64,000 nt of DNA from Aurantimonas coralicida DSM 14790 (GTDB lineage Bacteria; Pseudomonadota; Alphaproteobacteria; Rhizobiales; Rhizobiaceae). Below are positions 1 to 64,000 of the stretch, in pieces. The stretch spans positions 1-64,000 of the forward strand of contig NZ_ATXK01000006.1 of assembly GCF_000421645.1 (NCBI RefSeq), in the 5' to 3' direction. A program made the translations under genes and the position numbers. Within the stretch, counting starts at the first letter, position 1, and every line of letters starts with the position of its first letter. The notes under the pieces were generated by a model. The model had not been told where the DNA came from, searched no databases, and worked only from the letters and a program-made list of their open reading frames with translations.

Positions 1-247
1 TGACGAACTGGCGCAGGCGTCCGTCACTCTCGAGCACGGCATCCCGCCTCCTGCGCTCGATATAGGCTCCGTCGGCTACGACCGGCGAATAGTCGCCGCC
101 TGGCAGCGCGTTGCGTTCCAGTTCGCGACTGATAGTCGACCGCGACCGGCCAAGAGTCTTGGCTATGCCCGCCTTCGAATGACCGGCCGCGAGGAGAATG
201 GCAATCCGCTCTCTTTCGGCGGACGAAAGATGCTCGTAGCATGACAT
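1..247 (-). CDS. IS30-family transposase, N-terminal part (cut by the window edge)
   Basis: The first 82 codons read on the minus strand from an ATG at 245-247 and the frame is still open at the left edge. They contain the helix-turn-helix that opens IS30-type transposases: a leader of the type LSSAERERIAIL, then GHSKAGIAKTLGRSRSTISRE and the ERN that follows the helix. The family cuts and joins DNA with a C-terminal DDE domain, which is outside the window, so whether the gene is intact cannot be judged. It reads away from the cellulose operon and is not part of it. Confidence 0.85.
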   Translation of the reverse strand, partial: MSCYEHLSSAERERIAILLAAGHSKAGIAKTLGRSRSTISRELERNALPGGDYSPVVADGAYIERRRRDAVLESDGRLRQFV

Positions 248-300
248 GGCAACACTCCCGAAAGGTCTGGAAACCAAGCCGATCCTACATCGGCTAGGGG

Positions 301-358
301 GTGTTGCACCTCGCGCTGGAACTCAGGTCCCGTTCTTTCGTCCTTTCGAATGCAACAC
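301..358. mobile_element. Candidate right end of the IS30-type element
   Basis: Read inward from 358 on the minus strand, the sequence begins GTGTTGCATTCGAAAGG, which resembles terminal inverted repeats of IS30-family elements. The octamer GTGTTGCA occurs at 301-308 and its complement TGCAACAC at 351-358. The transposase start lies 54 bases inside 301. The exact tip and target duplication cannot be fixed because the other end of the element is outside the window. If the tip is at 358, the insertion lies about 60 bases past the stop of the TPR gene and leaves that gene whole. Confidence 0.4.
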
Positions 359-418
359 GATTGTCCGTGCGGTTAAATGACATAAATTCCCGCCGGAAAG
401 TGATCGGCCCCCGACGAT

Positions 419-2527
419 CTAGCATTTGAACCGGACCTTGCAGTTGTTCTGGTTCTCCGGCCACATCCCGTATTTCGAGTTCGCAACCGCACCGATGCCG
501 AAGCGTGTGTCTCGTGTGGAGCGCTTCTTGTCCTGGTTCCGGAAGATGCGGTCGGCTTCGTCCCAACGCCGGAGTTTGATGTTGACCCAGCCCTTCAGCA
601 CCTCGGCGCCGTAGGACTTGCCGCTTCGTGCCTCTCGCTTGTTGAGGGTCGCCAGAGCGCCATTGTAGTCGCCTGCCTGGAACTGCTGGTTGGCCTGCCG
701 CATCAGCCTGTCGCCGCCGCCGCCGCCAGACCGTGCCCGCCGCGTTCCGCGCGACGGCGATGCAGCCGACCTGCCCGGCCGGTACGACACGACGCGGGCG
801 GGAGGGGCGTATTCCTCGATCTCGGCGAGCGTGGCGAATTCGTCGCCGTACCGGGCCTTGATCTGCTTCAGACCGGCGTTGTTCTTGGTCCGGCTGGCCA
901 CGACCGCGAGGCCGAGAACGCCCTCTTCGGTGACGTCCCAATCCACCGACTTCTCGAACCAGGTTCCGGCCTCGTTGATCTTGTCGTCTTCCAGAAGGTG
1001 CCAGCCCAGCGTCTGGGCGCCGAGGGCCGAACGTGTATCCTCGACCACGGTCTGGAAACGACCGAGATCGGCAACGGACAGATCCGCCGCGACCGCTGGA
1101 TCGTTCATCCTGTCGGCCACCAGCTCGACATAGATCTTCGCCAGTTCGGGCGAGTCCTCGTACTCGCGATAGGCCAGATCTTCGGCCGTATCGAGTTCGT
1201 CCAGATTGCGCAGCGAGAGGACATACCCCTCCAGATGCTTCGGGTTGGGCTCGATGTCGGAGGCAAGGCTGAACCACTCCTTGGCCATGTCAAACCGCTG
1301 GAGATTGTAATGGTACCAGCCCAGGAGGCTGGCATCCTCGGCCGAGAGCGTCGCCTTGGCGAAACGCTCGTAGGCCTGAAGGTCGTTCGCGGACACGCGC
1401 GAGCGTTTCTGTCCGGCGGCGATCTCTTCGCCGATCTCGGCACGCAGCTTCTGGAAGCGAATGCCGTCGAACTCGCGGGATCCGTTCGCCAAGGTTCCGC
1501 CGAAGGTGATCAGGGCATCGACGCCCTTCTGCGGCAACAGCAGGGCCGCCTTCTGCATCGTGGCGAGGCGTTCGCCGGGATTGTCGCATGTGGTCAGAAC
1601 GTAGCCGTAGAGATCGAAGGCACGAGCCAGATCGCCGGATCGGGCGAAGGCTTCCCCGACCTGCCACAGGACATCCATTTCCGCACAGACCAGAAGCGAC
1701 GGACGCTCCCGGGCGGCAGCGAGCGACGATGACCAGTCACCGGCCTCGAAAGCCGCCTTGATCCGTTGGCGGGCGTCGGCATCGTCGAGCTTGGTCGCTA
1801 GATCCGCCGACGGTCGATAGGTCGGATGCTGCGCCTGGTAGGTCGCGATCCTGCTACGCACCTCAGCGAAGCGGCCGGCCGCGAACAGGTCCCAGAGCGG
1901 CTGTTCGTCGACATCGCTCTTGGGAGCGAACAAATCGGCGGGAGGGGTCCAGGCCGGATACAGCGTCTTCAGGCGACGGATTTCGGCGCCGACCCGCTCG
2001 AGATTGCGCTGCTCCGCATAGTAGCGCAGCGCACTCTCGTCGATCCCGCTCCTGTCGCCCGATCCGGTCTGGGCGTCGGTGCCTCCGTCGATGGAAAAAG
2101 CCGGACGGTTCCGATGCGTCGCATCGGTGGGGGCGCCAGTGGTCGCTGACGGGGGCACGACGAATGGATTTGGGGCGACGGCCACGGCTGCCGGCGCCGT
2201 GACCGGAGCAGGGATGGCGAACGGATTGGCGGCAGCCGTGCCGCCGGTCTGTGCGACACCGGTCGGCGCGAGGCCGGCTGGAGCAGGGGCCATCGCACCG
2301 GCGTCGATCTGCGGATAGAAGGTTCGCAGGATGTCGCCACTGCGGCTCGATACGGGAGGCGCTGCATTCTCATCGGGAGCGGATGCGCCTGGTGCGGTGG
2401 CCCCCGTAGACAGTCCGAACGACAGGCTCCCGGGAGTCGCGGAATCGGATTCGGCCGACACGGGAGCGACCAGCATGGCGGTGAGAAAGGCGACGGACGC
2501 AAGTCCGCGGGATCTCGTCAGAAGCAT
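419..2527 (-). CDS. bcsK: TPR-repeat cellulose synthesis protein (BcsK-like)
   Basis: Protein of 702 residues with a cleavable signal peptide (MLLTRSRGLASVAFLTAMLV, then APVSA). A Pro/Ala-rich stretch follows, then several TPR-like helical repeats, for example around WYHYNLQRFDMAKEWFSLA and GWHLLEDDKINEAGTWFEKS. It is the last gene of the cellulose operon and its ATG overlaps the end of bcsZ by 10 bases. The frame also stays open upstream to 2800, but that part lies inside bcsZ. BcsC proteins are usually over 1,100 residues and end in an outer-membrane barrel; no barrel is evident here. In Agrobacterium-type (type III) operons a barrel-less TPR protein, BcsK, takes this place. A role as periplasmic scaffold for export is inferred from that analogy. 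Confidence 0.75.
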   Translation of the reverse strand: MLLTRSRGLASVAFLTAMLVAPVSAESDSATPGSLSFGLSTGATAPGASAPDENAAPPVSSRSGDILRTFYPQIDAGAMAPAPAGLAPTGVAQTGGTAAANPFAIPAPVTAPAAVAVAPNPFVVPPSATTGAPTDATHRNRPAFSIDGGTDAQTGSGDRSGIDESALRYYAEQRNLERVGAEIRRLKTLYPAWTPPADLFAPKSDVDEQPLWDLFAAGRFAEVRSRIATYQAQHPTYRPSADLATKLDDADARQRIKAAFEAGDWSSSLAAARERPSLLVCAEMDVLWQVGEAFARSGDLARAFDLYGYVLTTCDNPGERLATMQKAALLLPQKGVDALITFGGTLANGSREFDGIRFQKLRAEIGEEIAAGQKRSRVSANDLQAYERFAKATLSAEDASLLGWYHYNLQRFDMAKEWFSLASDIEPNPKHLEGYVLSLRNLDELDTAEDLAYREYEDSPELAKIYVELVADRMNDPAVAADLSVADLGRFQTVVEDTRSALGAQTLGWHLLEDDKINEAGTWFEKSVDWDVTEEGVLGLAVVASRTKNNAGLKQIKARYGDEFATLAEIEEYAPPARVVSYRPGRSAASPSRGTRRARSGGGGGDRLMRQANQQFQAGDYNGALATLNKREARSGKSYGAEVLKGWVNIKLRRWDEADRIFRNQDKKRSTRDTRFGIGAVANSKYGMWPENQNNCKVRFKC

Positions 2528-3612
2528 TCGGAATACCTTTCTGAGAGGGCCATCAGGCTGAGAATGTGAAGCGTGCTGGCATAATAGGTTGACGGCTCGA
2601 ACGCTTTCGCGCGACGCGCCGAATTGCTCTGGCCCAAGCTGCACGCGATGACGTCGAGGATTGCGTCGTAGCCCGGCGAGACCATCGGCTCGATCGGCGT
2701 CCCGGTGGTCACGTCGAGCACCGCCAGACCGCTGCGGCCTTCGTCGCCCCAGGCCCGCTGAAGGCTCTCGAGCAGTTGCGGTTCGGTGTTCGTCTGCCAA
2801 GCGACGTAGAGCGGGATCCGGACGGCGTTGTAGCCAAAGGTCGGAGCGAAGGCCGCCGCCGGGTGCGGAAACTCACCGCCGATCCCCGTCCAGTCGGACG
2901 GGATCTTCTCAGGTGTGGCGTCGATCGCATGCAGCAGCGCGAAGCCGCTCGCTGCGAGGTTCAGCGCCTTGAATTCGGGCATTGTCTCTCCGAGCTCCGC
3001 GATTGCGGGAAACACCCAGTAAGACATGTTGACGACCGGCCCGTCGGCGCTGTCCTCGACGGTGAACCCCTGGACACCAGGCAGCAGAACCGTGCCGTAG
3101 CGACTGTCGGTCGTGGCAAGCGCCACCACGTCGCCCACGATGGCGCGAGCCTCGCGCAGATGATCCCTGACGCCCCAGAGCTTCCAGGCTCGCAGCAGCG
3201 CCCAAGCGATCAGGATGTCCCCGTCCGTGGCGTTGTTGGGGTCGGTGACGTGGGGCGAGGCGGCCGGATCCCATTTCCACGCCGCCAGATTATCGTCCCG
3301 CACCATCAGTTCGCGTTCGGTCCAGTCCCACAGGGCATCGAAGCTCTGGCGATCGCCTGCGGCAACGGCGATCAGCATGCCGTAGCCCTGGCCTTCGCTG
3401 TGGCTGATCGAGCCGTTTTCACGGTCGATGATCCGCCCTTCGGCGGACATGAAGAGGCTACGATAGAGCTGCCACGACCCGACGATATAGTCGGCCGGCA
3501 GGACCTCGGGTGCGGCAGACGTCGCCGTAACGGGGTTGGCGTGCGCGGCCGGAGGATAGGTCATGGCGGGGACCAGCGACGCCAGAGCGCAAAGGGTGAG
3601 GATCGATCTCAT
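2518..3612 (-). CDS. bcsZ: Endoglucanase BcsZ (glycoside hydrolase family 8)
   Basis: Periplasmic endo-beta-1,4-glucanase of 364 residues with a signal peptide (MRSILTLCALASLVPAMTYP). The GH8 hallmarks are present: SEGQGYGM with the catalytic acid Glu, FDALWDWTERELMV, and NNATDGDILIAWALLRAW with the Asp of the active site. BcsZ trims nascent cellulose chains and is needed for normal export and crystallinity. The start overlaps the stop of bcsB by four bases (ATGA), which implies translational coupling. Length is typical of the family. Confidence 0.92.
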   Translation of the reverse strand: MRSILTLCALASLVPAMTYPPAAHANPVTATSAAPEVLPADYIVGSWQLYRSLFMSAEGRIIDRENGSISHSEGQGYGMLIAVAAGDRQSFDALWDWTERELMVRDDNLAAWKWDPAASPHVTDPNNATDGDILIAWALLRAWKLWGVRDHLREARAIVGDVVALATTDSRYGTVLLPGVQGFTVEDSADGPVVNMSYWVFPAIAELGETMPEFKALNLAASGFALLHAIDATPEKIPSDWTGIGGEFPHPAAAFAPTFGYNAVRIPLYVAWQTNTEPQLLESLQRAWGDEGRSGLAVLDVTTGTPIEPMVSPGYDAILDVIACSLGQSNSARRAKAFEPSTYYASTLHILSLMALSERYSECF

Positions 3613-5939
3613 CGGTCGCGGTTTCCGACCTGCGACAGGAACAGGCGCGTTGAGATGCCGAGCATCAGGGCCAGAAGGATCAGCGTCAGCACATATGCCT
3701 GAAGATGGCGAGACAGCCAGCCGGCGAAGACCAGCCGCAGGTTGCCGAAGGATCGCGGTTGCGTCTCGTAGAGGCGCTCCTCGCTGGCGTCGTGGGAGAC
3801 CACCTGGCCGTCATCGTGAAGGACCGTGACGGCGCCACCGAGCTGCGCCCAGTTTGCTGCCGCAGCCATTGTCTGGACGCCGGCCGTCAGTGTAGCGGCA
3901 TCCGCTGCAGCGACGACCGTCCAGGCATAGGGGCGATCTCCGGGCGTGGCGGCCTGCGCCATGACCAGCCTGCTGGCTGGTTCCGGCACGTGACCACCGC
4001 TGTTGGTGAAGGCGTCGTTCTCGCCCAGGCCGAGAAAGTTCGATGCCTGCGCACTGACGAGACCACCGACCCAGCCGCCGAGTTCCTCGATGCGGGACGC
4101 GATGTCGGTGGGGGCAGCGAAGGCATCCGCAAAAGAGGCGATCCGGATGTTGCCGAGCCCCGCTCCGCCCGCCTCCTCCTGCGACAGCGACGCCTGCGTG
4201 CCGTCCGTCTCCGCCTTCGCTCCGAGCCTCGACGGGACAGCCAGCCCGACCTGATCCAGTAGAGCAGGCGGGAGATCGGCATATGTGCCGACGGCCAGGA
4301 GATCACCCGAGGCGACCATCGGTACGTCGCGCGAGACCTTCACCGGCTGGACGCTTCCGGACGAGGCGGCGATCTGCGCCAGAAGAGTTGCCGCCGCGTC
4401 CAGGCCCGGCGCATTCAGGCCGGTGGAATAGATCGTCAGCGTCTCGCTCTTGTCGCCGGCTACGCTTCGGCCTGCCGACATGGCCGCCATATCGGGCAGG
4501 TGACCCATCTGCGCGACGCGCGGCAGATGCAGGGCGGAGCCTGGGCCGATGACGAAGCGGGCTGGCATATCGCTGATCGATGCGATGGGTTCGCAGGTTT
4601 CGTCGCTGCCGCTCAGGAGCGTCGCCTCGAAGGTGACGCGATTGTGCCCCGGTCGGAGTGCGCTCAGCGGCACCTTCAACGTCTGCTGTTCGATGCGTCC
4701 CTGTCTGGTCGAACTCAGGGGCAGTGAGGACACTTGCCGACCATTTGCCCGGACGATGAGCGTGGCGTCCTCCGACAAGCCCGCAGCATAGGCCGCATCG
4801 AGTGTGATGTGTGCCGCGTCGTAGTCTGCAGCGTAGAAGTCGCTGGGCAGGTCAAAGGCAATTTCGGAGCGGTAGGCCCGGCCGGCGAATTCTCGCGTGT
4901 CGAGCCCCAGGTCGACAAGCGGGATGGATGTCTTGGACGAGACAGTCTGGCCCTGGGGAATGGACAGCGACCTCAGGCCCGCTGCCGTTCCCATCGGCGC
5001 GTTCGACCGTGCCTCCTCGACGAGCGCGGCGATCGTCCTGTCGATGTCACCGGTGATCTGCGAGCCGACGAGCAGGGTCGCCCTGCTGCCCGCCTCGGGA
5101 GCGATCAGGGATACGTCCGGGGCGACCTGAACAGCCGGACGCGTCGAGGCCGGCCGCACGCCACCCGGCGGTGTGCCGATGATGATGTCGAGGCCGGGGC
5201 CGCTCCCGGCGCTGCCGGAAACGGTAACGGCGGGACGATCGATACCAGCCAGGAGTACGGTAGCCTGAAGGACGCTCATCGCGCGGTCGAGGTCCGCCAT
5301 CCGGCCGGCACTCTGCACGAGATTGATCGCCATCCGGTCCGTCCCGGTACGGGCGATGGCCGGCAGATCGGCGAGCGAGGAGAGCTCTACATAGGGGGTT
5401 CCGAAGTCCAGGCCGCTGAGCGACGGGGCAATCCGGGTCCACAATTCGTAGGTTCCCTCGATCGAGCAGTCCACGCGATGGTGCTGGTCGACCAGGATGC
5501 GGATACCATTATAGCCGGGCTGCAGGACGCCCGCCGGAATGGCGACCGACAATTCGCCGCTGCGACCGAGCTGTGTTTCACCGACGGGCAGGTCGTTGAT
5601 GAAGACGGCCATTCGCGATGTCTCGGGCATGATCGAGACGGCGCTCTGATAGGACAGGACGAGTTGTGCCGCCTGGGCGGTTTCCGCCGCCGTGACGTAG
5701 AACGGGTAGGCCCGTTCCACACGCTCGCCGGCGAAGGCCAGTTCGGCCGAACCTGCGTTGAACCTGCGCAGGGTCGCGGATGCGCTTGGATTGGCAGGAG
5801 CCGTAACCGCCGCGGGCGGGGCCGGGATGGCAGGCGCCGGAACCGCGAAAGGGTTGGCAGGCTGGGCGGATGCCGCGAGCGGGGCGAGGCTGGCGACCGC
5901 CAGCATAGTGGTCGACAGGAGGGTCCTGGAGAAAATCAT
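3609..5939 (-). CDS. bcsB: Cellulose synthase periplasmic subunit BcsB
   Basis: Protein of 776 residues with a signal peptide (MIFSRTLLSTTMLAVASLAP, ending near ASAQ) and a single transmembrane anchor at the C-terminus (YVLTLILLALMLGI). BcsB guides the glucan chain through the periplasm and its anchor helix is needed for BcsA activity. The carbohydrate-binding and flavodoxin-like domains characteristic of the family can be recognised, with the conserved DCSIEGTYELW near residue 190. The ATG at 5939 was chosen because the signal peptide begins there and it lies 13 bases after the bcsA stop; the open frame extends further upstream only inside bcsA. Confidence 0.9.
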   Translation of the reverse strand: MIFSRTLLSTTMLAVASLAPLAASAQPANPFAVPAPAIPAPPAAVTAPANPSASATLRRFNAGSAELAFAGERVERAYPFYVTAAETAQAAQLVLSYQSAVSIMPETSRMAVFINDLPVGETQLGRSGELSVAIPAGVLQPGYNGIRILVDQHHRVDCSIEGTYELWTRIAPSLSGLDFGTPYVELSSLADLPAIARTGTDRMAINLVQSAGRMADLDRAMSVLQATVLLAGIDRPAVTVSGSAGSGPGLDIIIGTPPGGVRPASTRPAVQVAPDVSLIAPEAGSRATLLVGSQITGDIDRTIAALVEEARSNAPMGTAAGLRSLSIPQGQTVSSKTSIPLVDLGLDTREFAGRAYRSEIAFDLPSDFYAADYDAAHITLDAAYAAGLSEDATLIVRANGRQVSSLPLSSTRQGRIEQQTLKVPLSALRPGHNRVTFEATLLSGSDETCEPIASISDMPARFVIGPGSALHLPRVAQMGHLPDMAAMSAGRSVAGDKSETLTIYSTGLNAPGLDAAATLLAQIAASSGSVQPVKVSRDVPMVASGDLLAVGTYADLPPALLDQVGLAVPSRLGAKAETDGTQASLSQEEAGGAGLGNIRIASFADAFAAPTDIASRIEELGGWVGGLVSAQASNFLGLGENDAFTNSGGHVPEPASRLVMAQAATPGDRPYAWTVVAAADAATLTAGVQTMAAAANWAQLGGAVTVLHDDGQVVSHDASEERLYETQPRSFGNLRLVFAGWLSRHLQAYVLTLILLALMLGISTRLFLSQVGNRDR

Positions 5940-5952
5940 GATGGTGATACCT

Positions 5953-8169
5953 TCAGGCGTTGGCTGAGTTCGGCCGGGCTGCCGCCGGGGCCGGTGCGGT
6001 GTCCGCCTCCAACGCCGGCTGCTTCGCATCGCGATCGAAGATGAGATGGTGGAACGCGCCCAGCGGGTAGGCGAGACTCCAGCCGATGAAGGCGAAGCTT
6101 CCCCCGAGGATGCCGCGGCGGTTGCGCCGGGCCAGACGGGCGGCACGGACCGGGCCGAGATCGGCCAGCATCAGGTTGGCGATCAGCGGGTAGTGCGTGA
6201 CGCCGGCGCGGAACCGCAGTCCCAAGCCCAGACCGTCCTCGCCACCGCCGAAGCTTTTCACGGTCACCGGCAGCGAGCCCAGTTCGCGGGTGCCGTCCTG
6301 GGTCCAGACGAGGAGCCGAGCATCCTCGCGATCGATCGCGTCGGGGAGCCTGCCAAGCACCGCGACCTTGGCGCCGCCCAGCGATACGTCTTCGATCACC
6401 ACCGGAACCGTTGCTCCCGCGACGACCAGTTCGCCCTTGCGGGCACTGGGCATCCGCGGCGCCTGCCGGCGTTCCATCCGCTCGGTGACGACCCCAAGCG
6501 CCGCGCCTGCGACGACCAGGTTCATGAGGTTCCAGGTTCCAACGACCAGCAGCATGCCACCGATTTCCGGCTCGGTCTGATAACGATAGATCGCAACACC
6601 CATGGTCAGCAGGAGCGCGCCGAAGATCACGAAGTAGGGCCAGGACAGGTCCGAAAGGCGGTCCCGGTCCATCGTTAGTCCCTTCGCCGTGACGTTGAAG
6701 GTGGGGCGCCGCGGATTGATCAGCACGCTCATGATGGCGCGCACCAGATAGACCGACTGGATGTACTCGTAGAGGTCCGACACCCAGGGCCAGCGCACGC
6801 GGCCGTAGAGATAGTTGCGCAGCAGTTCGCCGGCGAAGAGGTAGGTGAGGGAGTAGGCGACGAACTCGTCCACCGAGGCGTCGAAGATCTTCATGTCGAA
6901 CAGAATGAAGAGCAGCGGCGACGCCAGGAAGACGAGGCGGACGAACGGAAAGAACCAGAACATGCCGCTCGACATGTAGCAGATGCGCTGTGCCAAGGTC
7001 AGGCCGGACCGGAATGCTGGGTTCTTCAGCAGCAGGATCTGGATCATGCCCCGGCACCAGCGCGACCGCTGGCCGATGAAACTGACAAGGGTCTCTGGCT
7101 GCAGCCCGGAGACCATCGGCCGGTCGACATAGAGGCTGTTCCAACCGCGCGAGTGGAGATCGAGCGCCGTCTCGCAATCCTCGGTGATGGACACGCCGGA
7201 GAAGCCGCCAACCTGGTCGAGAGCCGAGCGGCGCAGCACCGCAGCCGAACCGCAGAAGAACGCGGCGTTCCACTTGTCCAGGCCCTTCTGGATCGTGCCG
7301 TAGAACATCTCGTTCTCCGACGGCATCGTTCGGAAGGTGGACAGGTTCTTCTCCAGCGGGTCGGGATTGGAGAAGAAGTGCGGCGTCTGAACGAGAAACA
7401 GCCTGGGATCGCGCTTGAAGAACCCGACGGTCTCGCGCAGGAACTCCCGGGCAGGTGCGTGGTCAGCATCGAACACGACCACTAGCGCACCGGACGAATG
7501 CGCCAGTCCGTTGTTGAGATTGCCGGCTTTGGCGTGAACGTTGGCGGGCCGGGTCAGATAGCCGACGCCGAGATCACGGCACAGATACTGCAGTTCTTCG
7601 TGACGCGTCTGCGCTGCGAGCGCGGTCTTGTGATCCGACGACAGTCGCTTCTCGTCCGTGCCGCCGTCGTCCAGCAGATACACGTGCAACTTGTCCTGTG
7701 GGTAATCGAGGGATTTCGCGGCCGCCAAGGTGAGCGACAGGATGTCGGAGCTCTCGTTGTAGGAGGGCACAAACACGTCGACACTGGGCAACTCGTCGTC
7801 CGGATACTGCGGCGCCTGCGGGCGTTCGAGCGGATCGGCAGACACGAAAAGGCTCATCGCCAGCATCAGCAGACAATACATCTCGGCGCCATAGAGGATA
7901 ATGGCCGGGATGAAGTTGGTGAGATCGTCCGCGGAGGGCAAGGTCGATGTGGTGCGCCAGTACGCGTAACGCAGGACGACAAGGCTGACGGCGCCTAGGA
8001 ATATATATTTCCATGTGCCGCTCAGACGAAGTGTGTATATGCCAATAGCTACGGCCAGAGCAGTAATCGCAATCAGCCATTGCGCTTCTACGCTCACAGG
8101 TTGCTGAACCATCATGAAGAAAAGCAATGCGCAAACCAGCCAGATGCCACCTAAGATCGTTCTAAGCAT
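5953..8169 (-). CDS. bcsA: Cellulose synthase catalytic subunit BcsA (UDP-forming, c-di-GMP activated)
   Basis: Inner-membrane GT2 glycosyltransferase of 738 residues that polymerises UDP-glucose into beta-1,4-glucan while extruding it. Membrane helices are at about residues 1-110 and 400-560. The catalytic motifs are all in place: DDG at 167-169, DAD at 234-236, TED at 329-331 and QRSRW at 367-371. A C-terminal PilZ domain carries the c-di-GMP contacts RRQAPR (567-572) and DVSLGG (594-599), so synthesis should be switched on by c-di-GMP. It is the first gene of the operon bcsA-bcsB-bcsZ-TPR. Confidence 0.97.
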   Translation of the reverse strand: MLRTILGGIWLVCALLFFMMVQQPVSVEAQWLIAITALAVAIGIYTLRLSGTWKYIFLGAVSLVVLRYAYWRTTSTLPSADDLTNFIPAIILYGAEMYCLLMLAMSLFVSADPLERPQAPQYPDDELPSVDVFVPSYNESSDILSLTLAAAKSLDYPQDKLHVYLLDDGGTDEKRLSSDHKTALAAQTRHEELQYLCRDLGVGYLTRPANVHAKAGNLNNGLAHSSGALVVVFDADHAPAREFLRETVGFFKRDPRLFLVQTPHFFSNPDPLEKNLSTFRTMPSENEMFYGTIQKGLDKWNAAFFCGSAAVLRRSALDQVGGFSGVSITEDCETALDLHSRGWNSLYVDRPMVSGLQPETLVSFIGQRSRWCRGMIQILLLKNPAFRSGLTLAQRICYMSSGMFWFFPFVRLVFLASPLLFILFDMKIFDASVDEFVAYSLTYLFAGELLRNYLYGRVRWPWVSDLYEYIQSVYLVRAIMSVLINPRRPTFNVTAKGLTMDRDRLSDLSWPYFVIFGALLLTMGVAIYRYQTEPEIGGMLLVVGTWNLMNLVVAGAALGVVTERMERRQAPRMPSARKGELVVAGATVPVVIEDVSLGGAKVAVLGRLPDAIDREDARLLVWTQDGTRELGSLPVTVKSFGGGEDGLGLGLRFRAGVTHYPLIANLMLADLGPVRAARLARRNRRGILGGSFAFIGWSLAYPLGAFHHLIFDRDAKQPALEADTAPAPAAARPNSANA

Positions 8170-8231
8170 CGAAACCTCAACTATTTTTGCGCGGGGAGCA
8201 TGCAGGATTAGATCCCGAAACGACTATGCGG

Positions 8232-8261
8232 ATTTAAGCAGGGCGCGGCGTCTTGCGTCAA
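8232..8261 (-). promoter_or_regulatory. Candidate promoter of the cellulose operon
   Basis: On the minus strand TTGACG (8261-8256) and TTAAAT (8237-8232) are separated by 18 bases, matching a sigma-70-like -35/-10 pair. The distance to the bcsA ATG would leave a leader of roughly 55 bases. This rests on motif matching only. Confidence 0.4.
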
Positions 8262-8715
8262 TGTCCGCTCACTTTTACGGTAAGGTCTGGTTAATTGAGA
8301 AATATATCCTAGTGACGCTGAGGAAAATGAGCGTCTTTTTGGCACTGGCCGTGCAGAATCTGCACATATCGCCTCCGTTCGAGCCATTTGGCTGAATGCC
8401 ATAGGCTGGTGTGATGGCGTCCCACCGGGCTCTGTCGCGCCGACGACCATTTCAAGCGATCATCAAAGACGGATTTCGCTGTAGACGACTGTGTGAAAAA
8501 TACTTCGATTGCGGGGCAATCGTGGATGCGACGCTACGGCCCCGGTACACGAGGAGCATTCCGTGAAGGCGAGAGGGGCCGATGGCTCTTTCCCCAAGAT
8601 GCTCCTGGACATTCCATGTCGATAGACAGCGGGACCAACAGTTCCTGTGAGCTTTGCGGCAGATGGCATGCACGTATTCCGCCCGCGGGGCGCGGTTTAA
8701 TGCGGCGTCGACGCC
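8262..8715. other. Intergenic stretch with one hairpin, no convincing gene
   Basis: Short open frames here have no recognisable protein features or good ribosome-binding sites. The one structure noted is an inverted repeat, GACGCT (8314-8319) and AGCGTC (8330-8335), followed on the plus strand by five T. It looks like a weak terminator, but no rightward gene precedes it. Confidence 0.4.
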
Positions 8716-9036
8716 TTATCGCGCATCTTGATCCACCATCCCGCACCAGGCTCTGCCGCAATGAGAAGGCTCTGGGCTGAGCGGTATCAGATGCCATGCG
8801 GATCCCGATGCCGTCGTGATGCGAACCAGGTCGTTGCGGAACTCTAGGTAGCGCGGCAAGGGCAGTGCGTACCTTTCCCCCCGACTCATCAGACGAAGAA
8901 GCGACCCGACGCTGTCCGGCTGAAAAGGGCTGACCGGCGTTCTCCACTGCACAATTCGCAGGGGGCTGAGGAGCTGCGCCTGCGTGCTCGTTGCGAAGCC
9001 GAGCGTAGCCAAGCAAGCGACGGCGACCATCTTCAT
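8716..9036 (-). CDS. Small predicted exported protein, function unknown
   Basis: Open frame of 106 residues starting with a good signal peptide (MKMVAVACLATLGFATSTQAQ). A GAGG lies eight bases before the ATG. The mature part of about 85 residues has two cysteines near the end (HCGRAWC), which could form a disulphide. I do not recognise the family. It reads in the same direction as the cellulose operon but is 547 bases upstream of bcsA, so a shared transcript is uncertain. The signal peptide is the main reason to believe it is a gene; alternative frames in the same stretch look random. Confidence 0.5.
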   Translation of the reverse strand: MKMVAVACLATLGFATSTQAQLLSPLRIVQWRTPVSPFQPDSVGSLLRLMSRGERYALPLPRYLEFRNDLVRITTASGSAWHLIPLSPEPSHCGRAWCGMVDQDAR

Positions 9037-9448
9037 CGAGAACCTCGCATTTGATGGGGCTCGATCGCGCCACGCGGGCATCTCGCCGTCAAGTGCTGGG
9101 AGTGCGGTGGCCACTGCCTGGTCGGACTGCGGATAGGAAGCGGCATGTGCCACAGCGCGCGTCGCGTGGACCTACAGAGGGCCCTTGTCCGGTTCGCAAG
9201 GTCGCTCGCGCTACGCACGCGCCTGTCCCGGCAAAGGATTGCGGTATCCTGCAACACTTCGGACGGTCCGAGAAAGAGGATCGTCATCGCCCCGAGCGTC
9301 GAGCCACGCGGCAGCGATCCTCGCATCACACTTTGCGGGGCGACGAGGGGTTCCGGTTGCATGCCACTTGCGGTTATCTGGCCCGAGTCATGGATGGGTT
9401 CGGTTGTAGCTGGAGCGATCCGTCCGCCAAGTTGAGGTTGTTTGCCGG
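9037..9448. other. Intergenic stretch between divergent genes
   Basis: This stretch separates the leftward exported-protein gene from the rightward XRE-cupin gene and should hold both promoters. Overlapping short frames are present on both strands but none has recognisable features. I see no clear operator or repeat in it. Confidence 0.35.
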
Positions 9449-10030
9449 ATGCAACAGATGCGTAACTCGGTGCCGCAGGATGTCGGCCGCAAGCTCCGGC
9501 ACATGCGCAACCTGCACAATCTCTCGCTGAAGCAGCTTGCTGCGACGGTGGGCTGTTCGGAAAGCATGCTGTCCAAGGTCGAGACGGGCAGGGTCAATCC
9601 CACCCTGACGATGCTGCGCAAGCTCGTGGATGCGCTGGGAATCAACATCGCCTTCCTGTTCGAGCCACAGGACGAGGACGCGGCGATCGTCCACCGGGCC
9701 GGCGAGCGACAGGTCATCGGCGTCGGCCAGTCCCGCCGGGGCGCCGGCATCATGCTGGAGCGGCTGCCGCCTGCCGCGCCCCGCAACGTGCTCGAGGCCA
9801 ACATCCACATCGTCAATCCCGGCGGTTCGACCGACGGCGCATTTGCCCATGTCGGCGAGGAGATCGGCTTCGTGCTCGAGGGCACCTTCACCCTGACCGT
9901 CGAGGGCGTCACCTACGTGCTCGAGCCGGGCGATTCGTTTGCCTTCCGTTCGGAGCGTCCGCACGAATATCGTAATGACGGCGACACGGTCGCGCGGGTC
10001 CTCTGGGTGAATACGCCGCCTACTTTCTGA
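9449..10030 (+). CDS. XRE-family transcriptional regulator with C-terminal cupin domain
   Basis: Protein of 193 residues. The N-terminal helix-turn-helix covers about residues 12-65 (VGRKLRHMRNLHNLSLKQLA, then CSESMLSKVETGRVNPT). A small cupin barrel follows at about 110-185, with HVGEEIGFVLEG and LEPGDSFAFRS. In this architecture the cupin senses a small ligand and the HTH represses or activates a nearby catabolic operon, as in PuuR-like regulators of amine use. A 19-bp palindrome 116 bases after its stop is a likely binding site. It is probably the local regulator of the nitrilase/transporter genes that follow. Confidence 0.9.
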   Translation: MQQMRNSVPQDVGRKLRHMRNLHNLSLKQLAATVGCSESMLSKVETGRVNPTLTMLRKLVDALGINIAFLFEPQDEDAAIVHRAGERQVIGVGQSRRGAGIMLERLPPAAPRNVLEANIHIVNPGGSTDGAFAHVGEEIGFVLEGTFTLTVEGVTYVLEPGDSFAFRSERPHEYRNDGDTVARVLWVNTPPTF

Positions 10031-10145
10031 GCACGCAAACAGCCGGCGGGGCAGGGCACCGCGGTGGTGCCGGCAGCGTCCGTCCTGCCCGCCAAATCGG
10101 CAGGCTGCCTGCGTATTGTGCGCGCCCAAAATTCTTACAGAAATC

Positions 10146-10164
10146 CGTTCAAGTCACTTGAACG
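10146..10164. promoter_or_regulatory. Palindromic operator candidate upstream of the nitrilase gene
   Basis: CGTTCAAGTCACTTGAACG is a perfect palindrome with nine-base arms around a central C. It lies between the XRE-cupin gene and the nitrilase start at 10280, where an operator for the downstream operon would be expected. The assignment to the neighbouring regulator is inference from position. Confidence 0.6.
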
Positions 10165-10279
10165 CGCACCCGGATCGGGTAGGCTTTCCCCATCGCAGCC
10201 CTTGGCGCGCCGCTGTTCGTGGCATGCCGGCAAGGGCCGGCGCGGGTTGGCACAAACGCGAAGGTGGGGGCGAAGGTTT

Positions 10280-11149
10280 ATGGCGCAGGCGGCAGGCATC
10301 CAGATCTCATGTGCGCAGTTCGAGCCGCGCATCGGTGAGATCGAGCGCAATGTCGAGACCAGCCTGAAGCTGATCGGTGAGGCCGCCGATTCCGGCTCCC
10401 GGCTGATCGTGCTGCCGGAGCTGTGCAATTCCGGCTACGTCCTGGAAAGCCGTGAAGAGGCCTATGCGCTGTCCGAGGATGTTGCGACCGGCAGCTCCAT
10501 TGCCCGTTGGGCAGCGCTGGCAGCCGAGCGCGGCCTCTACATCGTGGCCGGCTTCCTGGAGCACGACGGGGTCAAGCTCTATAACAGCGCGATCGTCATC
10601 GGCCCCGAAGGCGTCATCGGCACCTATCGCAAGAACCATCTGTGGGCCGACGAAGCGCTGTATTTCGAGCGCGGCGATCTGGGCTTCCCTGTCTTTCACA
10701 CGCCATTCGGCCGCGTCGGCGTGCTCATCTGCTACGATGGCTGGTTCCCCGAGGCTTGGCGCATTCTGGCGCTGCAGGGCGCCGACATCGTCTGCGTGCC
10801 GACCAACTGGGTGCCGATGGCCGAGCAGCCGGTCGGCATGCCGGCCATGGCGAACGTCCTGTGCATGGGCGCCGCGCACAGCAATTCCATGGTGGTTGCC
10901 GCCTGCGACCGGGTCGGCACCGAGCGTGGCCAGCCCTTCATCGGCCAGAGCCTCATCGTTGACCACAATGGCTGGCCGGTCGCCGGCGCCGCAAGTGCGC
11001 GCGAGTCGGAACTGGTGACCGCCATCTGCGACCTCTCCCAGTCCCGCAGGAAGCGCAACTGGAACGACTTCAACCAGGTGATGCGCGATCGCCGGACGGA
11101 TCTTTACGGGGAAATGCTGGGCACGGCGGTTCGGCCCGGCTGGTACTGA
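10280..11149 (+). CDS. Nitrilase-superfamily carbon-nitrogen hydrolase
   Basis: Cytoplasmic enzyme of 289 residues. The Glu-Lys-Cys triad is visible: Glu in VLPELCNSGY, Lys in YRKNHLW and Cys in LICYDGWFPE. The family hydrolyses amides, carbamoyl groups or nitriles to acid plus ammonia. The sequence reads more like the amidase/N-carbamoyl amidohydrolase branches than true nitrilases, but the substrate cannot be read off. The ATG at 10280 was chosen because the alpha-beta fold begins right after it; the frame runs open 216 bases further upstream, across the palindrome. It heads the transporter operon and is 30 bases from the next gene. Confidence 0.88.
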   Translation: MAQAAGIQISCAQFEPRIGEIERNVETSLKLIGEAADSGSRLIVLPELCNSGYVLESREEAYALSEDVATGSSIARWAALAAERGLYIVAGFLEHDGVKLYNSAIVIGPEGVIGTYRKNHLWADEALYFERGDLGFPVFHTPFGRVGVLICYDGWFPEAWRILALQGADIVCVPTNWVPMAEQPVGMPAMANVLCMGAAHSNSMVVAACDRVGTERGQPFIGQSLIVDHNGWPVAGAASARESELVTAICDLSQSRRKRNWNDFNQVMRDRRTDLYGEMLGTAVRPGWY

Positions 11150-11179
11150 AACAGGCCTCTCAAACAGGGAAAACACGTC

Positions 11180-12331
11180 ATGAACATCAAGAGTCTAGCC
11201 GGAAGCGTCGCGCTTCTGGGAGCCATGGCCTGCAGCGCCTCGGCGCAGGAGCCGATCCAGATCGGCATTCCCGTCGGCCTCAGCGGCGCCAACAGCGTCG
11301 TCGCGCCTTCCGTCGTCCAGTCCAGCGAGCTCGCCGTCGAGGAAATCAACGCGGCAGGCGGCATTCTCGGCCGCCAGGTCGAGCTGGTCGTGGCCGATGA
11401 CGGCAGCGGCGCCCAGGGCGCCCAGCGCGCCTTCGACTCGCTGGTCTTCCAGGACGACGTCGACGTGCTGATCTCCATGGAGACGAGCGCTGCCCGCAAT
11501 GCCGGCCTGCCGATCGTCAACCGCGCCGGCAAGCCGTTCATCTACACCTCTTTCTACGAGGGCCGGTCCTGCAGCCCCTGGATGTTCGTCGATGCCTGGG
11601 TGCCCGAGCAGCAGGTCAAGCCGATCGTCGACCACTTCGTCGACAACCTCAGCGCCAAGACCTTCTACCTGATCGGCAGCGACTACAATTTCGGCCGCGG
11701 CATGTTGGAATTCACCCGCGACTACATCACCGAGCGGGGTGGTGAGGTGCTCGGCGAGCAGTATCTGCCGATGGACGGCTCCGACTGGACCGCGATCATC
11801 AGCGATCTGAAGTCGAGCAATCCCGATGCGCTGATCACCTCGACGGCCGGCGGCGCGCCGAACGTCACCCTGACCAAGCAGCTGCGCAATTCCGGCGTAT
11901 CGATCCCCTATGGCAACCTCGCCGTCGACGAGGGTACCGCCAAGAACATGGGCGCCGACGCGGCCGGCATCTACATCTCCCAGTCCTATCTGACCGGCAT
12001 CGGCAGTGAGGAGAACAAGACCTTCCTCGCCGCCATGGAAGAGAAGTTCGGCAGCGAGCTGAAGACCCCGAACGATCTGTCCGTGCCGCAGTACGAGGCC
12101 ATCTATCTCTACAAGGCCGCCGCCGAGAAGGCCGGCTCGGTCGAGCCCCAGGCGATCGTCGACGCATTGCCGGAGGTGTCCTTCACCGGCCCGCGCGGTG
12201 AGATCCAGATGAACAAGCAGCATCACACGCCGCTGACCATGTATCTCGGCCAGGTCACCGATGCCGGCGGCGTCGAGGTCATCAAGACCTTCGACAATGT
12301 CGATCCCGGCGAGCAGTGCCCGAACCTCTGA
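11180..12331 (+). CDS. ABC transporter substrate-binding protein (branched-chain amino acid/amide type)
   Basis: Periplasmic protein of 383 residues with a signal peptide (MNIKSLAGSVALLGAMACSA, then SAQ). It is a Leu/Ile/Val-binding type I fold, recognisable from IQIGIPVGLSG near the start, AVEEINAAGGILGRQVELV and a central YNFGRG loop. Binding proteins of this look in urea and short-chain-amide systems (UrtA, AmiC, FmdD) are close relatives. With hydrolases next door, an amide, urea derivative or nitrile degradation product is a more likely ligand than leucine. That is inference. Confidence 0.85.
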   Translation: MNIKSLAGSVALLGAMACSASAQEPIQIGIPVGLSGANSVVAPSVVQSSELAVEEINAAGGILGRQVELVVADDGSGAQGAQRAFDSLVFQDDVDVLISMETSAARNAGLPIVNRAGKPFIYTSFYEGRSCSPWMFVDAWVPEQQVKPIVDHFVDNLSAKTFYLIGSDYNFGRGMLEFTRDYITERGGEVLGEQYLPMDGSDWTAIISDLKSSNPDALITSTAGGAPNVTLTKQLRNSGVSIPYGNLAVDEGTAKNMGADAAGIYISQSYLTGIGSEENKTFLAAMEEKFGSELKTPNDLSVPQYEAIYLYKAAAEKAGSVEPQAIVDALPEVSFTGPRGEIQMNKQHHTPLTMYLGQVTDAGGVEVIKTFDNVDPGEQCPNL

Positions 12332-12352
12332 GCCGACCACCCAGACCATGAG

Positions 12353-12385
12353 AGATGGCCGGCGGGCGATGTCCGCCGGCCATCT
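12353..12385 (+). terminator. Strong hairpin between binding-protein and permease genes
   Basis: AGATGGCCGGCGG (12353-12365) and CCGCCGGCCATCT (12373-12385) form 13 perfect base pairs around a seven-base loop. There is no T-tract, so it is more likely an mRNA-stabilising or attenuating hairpin than a full terminator. Such hairpins after binding-protein genes are known to raise their expression relative to the membrane components. Confidence 0.75.
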
Positions 12386-12417
12386 CCACCCGACAGGCAC
12401 AGGCCGCTGGAGACCGG

Positions 12418-13254
12418 ATGGCGACGCTCTTTCTCGATATTCTGACGACCTCGTCGATGCTGTTCATCGTGGCCGCCGGGCTGATGATCATCCTCGGCGT
12501 GATGAAACTGATCAATTTCGCCCACGGCGCCTTCCTGACCGTCGGCGGCTACGCCGCGCATGTGGTGACCGATGCCGGTTTCAGCCCGTGGCTGACCATT
12601 CCTGCCGCCGCCATCGTCGGCTTCCTGCTCGGCGTCGTGGTGGAGCGCCTGATCGTGCGGCCGCTCTACTCGCGCCCGCTTGACGCGATCCTCGCCACCT
12701 GGGGGCTGGGCATCGTCATCGCGCAGGTCATCGTCTTCATCTTCGGCCGTGAAGTGCAGTTCGCCGCCAGCCCGATCTCCGGCACGACCGACATCCTCGC
12801 CACCACCTATTCGTCCTGGCGGCTGATCCTCGTCGCCGTCGCTGTGATCATCGGCGGGCTCCTGACCGCGCTTCTGTATCTCACCCGCTTCGGCCTTCAC
12901 GCCCGGGCCGTGATCATGAACGAGAACCTTGCCCGCGGCCTCGGCATCGACAGCGTCCGGGTGCGCGCCATGACCTTCGGCCTCGGTGCCGCGCTGGCCT
13001 GCGCCGCCGGCGCGCTGATCACGCCACTGCTCTCGGTCGACCCGAACATGGGCCTGCCCTGGCTGGTGAATTCCTTCATGCTGGTGCTGGTCTCCGGGGT
13101 CGCGATCCCCGGGCTGGCGCTCGCCTCGCTGTTCCTCGGCGGCGCCCAGGTGCTGGTCAGCACCTTCGTCAGCCCGATCCTCGGCGGTATCACCATTGTC
13201 GTCCTCGCCGCAGTCATCCTGCGTATCAAACCCCAAGGACTGTCCCGTGGCTGA
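12418..13254 (+). CDS. ABC transporter permease (LivH type)
   Basis: Inner-membrane protein of 278 residues with about eight hydrophobic helices. The N-terminal motif MKLINFAHGAFLTVGGYAA is the LivH/UrtB signature, and the permease loop EN.ARGLGID is present (NENLARGLGIDSVRVRAM). The ATG at 12418 was preferred over an upstream one at 12355, which would place the hairpin region inside the coding sequence. It pairs with the fused permease-ATPase downstream, whose GTG start overlaps its end by eight bases. Confidence 0.9.
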   Translation: MATLFLDILTTSSMLFIVAAGLMIILGVMKLINFAHGAFLTVGGYAAHVVTDAGFSPWLTIPAAAIVGFLLGVVVERLIVRPLYSRPLDAILATWGLGIVIAQVIVFIFGREVQFAASPISGTTDILATTYSSWRLILVAVAVIIGGLLTALLYLTRFGLHARAVIMNENLARGLGIDSVRVRAMTFGLGAALACAAGALITPLLSVDPNMGLPWLVNSFMLVLVSGVAIPGLALASLFLGGAQVLVSTFVSPILGGITIVVLAAVILRIKPQGLSRG

Positions 13255-15064
13255 CAACATTCCGAACGCGTCGCAGCGCTCGTCGCGCCAGATCTGGACG
13301 ACGCTCGCCGGGGCCGCCGTCGCACTTGTCATCGTGGCGACCGCACCGCTCTATCTCGACACCTACATGACCAACGTCCTGATCCGGGCGCTCTTCCTCG
13401 GCGTGCTGGCGCTGACGGTGGATCTCGTCTGGGGCTATACCGGCGTCCTGACCTTCGGCCAGTCGGCCTTCTTCGGCATCGGCGCCTATGCCTGTGCGCT
13501 GGTCGCCACCCACTGGGGCTTCGGTCCGGGCTGGTTCGCGCTCGCGCTGGTCATCGGCATCGTCGCCGCGGCGGTCACCGCCTGGCTGGTGGGGCTGCTG
13601 TCCTTCTATCACGGCGCCTCGCCGCTCTATTCCTCGATCATGACGCTGGCGCTGCCGATCGTGCTCGTCCAGATCATCTTCGCGGGCGGCCGGTTCACCG
13701 GCTCGAGCAGCGGCCTGTCGGGCTTCCCGACCTATTACTGGTCGATCGACACCTGGTTCGTGATCGCCGGCATCCTGCTCGTCGCGGTCGCCACAGTCGC
13801 CTGGCTCTTCGTGCGCTCCGACTACGGCCGCATCCTCGTGGCGATCCGCGAGAACGAGGATCGCTGCGCCTACCTCGGCATCCCGGTCTCGCGCATCAAG
13901 ATCGGCCTGTTCGTGGCCTGCGGCGCCATCGGCGCGGTCGCCGGCTTCGGCTATGCCGCCTTCACCAACGTCGTGGCGCCGGAGCTCGGCGGCTTCCTGC
14001 TCGGCACGGAATCGCTGATCTGGGTGGCGCTCGGCGGACGCGGCACGCTGCTCGGCCCGATCCTCGGCGCCATCGGCATCGACGTGACGTCGTCCTATCT
14101 GTCCGGCAGCCTGCCGTTCCTGTGGAAGTTCATCGTCGGCGTCGTCTTCGTGCTGGTCATCATTCTCCTGCCGAACGGCTTCGCCTCGCTGGTCACCGGT
14201 GCCTGGCGCCGGTATCGCGCGCGCTCCAACCCCGAAGGCGAGGGCCATCACGCCGCCGGTGTGCGTCTGGTCGCGGCCGAGGGAACCGGCGTGCGGCCCA
14301 CGGCAACGTCCGTTGCGCCGATCCGCATCGCGGCCCTGACGTGTCGCTATGGCAGCCTGACCGTCCTCGACGGCATCGAGGTGGAGGCGCGCGAAGGGCA
14401 GCTTCTGAGCATTGTCGGCCCGAATGGCGCCGGCAAGACGACGCTGATGCGCTGTATCAGCAACGGCACCGAGCGCACCAGCGGCGAGGTGACCGTCGCG
14501 GGCACCGAGATCGGTCGCCGTTCGCCGCAGAAGATCGTCGGGCTCGGCGTTGGTCGCAGCTTCCAGAATACCAGCTTGTTCGACAGCCTGACGGTGGGTG
14601 ACTGCCTGCGGCTGGCCCGCTACCGCATCGACGGCGCCTCTGCCTTCGTGCGGCGGCAGACGGTGGCGCTGCCGGAGCCGGCACTGGAGATCCTGCGGGC
14701 AACCGGGCTCGACCAGCAGCTGGGCCTTGAGACCCGCTATCTGTCCCACGGCATGAAGCGCGGTCTGGAACTCGCCATGGTGCTGGCCACCGAGCCGCGC
14801 GTCCTGCTGCTCGACGAGCCGACCGCCGGACTGACCAAGTCCGAGCGCACCGCCATTGGCCACGTCCTGACCCGCCTCGTCGAGGAATACGGGCTCTGCG
14901 TCTTCCTGATCGAGCACGATCTCGACTTCGTCCGGGAAATCTCCAACCGGATCGTCGTCCTCCACCAAGGCAAGCTCCTGCTCGACGGCAGCGTCGAGGA
15001 GGTCGTCTCGTCCGATCTCGTCAAGGCGGTCTATGCCGGCCACAATCTGGAGACCGCCGCATGA
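13247..15064 (+). CDS. Fused ABC transporter permease-ATPase (LivM-LivG fusion)
   Basis: A single 605-residue frame. Residues 1 to about 335 are a LivM/UrtC-type permease, with VWGYTGVLTFGQSAFFGIGA and the loop RENEDRCAYLGI. A short linker leads to a LivG-type ATPase (about 355-605) with Walker A GPNGAGKTT, an ABC signature reading LSHGMKRGLELAM and Walker B VLLLDEPTAGL. It starts with GTG at 13247, overlapping the preceding gene; the frame is continuous with no sign of a sequencing frameshift. Energises uptake together with the second ATPase downstream. The signature motif has SHGM in place of the usual SGGQ, a variation common in LivG. Confidence 0.9.
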   Translation: MADNIPNASQRSSRQIWTTLAGAAVALVIVATAPLYLDTYMTNVLIRALFLGVLALTVDLVWGYTGVLTFGQSAFFGIGAYACALVATHWGFGPGWFALALVIGIVAAAVTAWLVGLLSFYHGASPLYSSIMTLALPIVLVQIIFAGGRFTGSSSGLSGFPTYYWSIDTWFVIAGILLVAVATVAWLFVRSDYGRILVAIRENEDRCAYLGIPVSRIKIGLFVACGAIGAVAGFGYAAFTNVVAPELGGFLLGTESLIWVALGGRGTLLGPILGAIGIDVTSSYLSGSLPFLWKFIVGVVFVLVIILLPNGFASLVTGAWRRYRARSNPEGEGHHAAGVRLVAAEGTGVRPTATSVAPIRIAALTCRYGSLTVLDGIEVEAREGQLLSIVGPNGAGKTTLMRCISNGTERTSGEVTVAGTEIGRRSPQKIVGLGVGRSFQNTSLFDSLTVGDCLRLARYRIDGASAFVRRQTVALPEPALEILRATGLDQQLGLETRYLSHGMKRGLELAMVLATEPRVLLLDEPTAGLTKSERTAIGHVLTRLVEEYGLCVFLIEHDLDFVREISNRIVVLHQGKLLLDGSVEEVVSSDLVKAVYAGHNLETAA

Positions 15065-15792
15065 GCGCAGCACAGAACCTCACGCCCCGCGAGAACTGGC
15101 TTGCCGTCGAGAATGTCAGCAGCGGCTACGGCGCGGCAACCGTGGTGCGCGACGTCAGCTTCGGCATCGCGCCCGGCGAGATCCTGGTGATCCTCGGCAA
15201 GAACGGCATGGGCAAGTCGACGCTGCTCAAGACCATCATGGGCTACGTGCGGGCGTCGCGTGGCACCATCCGCCTTGGCGGGGAGGAGATCACCAACCGT
15301 CCGCCGCACCTGATCGCGCGCCAGTCGGTGGCCTATACGCCGCAGGAATTCGCGATCTTCCAAGACCTGACCGTGGAGGAAAACCTCCGCCTCGGCGTGG
15401 AAAGCGACAGGCTGCTCGCCGAGCGGATGGGCGACGTGGAAGCAGCCTTCCCGGTCATCGCCCGGCGCTTTCGCCAGCGCGCCGGCACGCTGAGCGGCGG
15501 CGAACAGAAGATGCTGCTGTTGTCGCGCGGCCTCGTCGCCCGGCCGAAGATCATGCTCATCGACGAGATATCCGAAGGCTTGCAGCCCTCCATGGTCACC
15601 AAGATGGCCGAGGTGCTGCGGCAGACCAAGGAAAAGAACGGCGTCGCCGTGCTCCTGGTCGAGCAGAACCTGCCCTTCGCCCTGTCGGTCGCCGACCGCT
15701 ACGCGATCCTCAAGATCGGCGAGATCGTCGAGCAGGGGGATGCGGCCCACGCCGACACCGCCGCGACGCTCGAACAGCATCTGCGGATCTAG
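15061..15792 (+). CDS. ABC transporter ATP-binding protein (LivF type)
   Basis: Cytoplasmic ATPase of 243 residues with Walker A GKNGMGKST, Q-loop YTPQEFAIFQDLTVEENL, signature LSGGEQKMLLLSRGL, Walker B IMLIDEISEGL and the LLVEQN switch typical of LivF/UrtE. The start overlaps the preceding stop (ATGA). It would pair with the ATPase half of the upstream fusion protein to form the nucleotide-binding dimer. Confidence 0.92.
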   Translation: MSAAQNLTPRENWLAVENVSSGYGAATVVRDVSFGIAPGEILVILGKNGMGKSTLLKTIMGYVRASRGTIRLGGEEITNRPPHLIARQSVAYTPQEFAIFQDLTVEENLRLGVESDRLLAERMGDVEAAFPVIARRFRQRAGTLSGGEQKMLLLSRGLVARPKIMLIDEISEGLQPSMVTKMAEVLRQTKEKNGVAVLLVEQNLPFALSVADRYAILKIGEIVEQGDAAHADTAATLEQHLRI

Positions 15793-15823
15793 CGGCAAGC
15801 CAGACGGGAGCTGCGTCACTGCC

Positions 15824-16561
15824 ATGGAAGCCAACACCTTCTCCATCGTCGCGCGGTGCGCGCGAACCGGCGAACTGGGCGTTGCGGTGGCTTCTGCCGT
15901 GCCGGCCGTTGGGTCGATGTGCCCCTATGTCCGGCCCGGCCTCGGTGCGGTGACGACCCAGTCCTGGGTCAATCCCTGCCTCGCCTCGGCCATTCTCGAT
16001 GCGCTTGGGGAGGGAGCGGGCGCCGAAGCTGCCCTTGCCACGGCCATGGCGGCTGATCCGGAGTCCCATCTCAGGCAGGTCGGCGTCGTCGACGCGGCCG
16101 GCGGCTCGGCGTCCTGGACCGGAGACGCCTGCACGCCCGCCTATGCTGCGGCCACCGGCACGGATTATGCCGCCCAAGGCAACATGCTGACCGGCCCCGA
16201 GGTCATCGCCGCCATGGAGGACAGCTTCACCGGCACGGCGGACGAGCCGCTCGGCGAACGGCTGATGCGCTGCCTCGAAGCCGCTCAGGGCGCGGGAGGC
16301 GACAAGCGCGGCAAGCAGTCGGCAGCGTTGCTGGTTTACGCCGGCGAAGCCTATGCGCGGCTCGACCTGCGCGTCGACGAGGATGCCGATCCGGTGGCGC
16401 GGCTGCGCCAGACCTTCGAGGTCGCCAAGCTCCAGCTTATGCCCTTTGTCGACGGCATGCCGCGGCGCGAACGGCCGAGCACTTTCCCGCAGGAGGTGAT
16501 GGACCTCCTGCTCAAGTCGCCGCCGGACCGTCCGGGCGGCGGCGGCAGCCGCGAGCCGTGA
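15824..16561 (+). CDS. DUF1028 family protein (Ntn-hydrolase-like)
   Basis: Protein of 245 residues matching the DUF1028 pattern: FSIVARCARTGELGVAVASA at the N-terminus, then GAVTTQSWVNPCL and a middle block QGNMLTGPEVIAAMEDSF. The family resembles N-terminal-nucleophile hydrolases and is repeatedly found beside peptide/amide transport and amidase genes, but its reaction is not established. The ATG at 15824 was chosen because the family starts just before the FSIVA motif. Only 31 bases separate it from the transporter ATPase, so it is likely co-transcribed. Confidence 0.82.
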   Translation: MEANTFSIVARCARTGELGVAVASAVPAVGSMCPYVRPGLGAVTTQSWVNPCLASAILDALGEGAGAEAALATAMAADPESHLRQVGVVDAAGGSASWTGDACTPAYAAATGTDYAAQGNMLTGPEVIAAMEDSFTGTADEPLGERLMRCLEAAQGAGGDKRGKQSAALLVYAGEAYARLDLRVDEDADPVARLRQTFEVAKLQLMPFVDGMPRRERPSTFPQEVMDLLLKSPPDRPGGGGSREP

Positions 16562-16581
16562 CCGGAACGAGGAGAGAGCCG

Positions 16582-16758
16582 ATGCAGGACGAACGCAAGA
16601 TTGACTCCGAGACGCTGATCCGCGCCGATCGGGTGGCGGAAGTCCGGACCGCTTACACCGCGATCGCCGAACAGATCGCCGCGCTGCGTCGCCTCGATCT
16701 GGGCGAGACCCACCCGGCCATCGTGTTCAGGCCGCTGCGCCGCGGGGAGAACGCCTGA
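16582..16758 (+). CDS. Small GatC/AtzG-like partner of the downstream amidase
   Basis: Protein of 58 residues beginning MQDERKIDSETLIRADRVAE; a GGAGAGAG lies just before the ATG. A GTG in frame at 16558 is possible but lacks such a site. It is mostly helical and ends with a DLGETHPAIVFRPLR tail, the kind of C-terminal belt seen in GatC and in AtzG, which wraps around its amidase. Its last base is the first base of the amidase ATG. Partnership with the amidase is inferred from position and shape; sequence similarity to known AtzG is weak by eye. Confidence 0.65.
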   Translation: MQDERKIDSETLIRADRVAEVRTAYTAIAEQIAALRRLDLGETHPAIVFRPLRRGENA

Positions 16759-18131
16759 TGGACATCGACACCGCCTTCGATGCGCCGATCGGCGAGGTGG
16801 CAAGGGCAATTCGGGACGCGCGCTTGTCGCCGGTGGATCTTATCGGTGCCTGCCTGGATCGGATCGCAACTCGCGACGGCACGCTCCAGTCCTTCGTCCA
16901 TCTGGCCGACGACGCCCTGGAGCAGGCGAAAGCGGCGGAGAGAACCGTGCGCGACGGTCGGGCACTGGGCCCGCTCCACGGCATCCCGATCGCGGTCAAG
17001 GACAATTACCTGACGGCCGACATGCCGACGACGGCCGGTACGGACGCCGAGATCGCCTTTCCGAAGGAGGACGGCGCCGCCATCGCCCGATTGCGCAAGG
17101 CCGGCGCGATCCTCATCGGCAAGACGCGGATGCATGAATTCGCCTGGGGCATGGAGACCCCGCCGACCCGTAATCCGCATGACGAGCGCCGGGTGCCGGG
17201 CGGATCGAGCGGCGGATCGGGAACTGCCGTCGCGGCCGGGTTCTGCCTCGCCGCGACCGGCTCCGATACCGGCGGTTCCATTCGCATTCCGGCCAGCCTC
17301 TGCGGGACTGTGGGCTTCAAGCCGACCTTCGGTCGGATCGGCCGCTCCGGCATCGTGCCGCACAGCTGGTCGCTGGACCATGCCGGCCCGCTCACCCGCA
17401 ACGTCGCCGATGCGGCGCTGCTCGTCGACGTGATGTCGGGGCACGATCCAGACGATGCGGCATCGGCGAACGAGCCGCCGACCGATCTGGCGTCGCTCGC
17501 GGCCGCGCCCGTAGCGGGGCTCCGCGTCGGCGTCTGCCGCAACCATTTCTTCGAGGCTCTGGACAGCGAAGTCGCGGCCGCGGTCGAGGCGACGATCGAG
17601 CGCCTGGCCGCTGCCGGCGCACAGATCGTCGAATTCGAGGTCCCGGAACTCGCCTGTGGCCTCGGCGCGATCTTCGCCATCGAACTGTCGTCCTCGACCG
17701 CCTACCATCTCCCGCATCTGGCCTCCGGCGCCATCGACAACTACAGCGAGGACGTCAGGCTGCTGGTCGAGATGGGTCGGCTGGTGACGGGCTCCGACTA
17801 CCTCCAGGCGGAACGCTACCGCCGGCTCCTGGCCGGGAAGTTCCAGACGGTCTTCGATCGGGTCGACGTCGTGGTCGGGCCGACCATGCCGATCACCGCC
17901 TGGGAGATCGGCCAGCGCGAGGTGGTGCTGGATGGCCGGCGCGAGAGCGTGCTGGAGACCTCCTGGCGCTTCACCTATCCGTGGAACCTGCTCGGCCTGC
18001 CCGCAATCAGTCTGCCCTGCGGGACCGACTCCCGCGGGCTGCCGATCGGCTTCCAGATCGCCGGCGCGGCCTTCGACGAGGCGAGCGTCGTGCGAGCTGC
18101 CACAGCGGTCGAACAGACGCTCGAGGCCTGA
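16758..18131 (+). CDS. Amidase-signature family hydrolase (AtzE/GatA-like)
   Basis: Protein of 457 residues with the Lys-cisSer-Ser triad: Lys in IAVKDNYLT, cis-Ser in GGSSGGSGTAVAAG and the nucleophile Ser in DTGGSIRIPASLCG. It hydrolyses a carboxamide or carbamoyl bond; the glutamyl-tRNA amidotransferase subunit is a relative, but a lone pair with a small GatC-like protein in a catabolic cluster is more like the AtzE-AtzG arrangement of 1-carboxybiuret hydrolysis. The start codon shares a base with the upstream stop. Substrate unknown. Confidence 0.85.
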   Translation: MDIDTAFDAPIGEVARAIRDARLSPVDLIGACLDRIATRDGTLQSFVHLADDALEQAKAAERTVRDGRALGPLHGIPIAVKDNYLTADMPTTAGTDAEIAFPKEDGAAIARLRKAGAILIGKTRMHEFAWGMETPPTRNPHDERRVPGGSSGGSGTAVAAGFCLAATGSDTGGSIRIPASLCGTVGFKPTFGRIGRSGIVPHSWSLDHAGPLTRNVADAALLVDVMSGHDPDDAASANEPPTDLASLAAAPVAGLRVGVCRNHFFEALDSEVAAAVEATIERLAAAGAQIVEFEVPELACGLGAIFAIELSSSTAYHLPHLASGAIDNYSEDVRLLVEMGRLVTGSDYLQAERYRRLLAGKFQTVFDRVDVVVGPTMPITAWEIGQREVVLDGRRESVLETSWRFTYPWNLLGLPAISLPCGTDSRGLPIGFQIAGAAFDEASVVRAATAVEQTLEA

Positions 18132-18162
18132 CCGGAGAAGCCCTGATCTACCCGCGCGGGCC

Positions 18163-19038
18163 TTACCCGACGAGCGTTGCTTTCAGCCAGTCGACGAAGC
18201 GTTGCACCTTGCGGCGATTGAGGTGCTGGTGGGGGCAGACCAGCCAGAGCGAGCGTTGCGTCACGCGTTTTTCGTGCCGCATGGGGCGAACCAATCGGCC
18301 GTCGGCAATCTCGCGCTGGGCGGTGAGGTCCGATTCCAGCGCCAGCCCGACGCCGGCGACCGCCATGTCGATCGACATGTGCGCCCGGTCGAAGAGGGCG
18401 CGTTGCAGACCCTTGGGCGGCGCCACGCCCTGGGCGTCGAACCAGTGCGACCATTGCACCACGTTCTTGACTGAATGCAGCAGCCGGAAGCGGGCCAGAT
18501 CGGCGATTTCGAGCGAGCCGGCCGACGCACAGCCCGGCGCGCACAGGACCGACATTTCCTCGTCCCGCAGACACTCGGTGTAGAGGCCCGGCCAGCCGCC
18601 CGAGCCGTGGCGGATCTCCAGGTCGATCGCCTCGCGGCTGTAGTCCGGTGGCTCGTTCGTGGCGTCGACATGCAGTTCGATGTCGGGGTTCGCCGTGATA
18701 AAGCCCGGCAGGCGCGGCAGCACCCAAGTGTTGGCGAAGGTCGGCGCGATGCGCACGTTCAGCACCGTGTAGGAATGGCGCTCGCGCATCTCCTCGGTGA
18801 CGTTCGCGACGCGCTCGACCTCGTGCCGGATCAGATCGAAATAGCGTTCGCCCGCTTCCGTCAGGATGACCCCGCGGCCGGTCCGCGAGAACAGGCGCAT
18901 GCCGAAATAGGCTTCCAAAAGCTGGATCTGCTGGCTGATCGCCGACGGCGTGACGCCGATGCTGTCGCTCGCCTCGACCATGCTGCCGGCGCGGGCGGTG
19001 GCGTGAAAGGCGAGAATGGCGCGGAACGGGATCGGCAT
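18163..19038 (-). CDS. LysR-family transcriptional regulator (GcvA-like)
   Basis: Protein of 291 residues with the N-terminal winged helix at about 5-65 (FHATARAGSMVEASDSIGVT, then PSAISQQIQLLE) and the periplasmic-binding-like effector domain after residue 90 (NVRIAPTFANTWVLPRLPGF). The pattern of residues in FGMRLFSRTGRGVILTEAG is GcvA-like. It converges with the amidase (32-base gap) and diverges from the oxidoreductase at 19375, so it could control either set. Confidence 0.92.
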   Translation of the reverse strand: MPIPFRAILAFHATARAGSMVEASDSIGVTPSAISQQIQLLEAYFGMRLFSRTGRGVILTEAGERYFDLIRHEVERVANVTEEMRERHSYTVLNVRIAPTFANTWVLPRLPGFITANPDIELHVDATNEPPDYSREAIDLEIRHGSGGWPGLYTECLRDEEMSVLCAPGCASAGSLEIADLARFRLLHSVKNVVQWSHWFDAQGVAPPKGLQRALFDRAHMSIDMAVAGVGLALESDLTAQREIADGRLVRPMRHEKRVTQRSLWLVCPHQHLNRRKVQRFVDWLKATLVG

Positions 19039-19374
19039 CGGATTTAGATATTCTAATCAATGAGCCGGCGAAAGTTGTTTGCCCCGGCCCGTCTCCGGTC
19101 GGTATTCCAGACCTCAGGCCATCGCGCGTCCGGGAGGATGGACGCGCGATCGGATCGGGCGGGCCCGCCGCCGACCGGGGAGACACGCATCACGCCGGGG
19201 AGGGAGGCCCTGCGCCGATGCGCAACGAGCGCCCACGCCGGGACGCAGGCGGGAGACTGCGGCGCCGAAGCGATCGGCGGCGGTCGCTCTCGGCGGCATC
19301 GCCGGATCCCGCATCACCGATCCAGCAGAACTGTCCGGGCCGTCTGAGCATCATCTTCTAGGGAGACCTTCGCC
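19039..19374. other. Divergent promoter region between LysR gene and oxidoreductase
   Basis: No gene is evident in these 336 bases; short frames here are very Arg/Pro-rich and look random. An AT-rich patch with TTAGATATTCTAATC lies right next to the LysR start (about 19044-19058) and contains a partial dyad; a LysR site of the T-N11-A type could sit there. It is a suggestion only. Confidence 0.35.
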
Positions 19375-20748
19375 ATGAACCTCTACACAAAGCTTCTCGC
19401 ACGCCAGACCGCCGGCAAGCCCATTCGCGTCGGCCTGATCGGCGCGGGTAAGTTCGGATCGATGTTCCTGTCGCAGGTCCGGCACATTCCCGGCATGCAT
19501 CTCTACGGCATCGCCGATCTCTCCGCCGACCGCGCGAAGGCGGCGCTGACCAACACCGGCTGGGACGCCGAGGCGGCGACGACGCACAGCTTTGCCGATG
19601 CGCTGGCTTCGGGCCGGACCTGCATCACCGAGGATGGCGAGGCGCTGATCCGCGCCGACGGTCTCGACGTGGTGATCGACGCGACCGGCCATCCGGCGGC
19701 CGGCATCCGGCACGCCTTGCTGGCGGCCGAACACGGTCGCCACATGGTCATGGTGAATGTCGAGGCCGACGTCCTGGCCGGCGCCTATCTCGTCGAGGAG
19801 TTCGACCGCGCCGGGCTGGTCTATTCGATGGCCTATGGCGACCAGCCGGCGCTGGTCTGCGAGATGATCGACTGGGCCCGCACCTGCGGCTTCCGCGTCG
19901 TGGCTGCCGGCAAGGGCACCAAATATCTGCCGCAATACGCCGCCTCGACGCCGGACACGGTCTGGGACCATTACGGCCTGACGCCTGAGGAGGCAGCCAA
20001 GGGCGGCATGAACCCGCAGATGTTCAACTCGTTTCTAGACGGCACCAAGTCGGCGCTCGAAATGGCGGCGATCTCCAACGCGTCGGGCCTCCTGGCGCCG
20101 CGCGACGGGCTGCTGTTTCCCCCCGTCGGCACTCATGATCTCGCCGAGATCCTGAAGCCGCGTTCTCATGGCGGCATTCTCGAACAGGCCGGCATGGTGG
20201 AGGTGATCTCCAGTCTGGAGCGCGACGGCCGGCACGTCTTCGGCGATCTGAGATGGGGCGTCTACATCACCTTCGAGGCGATGGAGGACGACGGTCGCGG
20301 CGCCGACTATGTGCGCCGCTGCTTCCGCGAATATCAGGTCGTCACCGACAGTTCCGGCCGCTACGCGACCCTGTTCCGGCCCTCCCATCTCATCGGGCTG
20401 GAGCTCGGCGTCAGTGTCGCCAACGCCGCATTGCGCGGCGAGCCGACCGGCCGGACCAACGGGCTCGTCTCCGATGTCGTGGCCGTCGCCAAGAAGGCCC
20501 TGAAACCCGGCGATGTGCTCGACGGCGAGGGCGGCTTCACCGTCTGGGGCCGGATCGCCCGCGCCGAGGATTCACTTGCCATGGGCGGCCTGCCGATCGG
20601 CCTGGCGCACAACATGCCGCTGAAGCGCGCCGTCGCCGAGGGGCAGATGCTGAGCTGGGACGATGTCGAGGCGACCGAGAGCCAGGCCGTTACGATCCGC
20701 CGGACGATGGAGGAGCGCGCCCGCACCCAACGCGCCGCCGCGGCCTGA
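19375..20748 (+). CDS. NAD(P)-binding oxidoreductase with C-terminal SAF domain
   Basis: Protein of 457 residues. The N-terminal Rossmann fold shows VGLIGAGKFGSMF at 19-31, and the catalytic-like part contains DVVIDATGHPAAG and YGDQPALVCEMIDWAR. The C-terminal quarter is SAF-like (LKPGDVLDGEGG, then LPIGLAHNMPLKRAVAEGQM). This architecture is close to homoserine dehydrogenase-like SAF proteins, some of which act on branched sugar acids; the substrate here is unknown. It lies at the end of the amide-use cluster and may be under the divergent LysR regulator. Confidence 0.8.
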   Translation: MNLYTKLLARQTAGKPIRVGLIGAGKFGSMFLSQVRHIPGMHLYGIADLSADRAKAALTNTGWDAEAATTHSFADALASGRTCITEDGEALIRADGLDVVIDATGHPAAGIRHALLAAEHGRHMVMVNVEADVLAGAYLVEEFDRAGLVYSMAYGDQPALVCEMIDWARTCGFRVVAAGKGTKYLPQYAASTPDTVWDHYGLTPEEAAKGGMNPQMFNSFLDGTKSALEMAAISNASGLLAPRDGLLFPPVGTHDLAEILKPRSHGGILEQAGMVEVISSLERDGRHVFGDLRWGVYITFEAMEDDGRGADYVRRCFREYQVVTDSSGRYATLFRPSHLIGLELGVSVANAALRGEPTGRTNGLVSDVVAVAKKALKPGDVLDGEGGFTVWGRIARAEDSLAMGGLPIGLAHNMPLKRAVAEGQMLSWDDVEATESQAVTIRRTMEERARTQRAAAA

Positions 20749-20758
20749 GCCGACGAGA

Positions 20759-20795
20759 CCCGGCGCGCGTCTGCCCGGCAGCTGGCCGCGCCGGG
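20759..20795 (+). terminator. GC-rich hairpin after the oxidoreductase gene
   Basis: CCCGGCGCG (20759-20767) pairs perfectly with CGCGCCGGG (20787-20795). It lies 10 bases after the stop codon. There is no T-run, so it may work only with other factors. Confidence 0.45.
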
Positions 20796-20815
20796 GCGAA
20801 TGACGTCAGACGGAG

Positions 20816-20838
20816 CGCCGCCGCAACATGCGGCGGCG
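20816..20838. terminator. Tight 10-bp hairpin in the intergenic region
   Basis: CGCCGCCGCA (20816-20825) and TGCGGCGGCG (20829-20838) form ten base pairs around a three-base loop. It probably ends transcription from the left together with the hairpin 20 bases earlier. Confidence 0.5.
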
Positions 20839-20943
20839 TTCGCACGTGGCAACGAGGTCGTGCCGCTTCAGCTCCCGAGGAGGTGGCAGATCGAGAGCAG
20901 TAGGTCATCCCGCGACCTTCGGATGCCCGTCCGTTCGCGCAGA

Positions 20944-20965
20944 GCGAAAACATTACGTTTTTCGC
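20944..20965. promoter_or_regulatory. Inverted repeat upstream of the metal ATPase gene
   Basis: GCGAAAA (20944-20950) and TTTTCGC (20959-20965) form a dyad about 70 bases before the ATPase start. It could be the site of a metal-responsive regulator; none is encoded next to it. Confidence 0.35.
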
Positions 20966-21031
20966 ATGTCATGTGGTTCTGTGTTTCGACGCATCGTCTT
21001 ATCGCAGGGAAGACCGGAATGAAGCGCGCGT

Positions 21032-22906
21032 ATGGCTGAGGCGAGGGACGGGCGTAAGGCCGCGGCTCCGAACGGGGCGCTGGTCCGGCGTCTGGCGCGG
21101 GTCGGGGCGATCGTCTGCGCGCTGACCGGGCTGGCGTTCGGCCTGCTCGCCTGGGGCATCGGCCGGCCCGACATCGCCGACTTGGCGTGGACGGCCGGCG
21201 TGATCCCGGTTCTGGTCATTCTCGTCGGCGAGATCGTCGTCAGCCTGCGGCAGGGCAATTTCGGCCTCGACATCGTCGCGGCACTGGCGATGCTTGCGGC
21301 GCTTCTTGTCGGCGAGACGCTGGCCGCCGCGGTGGTGGCGCTGATGTATGCCGGCGGCCAGGCGCTGGAGGCGTTTGCCGAAGGCCGCGCCGGCCGCGAG
21401 ATGACCGCGCTGCTCGACCGCGTGCCAAAACATGCGACGCGCTATCGCGACGGCGCGCTGGAAACCGTGCCCATCGCCGCCATCGCGCCCGGCGACCGGC
21501 TGTTGATCCATCTCGGCGACGTGCTGCCGGTGGACGGAACCGTCTCCGGCGCGGCGCTGCTCGACCAGTCGGCGCTGACCGGGGAATCGCTGCCGGTCGC
21601 GCGCAGCGACGGCGAGGCCGCGATGAGCGGCGCCAGCAATGTCGGCGCCGCCTTCGATCTGGTGGCGGGCGAATCGGCGGCGCGCAGCACCTATGCCGGC
21701 ATCGTGCGCATGGTGGAGGAGGCGGCGCGGGCCAAGGCGCCGATGGCCCGGCTCGCCGATCGCTACGCGCTGGGCTTCATGGCGGTGACCATCGCCCTGT
21801 CGCTTGGGGCGTGGTGGCTGTCGGGCGACGCGGTGCGCGCCGTCGCGGTCCTCGTCGTGGCGACACCCTGTCCGTTGATCCTGGCGGTCCCGGTCGCCAT
21901 TGTCGCCGGCATGTCCCGGGCGGCCGGAAGAGGCGTTCTGGTCAAGGGCGGCGGGGCGCTCGAAACCCTCGGCCGGATCGACACGCTCGTCGTCGACAAG
22001 ACCGGCACGCTGACCCACGGCGTCGCCACTGTCACCCGGATCGTCGCTTCCAAGGGCTGGAACGAGGCGGAGATCCTGCGTCTGGCCGCAAGCCTCGACC
22101 AGCTCTCGCAGCATGCGATCGCACGGGCGCTGGTCGCCGAGGCGCATCGCCGGGACCTTGCCCTCGTCATGCCGCAGGACGGGCGCGAAGTGGCCGGCGA
22201 GGGCGTGGAAGGCACGATCGATGGCCGCGCCATGCGCGTCGGCGGACGTCATCACGTCGCGTCGGCCCTGGCGCCGGAGGGACTTGCGGCGCTCGATGCG
22301 GCGGTGCCGGCCGGCGCGCTGATCGTCGCGCTGGTGGTGGAGGGCCGGCTCGCCGGTCTCATCCTGATGCAGGACGGCCTGCGCGACGGTGTCGGTGCGA
22401 CGCTGGCCCGGATGCGGGCCCTCGGCGTTGGCCGGATCGTGCTGGCCACGGGGGACCGCCGCGACGTCGCGCTCGCCGTGACGGCGGACCTCGGCCTCGA
22501 CGCCGTCGCCGCCGACCTCGTGCCGCAGGACAAGATCGCGCTGGTCGGCCGGGAAAAGGCCGGCGGCTCGGTGATGATGGTCGGCGACGGGGTCAACGAC
22601 GCGCCGGCGCTGGTTGCGGCCGATCTCGGCGTGGCGATGGGTGTCGAAGGCGCCGCCGCCTCGGCGGAAGCGGCCGACATCATCCTCCTGCGCGACGATC
22701 TGGACGGGCTGGCGGACGCCATGGCGATCGCCCGCCGCTCGCGCCGCATCGCGCTGCAGAGCGTCGTCGTCGGGCTGGGACTGTCGGGTCTCGGCATGCT
22801 CGCCGCCGCCGCGGGCTATCTGCCGCCCGTGCAGGGGGCTCTCCTGCAGGAAGTGATCGACGTCGCGGTCATCCTTAACGCCCTGCGCGCCCTGCGCCCG
22901 GGCTGA
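21032..22906 (+). CDS. Heavy-metal P1B-type ATPase with TPC motif (P1B-5-like)
   Basis: Integral membrane metal pump of 624 residues. It has the actuator DQSALTGESLPV, phosphorylation site DKTGTLTHG, hinge GDGVNDAPAL and the membrane metal motif TPCPLILAVP instead of the usual CPC. No N-terminal CxxC metal-binding domain is present. The TPC motif is associated with the P1B-5 group, of which the rhizobial nickel/iron transporter Nia is the known example; the C-terminal hemerythrin domain of some members is absent. The usual HP dipeptide of the nucleotide-binding domain reads HA (LSQHAIARA), which is unusual. Metal specificity is inference. The start has only a weak ribosome-binding site. Confidence 0.88.
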   Translation: MAEARDGRKAAAPNGALVRRLARVGAIVCALTGLAFGLLAWGIGRPDIADLAWTAGVIPVLVILVGEIVVSLRQGNFGLDIVAALAMLAALLVGETLAAAVVALMYAGGQALEAFAEGRAGREMTALLDRVPKHATRYRDGALETVPIAAIAPGDRLLIHLGDVLPVDGTVSGAALLDQSALTGESLPVARSDGEAAMSGASNVGAAFDLVAGESAARSTYAGIVRMVEEAARAKAPMARLADRYALGFMAVTIALSLGAWWLSGDAVRAVAVLVVATPCPLILAVPVAIVAGMSRAAGRGVLVKGGGALETLGRIDTLVVDKTGTLTHGVATVTRIVASKGWNEAEILRLAASLDQLSQHAIARALVAEAHRRDLALVMPQDGREVAGEGVEGTIDGRAMRVGGRHHVASALAPEGLAALDAAVPAGALIVALVVEGRLAGLILMQDGLRDGVGATLARMRALGVGRIVLATGDRRDVALAVTADLGLDAVAADLVPQDKIALVGREKAGGSVMMVGDGVNDAPALVAADLGVAMGVEGAAASAEAADIILLRDDLDGLADAMAIARRSRRIALQSVVVGLGLSGLGMLAAAAGYLPPVQGALLQEVIDVAVILNALRALRPG

Positions 22907-23008
22907 CCGGCGACGGATCCGCCATCCGGTCGTGCAGCCGCAGATCTACAGCGGCTGATCCCGGAAGGCATGGCCGGGTTTCGGGGTCGATATCTGTTTG
23001 GAAATAGA

Positions 23009-23065
23009 TGGTGGGCGCGACAGGGATTGAACCTGTGACCCCCTCGGTGTGAACGAGGGCGCTCC
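23009..23065 (-). other. Prophage attachment site: 3' part of tRNA-Val(CAC)
   Basis: Read on the minus strand this contains, 5' to 3', an anticodon stem-loop (CCTCG-TTCACAC... closing with CGAGG; anticodon CAC, valine), a variable loop, a T-arm (ACAGG, loop TTCAATC, CCTGT), an acceptor 3' strand CGCGCCC, A and an encoded CCA. The D-arm and the 5' acceptor strand (expected GGGCGCG) are missing upstream, so it is not a working tRNA. A tRNA 3' end directly beside a phage gene block is the usual product of integration into the tRNA; the restored full tRNA should lie at the far end, beyond the window. Confidence 0.85.
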
Positions 23066-23098
23066 TTGGCGCTTTCCCTGATTTGCAGGGGACGGAGG

Positions 23099-23116
23099 TG
23101 GGGGCACATACCCCCA
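23099..23116. repeat. Inverted repeat next to the attachment site
   Basis: TGGGGG (23099-23104) and CCCCCA (23111-23116) flank six bases. It could be a terminator or a recombination-protein site; nothing decides between them. Confidence 0.4.
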
Positions 23117-23252
23117 TGTTCTCCACCTGTCCGCCCGTTTCCGTCGTCATCGGTCGTCCTAGAACGGATGTTCTCGCCAGGCTTCAGCCCCACGCCGGCT
23201 TCCTCTACCATCATGCCTGGCGACACCATCTGGGCGAACGGAGGCCCCTGCC

Positions 23253-23600
23253 ATGACCGACGATGATAAATCTCAAAAACCCGATTTCGTCCCATACAAC
23301 GCCGAAGCCGCGATCGCGCTCGCGAAGGCAGTCTTTCCACGATCGACAGCCGAAAGCCTGCAACGGTCGACTACGGTCCCAATGCGGCATGTGACGCGCT
23401 GGCTGAGCGGCGATTCCCGCATTCCCCCAAAACTGCTCGCGAAGCTCGAGAAGCAGCGACAACTCCGCGACGAGTTCTCTCAAGAGATACGCGATCTCTA
23501 CTCTGACATGCGCACTGAAGGCCTGACGAAACAAGCCGCCAGGTCGGCGCTCTTCGAACTAGCACACGACGACGATTTCGAAGATTTCGAAGAGCTATGA
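23253..23600 (+). CDS. Small phage-arm protein, possible DNA-binding, function unknown
   Basis: Open frame of 115 residues with GGAGG eight bases before the ATG. The middle (FPRSTAESLQRSTTVPMRHV, then TRWLSGDSRIPPKLL) has the cadence of a helix-turn-helix that recognises DNA, and the C-terminus is very acidic (HDDDFEDFEEL). I do not recognise the family. It is the first gene inside the attachment site. Confidence 0.6.
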   Translation: MTDDDKSQKPDFVPYNAEAAIALAKAVFPRSTAESLQRSTTVPMRHVTRWLSGDSRIPPKLLAKLEKQRQLRDEFSQEIRDLYSDMRTEGLTKQAARSALFELAHDDDFEDFEEL

Positions 23601-23710
23601 AGAAATCTCGGGATAATCGTTAAGCGATCTTAACCTGTAGCTGCTATCCAGAACGCTTCCAGACGGAACCTGGGCGATGAGGCCCGTAACCGTCGACTCT
23701 GGAGTGCTTC

Positions 23711-25264
23711 ATGAAAAAGCTTTCTCGCCTCGTCGGAGATCATCGCCGCCTTCTCTCCGAAGGCCAGACTTTCTCCGGCGATGACGTCGACGCGGAGGAT
23801 CTCGGCATCGAGGCTCTCGTTGAAGACGCCCGGACGCCGACGCTGAAAGCGGTCTTCCTCGCAAATCCTGAACTTCGTATGCCTGAGCGGCTGTCCGACA
23901 GGCGGCGGCTCATCGTCATCCGGTCGAACGAAAACTGGGAGCGGTCTGCCAGGCGGGCTGCCCGGACGTATTTCTCTGGCATGCCGCACGAAGTGCAGGG
24001 CCCGACCTTGGACGTCGGCCGGCGCGAGATCGATGTCCGCGAGACCTTGAGGGCGCTGGGGAACAACGACGTCCTGCTGTACCTCGCGCCCGACGACGCG
24101 ATGCCGGACGTTCTGTCTCGGGTCGTCGCTGCAGAGATCGACGTCACCCGCGTCGGCGAAGGACATATGACGGAGGTCCTGCGCCGGCATTTTGGCACTC
24201 CCGCGTCCGACTGGCCCATCGGCTGGGATCCGCTTTCGTTCGATTGCGTCCACCTCGACACCGCGGTCGAACAAGCCAGTTCGCCGGCGGACTTCGTTGA
24301 GATCCTGTCGGTCCTTCGCGACGAGGTAGGCGCCCGAGACCAGGAGCAGGAGCCGGCGATCGCCGAGGAGGCAGACGACAGCTGGAAGCGGATGCCGACC
24401 CCGACTGGTCCGACGGCACGGGTCCTCAACTCGCCGATCGCCACGCCCAAGACGACGGCGACCAAAGCGTTGTGGACAGCTTGCCAGGCGATCGTGAACG
24501 CCGACATCCCGCTGCGGACGGTCTACAGCGACCCGACTGCTATGCTCCTCGAGGAATGGCCCCACGCTGGCGATGTGATCCGGCGCCTCCTCTCGGGCAT
24601 CCGCGTCGGCAAGGTCATCAAGCTGCGACCCACGCTCCTGGTCGGCGCGCCCGGTACCGGCAAGACGTCTCTCTTGCAGGCGATCGCAGCGATGCTGGAC
24701 ACTCCGCATTTCGTCTTCCCGTGCGCTAGCAGCGGCGACAACAGCTTCGGGGGAACGCCGGCGAGGTGGCATTCTTCGCAACTCTCGACGCCCGGCGAAA
24801 CCATCCGCCAGCACGGCGTCGCGAATCCGGTCATCATTCTCGACGAGATCGAGAAGGCGGGGAGGCACTATGAGAACGGGTCCCTCGTCGACGCGCTGCT
24901 GCCGATGCTCGAGACGCATACTGCCCAGGCGTATTATGAGACCGCTCTCGACGCGCCGATTGATCTCTCGCACGTGTCGTTCGTCGCGACCGCGAACACG
25001 CTCTCGATCCCGGCACCGCTGAGGGACCGCTTCGATGTCGTGAAAATGCCTGATCCCGGCCCGCAGCATATCGGTCCTCTCGCCAGGCGGATCGTCGACG
25101 ACATCAGCAGGAAGCGCGGCCTTATCGACGGCATGATCCCGCCCGTCGCACCGGATGAAGAAGATTTGCTGAGGAAAGCCTGGAAGGGCGGTTCCCTGCG
25201 TTATCTGGCGCGCATCGTCGAAGCGCTGGTCGACAACAGGGACCGGCTCGAAATCAGAAACTGA
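23711..25264 (+). CDS. AAA+ ATPase with a Lon-like ATPase module and no protease domain
   Basis: Protein of 517 residues. The first 250 residues show no known domain. The AAA+ module has Walker A GAPGTGKTS (about 312-320), a Lon-like segment SSGDNSFGGTPARW, Walker B VIILDEIEKAG (about 373) and sensor 1 SFVATANT (about 421). The arginine-finger region is APLRDRFDV. There is no Ser-Lys protease domain. Such proteins are probably remodelling ATPases; substrate unknown. GGAG six bases before the ATG supports the start. Located in the left arm of the prophage, outside the structural operon, so likely a cargo gene. Confidence 0.82.
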   Translation: MKKLSRLVGDHRRLLSEGQTFSGDDVDAEDLGIEALVEDARTPTLKAVFLANPELRMPERLSDRRRLIVIRSNENWERSARRAARTYFSGMPHEVQGPTLDVGRREIDVRETLRALGNNDVLLYLAPDDAMPDVLSRVVAAEIDVTRVGEGHMTEVLRRHFGTPASDWPIGWDPLSFDCVHLDTAVEQASSPADFVEILSVLRDEVGARDQEQEPAIAEEADDSWKRMPTPTGPTARVLNSPIATPKTTATKALWTACQAIVNADIPLRTVYSDPTAMLLEEWPHAGDVIRRLLSGIRVGKVIKLRPTLLVGAPGTGKTSLLQAIAAMLDTPHFVFPCASSGDNSFGGTPARWHSSQLSTPGETIRQHGVANPVIILDEIEKAGRHYENGSLVDALLPMLETHTAQAYYETALDAPIDLSHVSFVATANTLSIPAPLRDRFDVVKMPDPGPQHIGPLARRIVDDISRKRGLIDGMIPPVAPDEEDLLRKAWKGGSLRYLARIVEALVDNRDRLEIRN

Positions 25265-25281
25265 GGCGATGGAGGCCTACA

Positions 25282-25467
25282 ATGTTGATCGTGATCCCGA
25301 AGCATTTGCGCGAACGCCTGCGGAAGATCGAAGAGGACGAGGGCATTCCGCCCAACGATTTCGTCTGTTCGGCTCTGGAAGTTTGGACGAATAGCGATAG
25401 CGAGATGCGTAAAAGTATCGCTCTCAACGTCATGAGATGGAAGCTTCAGAGCATTAAGAGACAGTAG
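25282..25467 (+). CDS. Small protein, possible ribbon-helix-helix DNA-binding
   Basis: Sixty-one residues beginning MLIVIPKHLRERLRKIEEDE. A short strand followed by two helices, as in Arc/CopG folds, is plausible. Its leader is the same GGCGATGGAGGCC as the next gene. Starts 17 bases after the ATPase stop, so probably co-transcribed. Confidence 0.55.
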   Translation: MLIVIPKHLRERLRKIEEDEGIPPNDFVCSALEVWTNSDSEMRKSIALNVMRWKLQSIKRQ

Positions 25468-25488
25468 TATGCGGCGATGGAGGCCACG

Positions 25489-26112
25489 ATGAGCAGGATT
25501 TTCTTTACCGCAGATCACCATTTCGGCCACGCCGGCATCATTGATATGTGCCAGCGGCCTTTCAAGACTGTCGGGCGCATGGACAGTGAAATGGTGAAGC
25601 GCTGGAATGCGACGGTCGCGCCGGGTGATGAGGTCTGGCATCTAGGGGACTTTGCTTACAAGATGCCTGTCGATGATGCCGAGAAGATCTTCGGGATGCT
25701 TCACGGAAAGAAGCATCTGGTCGTCGGCAACCACGATAAGGCGTCCGTGCGGAGCTGGGCCTGGGAATCGGTGCACGATCTGAAAGAGATCGCCGTCGAC
25801 GGCAAGCGGGTGGTGATGTGTCACTATCCGATGGCGGAATGGCCGGCCTATTACAGGGACTCCGTGCATCTCTTCGGCCACGTGCACGGCAATCGTCTCG
25901 TCGCCGGCGCGGTCGATGTCGGCGTAGACAACTGGGACTTCCGACCGGTGACGCTTGACGAGATCCTCGCCGTGAGGACGCCGACGCCGACGATTGGCAG
26001 GTCGCTCGAGGGATGGGAGCGGGCGTACATCGAGAAAGCCAAGGAGGAAGCCGAATCAAGGGCCTTGGGCGACGTTCTGCAGCAGCGTGTCGATCAGGCC
26101 GGCGGGCGGTGA
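25489..26112 (+). CDS. Phage-type metallophosphoesterase
   Basis: Protein of 207 residues of the calcineurin-like phosphoesterase fold. The metal ligands are in TADHHFGH, HLGDF, VVGNHD, MCHYPMAEW and GHVHGN. Members of this kind in phages and islands are probable phosphodiesterases or phosphatases with unknown natural substrates. An ATG at 25477 is in frame, but GGAGG sits five bases before the one at 25489, which is preferred. It ends the rightward group of the left arm. Confidence 0.85.
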   Translation: MSRIFFTADHHFGHAGIIDMCQRPFKTVGRMDSEMVKRWNATVAPGDEVWHLGDFAYKMPVDDAEKIFGMLHGKKHLVVGNHDKASVRSWAWESVHDLKEIAVDGKRVVMCHYPMAEWPAYYRDSVHLFGHVHGNRLVAGAVDVGVDNWDFRPVTLDEILAVRTPTPTIGRSLEGWERAYIEKAKEEAESRALGDVLQQRVDQAGGR

Positions 26113-26146
26113 CGGTGATCACCACCTACTTGGGGCCGGGGGCGAA

Positions 26147-26398
26147 TTAGTCTCCGGCTTTCTCGCCGAGCCAGCCCGCGTCCAAGGTCAGCGATGCCCG
26201 GAATATGCTTGTGCCAGTCTCGTCCCGAACTGTGACCGATATTGTACGGTGGTCGTCGCGGGGCACTACTGATTTTGCGATATCTGGCAGAGCATCGATT
26301 GCAGTTTTCCGCACATCTTCAAGCGAACGGCATTCGATGCCAACATCGTCTTCACTGAATTCGCCCTGGTCCAGGACGTCGAAAAAGTAGAGTGGCAT
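26147..26398 (-). CDS. DUF6894 family small protein
   Basis: Eighty-three residues starting MPLYFFDVLDQGEF, with a conserved-looking DVGIECRSLEDVRKTAIDAL. This matches the short DUF6894 proteins that occur in many copies in Rhizobiales. No function is known. GGAG lies six bases before the ATG. Confidence 0.75.
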   Translation of the reverse strand: MPLYFFDVLDQGEFSEDDVGIECRSLEDVRKTAIDALPDIAKSVVPRDDHRTISVTVRDETGTSIFRASLTLDAGWLGEKAGD

Positions 26399-26486
26399 CA
26401 AAATCTCCGGTGTGGGAACTGGGACCAATCCGTAGACGTTCTCACGACCCTTCCGATCCCTTCTCCTTCGAATATTTTGTGGTCGC

Positions 26487-27224
26487 CTATCTGCGCTGCG
26501 CTGGATCGAGATGCAGATAGAGGGGATCGAACTCCGCAACATGCTGCAGCCGCGCCAGGTCATGCACCACCATCTCCCGCTTTCTGACCGTGATCAGTTC
26601 CTCCTCGCGAAGTTCCCGCAGCGTCCGGTTAACTTGGACCACACTGAGTCCGGTCGCGTCCGCGAATTCCGCTTGGGTAAACGGCATCCGGATGGGATGT
26701 TCGGCCAAGCCCACGGCATTGAGGCGCGTGTAGAGTTCACACAGGATGTGGGCAATGCGGGAGTGCGCCTGCTGTCGACCGAGGCAGCGCAACCACGTTC
26801 TCGCGATCGCGGCATCGATCAGTGTCTCGCGCCACAGGGCGCTGGCTATCCGGCTGTTGCGGTCGCAGATGTCGTGCAGTGCCCCGTGCGGTATCATCGC
26901 GACTTTACCCGCGGTGATGCTCGCGACGCTGTGATCCATGGTCGCGAGATGCAGCGTCTGGAGATCCGGGATGTCGCCCGGCACGTAGAACGAAAGGATC
27001 TGGCGCATCCCCTCCCGGGTGTCCTGGTACCGCGCCACGAAGCCATTGACGACCAGCATGCAATGATCGACGCGATCGCCCTCATGACTGATCGTTTCGT
27101 TTCTCCCTACCTCGCGAACCTGGATAGGGAGAGAACGCAGATCCGCCAGTTCCTCTTCGTTCAGTCCAGTTGAACGCTGAAGTCTTCGAATAAGGATTCT
27201 GATGTGTCCTGAATCATTATGCAC
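26487..27224 (-). CDS. Crp/Fnr-family transcriptional regulator
   Basis: Protein of 245 residues with an N-terminal cyclic-nucleotide-like fold (ISHEGDRVDHCMLVVNGFVA) and a C-terminal winged helix (FTQAEFADATGLSVVQVNRT). Cysteines of the FNR type are absent from the N-terminus, so an oxygen-sensing cluster is unlikely. The GTG at 27224 is preferred because GGAGGG lies six bases before it; the frame also has an ATG at 27248. Members of this subgroup are frequent in Rhizobiales and rarely characterised. Confidence 0.88.
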   Translation of the reverse strand: MHNDSGHIRILIRRLQRSTGLNEEELADLRSLPIQVREVGRNETISHEGDRVDHCMLVVNGFVARYQDTREGMRQILSFYVPGDIPDLQTLHLATMDHSVASITAGKVAMIPHGALHDICDRNSRIASALWRETLIDAAIARTWLRCLGRQQAHSRIAHILCELYTRLNAVGLAEHPIRMPFTQAEFADATGLSVVQVNRTLRELREEELITVRKREMVVHDLARLQHVAEFDPLYLHLDPAQRR

Positions 27225-27385
27225 CGTGTTCCCTCCTTCGGGCATCAAGTTTCACCTCTAGCACCGATCATGCTTTGAGGAAGCGACGAGAAGAGATCGA
27301 ATTGTGGATCAGCTCGGCCACCAAGGGACCACAATCTCTATTATGCTCATGTACCGGAAACCCGCACATCAGTATAATAGACCGC

Positions 27386-27655
27386 TCACCCGTGCCCTCC
27401 GTTCGCGCCCGGTCCTCCATAATCGCACCGCACAGATTCGCGGATCCTGCAGACCAAATGCTCTGCGATCTGGCGTCGGGCTTCATCGTAATCTTGCCAC
27501 GACACGGCCGGCCTCTTCATCGCGATACGGGCCCGGAGATCGACTGGGATCTCTTCGATCGCGAGTGCGATGATCGTGCGCATGTGTGCGTCGGTGATGC
27601 CCGCGTCAGGCGGGAGGACGCCCATGGGACGGGTTCGGCGAGCGCGTTTCGACAA
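27386..27655 (-). CDS. Small prophage protein with TTG start, function unknown
   Basis: Eighty-nine residues. The TTG at 27655 has GGAGG eight bases upstream, whereas the first internal ATG (27625) has none. The sequence (DAGITDAHMRTIIALAIEEI) suggests a helical fold; the family is not recognised. The ribosome-binding site is inside a hairpin (27662-27690). Confidence 0.5.
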   Translation of the reverse strand: MSKRARRTRPMGVLPPDAGITDAHMRTIIALAIEEIPVDLRARIAMKRPAVSWQDYDEARRQIAEHLVCRIRESVRCDYGGPGANGGHG

Positions 27656-27661
27656 TGAGAA

Positions 27662-27690
27662 AGCCTCCGAGTCGGTAGGACCCGGAGGCT
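27662..27690 (-). promoter_or_regulatory. Hairpin that encloses the ribosome-binding site of the TTG gene
   Basis: On the minus strand AGCCTCCG and CGGAGGCT pair over eight bases around a 13-base loop. The GGAGG used by the TTG start at 27655 is in the second arm. Formation would hide the ribosome-binding site. It could alternatively be a terminator for the gene ending at 27712. Confidence 0.6.
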
Positions 27691-27711
27691 AAAGGATGTT
27701 CTCGTTTTGAT

Positions 27712-28068
27712 CTACAGTCCGAGGCGCTTCCGGCATTTCGGGCAGGTCACCTCCTCGTCGTGCTGATCGGACCACATGACCGCCGGTCGGGCTCCGCACG
27801 CAGCGGACTGGTTGTCCAGTATTGCGCCGGCGGCGATAGGGACGGCATGCATTACCGCGCCGGCTGTGATGTTGTAGCCGCGAGACCGACCGCCGCATGA
27901 TCCGGCCTTCGTCGCGACTTGATATGTAATGCCAGTCGATGTGACCCGGTGACCTGTGTCGTTCGCCTGCGCCGTCGGAGTGGCGATCGGCGCTGGTACT
28001 GGCGCCGACGCACTTCCAGACGCCGCGTTGGCGTCAGAGCGTGCGGCGATGTCCTTCAGAAATCCCAT
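27712..28068 (-). CDS. Small prophage protein with C-terminal zinc-ribbon-like end
   Basis: One hundred and eighteen residues. The N-terminal third is Ala/Pro-rich and the C-terminus is CPKCRKRLGL, half of a zinc ribbon. Other cysteines (SCGG, ACGA) could complete it. GGAGAG lies five bases before the ATG. Function unknown. Confidence 0.55.
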   Translation of the reverse strand: MGFLKDIAARSDANAASGSASAPVPAPIATPTAQANDTGHRVTSTGITYQVATKAGSCGGRSRGYNITAGAVMHAVPIAAGAILDNQSAACGARPAVMWSDQHDEEVTCPKCRKRLGL

Positions 28069-28080
28069 GTTTCTCTCCAG

Positions 28081-28470
28081 TTAGATGGCTGCTGCCCGCT
28101 CTCCGCGGACGATCTCGCCAAGCCGGTCGAGACCGACCATCCCGCCTCGGCCGACGTCGATCCAGAAGCCGGCGTCGTTCCGGAACAGTGCCCGCGTCAG
28201 CTCCAGACCGCGTTCGAAAACGCCCTCTTCGTCCTGGAATTCCAAGACCGCGCCTTCGATCTCGCGGACGTAGTAAGGCATCCACGTCGCCCGCAGGGAT
28301 TCCGCACGGATCACGTCCCGGCGCCGGCCGACGAGTGCGGGAAGAGGCCGCCGGAGGAGGGACCAGAGATCGCGAAGGACGAGGCGGAGGGTCGCGGCGT
28401 AGGAGATGCCGGCGCGAACGAGGCGGCGGGTCTTGCGGTGTGCCCGGGTCATGAGAGAGCGGAGATTCAT
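28081..28470 (-). CDS. Prophage regulatory-arm protein, paralogue of the 29176-29628 gene
   Basis: One hundred and twenty-nine residues. It shares with the gene at 29176 the pattern LVRAGISYAATLRLVLRDLW near the start and NDAGFWIDVG near the end. The start overlaps the stop of the HTH gene upstream (ATGA). Function unknown; the position suggests a regulatory or early phage role. Confidence 0.6.
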   Translation of the reverse strand: MNLRSLMTRAHRKTRRLVRAGISYAATLRLVLRDLWSLLRRPLPALVGRRRDVIRAESLRATWMPYYVREIEGAVLEFQDEEGVFERGLELTRALFRNDAGFWIDVGRGGMVGLDRLGEIVRGERAAAI

Positions 28471-29150
28471 GACCGGTCGCCATCACCCTCGGCGGCGATC
28501 AGTTCGAGAATGCGCTTGCTCAGCGCTCCCGGACCCCACAACACGTCCGCGTTGCCGGAGTACTCGGTCCTGACACTCATCAGGGAATGTCCCCGCGAAA
28601 TAATGAGCGCCTGGACTCCGTTCGCCCAATCCTTCGCCCGGCGGGTGAGGTCCGCGGGCACCGCGGTAGAGGCATCGTCCGCCGTGGCAATGTGGTGCTC
28701 CCGGCCTTCGCAGCCGGGTGCGAGGATGCGCCCGGACACCTTGATCAAAGTCGCACCGGTCTCTTTGGCGTGGGAGATGGCGGCGTCGATCGCGATGGTC
28801 GCGACGCAAGGCTCTCTCATGTCGGAATCCCGAGCGGCCTTCATCGCGACCGGCACCTCGTCGAGAACGTCGAGCACCAGTGCCTGCGCGGCGTCCCGGA
28901 TAGCCATCGGGCTCTCGCCGGTTGCCGCCCTTCGAAGCATGATTCCGTAATTCCGGTTGTCGCGGCCCCGCCGGGCGAGGTCGGTGATCTCGTCGGCGAC
29001 CCGGTCAGGCGCCGAGACCGCCCCGGACCGCCAGCGCTCCACGGTCCGGCGGTTGACGCCGAGGACCTCGGAGAGGGGGGCGATCCAGTCAGAGCCGAAA
29101 AGCCGCTCGGCGACTTCCTGCCAGTCGGGATTGTTGTCGTGGTTCGTCAT
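28467..29150 (-). CDS. Phage protein with N-terminal helix-turn-helix
   Basis: Protein of 227 residues. A helix-turn-helix is visible at about 20-45 (APLSEVLGVNRRTVERWRSG). The remainder (LRRAATGESPMAIRDAAQAL and on) is not recognised. The frame is open further upstream to 29291, but the ATG at 29150 has AAGGAA nearby and is the first before the recognisable fold. Probably a phage regulator. Confidence 0.65.
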   Translation of the reverse strand: MTNHDNNPDWQEVAERLFGSDWIAPLSEVLGVNRRTVERWRSGAVSAPDRVADEITDLARRGRDNRNYGIMLRRAATGESPMAIRDAAQALVLDVLDEVPVAMKAARDSDMREPCVATIAIDAAISHAKETGATLIKVSGRILAPGCEGREHHIATADDASTAVPADLTRRAKDWANGVQALIISRGHSLMSVRTEYSGNADVLWGPGALSKRILELIAAEGDGDRS

Positions 29151-29175
29151 CGCTTCATTCCTTGTTTGATTAAAA

Positions 29176-29628
29176 TCAGGCGGCGACGGCGTGGTGATAG
29201 ATCCGGCCGATCGTCTCCTCGTTGACGTGCTCACCAACGACATCGAGCCAGAACTTCGCGTCGGAGTTGTTCCGCAGCTCGCGCTCGACAACGTCCAGCG
29301 CCTTCTGGTCCTCGGTATCGTCGAGGATCTCCCGGAGACGGTTCACCCAGCCGAGCGCATTCGTGAAGCGCTGACCACGCATCTTCGTGGCATAAGCGAT
29401 CTGCTTCTCGGAGACGCCGACGATGGTCGGCAGCGTGGCCAGTTCACCAGCGGTCGCCAGCTTTTTGATGACCTGCCGCGTGTCCAGGACCGGGCCCCAC
29501 GCAGCGTGAGAGACGGCCCGGCGGACCATCTTCAGAACCAAGCCGAAGGTGGCCCTATAGGAGATGCCTTCGGTGACCAGGCCCTTGGTGAGATCGTGTG
29601 CGAGCGAGAAGATTTCGGAGTTCGTCAT
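29176..29628 (-). CDS. Prophage regulatory-arm protein, larger paralogue
   Basis: One hundred and fifty residues beginning MTNSEIFSLAHDLTKGLVTE. It shares GISYRATFGLVLKMVRR and DAKFWLDVVGE with the smaller protein at 28081, and has an extra middle block around TIVGVSEKQIAYATKM. The ATG at 29628 has GAGG before it; an upstream extension to 29706 would cross the operator cluster. Function unknown. Confidence 0.65.
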   Translation of the reverse strand: MTNSEIFSLAHDLTKGLVTEGISYRATFGLVLKMVRRAVSHAAWGPVLDTRQVIKKLATAGELATLPTIVGVSEKQIAYATKMRGQRFTNALGWVNRLREILDDTEDQKALDVVERELRNNSDAKFWLDVVGEHVNEETIGRIYHHAVAA

Positions 29629-29652
29629 TTCGGTGTCCTCTACCGGTTGGGC

Positions 29653-29733
29653 CGGCATATGCCGTTCCCGTGTCGTATACATATGCGGCATTAGAGGAAT
29701 GGTCAATAGGATGTCGCAATTTTATGCGGCATA
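29653..29733. promoter_or_regulatory. Cluster of three short palindromes (operator candidate)
   Basis: The region between two leftward phage genes holds CGGCATATGCCG (29653-29664), ATGCGGCAT (29683-29691) and TATGCGGCATA (29723-29733). The last two repeats are 41 bases apart, about four helical turns, so a regulator could bind them on one face. This is the most AT-rich stretch nearby and fits a promoter. The regulator is unknown. Confidence 0.6.
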
Positions 29734-29784
29734 TTATTGGCTTTTATGGTGTAGGGGCCGCCGGTGCGACCCCTCTCTCTTTGG

Positions 29785-30612
29785 CTACTGGACGAGCGCC
29801 AGCTTCGGCCGCATGTCGGTGCCGCCGGGGATCATGTCGGCGAGGTCGTCGATGCGGCCGAAATCCCGGCACAGGCGCTGGTACCCCGGCGCGGTCACCC
29901 GGGTCTGGAAGTGCGCCTTCCTGCTCAGTGTAGGAACCGGCTTCACCACGAACCAGCCGCGATTCTGGAACTCCGCCCTCGGCAGCAGATTGCCGTTCAC
30001 GTCTTCATAGAGATACCGGCGGCGGAGGTGGGCGAAGAACTCACGATCCGGGACGCCGATCATCTTTCCGCACGTCCGCAAATTGTAGGTGCCAGAGAGG
30101 TCCCCGAAATCCTCGGCGAAGGCGACCTTCGGCGCATCCTTGGCGATCTTCGCCTCTGCGAACTCGGCCCGCTCCTTCATCTGCTTGGCAAAGTTCGCGA
30201 GGTTGGTCGCGAGTTCGGACAGTTGGAGAGTATCGTTGAAATCGATCGCGGACGGGGCGACGGGCGCGGGGACAGCCGGCCGGCTGGCAAGCTCCTTCTC
30301 CATCTTGTTGAAAGCCTCGATGTAGGAGAGCTTCCATGGCAGCACCTTGTCGCCGGTGAAGCCCATCGCGAGGAGAGTGAAACCGTCGCGATTCATGTCG
30401 TAGGACATGTAGGTCTGGCCGTTCTGCGCATCGATGTAGGGGGCCTCCCACAAATGTGGGACACCCTTGCGAGCCAGGCGTGCGGCCGCCCTGGCAACAT
30501 AATCGTGGCGGCGTTCGAAGTACGCGGCCACGTCGCGAGAATTCGCGAAAACTGAGCCATCGCGGGTGAAAACTGCGGGAGTTTGGGCTATGATGCCCCG
30601 AGCCTTGGTCAT
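29785..30612 (-). CDS. Phage antirepressor-like protein (Rha-type N-terminus, ANT/KilA-C-like C-terminus)
   Basis: Protein of 275 residues. The N-terminal domain resembles Rha proteins: VFTRDGSVFANSRDVAAYFE, then HDYVARAAARL and TYMSYDMNRDGFTLLAMGFT with the WKLSYIEAFN tail. The C-terminal part (LSGTYNLRTCGKMIGVPDRE, FFAHLRRRYLY) is like the phage antirepressor C-domain. Such proteins counter repressors or regulate the lytic switch. GGAG lies just before the ATG at 30612. Confidence 0.82.
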   Translation of the reverse strand: MTKARGIIAQTPAVFTRDGSVFANSRDVAAYFERRHDYVARAAARLARKGVPHLWEAPYIDAQNGQTYMSYDMNRDGFTLLAMGFTGDKVLPWKLSYIEAFNKMEKELASRPAVPAPVAPSAIDFNDTLQLSELATNLANFAKQMKERAEFAEAKIAKDAPKVAFAEDFGDLSGTYNLRTCGKMIGVPDREFFAHLRRRYLYEDVNGNLLPRAEFQNRGWFVVKPVPTLSRKAHFQTRVTAPGYQRLCRDFGRIDDLADMIPGGTDMRPKLALVQ

Positions 30613-30773
30613 GTTATCTCCGTGACCTGGGTTAGGCCCGGGCCGGTGCGTGAACACCGCCTCGGGCCGCGTCATTTTTGACGCCTCCCCATCATGAACC
30701 GATCCCTGCAAAAGTCAATATTCGTCAGCTTTCTCAATGCCTTAGCGTCGGCATCAAAAAGTATCAGGAAAGC

Positions 30774-30795
30774 GAACGATAACGGTATTTCGTTC
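30774..30795. promoter_or_regulatory. Inverted repeat upstream of the MarR gene
   Basis: GAACGA (30774-30779) and TCGTTC (30790-30795) flank ten bases, 50 bases before the MarR start. Position and size fit a MarR operator for autoregulation; this is inference. Confidence 0.45.
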
Positions 30796-30844
30796 TTTTC
30801 GTTGTGTCCGGTCGCGATCTATAAGGCGATGACAGGGAGGCCTC

Positions 30845-31360
30845 ATGGACCAGTCATCGGAAACGCCACCAAGCGAGACGGGCTACCAGACCGTCACAGA
30901 GCTACTGTACGTCGCGAAGCTCACCCGAGCGCACGTCGATATCGCTCTCCGCGTCGCTGACCTGCGGCCTGGTCAAGACGAGCTGATCTGCGCTCTCAAG
31001 ACCGATGCCTCGATTACGAATTCGGAGGTCGCTGACCGCCTGAAAATCCGATCCTCGACTGCCTCGAAAATGTCGACCAAACTCGTCGCGAAAGGGCTTA
31101 TCGATAGTGTCCCGCATCAATCCGATCATCGGAAAATCGCTCTCGCCCTGACCCCGGCCGGCGCCGAAACCCAAGCGTTGGTTCGCGAGATCTGGTGCGG
31201 CGTCGAAGAAAACTTGTTCGGCGACTTGTCGTCCTCGGAGACCACTGAGATCCGCGCAGGCCTGCAGCTTCTCGACGATCGCCTGAAAGAGCGCGTTGCC
31301 CAATTTCGACGACCGCTGAATCAGTCAACATCAGAAAACGACCTTCAGATTGACCGCTGA
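30845..31360 (+). CDS. MarR-family transcriptional regulator
   Basis: Protein of 171 residues with the winged helix at about 45-110 (TNSEVADRLKIRSSTASKMS, TKLVAKGLI, HQSDHRKIALALTPAG). MarR proteins bind as dimers to short palindromes and respond to small ligands. It is divergent from the antirepressor-like gene and may control it. GGAGG four bases before the ATG is part of a leader resembling those of the plus-strand genes at 25282 and 25489. Confidence 0.88.
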   Translation: MDQSSETPPSETGYQTVTELLYVAKLTRAHVDIALRVADLRPGQDELICALKTDASITNSEVADRLKIRSSTASKMSTKLVAKGLIDSVPHQSDHRKIALALTPAGAETQALVREIWCGVEENLFGDLSSSETTEIRAGLQLLDDRLKERVAQFRRPLNQSTSENDLQIDR

Positions 31361-31474
31361 AGCCCAGCTCTCAGTCCCGACGACTGATTACCTTCCGCAC
31401 ATCCCGAGCCGTTCTACGTGCATTCTCAAAGCTTAAACGAAATTTGGCTACGTTCACGTCAATGAGAACGCGAC

Positions 31475-31717
31475 GTGATCGATATGTTGACAGCTAAGAA
31501 ACTGCATCGGGCTCTTGGTGACTACCTCGAAGCCGACTTGCCTGGGCGGCGCGATTTCGACTTTCCGGGGTCGATACCGAGCATTGCGGGGCTGCTGTAT
31601 GCTCTGAAAATTGCTGTCTTGCGAGAAGAAGAAGTGCTCACGAAAGAGGCCAGCGGCGAGAGCAGTTATACCGGATTTGCGAGCCGGTATAACGGACCGG
31701 GAAGACCTCGCGCTTGA
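31475..31717 (+). CDS. Small protein, function unknown
   Basis: Eighty residues from a GTG (an in-frame ATG follows nine bases later). The sequence LTAKKLHRALGDYLEADLPG is helical and the rest shows no known motif. The 114 bases before it hold no other gene. Moderate doubt about the start and even the gene. Confidence 0.4.
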   Translation: MIDMLTAKKLHRALGDYLEADLPGRRDFDFPGSIPSIAGLLYALKIAVLREEEVLTKEASGESSYTGFASRYNGPGRPRA

Positions 31718-31777
31718 GGCAGCCGACGGTTGTTACTGAAATCGCGAAATAGGTACAACGCCTGCGCAGCAGGGTCT

Positions 31778-32179
31778 TCAGGCCGCAGCCTTCCTCTCGT
31801 GTCGGCCCCGCCGGGCTTCCAAGATCTCGACCTTCGACGCTTCCAGTGCGTCCGCCCTCGGAAACACCCGGTCATCGATCAGGCAACCACAAGCTCTCGC
31901 ATCGATGACGATCGACGCCCCAGCCATGATGTGGGCGAGATGCAGCAGGCCTGAATCACCGGCGTGATCCTCACCCTCTTTGATCGCATCGATGTGCCGC
32001 TGGATGGCGTCGATGTAGTCCGTCAGGGCGATCTTCTTCTCTCTCCAGTTCAGGCGTCCGTATTTCTCGGCGCCGTCGAGATGGGCTTCGGCCAGCCAGG
32101 CCAGCGATGTCGCGGGCACGACGTGAGTGAGGGGCGCTTTCTGCCGACCGACCAGCGCTTTCGGATTCTCGTCGCTCAT
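31778..32179 (-). CDS. MazG/MazZ-like dATP/dGTP diphosphohydrolase (DUF5664-like)
   Basis: Protein of 133 residues. The segment HLDGAEKYGRLNWRE and the later DYIDAIQRHIDAIKEGEDHA, then SGLLHLAHIMAGASIVID match the all-alpha pyrophosphohydrolases of phages described as dATP/dGTP diphosphohydrolases, including MazZ of 2-aminoadenine phages. The acidic residues EKYG, EGED and HLAH are the likely Mg-binding set. It would convert dNTP to dNMP and so reshape the nucleotide pool. The start overlaps the stop of the HD hydrolase gene. Confidence 0.72.
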   Translation of the reverse strand: MSDENPKALVGRQKAPLTHVVPATSLAWLAEAHLDGAEKYGRLNWREKKIALTDYIDAIQRHIDAIKEGEDHAGDSGLLHLAHIMAGASIVIDARACGCLIDDRVFPRADALEASKVEILEARRGRHERKAAA

Positions 32180-32781
32180 AGGATGCCTCCAGCTTCCTGG
32201 ATCGCCATCATCATGAGTGCCGCGACATCGAGATCATCGCCGGGATATCGGAGGAACCTGCGGATCTCGAACTCGATATCCGTCGCCATCTCATAGCGGG
32301 CCGGCACGAATTTCCGCTGGTCCGGATCGTCGGCATCCATCCCGAACAGGATCGCCTCGCACCAACCGACCTCGACATCGACAGCCTTGACGATCGCCCC
32401 ATGCATCGCCTCGATATCCACCCCGACACGGTCGCAGATCGCCGCGTCCAGGCCGCCCTGGATCGCCACGATCGCCGGTCCGAGAAGCCTCTTGAGCGGA
32501 GTATTGATGTCGCCGGTCGCGTACTCATGGCCGTCATGCAAAAGCGCAGCGAGCGTCAGTTTCGGATCGCGGTACCGCGACTGGACGATCTTGCCGACGA
32601 CGAGAGAGTGCTGGCCGACAGTCCAGGGCGTATCAGGCTGACCAGACCAGCGAGGGATGCCGGCCAGGACACGGCACAGGCGGTAGACGTCGATATCGGC
32701 GGGCTGGGGATCGAGCAGGTCCAGGTAGCGGCCGCCGCCGAGGGCGATGGCGGATTTTGGGAGCGGTTGGTAGATCGTCAT
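32176..32781 (-). CDS. HD-domain nucleotide phosphohydrolase (YfbR/DatZ-like)
   Basis: Protein of 201 residues. The HD-fold metal motifs are visible: His in VGQHSLVVGK, His-Asp in ALLHDGHEYATGDINTP and a later Asp. This is the pattern of 5'-deoxynucleotidases and of DatZ, the dATP triphosphohydrolase of S-2L-type phages. It is tightly coupled to a MazZ-like gene. The exact substrate (dAMP, dATP or other) cannot be read from the sequence. Confidence 0.78.
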   Translation of the reverse strand: MTIYQPLPKSAIALGGGRYLDLLDPQPADIDVYRLCRVLAGIPRWSGQPDTPWTVGQHSLVVGKIVQSRYRDPKLTLAALLHDGHEYATGDINTPLKRLLGPAIVAIQGGLDAAICDRVGVDIEAMHGAIVKAVDVEVGWCEAILFGMDADDPDQRKFVPARYEMATDIEFEIRRFLRYPGDDLDVAALMMMAIQEAGGIL

Positions 32782-33125
32782 GCGGTCACCGCGAGGATTG
32801 CGACCCAGGCGATCTTACATCCGAGATGCAGCGCCTGGTCGAGATTGTATGAGATCCGGCCCTGGCATTTCGCGTCGTCGACGGCGAAATGGGCGATGGT
32901 TTCGAGAGTGCCAAGGACGAGTCCGGCGACCGGATTGAGCGTGCCGACGATAACGCCGACGAAGCCGCCGTGGATTAAGGAATGGGCGCCGAGCGCTTGA
33001 TACCAAGGTACGCCTGGGATCGGAGACTTCCGGTTCTTCGCTTTCGATAGAAATTCCCCCTGGAGCGGATAGTCGGCCAGGGCATGCGCGACGACGAGCA
33101 AAGCGAATACAATTGCGAGAGTCAT
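32778..33125 (-). CDS. DUF3307 family membrane protein
   Basis: Protein of 115 residues with three or four hydrophobic helices. It begins MTLAIVFALLVVAHALADYP and has the family pattern of DYPLQGEFLSKAKN, GAHSLIHGG and DQALHLGCKIAW. DUF3307 proteins are common in phages and unassigned in function. The start overlaps the previous gene's stop (ATGA). Confidence 0.78.
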   Translation of the reverse strand: MTLAIVFALLVVAHALADYPLQGEFLSKAKNRKSPIPGVPWYQALGAHSLIHGGFVGVIVGTLNPVAGLVLGTLETIAHFAVDDAKCQGRISYNLDQALHLGCKIAWVAILAVTA

Positions 33126-33445
33126 GCTGCGATCTCCAGGCTCGGCCGACGCCGGCGCTTCATTTTCGGTGTCGGAATGACGACGGTCACGACCCGGCCG
33201 CCGGCGCAAATCATGCGGTGTCGGGCAGCGCGGATCAGTGTCGCGCCCAGGTGGACGCCGGCATGCAGGCGAGGTGGGCAGACCATGTCCCTCGCGTCAG
33301 ATGGCTGGATATCCAGATAGCTACAGATCGCTGCGAGGCGTTGGCCATCGTGCCTGGCGTCGGGGAACTGGCTGTCGAAATCGACGCCGTGGACGCGCTC
33401 GAAATAGCGGACGCAGGCGTGGTCGGTGACCGGGTGCGGGATCAT
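33122..33445 (-). CDS. Phage protein, function unknown
   Basis: Protein of 107 residues beginning MIPHPVTDHACVRYFERVHG and ending with a basic stretch PKMKRRRRPSLEIAA, which would suit nucleic-acid contact. The start at 33445 follows the metallophosphoesterase with a four-base overlap. The frame is open upstream as far as 34297, but that part is inside the next gene. I do not recognise the family. Confidence 0.6.
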   Translation of the reverse strand: MIPHPVTDHACVRYFERVHGVDFDSQFPDARHDGQRLAAICSYLDIQPSDARDMVCPPRLHAGVHLGATLIRAARHRMICAGGRVVTVVIPTPKMKRRRRPSLEIAA

Positions 33446-34731
33446 GCGGCGGCCTGGAAGACCTGGAGCCACGGAGCGTCGGCCGGCGTCGGCTTCTCCT
33501 CGGCGGCGATCGACCAGCGGGACGTGATCCCGCGTTCCGGATGGACGAAGAACAGAGGCTGCGATGGAGGCGTTGCCGGCGCCCGGAGAGCCAGCCTGGC
33601 GAACTCGTCGTAGCCCTTCAAAGTGTTGGAGACGATCGTCCTCGGCAGCCACAATTCCTGGTGCCAGTGACCGATCTGCAGGAAATCGTAGGACTCGAAC
33701 GAATATCCGCGAACCTTGACCTCGCCGCGGGCGATCGGGCCCAGCGCGCCTATGATCCCGTCGCCGCCTTTCACGCCCATCATGTCTCCATGCATCAGCA
33801 GGACGCGGAGACCGTAGACCCGGTACAGAATCTCGTTCGCCGGCCGGCAGTCGATGACGACGGTGGGGTCGTCGGCGTAGTGCCGGATCAGCATCTGGTA
33901 GATCAGCCAGTCCGCGTTCTTGTAGATGTACCGCTTGAATTCCGGCTTGTGCGTCATGCGGCCGTGATTGCCGCAGACCGCCGGTAGATAGACGGATCCG
34001 AACTCGGCCTTCATCCGGTCGATCGCGGCAACCAGGATGTCGCGGCACTTCAGAGCGGACGGCAGGATCTCGAATTCGTCGGTCTTCTGCAGCTCGGGGT
34101 GCAGGCCGCCCGACACGAAATCCCCACCCAGGGCGATGACGATGCCGGGATAGTTGCCGGGACCGTGGTGCCGGGCGACGTCGATGGTGTTTTCGACGAC
34201 GCGGTGGACGCGGGCCTCGGCGATGGCGGCATTGTACTCGTTGCGCCCGTTCGTCTCGTCGCGGGAGACGGTCTCGCCCAAATGCCAGTCGGTCCACATT
34301 GCTACCGGGACTTCCGGGAGTTTCGTCCGGATCGTCGGGGATTTCAGGGTCCAGTCCGGAGCCCTGACCGGTTCCGCGACCATCGACCCCAGGATCTCCC
34401 GCATCGCGTCATCGTCGAGGGCCTGACGGTGGGCCTCTTTCAACGACTTCCGGAGACGCCGGACCTGCTCTTCGAGCGCGACGATCTTCCTGTCGGCCGG
34501 CGACCCGCCGAGCATGAAGGGCTCCGTCTTCGGCGGCGTCGGGTCGACCTCGACGGTCTCCACGATCGGCGGCGTGGGAGCGGAAATCCGGGTCTTCTCC
34601 CGCGCCCGCTGGCACCATTTCCGGATTCGGCTGGCCGGGATGCCGTACATCTCCTCCATCTCTGCTGCGGATGTGCGGCCGGCGAGGATGTCGGAGACGA
34701 TTGCCTCCTTCGAGGGGGCAGTCGTCATCAC
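33442..34731 (-). CDS. Phage metallophosphoesterase with N-terminal helix-turn-helix
   Basis: Protein of 429 residues. A helix-turn-helix (SAAEMEEMYGIPASRIRKWC) and a coiled coil open the protein. The phosphoesterase core has WTDWHLGE, GGDFVSGG, CGNHGR, LMHGDMMG and GHWHQE, all metal-binding motifs of the family. Such phage enzymes are possible nucleases or phosphodiesterases. It lies in the compact leftward operon and overlaps its neighbours by four bases on both sides. Confidence 0.82.
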   Translation of the reverse strand: MMTTAPSKEAIVSDILAGRTSAAEMEEMYGIPASRIRKWCQRAREKTRISAPTPPIVETVEVDPTPPKTEPFMLGGSPADRKIVALEEQVRRLRKSLKEAHRQALDDDAMREILGSMVAEPVRAPDWTLKSPTIRTKLPEVPVAMWTDWHLGETVSRDETNGRNEYNAAIAEARVHRVVENTIDVARHHGPGNYPGIVIALGGDFVSGGLHPELQKTDEFEILPSALKCRDILVAAIDRMKAEFGSVYLPAVCGNHGRMTHKPEFKRYIYKNADWLIYQMLIRHYADDPTVVIDCRPANEILYRVYGLRVLLMHGDMMGVKGGDGIIGALGPIARGEVKVRGYSFESYDFLQIGHWHQELWLPRTIVSNTLKGYDEFARLALRAPATPPSQPLFFVHPERGITSRWSIAAEEKPTPADAPWLQVFQAAA

Positions 34732-35108
34732 ACATCTCCATCGGACGAGGGAAAGTCGGGCAAGTCGAGAATGGGAATCTCGATCCCTGCCTGGCGCATC
34801 AGCTGCTCCAGAACCGAAATGTGCCGCAGGTATGCATCGGAGACGCGGCGCAGATAGTTGATCTCGCGTTCCTGCTGCGACATCTCTTTCCGCATTTCGC
34901 GGATCTGATCTGCCACGACGGCTTCATACTTGAGACGTTCGGTCTCGATCTTGAGTTCGTGCCGGACGCGTTCCGCTTCGAGCCGGACTTCCGAGTCCCG
35001 GATCTTCTTTGCGATCGCATTCCACGCGAACTTGCAGCCGGCGCCCAAGACGCCGATCGTGCCGGTCAAGGCAACGACCATCTCTGCGGAAATGATTTCG
35101 GACGCCAT
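34728..35108 (-). CDS. Membrane-anchored coiled-coil phage protein
   Basis: Protein of 126 residues: a hydrophobic stretch near the start (MVVALTGTIGVLGAGCKFAW) then a long charged coiled coil (about 38-100, with VRLEAERVRHELKIE and MRKEMSQQEREINY). Function unknown. GAGGGGT before the ATG at 35108 decides the start over one at 35126. Confidence 0.65.
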   Translation of the reverse strand: MASEIISAEMVVALTGTIGVLGAGCKFAWNAIAKKIRDSEVRLEAERVRHELKIETERLKYEAVVADQIREMRKEMSQQEREINYLRRVSDAYLRHISVLEQLMRQAGIEIPILDLPDFPSSDGDV

Positions 35109-35202
35109 ACTCGTTACACCCCTCATAGCGCCCGCGACCCCTCGCGTTATTCGGCACCGTCTTGAATTCCTGCCGCCCGACCCCCGTCTCGGCGGCTACT
35201 CG

Positions 35203-35367
35203 TTACTCGTCGTCTTGCCAGCTGCGCCGGCGATCCCATGCCCCAAGGCCAGCGACACGGATCAGCTCCCGGATGTCGTCTTCCTCGTCGTCCAGAAGGC
35301 GATCGAGGAGAGGACGAGAGCGGATGTCCGGATAGTCGTCGGCGGGAAGGGCAGGGGCGGCGGGCAT
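35203..35367 (-). CDS. Small acidic phage protein (54 residues)
   Basis: ATG at 35365-35367, stop TAA at 35203. The product begins MPAAPALPADDYPDIRS and has the acidic block LLDDEEDDIRELIR before ending RSWQDDE. It starts one base after the stop of the preceding gene, fitting the head-to-tail spacing of this operon. Too short to classify. Confidence 0.55.
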   Translation of the reverse strand: MPAAPALPADDYPDIRSRPLLDRLLDDEEDDIRELIRVAGLGAWDRRRSWQDDE

Positions 35368-35368
35368 G

Positions 35369-35578
35369 TCAGGCGGCCTTCTTCGCCAGGGCAGCGCGCC
35401 GACGCCGCTCGGCGCGGTTCATGCCGATCTCGGCGGCTTCGCGGGCACGGACCTCGGCCAGCATCGACCGCTTGGCCGCGCCATCGCGGAATCGGTTCGG
35501 CTGCCATTCGGCACTGGCAGCCTCGTCCACAAGGATCAGCTCTCCGGACGGCCACTGGCGGTAGGCGAGGGTGTCCAT
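35369..35578 (-). CDS. Small phage protein, function unknown
   Basis: Sixty-nine residues beginning MDTLAYRQWPSGELILVDEA and ending in a basic, helical RAERRRRAALAKKAA. Its first base is also the last base of the preceding stop. Retained because the operon runs without gaps here. Confidence 0.6.
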   Translation of the reverse strand: MDTLAYRQWPSGELILVDEAASAEWQPNRFRDGAAKRSMLAEVRAREAAEIGMNRAERRRRAALAKKAA

Positions 35579-35769
35579 CAGCGCTTCCTGCCGTAGTCGA
35601 GGAAGTTGCCTCCGCCGGCTGGTACGGTCCCCGCGAAAGGGTCGATGCGACGACGGTCATCGTCCGTCAGGACGGCGATCTTGTCCGACATGAAAACTTT
35701 CCGGTTCTCCTCGATCGGCCCGTCAAAGAAGTCGGCCTCGAGGAATGCTTCGCGATCTCGTCTGTGCAT
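35578..35769 (-). CDS. Small phage protein, function unknown
   Basis: Up to 63 residues; the first ATG (35769) touches the stop of the Rz1-like gene, and a second in-frame ATG begins MSDKIAVLTDDDRR. No recognisable family. Confidence 0.5.
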   Translation of the reverse strand: MHRRDREAFLEADFFDGPIEENRKVFMSDKIAVLTDDDRRRIDPFAGTVPAGGGNFLDYGRKR

Positions 35770-36059
35770 CAGTTCTCTCCTGTCCTGGCCCGGTCGCTCT
35801 CGACGATCCCGGCGATTGCCTTGTTCTTCCGCCGGCAGTCCTCACCCGCTGAATCGAGTTCGACGACCCACCTCGCGACGTCGCTCTGCCTGGCGAGATC
35901 GCCCACGGTCGGCCGGTCACGGCATTCCAAGAGCTGGCTCGGGATGCGATCTGCGAGAGGAGGCGGCGGCAAGATCGTGGTCGTCGTGCAGCCAGCGATC
36001 GCGAGCGTACAAATCGACGCACAGATGGCCCGGGTGTGCGTGGAAATGTTCGCGGTCAT
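35769..36059 (-). CDS. Rz1-like outer-membrane spanin lipoprotein
   Basis: Ninety-six residues. A signal peptide ends in a lipobox (LAIAGC, Cys about residue 24), followed by TTTTILPPPPL. The proline run and small size are typical of o-spanins. It overlaps the stop of the Rz-like gene by four bases (ATGA), an arrangement common for spanin pairs. With the inner-membrane partner it would fuse inner and outer membranes at lysis. Confidence 0.82.
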   Translation of the reverse strand: MTANISTHTRAICASICTLAIAGCTTTTILPPPPLADRIPSQLLECRDRPTVGDLARQSDVARWVVELDSAGEDCRRKNKAIAGIVESDRARTGEN

Positions 36060-36610
36060 GCGGCCACCGCCGGCGTCGTGATCGAGCAGGAAATCCGGAC
36101 CTTGCCCTTCAGCTCTCTCTCGAAATTCGGCAGCTTCCGGACGGCGTCTGCGGCCGCGCCGGCAGCGCCGATGCAGGCGGCCTGATCCTTGGTCTCGATG
36201 ATGTTGGTAGGGATTCCGTCTATCATGACGACGAGGCGCCAGACGTGGCGGCGACCGACGTACCAGTCGTCCTGGCGCGCCGAGATCTTGCCGAGGTCGC
36301 GGATTGTGTCGCGGAGAACCGGTGCTGTTGGGCCATCGCGATCCGTGTCCGTGTCCCGTGCGATCCGCTCGCGAAGGGCTGCCTCACGACGAGCGGCGGC
36401 GTCCGCCTGACGACTGACGGCGGCGAGCTGCTCGACGATCTCGCGATGTGCGGACTCGGCGCCGCGGCGTCTGGCTTCGGAGACATCAAGTTCCTGGCGG
36501 GTGGTCGCGAGATCAGCCTGGACGGCAGACAGGCGCGATGACTGGACGCCGGCGAATGCGATGGCGCCGATCGCGATCACAGAGATGCCGGCGAGGAGGT
36601 AGCTGGTCAC
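36056..36610 (-). CDS. Rz-like inner-membrane spanin
   Basis: Protein of 184 residues with an N-terminal membrane anchor (SYLLAGISVIAIGAIAFAGV) followed by a coiled coil of about 80 residues (RRRGAESAHREIVEQLAAVS). The DGPTAPVLRDTIRDL segment resembles Rz/LysB proteins of phages. The C-terminus from about 115 is an added globular part. It overlaps the small membrane protein upstream (ATGA). Confidence 0.78.
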   Translation of the reverse strand: MTSYLLAGISVIAIGAIAFAGVQSSRLSAVQADLATTRQELDVSEARRRGAESAHREIVEQLAAVSRQADAAARREAALRERIARDTDTDRDGPTAPVLRDTIRDLGKISARQDDWYVGRRHVWRLVVMIDGIPTNIIETKDQAACIGAAGAAADAVRKLPNFERELKGKVRISCSITTPAVAA

Positions 36611-36789
36611 GCCAGCCGCTTCCTGATTGCTGTCGCCGCCTCGATGAGGAGAAGGGCTGGCAGCGCTATGATCAAGCTGACGCTCACTATTTCGACAGAC
36701 CCAGTTTCACCCAGAAGCAGAGCCGCAACAACGAGGTTCAGCGGGACGACCATCATCAGCGACAGTCGAATGAGGGAACGCTTGATCAT
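36607..36789 (-). CDS. Small membrane protein in the lysis cassette
   Basis: Sixty residues beginning MIKRSLIRLSLMMVVPLNLV, with two hydrophobic segments and positive ends. GGAGAG lies eight bases before the ATG at 36789. It could be a holin, antiholin or pinholin-like protein; size and position allow any of these. The ATG shares its A with the preceding stop. Confidence 0.6.
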   Translation of the reverse strand: MIKRSLIRLSLMMVVPLNLVVAALLLGETGSVEIVSVSLIIALPALLLIEAATAIRKRLA

Positions 36790-36896
36790 CAGTAGTCTCT
36801 CCGTGTTTTCGCATGCGCCCGTGCACATGCGATCGTCAGCGAAAACCCGGCGATCGCCGGCGCTGCGATGATGAAAAAGATGATTTCGGGGAGCAT
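36789..36896 (-). CDS. 35-residue single-pass membrane protein
   Basis: A start ATG at 36896-36894 and stop TGA at 36791-36789 encode MLPEIIFFIIAAPAIAGFSL and a basic tail (HAKTRRDY). The stop of the endolysin, this frame and the next frame are linked by TGATG overlaps on both sides, which strongly suggests a real translated unit. One membrane helix; holin-related role possible. Confidence 0.6.
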   Translation of the reverse strand: MLPEIIFFIIAAPAIAGFSLTIACARAHAKTRRDY

Positions 36897-37462
36897 CAGC
36901 GGAGCCCCTCGAGGCAGATCTTCTGCTCGGCCCGACGACGGTTATCGAGGCCTTTCACGACGCGACCGCCGGCCTTATTCCAGAGGCGCAGCGAATTGCA
37001 TGCGCCGACCAGGTCGCCGGCGTTTGCCTTCCTCGCCATCGACGAGCGGCAGAATCCTGCGATGCCGATATTGTAGGAGACCGACACGAACGCCCGATAC
37101 GCACCGTCCGGGATGGCATCGGGAGCGGTCAGGCAGGCCCGGATGCCCTGCTCGAACTCGACGAGGCGCGGGGCGAACTGGGCGTCGCACTCGGCATCGG
37201 TAAACGTCATACCCGGCTTGATGTTGCGGGTTTCGCCGTAACAGGCCGTCCAGATTCCCACGACATCGCGGTAGGCTTCGTTTCGCTTGCCTTCCCAGCC
37301 GCCGACGAAAGCGATGGTCGCGGCGAGGAGGGCGGTACCGGCGCCGCCTACGACAAGGCGGGACTTGGTCTTCGAACGCGGCGCAGCGGTCGGACGCGGG
37401 ACGGACACAGGCGTGCTCCGAGAAGAAAAGAGGCGGCGAAAGAGATCTGCGAGAGTGGCCAC
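36896..37462 (-). CDS. Phage endolysin, GH24 lysozyme with signal-anchor N-terminus
   Basis: Protein of 188 residues. The muramidase triad of T4-type lysozymes is exact: Glu57, Asp66 and Thr72 (E-x8-D-x5-T in WEGKRNEAYRDVVGIWT). A hydrophobic segment at about 37-53 (GAGTALLAATIAFVGG) precedes it, so it could be exported and tethered as a signal-anchor-release endolysin. It cleaves the peptidoglycan glycan strand. GTG at 37462 is the first start after the holin-like gene, four bases on. Confidence 0.9.
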   Translation of the reverse strand: MATLADLFRRLFSSRSTPVSVPRPTAAPRSKTKSRLVVGGAGTALLAATIAFVGGWEGKRNEAYRDVVGIWTACYGETRNIKPGMTFTDAECDAQFAPRLVEFEQGIRACLTAPDAIPDGAYRAFVSVSYNIGIAGFCRSSMARKANAGDLVGACNSLRLWNKAGGRVVKGLDNRRRAEQKICLEGLR

Positions 37463-37464
37463 GG

Positions 37465-37686
37465 TCAGGCCTCCAGATCGCGCTGGGCGACCAGACGGGC
37501 GATGCCGGCGGCAATCGTGGTGCCGAACGACAGGATGGCGAAGATTCCCGGTTTGACCGGCAGGACGCCGTCGAGATACGGGAGTGCGACCTCGGCTCCG
37601 GATAGGACGACCGAGACGCCGATCAGGCGGACCGACCAGGCGCGTTTCAGGATGGATCTCCAGTCGCGGTCGAGTGCGAAATTCAT
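37465..37686 (-). CDS. Holin candidate
   Basis: Seventy-three residues beginning MNFALDRDWRSILKRAWSVR. Two hydrophobic segments (LIGVSVVLSGAEVALPYL and PGIFAILSFGTTIAAGIARL) and a polar end fit a small holin, and it lies right before the endolysin. Overlaps the stop of the RuvC-like gene by four bases. Confidence 0.7.
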   Translation of the reverse strand: MNFALDRDWRSILKRAWSVRLIGVSVVLSGAEVALPYLDGVLPVKPGIFAILSFGTTIAAGIARLVAQRDLEA

Positions 37687-38339
37687 GCGGCTTTCCTCCG
37701 GATTCGGGGCGCGGAGGGGGCGCGCATCTTGGCTTCGAGAACCGCAGCCTTGTTCGCTTCGCGGGCGATCTGCCGGGCTTTGACGGCCTTCTGCTGCTTC
37801 CGCTTCTTCGTTTCCTTCTCATCGGCCCGGAGCGCATCGAACCCGTAGGCATGGGCATCCTTGGCGATGAGGTAGGCCTCGGCGGCATCGGCATCCGGAA
37901 CCGCAACGCCGTCGACGGCGCAGATCCGGCGAGCCTCGTCCTTCAGGAAATCCTTGTCGTTCAGATATCCGGCGCCATGAATGCGGCCGCGCCAGTCGCC
38001 CAGCCGAGAGATCACGGACGGAACGTGGGCGTCGTACGCGGCTTCGTGAGCCGCGGCCTGCAGGCGGGCGAGGAGGACGGCCGAGGCAAACCGCCCGGTG
38101 TCTTTCTCTATGACGACGAAATCGATCTCGAAGCGCTGGAGGATCTCTCCGATCCAGCGGCGGAGGCGCTTCGACTGGATGACGTGCTGGTCGTTGATCG
38201 GCACAGCCGCGATCGTCTTTGTCGCGGTCTTCCTGATGCCGTCGTCGAGACGCCACGACCCGACCGCCCGGACGCCGCTGTCATCGAGGACCGCGTAGCC
38301 GCTGTTGGTTGCGAGATCGAGGGCGAGGACGGTCGTCAT
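37683..38339 (-). CDS. RuvC-like Holliday junction resolvase
   Basis: Protein of 218 residues of the RNase H-like RuvC fold. The acidic catalytic residues are in LALDLATNSGYAV, FVVIEK and PDADAAEAY. A long basic C-terminal tail (TKKRKQQKAVKARQ) suits DNA binding. Phages use such enzymes to resolve replication intermediates before packaging. It is coupled to the HTH gene upstream (four-base overlap). Confidence 0.8.
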   Translation of the reverse strand: MTTVLALDLATNSGYAVLDDSGVRAVGSWRLDDGIRKTATKTIAAVPINDQHVIQSKRLRRWIGEILQRFEIDFVVIEKDTGRFASAVLLARLQAAAHEAAYDAHVPSVISRLGDWRGRIHGAGYLNDKDFLKDEARRICAVDGVAVPDADAAEAYLIAKDAHAYGFDALRADEKETKKRKQQKAVKARQIAREANKAAVLEAKMRAPSAPRIRRKAA

Positions 38340-38653
38340 GCCGCCAGCCTCGTCAGCGCGACGGACCCCGGCTTCGGAGCGACGATGTCGTAGCGCAGCT
38401 TAATGCCCAGCGCTTCCGCGAGCTTCAGAGCGGCTTCGTGACCCAGCGCCCGGGTGTCGCCACGTATATAAAGAGAGACCCTCTCGCGGTGAGAGTTCGA
38501 TTGCCAGCCGGCGATCAGGCAGGCCTCACGCATCGTGATGCTCCGCCGGGAGATCTCCCGCCGGATAGCGATAGCCAGACTCTCGTGCAGACCCTCAAGC
38601 AAGCGCGGTCGAATACGCAACTGGAACCCCTCGGTACAACTCATACGCAACAC
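38336..38653 (-). CDS. Small phage HTH protein
   Basis: Up to 105 residues from GTG (38653) or 102 from ATG (38644). The core has the layout of an HTH of the XRE kind: SITMREACLIAGWQSNSHRE, then RGDTRALGHEAALKLAEALG. It is the first gene of the leftward lysis operon and faces the primase-helicase gene, so it could regulate the shared intergenic region. Confidence 0.65.
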   Translation of the reverse strand: MLRMSCTEGFQLRIRPRLLEGLHESLAIAIRREISRRSITMREACLIAGWQSNSHRERVSLYIRGDTRALGHEAALKLAEALGIKLRYDIVAPKPGSVALTRLAA

Positions 38654-38986
38654 GACGCCGGACCCCCATCCGGCGAATACGAATCAAATTGTCGGCGAGG
38701 AGTTAGCAACGCGCAATGCAAGCGGCGCATGAAAAGTGGAAAATTTCAGGAACGTTCCGGAAACCGATGTGAACACCCGGAAAGTCCGACCACGATCCGC
38801 ACGGCTCCTGAAACATCGTCGGCACCAATAATGTGCAAAGTGCAAATTGTGACTTTCGCTGGTGAACGTCGAATCTGATTGCGGCTTACAAATCGTATGA
38901 TACGATGCAGGACTGAGACCGATCGACACTCCCCTCAACGATCGATCGGCTCAACCACTGATAGACGACATCGCAGGCAGGAACGC
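38654..38986. promoter_or_regulatory. Divergent control region of the phage replication and lysis operons
   Basis: AT-rich intergenic region between the HTH gene and the primase-helicase. Two palindromes stand out: GGAACGTTCC (38749-38758) and ATCGTATGATACGAT (38892-38906), the latter with seven-base arms around a G. Either could bind the HTH protein or another phage regulator. No clear -35/-10 pair with good spacing was found. Confidence 0.5.
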
Positions 38987-41900
38987 GTGACAGATCCAGA
39001 AATTTTGGCCGTTCTCCGGAGTTTTCCGGGATGGAAAGTCGTCGACCCGGCGAAAGTCCCGGACTCTGACGAGGAGCCCGGTCACTACGTCGTCGCGGAA
39101 TCGACGTCGTCATCGGAGGTGATTTTCGGCACCCTCGGGCCCATGTGCCACGAAAACGGGTGGTGTGTTTTCCCGCAGCAGCGGACGGGCCGTCGGCTGC
39201 CGTCGATCTATCGGCGGAAAGCCATCGCGTGGGGCCAGTATCAGGAAGAGCGCCCCACGGCTGCGCTCGTCGGCCGCTGGGCGAGGCCGTGTTTCAATGA
39301 GAATGTCGCGCTGATCCTAGGCGCGGTGTCCGGCAACACCTTCTGCTTGGATATCGACATTCTCGACTGGCGTCTGGCGTCTGCTGTCGAGAAGATCGCG
39401 TTCGAAATTCTCGGGTTTTCGGGTTTCAAACGCGTCGGCAGGGCGCCGAAAAGGGCGCTCCTGTATCGTGTCGCGACTGCAGAAGAATTGCCTGCGAACA
39501 TCTCCCGATTCTTCGTCGCTGACGACGGCGAGAGCGCGTCACCGCACGGTTTTGAGATCTTGTCTCATAAGAAGACGATCACGATCTACGGTCGTCATCA
39601 TGAGACCTACTCTCGGTTTTCGTGGGACGGAGACGACCAGCCGGCGATCCTCACGCCCGCTGATGTGCCGCTGGTCACCCCCGCGCAGATCGAGGCCTTC
39701 ATGGCGAAGGTCCAGGAGTTCCGGCCCTTTCACCGGAACTCTTCGAATACCGTCATCGACCTCGACGCGCTCGGCTTCGTGAAGACGGACGGCGTCAATC
39801 TCCCGAAGCTCTCAGCGAACGCCGGCGGCGGAAGCTGGGTCGAAGAAGAGGGCCTCGTCACCGACGGACGCGAGAAATTCCTTTTCGCGTTGGCTCGGCT
39901 TTCTGCTCGCTCCAACCCTGGCAACTGCCGGGACGAGGAGGGCAGGAAAGCTCTCATCCGTGCCGTCCTCGAAGAGTTTCAGAGCCGCGCTCGCATCGAT
40001 GGCCGGTGGGGCAACCCGAACGAGCTGTTGCGAGAAGTCACTGATAAAGTGACCCGGGCGGCCGAGGCGATCGTCGACGGCCGGATCACGCCTATCGCTC
40101 CGCGGTCGAGGAAGGTCCGGAAGGCTGTCGAGAGGAAGGTGGCCGCCGGATCGCCGATCACCGATGGCTGCCGCGGCTCGCTCGCATGGTTGCCGCCCGC
40201 CGAGGCAAGGGGGCCGATTAAAGATGTCCCCTTTTCCGACCTGCGCTGCGACGACGCCGAATATGCGAGCCGGCAGATTCCCGAGACCGCGGCCGAGACA
40301 GTGAGGCAGATCACGACAGCGACGAACGAGCGGATCGACGCGTTCTTCGCTGCCGTTCACGACGATCCGGAGGCAAAGCACCCGACCACGCATGCGATCA
40401 TCGCTCCCACCGGCGCCGGCAAAACTCACATGCTCATCGAAGGCGTCGATCGGTTCCGGCATGACCTGTCTGTCGAGGACGTTATCGAATCGATCCGTCA
40501 GGAGAAGCTCGACGGCGCGACCGAGCCGGCGCAGATGCTGATGCTCGCGCCGGCGTACCGAAACATCGAGGAGACTGGCCAGAAGGCTCGGGATGTCAGA
40601 CTTGCGGTCGTCCAGTGGATTGGAAAGGCCCGGTCGGCAACGTTGACCGGATCGGATCGCTGCGTCCAAGGTGATAAAGTAAGGGCAATGCAAGAAGCCG
40701 GGCGGAACACTGACGTCATCTGCGAAAAGCCCCATCCTGACTATCCCGACGACCCATCGAAGACCATTCGCTGCACTGCTTGGGACGAGGCTACGAAGAC
40801 GTGGAAATGTCGATTCAAGAGGCAGGCTGAGGAAGCGAAAACCGCCGATCTCATTCTTGCAGCTCATGCATACATGACATGCAGCGCCCCGAAGGCGATG
40901 ACGCATTGCCGTGGTGTGATCATCGACGAGAGCTTCCACGGTCAGTTGATCAAGAGCGTTCGCTTCTCGGACGAGATCCTCCTATACCCCAGGAATCCGG
41001 TCGCTTACCGGACGAAAAAAGAGAAGGCCGAGGACGGGAAGGGGGCGGAAATCCCAGAAGAGGCCTTCACGCTCGCTCGCGAGGAACTCGGCGCCCGCGC
41101 TTACTATGCGCTCCGGAGCGGAGTCGATCCCGTCCGCTGGTTTTTCGAGAACGACCAGCCGGGACGAAACGGCGGCTACTCGATTGCGCAGAAGCGAGAA
41201 ATGCTCGACCTCACGATCGCGCTCTTGTCGCGTGTCCGCGACGCCGACGATATCGACCCAACGACCTCTCTAGCGACGATCGAGCGGCTGTGCTCCGGCC
41301 CCGAAAGGACCGCAGTGCATGAAGAGGAAAAGTTCTGGCGGCTGATCAAAGATCGCGTTGAAATCGATTCGATCTCCCTGCTCGACGCCTTCGGGAATCG
41401 CAAAGACCCGCTGCTCCCGGCCGTCCTGCCGACCGCAAAAACCGATCGCCGGATCCTCTGGCAGAAGGGGCCGACGACGGATGCCGCCGGCGAGATCAGG
41501 CTGTCGTGGATCGCTGAACACAATTTTCAGGATCACCACATCCTCGCCCTCGATGCCTCGGCAGACAAGTCGCTGTTGGCCCGCGTCCTCGACCGCAAGG
41601 AGAGCGAAATCGTCTGCGAGCCTATGGACGCCATGCTCCGGGTCCGGACGGTTCACGTCACCGGAAAGTCGCTTTCGAAGACCTCGCTGCTGCCGAAAAA
41701 TTCGGACACGGAGAGCTACGCCGCATACAAGGATCGCCTGACCGTCGAGCTGCGGACGCTGATCTCGCATACGGCGGCGATGTATCCGCAAGGCGGCATC
41801 GCGGTCTGCGCGCCCCAGGCTCTGAAGAATCATTTGCTCGACGGCTGGTCTGCTCCAAAGCGCGTGATCTGGATGCACTACGGAAACAACCGGGGTTTCA

Positions 41901-42844
41901 ACGTCGCTGAGAAATGCGGCGCGGCCCTCGCGATCGGCTGTCTGAATCCATCGATCCAGCAGCTCGACGACATCGTCGCGGCCTTGGCGCACGGCGAGGA
42001 AAATCCCGAACCTTTGCGGGATCCGCTGGGCGAAAATCGGGGGTTCGATCTCGATCGTATCTACAAGACCGACGTCATCAGGCTGCGGAACGGCCATGAC
42101 ATGGAAGTCACCCAGGTCGCGACGGAAGGGCGCTACAGCGAGATGGCGCTCCGCCAGATCCGGCAGGAGGAACATCTGCAATTTCTCGGCCGCCTGCGCC
42201 CGATCCGGCGCGATGAGATCACAGTTTTCATCAATGTTGGATCATACATTCCGCCCTCGCTGATCGTCGATGAGGTCATCGAGTTCGAAGACCTCATGAG
42301 CTGGATCGGGTCGGCGGTCGAGGTGGCCAGGGAACACCAGGGCCCGATCGGCGCCGGCGATACCACAGAGGAAGCGAAGGCGGCGCAGAAGTTCTCGAAG
42401 ATCCTCGAGATGGGCGAGACCCGGAGGAATTTCTTCGAAGTCGCCGTCGGCGGCGAGGTCCTCTACGTCCCGGCGCACACCCCGTCAGTGATCGATCGCC
42501 TCGTCGAAGACGGCTACCAGATCACTCACCGACCGACGCTCGGCAAGATGGAAGAGTTTCCCGCGCCTCTGTGTACGTATGCTGATGAAGTCCGCTTCCG
42601 CGATCGTGCCTTGTCGGCGGCCATGGCGGAGGGCTGGTCGGCAATGCCCGGATCGAGAATGTGGACCCGCGAATTGCCTGCTGATTTCGATCCTTCGGCG
42701 ACGAACGATCGTCCGGTGACCACGTTGGATGTCGCGGTTCTCGCGCAGCATTATCACGTGCGGCTGCGTCGGGCGGACCGGGAAGCCGAGGCGGCTGCGG
42801 CTCCGAAAACCGCAATGGAGATCTTCGAGGCCGAAGTTTTCTGA
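38987..42844 (+). CDS. Phage primase-helicase (prim-pol-like N-terminus plus ATPase)
   Basis: Protein of 1285 residues from a GTG at 38987; the frame is open 108 bases further upstream but that part crosses an operator. Around residue 122 the segment TFCLDIDILDW, with the DxD pattern, and KRVGRAPKRALLYRV resemble the archaeo-eukaryotic primase (prim-pol) family. From about 474 an ATPase follows with Walker A APTGAGKTH and a DESF box (VIIDESFHG, about 644). The rest is helicase-like and unassigned. It would start and unwind during phage replication. It is the only gene on the plus strand in this part of the phage. Confidence 0.75.
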   Translation: MTDPEILAVLRSFPGWKVVDPAKVPDSDEEPGHYVVAESTSSSEVIFGTLGPMCHENGWCVFPQQRTGRRLPSIYRRKAIAWGQYQEERPTAALVGRWARPCFNENVALILGAVSGNTFCLDIDILDWRLASAVEKIAFEILGFSGFKRVGRAPKRALLYRVATAEELPANISRFFVADDGESASPHGFEILSHKKTITIYGRHHETYSRFSWDGDDQPAILTPADVPLVTPAQIEAFMAKVQEFRPFHRNSSNTVIDLDALGFVKTDGVNLPKLSANAGGGSWVEEEGLVTDGREKFLFALARLSARSNPGNCRDEEGRKALIRAVLEEFQSRARIDGRWGNPNELLREVTDKVTRAAEAIVDGRITPIAPRSRKVRKAVERKVAAGSPITDGCRGSLAWLPPAEARGPIKDVPFSDLRCDDAEYASRQIPETAAETVRQITTATNERIDAFFAAVHDDPEAKHPTTHAIIAPTGAGKTHMLIEGVDRFRHDLSVEDVIESIRQEKLDGATEPAQMLMLAPAYRNIEETGQKARDVRLAVVQWIGKARSATLTGSDRCVQGDKVRAMQEAGRNTDVICEKPHPDYPDDPSKTIRCTAWDEATKTWKCRFKRQAEEAKTADLILAAHAYMTCSAPKAMTHCRGVIIDESFHGQLIKSVRFSDEILLYPRNPVAYRTKKEKAEDGKGAEIPEEAFTLAREELGARAYYALRSGVDPVRWFFENDQPGRNGGYSIAQKREMLDLTIALLSRVRDADDIDPTTSLATIERLCSGPERTAVHEEEKFWRLIKDRVEIDSISLLDAFGNRKDPLLPAVLPTAKTDRRILWQKGPTTDAAGEIRLSWIAEHNFQDHHILALDASADKSLLARVLDRKESEIVCEPMDAMLRVRTVHVTGKSLSKTSLLPKNSDTESYAAYKDRLTVELRTLISHTAAMYPQGGIAVCAPQALKNHLLDGWSAPKRVIWMHYGNNRGFNVAEKCGAALAIGCLNPSIQQLDDIVAALAHGEENPEPLRDPLGENRGFDLDRIYKTDVIRLRNGHDMEVTQVATEGRYSEMALRQIRQEEHLQFLGRLRPIRRDEITVFINVGSYIPPSLIVDEVIEFEDLMSWIGSAVEVAREHQGPIGAGDTTEEAKAAQKFSKILEMGETRRNFFEVAVGGEVLYVPAHTPSVIDRLVEDGYQITHRPTLGKMEEFPAPLCTYADEVRFRDRALSAAMAEGWSAMPGSRMWTRELPADFDPSATNDRPVTTLDVAVLAQHYHVRLRRADREAEAAAAPKTAMEIFEAEVF

Positions 42845-42847
42845 TCG

Positions 42848-43066
42848 TCACCGCGGCGGCGGATTGGTTCGACCGAACATGACAGGGATGGAAGCTCGGG
42901 ATGCTTCACGGACGAGCTGCTGCTCGACATGATCTGTCATCGCTTGCCCGGATTCGCCAATCCGCCGCATGACACGATCTCCGGCATCGCCCAAAATCAG
43001 GGCGGTGCCGCTCTGTTTTGCTCGCTCGATCTCGATGTAAACCGACTCCTGCAGCCCGTCTTGCAT
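42848..43066 (-). CDS. Small phage protein, function unknown
   Basis: Seventy-two residues beginning MQDGLQESVYIEIERAKQSG, mostly helical. It lies between the primase-helicase and the tail genes and ends four bases past the stop of the former. A GGAGATGGGAAATGC leader precedes it. No known family. Confidence 0.45.
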   Translation of the reverse strand: MQDGLQESVYIEIERAKQSGTALILGDAGDRVMRRIGESGQAMTDHVEQQLVREASRASIPVMFGRTNPPPR

Positions 43067-43126
43067 TTCCCATCTCCTCGCTGGTGTGGGAACATGCAGG
43101 CAGCTTAACGCATCGCCATCTGATTA

Positions 43127-43507
43127 CTAGCTGGATTCGTCCTGCGACGTCGCTGTCGGGTTCAGAACGACGGTGTCCATGCTGCTACCGAAATCCTCGG
43201 CGGCGAACGCTTCTTTCCCGATAGCCTGGGTGCCGATCGCGGACTTCACGCTGCGCAGCTGGTACATGCCTCCGGCCCCGTCCGAATAGTACGTCGGCGT
43301 CCCGGAGAACTTCACTTTTGTGATCGTTGCCGGGCTGCCGTTCGACTGCTCTCCCGCAATGGGGACGACCGTACTCGTCGGCACTGAGCTGTAGGATTTT
43401 GGCGCGGGTTTTCGTTCTTTACGCGCCCGCTCTGTTGCGATCCTGTCAACCAGATTGAGCAGTTCACGATCTTCGAGCGACCGCATTCTCATGTCGATTT
43501 TAGGCAT
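43127..43507 (-). CDS. Phage tail-region protein, function unknown
   Basis: One hundred and twenty-six residues from ATG at 43507, overlapping the tail gene upstream by eight bases. It has a Ser/Thr-rich middle and ends PTATSQDESS. As the last gene of the leftward structural block it could be a tail-tip component or fibre fragment. Confidence 0.5.
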   Translation of the reverse strand: MPKIDMRMRSLEDRELLNLVDRIATERARKERKPAPKSYSSVPTSTVVPIAGEQSNGSPATITKVKFSGTPTYYSDGAGGMYQLRSVKSAIGTQAIGKEAFAAEDFGSSMDTVVLNPTATSQDESS

Positions 43508-45419
43508 CGAGATCGGCTCCTTTGGGGGCGACCCGCAGCTGCGCGACGACATCGATCTCGCGGTACAGCGTCTGTCGCGGAGAGAGACTGGTGAGCTTCA
43601 CCCCGGAAATGTACGTCGGCAGCACGACCGAGACGTCGGTGGGATTCTCGAGTCCACCAGCAGCAACCAGCTGATCGTTCGCGGAATTCACGACTGTGCC
43701 GCCATTCCTGACGACACCGGCGCCGCTCCGGATGTCAGCGACGCTCACCGGAACGGAAGGGGCATCGACGGTGGGGGCCCACGCCAGGACCTCGTCGATG
43801 CCGCTGTCGTAGACGCCAAAGGGGCTATCTATGCCGGTACCGAACGGGATGCCGATCGTGCATTTGACGTGCGGTTGCTGGCCATCGTCGCCGCCCCAAA
43901 CCCGCTCGACGGCGATGACCTTGCCGCGCATCAGCCTGCTGTCAGGCGCGTAGATCGTCGCGTCATCCCGCGTCGTCACTGCGACCCCATCGATCCAAGT
44001 TGTGGCTACGGTGACGTTGAGGATCCTAAGCATGCGCCTGGCCAACTTTCGTGCCCGGCATTTGACGTGATCGACGGCGTCCGACAGGTCTCCGTTGGTC
44101 TCGAAGAAACTGGTGGTCGTGCCTCGATCCAGAAGCCCCTCCGGTGTTTGGCTCTCCCAATACGTGATCGGCGGATTTGTGCCGGGCATCGGCTGCAGGA
44201 AATCCTCCGCATAGTGATCGCCCCGAGACCGATAATATTTGCCGTTGTAGAACACGACATCGTTCTCGAGATAATCGACCCCGATCTCATAGTCGGGGAC
44301 GTCCTGATCTCGGAAGATGTCGTTGATCGACAGTTCGATGGTTTCGGCTACATCGGAAGTTGCCAGGGCCTGCTGCAAGGGCACGTCCATCGCGAGGTAG
44401 AGCGCTTCCTGACGAGCTTGCGAATAATCGTAGTTCACCAAAATTTTCGAGTAATTGAACGAATATTTCGCGAACACTGCCGACACAGAATGCGTCGAGG
44501 TAGCGCTTCCACTGGTCTCTGGCCGCACCTGGACCGTCCCGCCGTTGAGGTTGCTGACCGGCACAGTGTTGGCGATGGCGTCGAACGTGGCTTCGTATTC
44601 CGGACCCGTTAGGAGAATGGGTTGCGATTCCGTCCTCGTCGTCGAGTAAACCGGCGCGGAGTCAGCGAGAGACCAGCCCGGCGCTCCCTCGAAACCCAGC
44701 GTCGATGGCAGGCGTTCGCCGATGGTGGCGTCGAGGGTTTCAACCCGACCAAAACTGGCCGTCGCTAGCTGTCCGGCGATATTGCACTGCCCGGCGTCCT
44801 CCTGGACCCAGTCGGCCGTCACTCGGAATCTGATCGTCTTCGGCGGGTAGCCCCAGGTTCCCAGCGACGAAACCGGGCGCGCCCCTTCATCGGCGAATGC
44901 CAGGTCTTGCAGAGAATGGTGGACCTCGCCCTGGAGTTCGTCGCTGACCGAGACCTCATGGGTAACCGGATCGACATAGAAAGCCACCGACCGCCCGAGC
45001 AGATACGTCTCCGCGTCCTCTTCGTCGAAATCCGAAAATCGATTGTCGGTGTCCGGCTTCTGCGCCAGGTGCTGCCGGGCATATGCCAGCTTCCGATCCT
45101 CGATATCGCGAGGCGCGCATATCACCCGAATTCGCTGCGTTAGGTCGTAGACACCCGCAAAATCCGGCGCGATGTAGCCGCGGGCGATCAGCTCGGCATC
45201 GGCGGGATCGCCGGTCCGCGACCACGACAGCAAAATATTCTTGTTCGCCAGTGCCGCCAGGATCCGCAGGCCAGACTGCTGCATCTCGATCTCAACTTCG
45301 GAGATCTGGGCCTCTGTCTGACGCATCGTGAATGCAAAACCATCGGACGCCGGATCGCAGTGGATCAGCGGGTCGAAGACTGCATCGAGATCGGCAACGA
45401 GAGCGAGAAAAGCCTTCAT
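43500..45419 (-). CDS. Large tail-tip/tail-hub protein
   Basis: Protein of 639 residues. It lies downstream of the tape measure and one small tail gene, where siphophages encode the distal tail or hub protein. A carbohydrate-binding-like segment is visible (GVDYLENDVVFYNGKYYRSR). No clear homology by eye to lambda gpJ. The assignment is from position and size. Confidence 0.6.
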   Translation of the reverse strand: MKAFLALVADLDAVFDPLIHCDPASDGFAFTMRQTEAQISEVEIEMQQSGLRILAALANKNILLSWSRTGDPADAELIARGYIAPDFAGVYDLTQRIRVICAPRDIEDRKLAYARQHLAQKPDTDNRFSDFDEEDAETYLLGRSVAFYVDPVTHEVSVSDELQGEVHHSLQDLAFADEGARPVSSLGTWGYPPKTIRFRVTADWVQEDAGQCNIAGQLATASFGRVETLDATIGERLPSTLGFEGAPGWSLADSAPVYSTTRTESQPILLTGPEYEATFDAIANTVPVSNLNGGTVQVRPETSGSATSTHSVSAVFAKYSFNYSKILVNYDYSQARQEALYLAMDVPLQQALATSDVAETIELSINDIFRDQDVPDYEIGVDYLENDVVFYNGKYYRSRGDHYAEDFLQPMPGTNPPITYWESQTPEGLLDRGTTTSFFETNGDLSDAVDHVKCRARKLARRMLRILNVTVATTWIDGVAVTTRDDATIYAPDSRLMRGKVIAVERVWGGDDGQQPHVKCTIGIPFGTGIDSPFGVYDSGIDEVLAWAPTVDAPSVPVSVADIRSGAGVVRNGGTVVNSANDQLVAAGGLENPTDVSVVLPTYISGVKLTSLSPRQTLYREIDVVAQLRVAPKGADLDA

Positions 45420-45946
45420 GGCGCCATCTCCTCACGCAGCACCATCTCCCAGGACTGCGATCTGCCAGTCGCCGATCCGGACATGCGGATGTCGCCAACC
45501 AAGCAATGTAGGATGGGACGGTAGAGGATCGTCGTGTAGCCGGAACGTGGAACATAAATGTTCGCTTCTCGGCCCACGATGCCGACGTCGCCCTGGAGCC
45601 GTTCGTTGTCGGCATCGCGAGCGGACACGCTGCCGGGAACCGGGTCGCGCTTCAATGTCGTCGTCGTCGTCATCGGCGGAATGGTCGCGGACCACCACGT
45701 CGAGGCGTAGAGGGTCACCTGTGACCCGCGTTCCAGGTTATCGAACGAGGGCGTCCAGACCGCATCGCCGTCGTTGCTGAGTACGACTTCGAATTTCCGC
45801 CCAAACGAAGGCTGCAACGCGATGGTCCGCCCGTTCCACGTCTCGCGAAACTGGGTCTCACCGACCGGCGTCAGCTCTTCCTGAATCCCGATGATCGAGC
45901 GCCGTGGGATCCGGACATCCGGGAAAATCAGGGATATCTCAGCCAT
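45416..45946 (-). CDS. Tail protein following the tape measure
   Basis: One hundred and seventy-six residues, beta-rich (IALQPSFGRKFEVVLSNDGD). It starts four bases after the tape measure gene stop and overlaps the large tail gene downstream by four bases. In siphophages this position is a distal-tail or minor tail protein. Family not recognised. Confidence 0.6.
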   Translation of the reverse strand: MAEISLIFPDVRIPRRSIIGIQEELTPVGETQFRETWNGRTIALQPSFGRKFEVVLSNDGDAVWTPSFDNLERGSQVTLYASTWWSATIPPMTTTTTLKRDPVPGSVSARDADNERLQGDVGIVGREANIYVPRSGYTTILYRPILHCLVGDIRMSGSATGRSQSWEMVLREEMAP

Positions 45947-45949
45947 TGA

Positions 45950-48900
45950 TCAGTTCCCCAGCGAGAGAGAGCGGGACCGCCGGAGAGCGGCCGCCTGGGA
46001 TTCGGTCTGGAAAGCCTCGATCACCGTGTCTCCCGCTTTGATCTCGATTTTTTGTGTCGGAAGCTGACCCAGCATTTTCGCTCGAATCGTCGCGGGATCA
46101 TCTTCTGCCGTGTAGACGACCTGCCGATTCACGGAGCCGTAGACCGAGCCATAGGAACCGGGGTTCACGGACTTCAAAGCGGCGCGCCGGGCGTCGTTTT
46201 CCGCGACCGACAGGCCATTCTTCGCGCCGTATTTTTCGTAGTCCCGGTCCATTTTGAGCCGAGCGAGATCCATCCGCTTCTCGCGAAGAGCGTCGAATCT
46301 CTCGGACAGCGTGGATACGGCGGCGGTGACGAGGCCGACCGCGGTGAGGAGGACGCCGAAGGGCCCTGAGGCGAGGGCGAGAATGCGGCCGCCGATCGTC
46401 GAGATCGCAGCGAGCATCCCGCCGCCGGCTGCGGCTCCGGCAGTCGCACCCCCGGCAGCGCCGGCCGCAGCCCCACCGGCCGAGGCGCCAAACAGCGTTG
46501 CCATGGCGCCGATCGCAGTGCGGATCGCTCCGAAGAGTTTGCCAGCGATCAGGCCAGCGAGGATGACCGTGGCCGTATTCCACCCACCGATCTTCTCCAG
46601 GACCGTGTCGATCGCGGAGATGATTGGCTGGATGGCGCGATGGATATTCTTGATCGCTGTCCAGAGCTGCCCGAAGATTTCGCGGACGTCCTGGAGCCAA
46701 CGGAATCCCTCGGGGGCATCTTTCTGCAGGACGAAGATGTCGTGAAATGCCTGGGACAGCCGCTCGACGTATTCGAGGACCGACGAGAGGATGTAGAGCA
46801 GCTTGCCGAGCATCGTCGAGATGCCGGCCAGCCCCGATCCGTTGCCGGCCGAGGCCATTTCCGACCACGCCAACTTCCAGTAGCCCGCCAGGCCGTCGAT
46901 GAACTCGCGGACTTCGGCGAAGAAGCTGGCAACGATTCCCCGCAGCTTGTCGGAGACGACGATCGCCGTGAGGACAATGCTCGCACCGAACAGCACCAGG
47001 CGTTTGGCGAGATCGGTTTCGATAATTCCAAACTGACCGGCGAGGATCTTCTGGATGTCACCGAAGAACGAGCCAACCCAGGCGATCGCGTTCGTGAAAG
47101 CCGTCCGCAGATTGTCGATCGAGAAGATCGCCGAGAGATCGACGCCCCGGTCGCGGAGATAGTCGTCGATCGCCAGGCCGAATGCGGCGACGACACTGAG
47201 GAGACCCTTGAATACGGTCCACAGGCCTTTGCCGGCCTCGGCGAGGGCGAGCAAGGCCTTCTCGCCACGACCGTCCGCCGCCCATTTATCGACGGCGCGC
47301 AGGCTGTTCGTGATGGACTTCAGAACATTGGCATATGTCGCTTCCGCGTTCCTGCCGCCCGAGAACGTGCGGTAGACGAGGGCGGCGAGCTTGCCGAATG
47401 TCTCGAAGGCTTTTGCGGCGAGTGCGAACGTCTTCTGGATCGCGCTATTAACCCGGGCCCAACCCTTGTTCGCGTCCATGAACCGGACGAACGTCATCAG
47501 CGACCGCATCGCCGACGAGAGGGGCCGGACGAAATAGTCGCGGATAACCGTCGCCGACGACCGGACCAGTCGGCCCTCGGCAAACCGGGCAAGGGTCGTC
47601 ATCATCGGCTCGAGAGCGACCAGCAACTGGCGTTTGAAAACACCCCAGGCGTTGCCGAGCGACAAGATCGCCGCCTGATATCTCTTGATCTGCGCGATGT
47701 CCTGATCCGACACCAGCCCACGCCCGAAAGCGCCGGAGATCTTGCCACCGGACGCCGCGACTTGGTCAGCGATCTCGGCGACTTTCAGAGCATCGTCTTC
47801 ACCGAAAACCTGAGTGAGGATCTGGCCGCGCTCTTCCTTCGAGAGTTTGTTGACGCGATTCAGGAAGTCCAGGAAGACGGTATTCGTTTTCCGGAAGGAT
47901 TTCGCAGAGGTCTCGGCGCCTTTCTCGATCGACGGCCAGAGCGATTTGATCGAGGGGACGAGTCCCGAAATACCCTTGTTGACCGCTTTGTTCGCACCGG
48001 TGACGGACACGCCCAGGCGGTCGAACGTCGTCGCGGTGTCATTGCCGCCCTGGCCAGCTTCGCGGATCGCAGCTGTGAATCCCGAGAAAACCTGACCAAG
48101 ATCCGTGCCCTGCAGGCCTACGGATGCGCCGAAGCGTTCCCAGAGTTCGACCTCCTGGGGCGTCATGCCGGTCAGGGAACTGACGTTCCTCGTCTGGCGG
48201 TACCGCTCGATCGTGTCGTTGCCGGCTTTGACGGCAAAGGCGGCCGCGCCTCCGACCTTCACGGCAGCCGCGGCGGTCAATCCGGCCGTCAGTTTCGCGC
48301 TGAGAGCGGTCGCCTTCGTCAGGCCCTTGGCCGTCAAATTGAGACCGGAGATCAGGCGGCGGGTCGCGGAGTAGCCCGCGTTGCCCATGTTCCGCAGGCC
48401 ATTGCCGGCCTTGACCGCGGCGCCCACGACGAAGCCCAGAGCCGTTCCGACGGCCAGCGCCCGCAACTCGAGGCGACGTGCCTCGGCAGCCGCAGCCTTC
48501 TCCTCTTTGGCTAGGCGCTTCGCTTCGTCGCCGGCGTCGGCCAGTTCGCGTTCGGCCTTCTTGGCGTGTTTGGCGACTTCCGCCAGCTGCTCGGCGTCGA
48601 ATACCGTACCCGTCGAGGCATCGACATACTCGGCGAGGGACCGGCCCTCAGCGGCGGCTTCCTTGATCGCCAGGGCAGCGCGCCCGACAGCAGCCTCGTC
48701 GAAGGCCTGAATGTTCAGCTTGCCGGCACGACGCTCGAGAGCCCGCAGCTGATCGCGGACGAGGCGGACGGATTTCTCCTCGTCGACATAGACGTCGAGT
48801 TCGACGCCCTTGCCCAACGCCTGCTTGTATGCGGCGACGGCCCGCTTCGCGACGGCGGGATCAATGCCTGAGACGTCGACGGACTGGGCGGCCCGGCGGG

Positions 48901-49396
48901 CCCCGGCATTCCGATCGGAGGCGTCGAGACCGGCAATCGCGGCAGCAGCGGATTTCTCCGCGTCCACGAGAGTCTTGGCCCGGGCCCTGGCTTCGGTCTT
49001 CAGGCGGTCCTTTGCGACCTTGTTCTCGCCGACCAGGGCGTCCGCGAAACCGGTCTCGATCGACGCAGTCTCCCGGCCGGCGATTTTGGCTTCCGCAGCC
49101 ATCCTCGCCGCCAGGTCCTTGCCGAAACCGGAGACATTCGGGTCGATCTTGACGTCGCCGATGCCCTCGACGGCACGTTCGGCGAGCTTTGCCGACTGCG
49201 CAACTTCGCGGAGGGAATCGGAAGCGATCTCGGCGCCGGCGGCAACGGACGCGGCGGACTTCCCGTCGAGCTTGTCGACAGCCTTGCCGACATCGCCGGC
49301 ACCCCTGGCCATGGACGACATGGCGCGTCGGGCTCCGGCAAGGCCATCGACGCGGATTGCCGTTACGATCTGGCCGATTCTTTTGGTAACGCTCAT
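45950..49396 (-). CDS. Tail tape measure protein
   Basis: Protein of 1148 residues, predominantly helical. It starts MSVTKRIGQIVTAIRVDGLA, has long Ala-rich coiled coils (residues about 20-330) and hydrophobic patches later (LRALAVGTALGFVVGAAVKA, GMLAAISTIGGRILALASGP). The family sets the length of the phage tail; at about 0.15 nm per residue a 170-nm tail is expected. The ATG at 49396 overlaps the chaperone-like gene; the frame also runs upstream to 49531 inside that gene. Confidence 0.88.
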   Translation of the reverse strand: MSVTKRIGQIVTAIRVDGLAGARRAMSSMARGAGDVGKAVDKLDGKSAASVAAGAEIASDSLREVAQSAKLAERAVEGIGDVKIDPNVSGFGKDLAARMAAEAKIAGRETASIETGFADALVGENKVAKDRLKTEARARAKTLVDAEKSAAAAIAGLDASDRNAGARRAAQSVDVSGIDPAVAKRAVAAYKQALGKGVELDVYVDEEKSVRLVRDQLRALERRAGKLNIQAFDEAAVGRAALAIKEAAAEGRSLAEYVDASTGTVFDAEQLAEVAKHAKKAERELADAGDEAKRLAKEEKAAAAEARRLELRALAVGTALGFVVGAAVKAGNGLRNMGNAGYSATRRLISGLNLTAKGLTKATALSAKLTAGLTAAAAVKVGGAAAFAVKAGNDTIERYRQTRNVSSLTGMTPQEVELWERFGASVGLQGTDLGQVFSGFTAAIREAGQGGNDTATTFDRLGVSVTGANKAVNKGISGLVPSIKSLWPSIEKGAETSAKSFRKTNTVFLDFLNRVNKLSKEERGQILTQVFGEDDALKVAEIADQVAASGGKISGAFGRGLVSDQDIAQIKRYQAAILSLGNAWGVFKRQLLVALEPMMTTLARFAEGRLVRSSATVIRDYFVRPLSSAMRSLMTFVRFMDANKGWARVNSAIQKTFALAAKAFETFGKLAALVYRTFSGGRNAEATYANVLKSITNSLRAVDKWAADGRGEKALLALAEAGKGLWTVFKGLLSVVAAFGLAIDDYLRDRGVDLSAIFSIDNLRTAFTNAIAWVGSFFGDIQKILAGQFGIIETDLAKRLVLFGASIVLTAIVVSDKLRGIVASFFAEVREFIDGLAGYWKLAWSEMASAGNGSGLAGISTMLGKLLYILSSVLEYVERLSQAFHDIFVLQKDAPEGFRWLQDVREIFGQLWTAIKNIHRAIQPIISAIDTVLEKIGGWNTATVILAGLIAGKLFGAIRTAIGAMATLFGASAGGAAAGAAGGATAGAAAGGGMLAAISTIGGRILALASGPFGVLLTAVGLVTAAVSTLSERFDALREKRMDLARLKMDRDYEKYGAKNGLSVAENDARRAALKSVNPGSYGSVYGSVNRQVVYTAEDDPATIRAKMLGQLPTQKIEIKAGDTVIEAFQTESQAAALRRSRSLSLGN

Positions 49397-50025
49397 CGGC
49401 CGATGTCCCTGATGAAATCCTTGAAGTGCTTGGTATCGGCCTGGGCGACGCGACTGGAGACCGCCATGTCGCCCATTGCATCGCGACGGGTCTCGTCGAT
49501 GACGGCCTCGGCGAACCGGAGCCGGGTCCACGACATCGAGAAGGCGTCCGGGTATCCGGACGCCCGCAGGCGTTCGGCCGTCTTGATCACGTCGAGAGCG
49601 ATATCCTCGGGATCGTCATCGACGCCGATCGGGCTGCTCGACGGCGACCGGCGGACCTTGAACAGCTTGTGGACCGGCATCGGCATGGTGACGACGAAGG
49701 CATCCAGCGCCAGGCCGACGAAGGTGTCGCCCTTGGTCGCCAAGAGCCGGCCCCGCGTCTTCTCGTCGAGATGCATCGCGCTGTGCTCGAGGAGCCTGGC
49801 AAACAGCGGACGGAGTTGATCGGGATCGTCGATCGCGGCCAGGAACTCCTCGTCGTCGACCAGTGCGACCGGATTCTCGAAGAAGGCCGCCATGCCCTCG
49901 TCGGCCAGGATCAGCTCCGCCATCAATACCGCCGGCGCCGGACGCAGGGAGACGCCGCGCACCACCCGGGATGCGACGGCGTAGTCTGGCTGGAGCGCAG
50001 CAATGATCGCGGCCCTGTCGGTCAC
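49393..50025 (-). CDS. Tail assembly chaperone candidate
   Basis: Protein of 210 residues from a GTG at 50025 (VTDRAAIIAALQPDYAV). It lies between the tail tube gene and the tape measure gene, where siphophages encode a tail assembly chaperone. No second, frame-shifted product is obvious. Part of it (RLRASGYPDAFSMSWTRLRF) resembles chaperone-type helical proteins. The assignment is positional. Confidence 0.6.
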   Translation of the reverse strand: MTDRAAIIAALQPDYAVASRVVRGVSLRPAPAVLMAELILADEGMAAFFENPVALVDDEEFLAAIDDPDQLRPLFARLLEHSAMHLDEKTRGRLLATKGDTFVGLALDAFVVTMPMPVHKLFKVRRSPSSSPIGVDDDPEDIALDVIKTAERLRASGYPDAFSMSWTRLRFAEAVIDETRRDAMGDMAVSSRVAQADTKHFKDFIRDIGR

Positions 50026-50077
50026 GGGAGGTCCTAACGGGAGGAGGAGAGGGCGGGCCGGAGCCCGCCCGGTAGTC

Positions 50078-50893
50078 TTAGGCGGCGCGAGGCAGGTCGA
50101 TCGCACGACCCAGTTCGTAGCCGGCGCCGCGGGTCGGGTCGGCGAAGACCCGGCCGGTGAAGTTCACCTCGGCGAACTCCTCGCCGTCGCCGCCGAGAAC
50201 GATCTCGCCGTCCGGGCGCAGCTGGACGTCCCAGAATTCGATCGCCGACTGCGGGCCCCACTTGTTCTTCTGACGGAACAGGATGCGGGCGCGGATCGTG
50301 GTGTTCGACATGAACCCGTAGGCCTTGCGACCCTCGATTTCCGGCGCGGTGAACTCGACGGTCACCTCGGCGCGACCACTCTCGTCGGCCAGGACCGTGT
50401 CCGGGTGCTTCAGAACGCCGACCATTCCAGTCGCGCTGTCGATTTCGTAGTGCGTCCCGAAGACGTATTCCTCTGCGTTCGGGCCGAGTACGGTGGTAAC
50501 GGTGACGTCCATCGCGCCGAGCGAGAACAGCTTGTTCGGCGCCATCATCTTCGTGATGGTGCCGGCGGCGACGGCTGCCTGCGTGAAGGTCTTCTGCTCG
50601 GACAGCATCGAGATCCGGCGCAGGACGTTGGTCGCCATACGCGCCGAGAACCCGATCGTGATGTCGGCGGTCGTGATATCGACCAGCGCGAGCGTCTTCT
50701 CCGGATACTCGTTGCTGTTGACGTCGTTCTCTTCGATGTTCGGCGTCACCGTGAACGACGAATAGTCGCCGCCCTTGTCGAAGCCGTCCGCTTCCTCGCC
50801 GATGATCTCCAGGGCGAACTGGCCCTTCGGCTTCATGCGGAGGTCGTTGGTGAGCGGCCGGAACGTCGCGGCCTTGTTGTACACTTCAGGCAT
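50078..50893 (-). CDS. Major tail tube protein
   Basis: Protein of 271 residues, beta-rich, beginning MPEVYNKAATFRPLTNDLRM. It sits between the tail terminator-like gene and the chaperone gene, the lambda gpV position. The extra C-terminal part (EFAEVNFTGRVFADPTRG) fits a tube-protein variation. Assignment from position and size. Confidence 0.75.
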   Translation of the reverse strand: MPEVYNKAATFRPLTNDLRMKPKGQFALEIIGEEADGFDKGGDYSSFTVTPNIEENDVNSNEYPEKTLALVDITTADITIGFSARMATNVLRRISMLSEQKTFTQAAVAAGTITKMMAPNKLFSLGAMDVTVTTVLGPNAEEYVFGTHYEIDSATGMVGVLKHPDTVLADESGRAEVTVEFTAPEIEGRKAYGFMSNTTIRARILFRQKNKWGPQSAIEFWDVQLRPDGEIVLGGDGEEFAEVNFTGRVFADPTRGAGYELGRAIDLPRAA

Positions 50894-50908
50894 CGTAGTA
50901 ACCCCTCG

Positions 50909-51397
50909 TTAGCCGGCGACGAACTCGCCGGATACTCCATGTTGCGTGTAATATTCAGCGGCAAATCCGATGACTGTCGCTGAAATTCCCCCGTCATCGT
51001 CGTCGCTCTGTGCGACATGCGAGATCGTCGTTACGTTGACGCTCTCGACGAATGCTTCGTCCTCGATCCCCAGGACTGCGTCCTCGACGGCGGCCAGCAG
51101 ATCCGACAGCGCGTCCAGAGGATCCTCGCCGTCATATTCGCGGACCCCGAGAGCGACGGAGAACTCCTGCTCCCTGCGCGCCAGGCGATACCCGGCATGC
51201 TGCGAGATCGGGAAAACCCGCGTCGCACCGGAGAAAACCGTGGCTGTCGGGTACGATTTCTCGTCCCACTCGATCAGCGTCCCTGCATCGTCGAGGTAGC
51301 CGCTACCTTCCGCGAATACCCGTCCCTCGAACGCTGGGAGAGATAACCGTAGTCGGGAACAGATTGCTTCGATGAGCTGGTCGCGGACGTGCCTCAT
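50909..51397 (-). CDS. Tail terminator-like protein
   Basis: One hundred and sixty-two residues beginning MRHVRDQLIEAICSRLRLSL. Length, order and the ALSDLLAAVEDAVL segment fit the tail terminator class (lambda gpU position). It overlaps the preceding gene by four bases. Confidence 0.6.
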   Translation of the reverse strand: MRHVRDQLIEAICSRLRLSLPAFEGRVFAEGSGYLDDAGTLIEWDEKSYPTATVFSGATRVFPISQHAGYRLARREQEFSVALGVREYDGEDPLDALSDLLAAVEDAVLGIEDEAFVESVNVTTISHVAQSDDDDGGISATVIGFAAEYYTQHGVSGEFVAG

Positions 51398-51699
51398 CGG
51401 GTCGCGACCTTCTTCAGATCGATCAGGAAGTTCGCTCCCCGGCGGTAGATGTTGTCGACGCGATAGGTCTCGCCATCGACCGTGATCCGGGCGTTCTTCG
51501 CCGGTTCGGATAGGAGCGCGGCGATCGGCGTTCGGAGAACCGTCGACCCGACCTTGCCCTCGCCAGCGATGATGTCGCGCTCCTCGTCGAGCGTCGTCCA
51601 GGTGCCACGCGTCAGCACATCGCCGCCGGGAAGGGAGACCATGACGTCGACGCCGAGGATCGACGCGGACACGGTTCTGGCGAGGAGGTCGCGGATCAT
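51394..51699 (-). CDS. Head-tail joining protein candidate
   Basis: One hundred and one residues beginning MIRDLLARTVSASILGVDVM. It is beta-rich (ARITVDGETYRVDNIYRRG), like the head-completion and head-tail joining proteins of siphophages. Position fits as well. Confidence 0.6.
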   Translation of the reverse strand: MIRDLLARTVSASILGVDVMVSLPGGDVLTRGTWTTLDEERDIIAGEGKVGSTVLRTPIAALLSEPAKNARITVDGETYRVDNIYRRGANFLIDLKKVATR

Positions 51700-51896
51700 G
51701 TGGGCGGGACCTCCGGCGTGAACGGGCGGACCCATTCGATCTCGCTCGGCAGCTCGTCGCCTGGCGCGAGATCGCCATCGATCTGGGCGCAGGCGAACTC
51801 CTCGCCGGGATAGTATCCGCCGATGCCGGGCCACTGTAGATCGAGATGCGTGGCGTGGACGCGATCGCGGGCGGTGGCGTGGACGATAATGATCAT
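51696..51896 (-). CDS. Small head-tail region protein
   Basis: Sixty-six residues beginning MIIIVHATARDRVHATHLDL. It overlaps the joining gene. No recognisable motif. Confidence 0.5.
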   Translation of the reverse strand: MIIIVHATARDRVHATHLDLQWPGIGGYYPGEEFACAQIDGDLAPGDELPSEIEWVRPFTPEVPPT

Positions 51897-51901
51897 GACC
51901 G

Positions 51902-53398
51902 TCAGCCCTGCGTAATCGAGGAATTGTTGTTGCCAGTGACGCCGATCGCCGGCGAGATCGAACCGTAAGCAACAGACGGGCCCAAGTGGCCGTTCGACCT
52001 GTCGTTCGCAACAATCGACGTCGAAAACTGCCCGACAATTTTCAGATCATCGCCACGGATGAGAAAAGATCCCCGGTTGCCGGCGTAGATTCCAACGTTG
52101 TTGGAGCCGCCGATGAACGAATGCCGGGTATCGGAATCGACGACAAACCGGCCGCCTGATCCGATTGACACGCTGTCGCCGTTGCAGCCCCCGATGACGC
52201 ACCGCTTCAACGCCATCAAGGCGTCGTTGTAGATGACGGGGGAACCGGTGCCGACGACGAGCTGGCCGCGGAATTCGGCGCCGGGACCGGACAGCCAGAA
52301 AGAATAGCCGAAGTCGCCGATCGCAAGGTCGCCGGAGTTCGCCATCTTGGACCGCACAAGGTTGATCGCAGTCCAAGTCGTCGTGCGGGTGGACCGGACG
52401 ATCCCGAGATTCTCGAACGCCGGAAGAACCGCGTCGGCTGCGGTCGCGAACTCGATGTCGACGCACCAGAACACCGACGTGAATTTCGTCAGCTTTAGAT
52501 TTGCCGTCGCACCGCTCAGTGCCGGATATGCAGTCACGAAGAGAGTGACCGAATTCGCGGTCTTACCGGTGACCCGGAAGTAGCCCTGGACGCAATTGCG
52601 GTTGACCTCATTGCCGTAGCTACTGGTCACCTCGACGAGAATGAAGTCATCGATATCGCACAGTGCTGCGAAAGCGCTCGACACCGGAATGGTGACCCCC
52701 CATGCCTTTGCGGCACCTGACACAGTGTACGTTGCCGCTCCAGTCCAGACGTCAGGTGCCGACCGACCCCGGACGCGGACATGACCCAGCCGGGCGTTGT
52801 CGAGATTGATCGTCGCCGTCCGCTCATGACGGCCGTCAGCGAGGCTGATCTCGACGAAGGCACCTGGCAGCGCAAAGCGGCTGCCAGCCATCGCCAAGGC
52901 AGCTTCCAGTGTCTGAAAGTCCTCGGGCACCCGGAGGATCTCGCCGCCCTGCCAGATCGCAGGAATTCGGCTGGTGATGCCACCAGTCGCCAGGCCAAGT
53001 GCTTTGGTCACCGGATTCGGCGTGAATGCCAACGCTCCACCTGAGGACGTGAACTCAACGGGGAAGCCCGCGCCAGTCCAAGCGAACCCGATCGGCGCTT
53101 TCACTTTAAGAAAAAGAGCTTGGATGAAGCTCCCGATCGAGTCGTCTGGAGTGACCGGAATGGTCACCGTAGTCGCGCTGGCGGCGACGGTAAAATCTGC
53201 GGATTCGGTCAGCCCAAGGTCACGGAAAGTCCCGGAACTCAAAGGGGCGGTAACCCGATAAGTCGCGGTCTCTCCCGCACGAAGCGGCGCAGCGACATAC
53301 GGTCCGTCATCGCGGAAAACCGCGTTCCGGATCTCGGTGTCGTCATAGGCAGGACCGGAGGAACCGCCGCCAGCGCCGGGCAGGGGACGATAGAACAT
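51902..53398 (-). CDS. Beta-helix-like protein within the head module
   Basis: Protein of 498 residues. The second half has repeated short turns of the parallel beta-helix kind (RCVIGGCNGDSVSIGSGGRF, SNNVGIYAGNRGSFLIRGDD). Proteins of this type are usually tail spikes that bind surface sugars, but this one sits between the major capsid gene and the head-tail joining genes. It may be a head fibre or receptor-binding protein. It ends by overlapping a small connector gene region. Confidence 0.62.
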   Translation of the reverse strand: MFYRPLPGAGGGSSGPAYDDTEIRNAVFRDDGPYVAAPLRAGETATYRVTAPLSSGTFRDLGLTESADFTVAASATTVTIPVTPDDSIGSFIQALFLKVKAPIGFAWTGAGFPVEFTSSGGALAFTPNPVTKALGLATGGITSRIPAIWQGGEILRVPEDFQTLEAALAMAGSRFALPGAFVEISLADGRHERTATINLDNARLGHVRVRGRSAPDVWTGAATYTVSGAAKAWGVTIPVSSAFAALCDIDDFILVEVTSSYGNEVNRNCVQGYFRVTGKTANSVTLFVTAYPALSGATANLKLTKFTSVFWCVDIEFATAADAVLPAFENLGIVRSTRTTTWTAINLVRSKMANSGDLAIGDFGYSFWLSGPGAEFRGQLVVGTGSPVIYNDALMALKRCVIGGCNGDSVSIGSGGRFVVDSDTRHSFIGGSNNVGIYAGNRGSFLIRGDDLKIVGQFSTSIVANDRSNGHLGPSVAYGSISPAIGVTGNNNSSITQG

Positions 53399-53784
53399 CA
53401 GCGCGCCCCTGCCTTGATGATCTGGACGACTGCGTTGGCAGCGGCATCGGTTGCGTCGGTCGGATCGACTGCCAACCAGTAGCGGTCGAATGCCGTGCCA
53501 TCGCGGTCGGTGCAGAACTCGAAATAACCGGGATCGAGAACGAACCCACCGTCGGCCTCGACGGCAGCGACACCCTCACGATCGACAGCGGAATCGGAGA
53601 CGAGGAGGAGGACGCGCTTCGTGGCGGCCGGCACCCGGAGAACGACCAGGTCGCGGCCGGCGGGATCGATCTCCGTCCACGTCGGGCCGACGGTTACCCG
53701 GTCGAGGATCGCACCGTCGAGCGGCAGCGCCCCTTGATAGGGGTGGCCGGAATATCCGAGAGGCTGACGGATCTTGGACGACAC
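53398..53784 (-). CDS. Head-module protein, function unknown
   Basis: One hundred and twenty-eight residues beginning MSSKIRQPLGYSGHPYQGAL, beta-rich. It is coupled to the beta-helix gene. Could be a decoration or partner of that protein. No family recognised. Confidence 0.5.
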   Translation of the reverse strand: MSSKIRQPLGYSGHPYQGALPLDGAILDRVTVGPTWTEIDPAGRDLVVLRVPAATKRVLLLVSDSAVDREGVAAVEADGGFVLDPGYFEFCTDRDGTAFDRYWLAVDPTDATDAAANAVVQIIKAGAR

Positions 53785-53901
53785 TGGCTACGACCTCGAA
53801 ATGAGAAGGGGGAGCTGGACGGGACAGGGACAGGAACGCGCCCCGCCCAGCATGCATCCCGGCGCCGAACCCCTCCGCGCCGGGAATTACTGCAAGGCCG
53901 A

Positions 53902-54885
53902 TCAGGCCTCGGTGACGGTGACTTCCAGGATCGCCTCGGGGCGGGTGAAGTACGACAGGGCGTACATCGTGCCGCGGATCATCATGCCCTCGCCGTAGTC
54001 CAGGACCTTCTTGTCCAGGTAGAACGGCAGGATCTGGCCGAGGTACTGCTCGGAAGACGACGGACCCCAGACGGTCTTCGCCGAGCCCGGGAAGATCGGG
54101 ATCAGGTAGGACTTCGCCGGGTTGAAGAAGTCGGCGCGACCGTAGCTCTCGACGTCGATGTTGCCGGAGATCGTCTTGCCGGTGCGGTTGTCGCCACGGT
54201 TCAGGAGGAAGTTGGTCGGGTTAGAGACCATCTCCTTATAGACCTTGTTCTTGCGAACCATCTGGTTGACCGTCCGGCCCTGGAGCCAGAGATAGCTCGC
54301 CGGCGTGATCGAACCGAGCTTGTCCTCGATCATCTCGCGAGCGTCGGTGAGCTGGTCGTCCAGGTCCTTGGCCGAGTTGCCGAGCTTGATCTCGACGGTC
54401 GGCTGGGTCACCCCGAGAAGCTGCAGGGTGTTGACGAGCACCTTGCCGTTCTTGTCCGTGATGATGCCGCTGAGGGCCTTCGAGCGCTGATGCTCGAGGG
54501 TGACGCCGAACTGTGCGCGCAGCTTGGCCGTCTTGCGATCGCGCTCGGACTGGACGGTGCGCAGACCGGCAGTGCCCGGCAGGCGGGCGCCCAGGATCTC
54601 ATGATTGTAGATCGACGCCTGGCGCGCATAGCCCGGGATCGGGAACTTCTGCGTCTCCGCCTTGTCGTCGTCCATGATGTCGCCAGGCGCGCCGCGGGGC
54701 GCCGACGGCACGATGTCGATCTCGCCGCCGTCGATGATGTCCAGCGCGAAGTCGGGGGTGCCGCACTCGACGGCCTCCCAGTTGATCGCGGTGTCCAGCG
54801 TCGACGGGACATACTGGGCGCGGTTGATGGAATTCACCATCTCGATCATCGTGAACGCGGTGCCGTTCCAGATATCCTCGAACAT
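53902..54885 (-). CDS. Major capsid protein (lambda gpE type)
   Basis: Protein of 327 residues beginning MFEDIWNGTAFTMIEMVNSI. Order after portal, protease and decoration genes matches lambda (B-C-D-E). GAGGGG lies nine bases before the ATG at 54885; the frame upstream to 55020 is in the decoration gene region. The C-terminus (PEAILEVTVTEA) fits the family. Assignment mostly from order and size. Confidence 0.85.
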   Translation of the reverse strand: MFEDIWNGTAFTMIEMVNSINRAQYVPSTLDTAINWEAVECGTPDFALDIIDGGEIDIVPSAPRGAPGDIMDDDKAETQKFPIPGYARQASIYNHEILGARLPGTAGLRTVQSERDRKTAKLRAQFGVTLEHQRSKALSGIITDKNGKVLVNTLQLLGVTQPTVEIKLGNSAKDLDDQLTDAREMIEDKLGSITPASYLWLQGRTVNQMVRKNKVYKEMVSNPTNFLLNRGDNRTGKTISGNIDVESYGRADFFNPAKSYLIPIFPGSAKTVWGPSSSEQYLGQILPFYLDKKVLDYGEGMMIRGTMYALSYFTRPEAILEVTVTEA

Positions 54886-54946
54886 AATATTCAACCCCTC
54901 TGAGGACATCCGAACCCCCTCGGACGCCTGAAATTTCGTGTGTCGG

Positions 54947-55306
54947 TTAGCGGATGAGGATGCCGACCGCGGCCATATCGGCGCGGAGCGAAACCTCGGC
55001 AGCGGCTGTCGCGGCGGCATCCACCGCGTCGGCCTCGTCGAGGACGTCCGGGAAGAAGATGCGGGCGGCCTTCACGATCGCTGGACCGCGAACCAGGGCG
55101 GCGACCTCGGTGGTCTCGCCGGCGTAGACGGTCTCGATGTTGATGCCGATGAAGTCGCCGGCTTCGTCCGCACAGACGGTGCCGGGAATGACGTCGCCGC
55201 CGGCCGGCGCGGTGATCTCCACGGCCTCACGGCAGTAGGAGACGTCGACCTCGTAGTGGAATGCCTCGGTCGGGCGGAACGGTTCGCGAAGGCGCTGGTA
55301 AGCCAT
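54947..55306 (-). CDS. Head decoration protein (lambda gpD type)
   Basis: One hundred and nineteen residues with FHYEVDVSYCREAVEITAPA and GPAIVKAARIFFPD. It is between protease/scaffold and capsid genes, as gpD in lambda, and the beta-rich sequence fits the family. It would stabilise the expanded capsid. Confidence 0.75.
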   Translation of the reverse strand: MAYQRLREPFRPTEAFHYEVDVSYCREAVEITAPAGGDVIPGTVCADEAGDFIGINIETVYAGETTEVAALVRGPAIVKAARIFFPDVLDEADAVDAAATAAAEVSLRADMAAVGILIR

Positions 55307-55318
55307 GTTCTTGGATCC

Positions 55319-55732
55319 TTACTTGGTGCCGCCGCCGAAGGCGGAGCGGAAGGCCGTGCCGAAGTCCGGCAGCTGCTCTGCGTGGCGAGAACCACCCATC
55401 GAGGAGCCGCCGTCGATGTCCGGCGTGTTGCTGTGCTTGCGAGCGCCCGACGCGACCATCGAACGCAACTCGGCGACCGTGGCGCCTGCCTTGTCCATGG
55501 CGTCGAAGCCGGCCTCGCAGCCATAGGAGACGGCGGCGGAGCGGAGACCGGCGATGGCCGCGGTGTCCTCGGCGGAACGTTCGCTGGTCGTCGGAGCGGT
55601 CGGGGTCGTGGTGACCTCGGTGCTTTCCTTGGAGCGCTTCTCGGCTTCGGCTGCCTCGCGGGCGGTCTTCTCAGCCTCCAGCGCGGTGCGAACGGCGTCG
55701 GTGACGAGCGAGCGGATCTGCTCTTCGGTCAT
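55319..55732 (-). CDS. Internal scaffold protein (Nu3-like) from an in-frame start
   Basis: An in-frame ATG at 55732 has GAGG eight bases before it and starts exactly at the coiled scaffold. Translation from it would give a 137-residue protein (MTEEQIRSLVTDAVRTALEA and on). Supported by the lambda C/Nu3 arrangement but not proven. Confidence 0.5.
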   Translation of the reverse strand: MTEEQIRSLVTDAVRTALEAEKTAREAAEAEKRSKESTEVTTTPTAPTTSERSAEDTAAIAGLRSAAVSYGCEAGFDAMDKAGATVAELRSMVASGARKHSNTPDIDGGSSMGGSRHAEQLPDFGTAFRSAFGGGTK

Positions 55733-56350
55733 GTCGGTTTCCTCGGTGTTGGTCTGGGAGCGCCGCCAATCGACGACGAGGTCCGTGGCGGACCGGATCT
55801 GGGCATTGGCGTCGGCCGGGACGGGGACGAGGCTGGCCTCAAGGATCAGCCACCGCTTCGCACGCATGGTGCGCTTGCCGGTGGCGGTATCGGTGACAAG
55901 CTCGGTCTCGAGAATGTCGTAGCCGACGGAGAAATTGCGCAGGACGCCCTCGCGGATGCCGTCGACGAGGTCCTTCACGGACTCGCGTCCGGAAAGCTGC
56001 GCCTCGCACATCACGACACCGGACTCGCGCCACATCTTGGTGACGACGCCGATGACGTGATCTGCGTCCCATGCGCGATGCGAATTCAGGAGCGGGATCG
56101 ACCGGCCGGACTCGTCCATGAGGATCGCGGTCTCTGTCGGCAGGACTTCCTCGGCCTGGAACCGCTCATAGGTGTCCAGGTCGCGATACCAGCGGATGAC
56201 GGGCTGGGGAGTGGCGAGAACGAACGTGATCTTGCCGTCTTCCGTCAGACTCGAAGGGGTCAGCTCGGCCGAACGCAGACCCCGGGCGGTCTCCGGCGCG
56301 AACTGCCCCTCGGCCTTCACATCTGCGATCTTCACGACCTTGTCCGACAA
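55319..56350 (-). CDS. Prohead protease with fused scaffold domain
   Basis: Protein of 343 residues. The N-terminal 200 residues look like an HK97-type prohead protease: His in LLNSHRAWDADHVIGVV, NFSVGYDI and the LEASLVPVPADANA block. The rest, from the internal ATG at 55732, is a coiled scaffold (MTEEQIRSLVTDAVRTALEA). The arrangement parallels lambda C/Nu3 in which the scaffold is translated from inside the protease gene. Confidence 0.82.
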   Translation of the reverse strand: MSDKVVKIADVKAEGQFAPETARGLRSAELTPSSLTEDGKITFVLATPQPVIRWYRDLDTYERFQAEEVLPTETAILMDESGRSIPLLNSHRAWDADHVIGVVTKMWRESGVVMCEAQLSGRESVKDLVDGIREGVLRNFSVGYDILETELVTDTATGKRTMRAKRWLILEASLVPVPADANAQIRSATDLVVDWRRSQTNTEETDMTEEQIRSLVTDAVRTALEAEKTAREAAEAEKRSKESTEVTTTPTAPTTSERSAEDTAAIAGLRSAAVSYGCEAGFDAMDKAGATVAELRSMVASGARKHSNTPDIDGGSSMGGSRHAEQLPDFGTAFRSAFGGGTK

Positions 56351-56400
56351 AAAACTTAAACCCCGGAACGCCTTAATTTCCGGGATTCTGACGCATCAGG

Positions 56401-56422
56401 TGGCCCCTTTTCACGGGGTGTC
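56401..56422. repeat. Copy 1 of a dispersed 22-bp hairpin repeat
   Basis: Core CCCCTTTTCACGGGG; the outer bases TGG and TGTC are also shared. It lies between the portal stop and the protease start. The same 22 bases recur at 58409 and 62382 in the same orientation. The CCCC/GGGG arms can pair. Confidence 0.8.
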
Positions 56423-56434
56423 CGCGAACTTTTT

Positions 56435-57979
56435 TCAGTCGAGGACGGATGCGTCTTTCGCGGCCTGGTCGACCGTCTTGCGCTCCGACGATTCTTCGGC
56501 CGCTGCCTCCGCGGCGATCGACGCCGTCGTGTCTGACGCTTCCGCATTCCAGAGCGGCTCCGTCCACTGGAGACCATTCTCGCGAGCCCTCGCCAGATCC
56601 TTCGCCTGCTGCCGGGCTACTTCCTCGGGACGCATGCCGAAATACGCCCTGGTGACGTAGCTGTGCGGGACGACACCACGATCGGCGGCGTTCAGCATCA
56701 CATTCAGTTCCTGCGTCAGCGCGGCGCTCTGGACGACCGGCCAGTTCCAGGTGACCTCATACGGTTCCCAAGGCTTCGTCCCGGCCGGCGGTGACCAGAG
56801 ACCGGTCGCCTGACAGGTATCGACGAATGCGCGCCAGGCCGGATTGATCGCCTGATGCTCCAAGCCATCTCTCTCGATCTCGGCCCGGCGCTTCACGGCG
56901 GCGCCGGCCAGACGCATGGCGCGTTCCGGGGCATCGTTGTAATCGCCGGTCACTTCCCAAACAGGCGCGCCGACGCCGGCGCAGATCGCCAGGATCTGGA
57001 AGCGAAGCGCCTTCTCGAACAGGGCGGGTTCGTCCTTCGGCTGCGTGGTCTCAACCTCGAATCCCGGCGGAAGTTCGAATGCCAGGCCGGAGCCCAGGGT
57101 GACCGACCGGATCATCTCGTCGACGCGGGCGGCATCCGGGAGGGCGTCGGCATTGTCGCCAGCGGCCGCATCCACGGTGCGCTTGAAGAACACGTTGAAG
57201 ATCGAGGCGATCTGCTTCCGTCGGCGCTCGGCGTCCTCCATCGTGGCGATCGCCAACGCTCTGAGGAGGGCGACAGCGAGGAGGACCTCGCCGCGGACGC
57301 CGCCGGTCATCGGATCGAAGACGTGGAAGACCTCGTCCGCAGGGATCTGCATCGGTCGCGTGTTGATGCCGATGCTGTCGGGGTCCAGGGGATTGGACGG
57401 CCACATCGCATATGCGACCGGGCGATCCAGCTGCGTCAGGACGCCGGCGCGGAACCGATAGTCCCCGAATCCCGCCGGGTCGTGGTCGACGGGGACGTAC
57501 TCCGACGTCAGGGCTTGGAACTGGAGCGGTACCGTCAGGCGGGATGCGGCCGGCCGACCGATCCGGAGACGCCGGCGGATGAATGCCTCGCCGTCGACGA
57601 TCCGGTTCCGATAGACGTCTTCGCGGAGCCAGGAGCCGAAACTCCGGACGCCACGGTTGTCGAAGTCTCGGGAAGCCTGCCGCCACAAGACCTCGAGATC
57701 CCGGAATTTCGAGACCGGCTCCGGCCCGACGCCGACATGGATATCGCAGAGAGTCCGGACCAAGCTTCGGACCCAAGCGTCGTTGCGATACAGGTGCCTG
57801 GCGAGCTTCTGCATGTCGCGCAGATAGCTTGCCGACTGGATCGGGCCGAGGGTCGGAGCCTTGGGAGCTGCCGGGTGGCCGACGACGTCATAGGGTCGGG
57901 GAACGGACATCGACCCACGGAATGCGGAACGGCCGGCCGGGATGCGGACACGGGGCTTCTCGGCAATGATTTCGGACAT
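56435..57979 (-). CDS. Portal protein (lambda gpB type)
   Basis: Protein of 514 residues. Motifs of the lambda-family portal are visible: RNDAWVRSLVRTLCDIHVG, WLREDVYRNRIVDGEAFIRR, HVFDPMTGGVRG and VWEVTGDYNDAPERAMRL. It forms the vertex through which DNA enters the prohead. The gene follows the small gpW-like gene by one base. Confidence 0.9.
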   Translation of the reverse strand: MSEIIAEKPRVRIPAGRSAFRGSMSVPRPYDVVGHPAAPKAPTLGPIQSASYLRDMQKLARHLYRNDAWVRSLVRTLCDIHVGVGPEPVSKFRDLEVLWRQASRDFDNRGVRSFGSWLREDVYRNRIVDGEAFIRRRLRIGRPAASRLTVPLQFQALTSEYVPVDHDPAGFGDYRFRAGVLTQLDRPVAYAMWPSNPLDPDSIGINTRPMQIPADEVFHVFDPMTGGVRGEVLLAVALLRALAIATMEDAERRRKQIASIFNVFFKRTVDAAAGDNADALPDAARVDEMIRSVTLGSGLAFELPPGFEVETTQPKDEPALFEKALRFQILAICAGVGAPVWEVTGDYNDAPERAMRLAGAAVKRRAEIERDGLEHQAINPAWRAFVDTCQATGLWSPPAGTKPWEPYEVTWNWPVVQSAALTQELNVMLNAADRGVVPHSYVTRAYFGMRPEEVARQQAKDLARARENGLQWTEPLWNAEASDTTASIAAEAAAEESSERKTVDQAAKDASVLD

Positions 57980-58233
57980 CAGTAGTGCCGATCCTTATCA
58001 ACCGTGATTTGGTAGACCTTCATGCCGGGCGACGGCCGGCGGACGATCTTCTCGCCGGTCTTGGCTTCGTAGGCCCAGAACAGGTCGTCGAGGGTTCTCA
58101 AGGCCTGATTCCGCGAGAGCAGCGTTGCGGAGCCTTCGGTCGGGGACGCGATCTGGCTGGCGCCAGTCGTCAGCTGCTCTTCCATGCGCATGATCGCCGT
58201 CTTCACCTGGTCGGCTGACCAAAAGTGGAACAT
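57979..58233 (-). CDS. gpW-like head-tail connector protein
   Basis: Eighty-four residues with MRMEEQLTTGASQIASPTEG and RTLDDLFWAYEAKTGEKIV. Lambda gpW is the protein between terminase and portal genes, and length and helical content fit. It starts just after the terminase stop. Confidence 0.75.
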   Translation of the reverse strand: MFHFWSADQVKTAIMRMEEQLTTGASQIASPTEGSATLLSRNQALRTLDDLFWAYEAKTGEKIVRRPSPGMKVYQITVDKDRHY

Positions 58234-60501
58234 TCACCAGATCCCTTCGGCGCGAGCGACGGGCCCTTGGGACCGCGGCTTCTCTTTCACGCCGGCCACG
58301 GCGGCACCTGCGTCCCTCGTCTTGCCCGGATCGAGGACTTTCAGACGGAAACGCGGGCGCTCGCCGATCGCCGGCGCAGTCGTATCCGTGGGAGTCTGCG
58401 GCGTCTCCTGGCCCCTTTTCACGGGGTGTCCTGAATTTTTTTCAGGGGCCGGCCGGATCTTCGGTTCTGCGGCCTCTGCCTGGGTTTCCGCCTGGCGCGA
58501 CATCGCCTCCTCGAGGGCGAGGGCATCTAGCCTGGCGATCGCCGCATCGACCTTGCGCGAGTTCTGCCGGGCATAGCATTCGGCGGCGTAGGCATAGACG
58601 AGGCAGTCCCAGACTTCGCCTGTCTCCTCTGCGGATATCCGCCGCCACATCGTGGAGCCGTTGTCGAGCTTGACCTGATGCTCGGCGAGCAGGGATTCGT
58701 AGAAGTCCCGGTCGAACTTCGCCGAGAAGCCCCATGATTCCGGTGCCGGCGTCGGGATCTTCATCGTCCGAGACAGGGTGTCCTTCGCCGACTGCGTCCC
58801 GAGAAACAGGTACGGGCGCTTCAGGCGCTGCGAGAACGACTCCTTGTTCGGGATCACCGGGCGCCTTCCGGAGAACTCCCTGGCGCCCCGGATCGCCTTC
58901 ACGCCCCGGCGGCGGTTCTTCGGAAGGTTGCAGAAGTCCAGGACCTCGGAATTTCGCCAGCCGGAATCGACGAACATCGAGTGGATCTTGTGGATCTGGC
59001 CGTCGGCTCCGACCCAGTCGCGATCGAGATATTCCTCGATGAGCTGACAGGACATCGGCGACATGGGCTCGCAAGGCATGCGGACCGTCTCGCCTGAGAT
59101 GGGGTCGTACATGTCGTAGTGGGAAATCACCGTGCGATCGATGACGAAGCGCCGCCGGTTGCGACCGGCCGCATAGGTGACGATCTCGACCCGGGGCGGC
59201 TTGTCCGGACGATGCAGATTGCCTTCCTGGAGATCGACACCGGTGAACAGGTATTCGGTCCACTCCGGGCAATCGATGCCCTCGGGGAACGCCTCAGCCC
59301 GGTTCTCGAGTTCGCTCGGGTCGGCGTCCCGCTGGATTGGCTCCTCCCAGGGCTTGGCGAGCCAGACGTTCGTGAAGGTCTGCTGGAGCGACAGGTCCTT
59401 CTCCGACCGGGCATGGGCGTCGGCGATATCGATCCAGCGCGACTTCGGGTCGGTCGAGTGGGCTGCCCAGACGAAGACGCCGACATGGCCGCGGTCACCG
59501 ATCGTCGTCGGCTCGAAGACCCCGGTCTCCATCATCGGGACCTTCTCGGTCTCCGGGATATGGTGGCCGCAACTCGCGCATTCGTACCAGACCTTCCCGG
59601 GGATCGGGACACCACGGTCGTCGGTGAGATAGCGCATGCCCGGCCCGTAGGGCGTCGTCTCGTCCTTGGCGCGCCGGACGTCGGGAAGGAACGCCTGGCG
59701 ATGGCCGCAGCATGTCGCCGTCATGACGAAATCCCGCTTGTCCGACTTCTCGAATTCCTCGGATACGGTGCACTCGCCGGCGCGGGTCGGTGTGCCGCCC
59801 AGGTAGAGGGTGAAGTCGGCGAACTCTTGTCCACGGCGCTTGATGAGGTCGACCTTCGACCCCTCCGAATTCTTTCCCGATGCCCGGTATGCCTTGTCGC
59901 CGGCCTCGTCGGCGATGATGAACCTGCCCCGGATGGCGCGGAACGAACCATTGTTCTCGGCGGAACGGTGCTTCATGCCGGCGCCGTTCATCAGCATCTT
60001 GTCGGTCCAGCGATCCTGGATGCCGGACTTCGTCGCCTTCCGGATCAGGTGGGCGATCGAGATGGAGTTCTCGAACACCGGCATCAGGCGGTCGTTGTGG
60101 AAATCCTGCGCCGCTCCCTCGGAACGTTCGTAGAAGATCGTGTCGGAGCTTTCGTGGCAGCCGTAATACAGCATACCGGCCGCGTTCAGGAACGACGAGC
60201 CGATCCGGGGTGGCTTCAGGAAGGTCACCTGCGAGACGAACGGATCCTGCCAGAACCTCGAGATTGCCGCCTGGATCGGCGTCAGGACCATCGGCCCGCC
60301 ACGGGTGGACTTCTCGGCCGGGACGAAGAGGTTCTTCGCGCACCAGGCCGGGATGTCCTCGGGCTCGTTCGCGATCAACGCCTCGGAGAGTTCTGCGAGG
60401 GACCGGAAGAACGCCACCTCGCCGAGACGCGCCAGGCGGCGAGCCTCGCGGATCAGCGCCGGATCCTTGGCGGCATCCTCGATCTCGATCATGTCAGGCA
60501 T
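58234..60501 (-). CDS. Terminase large subunit (lambda gpA type)
   Basis: Protein of 755 residues. The ATPase has a lambda-like Walker A region (FLKPPRIGSSFL), a Walker B-like RFIIADEAGD, and the nuclease domain contains FTGVDLQEGN and FVDSGWRNSE. It powers DNA translocation and cuts cos sites. Near the C-terminus (after PAPEKN) lies the second copy of the 22-bp hairpin repeat, read in frame as SGHPVKRG. The start overlaps the end of the small subunit gene by eight bases. Confidence 0.93.
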   Translation of the reverse strand: MPDMIEIEDAAKDPALIREARRLARLGEVAFFRSLAELSEALIANEPEDIPAWCAKNLFVPAEKSTRGGPMVLTPIQAAISRFWQDPFVSQVTFLKPPRIGSSFLNAAGMLYYGCHESSDTIFYERSEGAAQDFHNDRLMPVFENSISIAHLIRKATKSGIQDRWTDKMLMNGAGMKHRSAENNGSFRAIRGRFIIADEAGDKAYRASGKNSEGSKVDLIKRRGQEFADFTLYLGGTPTRAGECTVSEEFEKSDKRDFVMTATCCGHRQAFLPDVRRAKDETTPYGPGMRYLTDDRGVPIPGKVWYECASCGHHIPETEKVPMMETGVFEPTTIGDRGHVGVFVWAAHSTDPKSRWIDIADAHARSEKDLSLQQTFTNVWLAKPWEEPIQRDADPSELENRAEAFPEGIDCPEWTEYLFTGVDLQEGNLHRPDKPPRVEIVTYAAGRNRRRFVIDRTVISHYDMYDPISGETVRMPCEPMSPMSCQLIEEYLDRDWVGADGQIHKIHSMFVDSGWRNSEVLDFCNLPKNRRRGVKAIRGAREFSGRRPVIPNKESFSQRLKRPYLFLGTQSAKDTLSRTMKIPTPAPESWGFSAKFDRDFYESLLAEHQVKLDNGSTMWRRISAEETGEVWDCLVYAYAAECYARQNSRKVDAAIARLDALALEEAMSRQAETQAEAAEPKIRPAPEKNSGHPVKRGQETPQTPTDTTAPAIGERPRFRLKVLDPGKTRDAGAAVAGVKEKPRSQGPVARAEGIW
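58409..58430. repeat. Copy 2 of the 22-bp hairpin repeat, inside the terminase gene
   Basis: Identical over all 22 bases to the copies at 56401 and 62382. It lies within the coding sequence of the terminase and is followed on the plus strand by CTGAATTTTTTTCAG, which resembles the flank of copy 1. Confidence 0.8.
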
Positions 60502-61150
60502 CGGGATCCGCCTCGATGACGGCCGGACCGACGTCGTCGGCCAGCGCCGAGAACATGTCGTTCATGGATTTCGCGCATTCGACGAGACCGGCCCGACACG
60601 TCTTCAAGGCGTCGAGGCGCCACTGCTGGCAGCGGTCGTCGTCGAACCCGGCCATGTCGCGGAATATCCTGTCGGGAATCGACATGATGGACTGCCGGAT
60701 CTTGGACAGGCCCTCGACGTAGGCGAACTCCAGTGGCTCGCGATGGATCAGGATCTTCGCGGTCTGGGCCAGCTTCATCTCGGCCGTCCGTGCCGCTGCG
60801 AGATCCTTGCGGTCCTTGATGTCGAGCTTGCCCATGGCGCCGTCCGCCGGATGTTCGCCGTCGGGCATCTCGAACTTCCGGCGCTCGTCCCGGGCGACCT
60901 GTTCCTCCCTCCATTTCCAGACCGCCCGGACATCGACGAGGATGGCCTCGCCCCTGGCGGTCGCAGCGGACTCCGTCGGGCAGCCCTTGTCGATCCACCC
61001 CCGAAGCGTTCCCCGATCGAAACCCGTGATCCTGGAGAACTCGGCGATGGAGACCACCCGGGCAGATTTCTCCGATCGCTCGGCAGCCGCCTCGACGGCA
61101 TCGGCGGTCGATCGCTTCGACGACCCGACTGGGCGAAACTTCCGGGTCAT
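60494..61150 (-). CDS. Terminase small subunit (Nu1 type)
   Basis: Protein of 218 residues. A helix-turn-helix near 32-55 (VSIAEFSRITGFDRGTLRGW) recognises DNA at the cos site, followed by a basic-acidic linker and the large-subunit binding end. Lambda Nu1 and its relatives have this layout. Together with the gpA-type partner it implies a cos-packaging phage. Confidence 0.85.
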   Translation of the reverse strand: MTRKFRPVGSSKRSTADAVEAAAERSEKSARVVSIAEFSRITGFDRGTLRGWIDKGCPTESAATARGEAILVDVRAVWKWREEQVARDERRKFEMPDGEHPADGAMGKLDIKDRKDLAAARTAEMKLAQTAKILIHREPLEFAYVEGLSKIRQSIMSIPDRIFRDMAGFDDDRCQQWRLDALKTCRAGLVECAKSMNDMFSALADDVGPAVIEADPDA

Positions 61151-61387
61151 GACTGGGCTCCATGGGGTGTCGATCCCGCAGGTCGGCGATCGCGAATCCG
61201 GGACAGCCCTCTCCTACGGAGAGGGGAGGTCGCCAAATGCCGGTCGAAACCTGTGGGTGCTGCGGGGTGAAAAATTTTTGTTCTATAAGTAGCGACAGGA
61301 AATAGGCGCGAACTTCCCCGCATGGTTGTATAGGTCGTGGGGTCCCCCGGCCTCTCGACGCCCCTCCAGCCCCTCGTTTGTGGGCGT
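61151..61387. other. Intergenic region upstream of the terminase; possible cos region
   Basis: No gene is apparent. A tight hairpin (CCCTCTCC at 61208-61215 and GGAGAGGG at 61219-61226, loop TAC) and an A/T-rich patch (about 61269-61289) are the only structures. In lambda the cos site is just upstream of Nu1, so this is the natural place to look for it, but no cos sequence can be recognised. Confidence 0.35.
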
Positions 61388-62341
61388 TCATGGCGTCACC
61401 TTGGGTTTGTTCTTCGATCCCTTCTTCCGTCCCTTCTTGGACGGTTGCAACCTGCCGGCGGCTATTTCCTGAGCCTTCCACTCCTGCAGTCTCTTGCGTT
61501 CGCCACGGGCATTGGCGTTCTTCCTCGCAGCCCGTGCCGTCCTCTCCAGCCTCATGTCGGCCAGGATCTCTTCGAGACGTTCTCTCAGCCTGTCCTGCAG
61601 TCCATCGGTGGCGAGGGAGACCGACTTGTTCCAGGAGGGGACGAGATAATCCTTCCTGCCGTAATCGCTCTCCTCGACAGCGAATGCGAGGGGCAGGGGC
61701 CTGTGCCCCCGGTCCTTGCCGCGCCGCCAAAAGGCGAGGGGGCCGAGCGATCCGTCCTTACGACGAGGACGACCGAAGAAGGGAGCGCCGGCCGTCCGAT
61801 CGCCTGTCTCTGTCGCCAGGAGCTTTCCGTCCGGCCCACGCTCTCTCTCAACATCGCCGACCTGGCCTTGCTTGGCCTTCGCCACAAGCTTGGAGAGAGC
61901 ATTGCGGGGCAGGCCGCCGGCCTTCGTCTTCCTGATGCCAAAGGCCTTCAGGTGCTCGAAGACCGGAATGAAATTGTAGGAGTCAGCCACACCAGCGATG
62001 CCGGGCTCTCTCTCGTCGCGCTCGCCGAGCATGAACTGCAGATATTTCGCCTGGAGGGGGCGGACACTGACGCTGGCCTCGGCAACGCCTTTGGTCGCGC
62101 CCTTCCTTGTGTTCGCCACAACGGACGACGACTTCTTGCCCGGACGGATTTTCGTGAATCTGGAAGGGCCGCCCTCGATATTCCGCTCGAAGCGCCCTTC
62201 CATCTGGCGGACGGACGCCGTTGCGACATCGTTGACGGCGGTCTGCAAGGCGTCCGCAAAAGCATATTTCCCGAGCGCCTGGAACCGAAGTTCCAGCTCG
62301 TCCAGCCCAGAAATGTCGATTAAGGTGTCGTCCCGGATCAT
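61388..62341 (-). CDS. Phage protein upstream of the terminase, possible tail-completion type
   Basis: Protein of 317 residues beginning MIRDDTLIDISGLDELELRF. The opening (LGKYAFADALQTAVNDVATA, SVRQMEGRF) resembles minor tail/tail-completion (gpZ-like) proteins, and the last 60 residues are very basic (KKGRKKGSKNKPKVTP). The position before the terminase genes is unusual for a tail gene. Function uncertain. Confidence 0.55.
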   Translation of the reverse strand: MIRDDTLIDISGLDELELRFQALGKYAFADALQTAVNDVATASVRQMEGRFERNIEGGPSRFTKIRPGKKSSSVVANTRKGATKGVAEASVSVRPLQAKYLQFMLGERDEREPGIAGVADSYNFIPVFEHLKAFGIRKTKAGGLPRNALSKLVAKAKQGQVGDVERERGPDGKLLATETGDRTAGAPFFGRPRRKDGSLGPLAFWRRGKDRGHRPLPLAFAVEESDYGRKDYLVPSWNKSVSLATDGLQDRLRERLEEILADMRLERTARAARKNANARGERKRLQEWKAQEIAAGRLQPSKKGRKKGSKNKPKVTP

Positions 62342-62381
62342 GCCGTCCCCGCCTGTGTAGCGGGGATCCGATCATGTGCAG

Positions 62382-62403
62382 TGGCCCCTTTTCACGGGGT
62401 GTC
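62382..62403. repeat. Copy 3 of the 22-bp hairpin repeat
   Basis: Identical to the other two copies. It lies between two genes, starting 40 bases upstream of the 61388-62341 gene start and ending six bases after the stop of the 62410-62820 gene. Confidence 0.8.
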
Positions 62404-62409
62404 GTGAGA

Positions 62410-62820
62410 TTATTTGTAGAGGTAGGCGACGGCATCCTCGCGGAAGACTGCGTACTCGGCCCATGCGGCTTGGCTAGCCGCCTGACGCTTGGCCTCTGCT
62501 TCGCCGGCAATGCGGTCTGCCTCGGCCCGGGCGGCGGCCTTTTCGGCCTTCTGGGCTTCGTATGCTTCCGCTGCTCGCTGCTCCTCCACCAGCTCCTCCC
62601 ACAGTCCCTCGGTCTCCCCGAACTGGGCATGGAAGCGATAGAGCGACTGGTAATAAGGGGACAACGCAAAAAGATCGCCGGCGCGAGGGGTGTCCTCGGC
62701 CGGCGCAGTCAGGTTCTGATAGACGCCGCATGCGGCGCGTGTGCCAGATATAGCACGGCCGCACGCGTGAGGCGAGGGCTGTTCCGTAGGGAAAAGCGGC
62801 AGCTGTCGATCGTCAGTCAT
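62410..62820 (-). CDS. Phage protein, function unknown
   Basis: One hundred and thirty-six residues beginning MTDDRQLPLFPTEQPSPHAC with a coiled, Ala/Glu-rich second half (EEQRAAEAYEAQKAEKAAAR). Starts four bases inside the stop of the gene upstream. No family recognised. Confidence 0.55.
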   Translation of the reverse strand: MTDDRQLPLFPTEQPSPHACGRAISGTRAACGVYQNLTAPAEDTPRAGDLFALSPYYQSLYRFHAQFGETEGLWEELVEEQRAAEAYEAQKAEKAAARAEADRIAGEAEAKRQAASQAAWAEYAVFREDAVAYLYK

Positions 62821-63854
62821 GCCGCTTTCTCCATATCGTCGTCGCTGTCCTCGCTGTCATCCTCATCGGGGTTGACCGGGTACTCGTCAGGAAGGGAGAC
62901 AGTCGCCGGAATGCCGAATTCATCGCCCTCCGGCGGTGCCTGGATATCGTCGTCCCGAAGGGGATCCTGCACGTCCTCGTCGATCGCCGGGGCATCCTCG
63001 ACATCCGCGACTGGGGCGGGATGGGCTTCCACCACCGGCTCCTGAGGCGTCTCGACCTTGGCCGCTGGCGGAACCTCGGTCGGGGTCGCATCGACGGCAG
63101 CAGCCAGACCGGCGGGGAGATCGCCATCGTCGTGCTTCTCACGCTGCTTGATCAGGACGTTCATCGCCCAGGCCGGTGGTTCGACAGACCCGTCAAGCCA
63201 GGCCTCGATGTCGGTCATGGTGACCACCGTGCGCTTGTCTTCGTCGATGTACGGATTGCCAGAGAGGACGATCGCCGAAGTCGGGACCGTCTCCCAGAGA
63301 TTCGCGAACATGCCAGCCCTAGCCAGCCGGCTGTGGGTCTCTGCGTCGATCTCTGCCCGCTCCTCTCTCGTCGGACCGGATCCGCGCAGCCGGCGGACCT
63401 CCAACTGCCGCTTGCCGATCGGTTTGGCATTCCCCTCGATAACGGTCTTCTGTGCGAACCCGTTCGAGACCCTCGACAGCTTGTCGTGATCGCAGTCCCA
63501 GACCAAGCCGTACTGCACCATCAAGACCGTCTTGCCAGGCGTCCTGGTCGCTTTCCTGTAGACCCTCTGGACCTCTCCGACCGCCAGATACTCGCGCCGG
63601 ACCTTCACCTGCCTATGGTTGTAGCCGGCCGTCTTCTCGAAGACGGGCTGCCCGTGCGACCCCCGTCCGGCGACGACGGGCAGGCACTGGCGGACGCGGA
63701 TGACGTCGCCGACGCGCAGGTCATCGGTGCCGGCTTCCAGCCACTCGACGCCGTTCTCGGTGAGTCCTTCGAGGACGTCCTGGGGAATCGTCGCCGCGTC
63801 GTTCTCATCGACGAGAACGTGGTTGGGCGTAGGGTCGTATCGCTTCGGTCGCAT
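62817..63854 (-). CDS. Phage protein with acidic C-terminal tail, function unknown
   Basis: Protein of 345 residues beginning MRPKRYDPTPNHVLVDENDA. The first 200 residues look beta-rich (VRVRQCLPVVAG, QVKVRREYLAVGEVQRV) and the last 70 are very acidic (PDEDDSEDSDDDMEKAA). I do not recognise the family. The upstream region continues past 63854 to the right edge without a further gene visible. Confidence 0.5.
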   Translation of the reverse strand: MRPKRYDPTPNHVLVDENDAATIPQDVLEGLTENGVEWLEAGTDDLRVGDVIRVRQCLPVVAGRGSHGQPVFEKTAGYNHRQVKVRREYLAVGEVQRVYRKATRTPGKTVLMVQYGLVWDCDHDKLSRVSNGFAQKTVIEGNAKPIGKRQLEVRRLRGSGPTREERAEIDAETHSRLARAGMFANLWETVPTSAIVLSGNPYIDEDKRTVVTMTDIEAWLDGSVEPPAWAMNVLIKQREKHDDGDLPAGLAAAVDATPTEVPPAAKVETPQEPVVEAHPAPVADVEDAPAIDEDVQDPLRDDDIQAPPEGDEFGIPATVSLPDEYPVNPDEDDSEDSDDDMEKAA

Positions 63855-64000
63855 CTGGTCTCCTGTCCGTCGTTCCTGTCCGACACGACAAAGATGAGAC
63901 CTCTTAACGCATTGATCAAGCTCATCGATTTCGGGCGGTGGTCGGGACGGGACGGAACCGCGATGCGATTGCCATGACCACCTGAGACGCGAAATTTGGG

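Follow-up and report, generated by a model that had tools for sequence, protein, structure and literature searches.

Candidate phage-specific late promoters, with predicted hairpin gating of translation, at repeated elements of a prophage head-gene operon

Genes e, soc, 49 and I-TevI of phage T4 are described, in the parts of the literature cited here, as having a ribosome binding site that is masked by a hairpin in long transcripts; the local late promoters yield transcripts lacking the 5' strand of this hairpin (PMC3014915, PMC2988022). For the T4 middle promoters, the cited section describes a phage-specific MotA box (-30) which replaces the -35 element and is located 12 +/- 1 bp from a sigma-70 -10 element (PMC2988021). 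As far as the cited text goes, the SAS/ESAS of cluster K mycobacteriophages are repeated mostly in one orientation, lie beside gene starts, are partly inverted repeats and have a consensus which differs between phages (PMC3203893).

The 64-kb stretch of DNA analyzed here (the window) contains three identical 22-bp sequences in a single orientation at positions 56401-56422 (copy 1), 58409-58430 (copy 2) and 62382-62403 (copy 3), as was claimed in the original prediction, which had also noted correctly that copies 1 and 2 share additional bases. All three are oriented with the late genes which are located on the minus strand, and the sense form of the repeat is therefore GACACCCCGTGAAAAGGGGCCA. 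Copy 1 lies 12 nt past the stop codon of the portal protein gene (56435-57979, minus strand; PHROG match 2.5e-41) and upstream of the head maturation protease gene (55319-56350, minus strand; 1.2e-39). Copy 2 was confirmed to be within the reading frame of the terminase large subunit gene (terL; 58234-60501, minus strand; 3.4e-90), approximately 175 nt before its stop codon, and the two others to be intergenic. Copy 3 is found between ORFs of 136 and 317 aa, upstream of the terminase genes; the small subunit gene (60494-61150, minus strand) had a PHROG match of 1.3e-19, while the 317-aa ORF downstream of copy 3 (61388-62341, minus strand) was without PHROG or Pfam match. The 15-bp core occurs exactly three times in the 64 kb; with up to two mismatches 0.16 occurrences were expected, and three were reached in none of 100 shuffles. 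The whole genome of 4,615,647 bases has only three copies of the 22-mer at two or fewer mismatches, and allowing three mismatches added a single site (3 mismatches) on a different contig. An order-wide pattern search of 397 genomes revealed the motif only in its own genome and at one two-mismatch site elsewhere, which by our estimate is about the chance level.

Comparison to related phages gave a mixed picture. The motif is present in L011, the one related phage with diverged DNA, where copies 1 and 3 have none of their 22 bases changed and copy 2 has one (1/66 motif positions versus 177/869 in the flanks; binomial 5e-6). The DNA of L011 is 82-83% similar around a swapped terS/terL stretch and 64% similar or unalignable inside it. 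Remoter relatives carry other motifs at the same places. A Fulvimarina prophage, whose TerL shows 38-40% identity, does not have the window motif; its own 16-bp repeat, TTTTCCGGCGAAACCC, is found exactly at four places of the same kinds, three of them being downstream of the portal stop codon, within the tail of terL and ahead of the ORF that occupies the terS position. Judged from these sequences, signals of this kind appear to be retained by distant relatives at comparable locations but in a different sequence.

A larger phage family carries the element T[T/C/A]GAATCTTGCA before terS, inside terL, after the portal gene and at two further places. In 14 phage regions (639,792 bases) there were 71 copies of GAATCTTGCA in one direction and none in the opposite one, approximately 0.6 being expected per strand. 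Among 71 loci, 25 were examined for structure and the other 46 for the motif only; 23 of the 25 (L149-L173) had GAATCTTGCA, with all 82 copies on the terL strand, and it was found in 1/46 and 1/75 outgroup loci. L149 and L173 have the same sequence as L132 and L128, respectively; they were included in these strand counts (82 versus 0) and in the position comparison, and left out of the hairpin, SD-accessibility, control-start and 54-copy analyses. In a family-wide portal search (20 regions taken from 39 matches) five regions had four copies of GAATCTTGCA and three had other repeats, the majority of the phages carrying none of these elements. Repeats at the portal end were clear in 6/22 phages (L132, L136, L138, window, L011, L013) and borderline in L134 and L135, by a test which is insensitive in that it misses L128 and L129, both element carriers. 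No portal-end repeat was seen in the controls (phiAP1, N15 and two prophages of Azospirillum). N15 contains a single 15-bp pair, one copy of which is in its terL tail. Comparison of a 39-nt query to named phages gave nothing convincing (best E 0.6), and the literature matches listed for GAATCTTGCA included no phage paper by title.

The bases of GAATCTTGCA are read in two frames, as TTG AAT CTT GCA in terL and as xTC GAA TCT TGC A in another gene, and are also found between genes. In an alignment of 29 terLs all four codons of the embedded element were identical in 25, with a codon entropy of 0-0.22 bit versus 0.80-2.10 bit at 19 other conserved L/N/A columns. The motif rows of the positional comparison were selected by an exact GAATCTTGC[AG], which in itself makes those ten bases constant among these rows; the 29-terL codon alignment is the unbiased test.

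Beyond the element, further positions are conserved at its 54 non-coding copies: an adjacent G12 (70%), A27 (59%) and T28 (49/54), followed by C34 (36/54), A35 (39/54) and a purine at 36 (50/54). T28 was retained in 98/104 copies of all classes, and an equivalent T, one base further, was present in 10/10 copies of the window, L011 and the Fulvimarina phage. By sequence, A27/T28 and C34/A35/purine 36 match the spacing of the final T of a -10 hexamer and a +1. Based on the register with the relatives, a -35-like GTGAAA (56409-56414, 58417-58422 and 62390-62395) and, after an 18-nt spacer, a -10-like hexamer are proposed on the minus strand of the window, the register having been chosen post hoc after the relatives were seen. 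The putative -10 hexamers are CAGAAT (56385-56390; predicted +1 near 56378) at copy 1, CAGACT (58393-58398) at copy 2, where no start-codon hairpin is expected inside terL, and TCGGAT (62366-62371; predicted +1 near 62359) at copy 3, a weak match to TATAAT. The predicted +1 bases are A, G and T. These proposed promoters are like those of sigma-70 in geometry and unlike them in sequence, with poor -10 hexamers, and no match to the sigma-70 consensus (TTGACA, 16-18 nt, TATAAT, at least 9/12 matches) was found in window positions 55000-63500. A sigma-54 promoter (GG at -24 and GC at -12, 10 nt apart) was rejected, there being no conserved GG upstream of TTGC and no conservation at positions -3 to -1 of the 54 non-coding copies. 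A CcrM-GcrA site was also considered, GAATC in the element of the larger family being a GANTC site; the window copies have no GANTC in the block.

The suggestion that the repeat functions at the DNA or RNA level, for example as a phage promoter, is supported by its conservation against mutated flanks, single orientation, equivalent positions in distant phages, fixed codons in relatives and promoter-like spacing. The short hairpin proposed for the core does exist as a 4-bp CCCC/GGGG stem (22-mer, -7.3 kcal/mol, z -1.2), which in a 51-nt context is the minimum-energy fold of copies 2 and 3 but not that of copy 1; it is weak (z -0.3 to -1.3), and its dyad is absent from GAATCTTGCA. It was thus rejected as a functional RNA and is probably not the point. 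An RNA-processing role found no support either, since GAATCTTGCA has no dyad and the recurring RNA structure is located 30-50 nt downstream, over the Shine-Dalgarno sequence (SD) of the next gene. No intrinsic terminator (GC stem and T run) was found on the minus strand at the copies; the scan gave five sites versus 5.3 expected, one of which overlaps copy 3 on the opposite strand (62390-62409, plus).

Folding predicted that this downstream hairpin, between the -10 and the start codon, covers the SD of longer transcripts. In the window the predicted hairpins are CCCGGAA-ATTAAGGCG-TTCCGGG before the protease start (56362-56384, minus strand) and TCCCCGC-TACACAG-GCGGGGA (62346-62366, minus strand), both checked against the sequence; the 3' arm of the latter holds the SD, GGGA, of the 317-aa ORF (start 62341), whose predicted unpaired probability is 0.02 in longer RNA and 0.96 in RNA from the predicted +1. 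At 43 site-1 and site-3 copies the start codon is 59.3 +/- 2.9 nt from the element start, and the unpaired probability of the SD was 0.15 in longer RNA versus 0.54 from the predicted +1, with a gain of more than 0.3 at 29/43 starts and a loss of more than 0.3 at none. Removal of upstream RNA tends to free bases anyway, which is why the control matters: a gain was found at 14/176 control starts (8%) versus 12/26 element-linked starts (46%). Predicted gating was weak at copy 1 of L011 (0.00 to 0.18) and at three Fulvimarina starts (0.16 to 0.25, 0.00 to 0.29 and 0.25 to 0.36). Sites 2 and 4 showed little hairpin (mean z -0.11 and -0.41, one L138 site-4 row being counted as site 3 in the per-site z-scores only), and none is present at the copies embedded in terL or the second coding gene.

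With moderate confidence we interpret the repeats, from sequence and predicted folding, as late promoters particular to the phage, at which translation is gated by a hairpin as it is for gene e of T4. The repeat would be the upstream (-35 region) part of such a promoter, which recurs along the head-gene operon, each copy providing a -35-like GTGAAA within a longer phage-specific block; a weak -10-like hexamer ending in T would sit 18 nt beyond GTGAAA, and the +1 another 7 nt on. Given a weak -10 and a block that varies from one phage lineage to another, the block is probably recognized by a cognate factor, either phage-encoded or a host factor redirected by a phage-encoded one. At the gene-preceding copies the DNA from -10 to +1 would also encode the 5' arm of the hairpin; its 3' arm would hold the SD, and read-through transcripts from upstream should therefore leave the head gene untranslated. 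Transcripts from the local promoter, without the 5' arm, would be translatable. Copies within coding sequence (terL) may be plain internal promoters. ORF clustering and profile comparison gave no convincing candidate for the factor: one small protein, a tentative lead, was present in 13/14 phages, with a weak link to window positions 38336-38683 (E 0.007; hhalign probability 15.7%).

It could also be, although this is a tentative extension, that the elements form a lineage-specific late-promoter code, in which related prophages with lambda-like heads retain promoters at corresponding gene positions, even in terL codons, and the blocks GTGAAAAGGGG, GCGAAACCC and GAATCTTGCA are exchanged together at several unlinked sites, tracking a fast-changing phage sigma-like or sigma-appropriating factor. 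If the promoter reading is true, the head genes of a widespread, unstudied prophage group are served by a promoter set and not by one simple late operon, each promoter being tied to an RNA switch which bars translation of read-through RNA. This would keep the capsid genes of prophages tightly silent, account for the fixed codons inside terminase genes, and offer short motifs with which late regulons could be mapped and their activators sought in metagenomic phages. An evolutionary question which then arises is how several dispersed sites switch specificity together.

Antitermination, in which an N-, put- or NusG/RfaH-like phage protein would bind the element in nascent RNA or in the elongation complex and keep RNA polymerase and ribosomes moving along the late operon, would suit an element that is phage-specific, strand-specific, repeated along one operon and found in both coding and non-coding sequence. 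By eye the window core presumably resembles lambda boxB, and an Azospirillum prophage is annotated with a NusG-family protein just upstream of terS. However, the scan used detected no such repeat in that prophage; the NusG model PF02357 had no match among 17 viral records (possibly fragments) that carry the element or are close to it, and was found only in the seven host genomes, the single match in the window genome being on another contig. An RNA site would not predict the conservation of T28 and of a +1-like purine at a constant distance in all classes, and Rfam covariance models gave no match up to E 1 in window positions 55000-63500. We regard antitermination as unlikely. Somewhat less likely again is a prophage repressor acting at oriented, asymmetric sites in the late operon to silence it in the lysogen. 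The stoperators of cluster A mycobacteriophages are, in the cited portion of the source, asymmetric, dispersed and lineage-specific (PMC9283540), and the element could overlap a promoter and double as an operator. A repressor should act on early promoters too, yet the copies occur in the late-gene direction alone (71 versus none in the 14 regions), number only three at up to two mismatches in the window genome, and have a fixed start-codon distance and hairpin register which a repressor does not predict.

A single mRNA unit of element and downstream hairpin, bound by a protein or small RNA which controls head-gene translation or RNA decay, would also fit the SD-covering hairpins of sites 1 and 3. 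The copies in terL and the second gene have no hairpin, yet the element has stayed fixed in them, and we give this little credence. The least probable is that the copies are recombination linkers, or a small mobile or packaging-related repeat homogenized by gene conversion, as short repeats at gene ends and the swapped terS/terL stretch of L011 might suggest. The borders of that swap do not coincide with repeat copies, and neither the strand bias, the codon-level fixation in 29 diverged terLs nor the fixed -10/+1-like positions would be expected.

Among the described systems, cluster A stoperators, in the cited part of the source, share oriented, asymmetric, dispersed and lineage-specific sites with the proposed promoters (PMC9283540), which differ in following the late-gene direction only, at a fixed start-codon distance and with a hairpin. 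The SAS, as described in the text cited, are likewise repeated mostly in one orientation near gene starts with a phage-dependent consensus; they are immediately upstream of the starts, whereas the present element is approximately 59 nt upstream, has copies inside genes and is followed by -10/+1-like positions. As with the T4 middle promoters, the conserved block ends approximately 11-13 nt before a -10-like hexamer, but its sequence differs, and middle promoters, according to the cited section, need a good -10 (PMC2988021), which is poor here. The hairpin-gated late genes of T4 are similar in that the SD is hidden in long RNA only, which here is an in silico result (gain above 0.3 at 29/43 starts, loss at none, control 14/176). 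T4, however, uses the TATAAATA late promoter and has a few such genes, whereas a -35-type phage-specific block is predicted here at head-gene starts and inside coding sequence of lambda-like head modules.

Sequence searching bore out both the exactness and the location of the 22-bp repeat of the original prediction (copy 1, 56401-56422; copy 2, 58409-58430; copy 3, 62382-62403). All copies are on the minus strand, that of the late genes, which run: 136-aa ORF, copy 3, 317-aa ORF, terS and terL (small and large terminase subunits), 84-aa ORF, portal, copy 1, protease; copy 2 lies inside the tail of terL. No further copies with up to two mismatches were found elsewhere in the source genome, nor in 396 other genomes of the order, save one two-mismatch site. 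The motif was present in two virus contigs. One of them shows no difference from the window across 15,764 bases and does not count as independent. The diverged phage L011 (DNA 81-83% identical to the window, terS/terL stretch more diverged) retains all three copies, with changes at 1 of 66 motif positions versus 177 of 869 flanking positions. At window positions 58896-60888 the terS/terL stretch was exchanged or strongly diverged relative to L011 between flanks of 81-83% identity; this mosaic junction does not coincide with the repeats.

The motif is absent from the Fulvimarina manganoxydans prophage L013, the terL of which is 38-40% identical to that of the window. A different repeat, TTTTCCGGCGAAACCC, occurs there in four exact copies, all oriented with the late genes. 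Two of them precede ORFs, one of which occupies the terS position; a third lies within the tail of terL, and the fourth follows the stop codon of portal. Since these places match, position rather than one particular sequence is indicated. In the metagenomic phage L032, two late genes, one of them terL, contain the near-perfect palindrome GTGCAGACATCTGCACC in their tails, and a degenerate copy comes directly after a stop codon (coordinates 2890, 5134 and 8892); this may be a further version of the arrangement. In L058 (11993, 13744, 15835) a 30-nt repeat with 3' end TTTGCCTTAACCGTTTC lies approximately 40-60 nt upstream of late-region start codons, and in metagenomic phage L021 (851, 914, 1598, 1681) GGCAAGG-type repeat clusters directly follow stop codons. 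In phage N15 a single pair of 15-bp direct repeats occurs (2372 and 8326), one copy being in the terL tail; this may be due to chance.

A larger phage family carries GAATCTTGCA. Of 394 host-family genomes, 34 matched the portal profile; among the 20 regions covered by the repeat counts, five (L128, L129, L132, L136, L138) had four copies each and three (L126, with the Fulvimarina repeat, L127 and L131) had other repeats. At L131 14015 a strong hairpin of terminator type, with its T run, comes immediately after an element copy. The terL profile matched 71 virus loci; GAATCTTGCA was present in 23 of the 25 closest (82 copies on the terL strand, none opposite), and in 1/46 and 1/75 remoter loci. 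Across 14 phage regions 71 element copies were in the late direction and none opposed. The phages within each set are related, so that such counts are not independent. The rhizobial affinity of the phages rests on Fulvimarina being in the family group of the window. Site 1 of the element lies upstream of terS, site 2 within terL and site 3 behind portal. Site 4 is inside a small gene located between those for capsid and tail, and site 5, seen in longer records, precedes a small gene weakly similar to holins (E 0.02).

Constraint is seen at the nucleotide level: sites 2 and 4 read TTG AAT CTT GCA and xTC GAA TCT TGC A, identical bases in two different frames. In an alignment of 29 terLs taken without selection for the motif, all four site-2 codons were exact in 25. 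Their codon entropy was 0-0.22 bit, compared with 0.80-2.10 bit for 19 further columns of conserved L, N or A.

Numbering from the first base of TNGAAT, the 54 non-coding copies further conserve G12 (70%), A27 (59%), T28 (49), C34 (36), A35 (39) and a purine at 36 (50); T28 is kept in 98 of 104 copies at sites 1-5 together. In a promoter reading, TNGAAT would be the -35 box, followed by a 17-nt spacer, with T28 the last -10 base (-7) and A35 the +1. In the window, L011 and Fulvimarina phages together, 10/10 copies have the corresponding T, the spacer after GTGAAA or GCGAAA being 18 nt, a register picked post hoc. Predicted +1 bases in the window copies are A, G and T.

RNA from site 1 (mean z -1.65, n=22) and site 3 (mean z -2.21, n=22) folded better than shuffles, the 5' hairpin arm ending a median 36-37 nt from the element start. 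At coding sites 2 and 4 it folded no better (-0.11, n=25; -0.41, n=24), these z-scores, like the E-values, being computational. The start codon lies 59.3 +/- 2.9 nt from the element. Unpaired probability of the Shine-Dalgarno (SD) sequence rose from 0.15 in longer RNA, where it is paired, to 0.54 in RNA from the predicted +1; gain exceeded 0.3 at 29 of 43 starts, with loss at none. Gain was seen at 12/26 element-linked versus 14/176 element-free control starts. In the window the values were 0.02 to 0.96 (copy 3) and 0.00 to 0.42 (copy 1), with little gain at L011 copy 1 and the Fulvimarina starts.

Based on sequence, we take the repeats as predicted late promoters with a phage-specific recognition block, and the downstream hairpin as keeping read-through RNA untranslated: it would block translation of RNA reading through from upstream. 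A small HTH-like protein, shared by 13 of the 14 larger-family phages, is a weak candidate factor, its window counterpart being a weak match, and its gene lies in the lysis region, an unusual location for a late activator. That counterpart (38336-38683, minus strand; sub-threshold HTH_3) is in the distal late region. In the Azospirillum prophage L221 an annotated NusG-family antitermination protein (10344-10913) is encoded just upstream of the terminase genes; the repeat described above was absent from L221 in the scan applied. Known parallels are T4 gene e and I-TevI for the arrangement of promoter and hairpin (PMC3014915; PMC2988022), and the T4 middle promoters for a box near -30 (PMC2988021).
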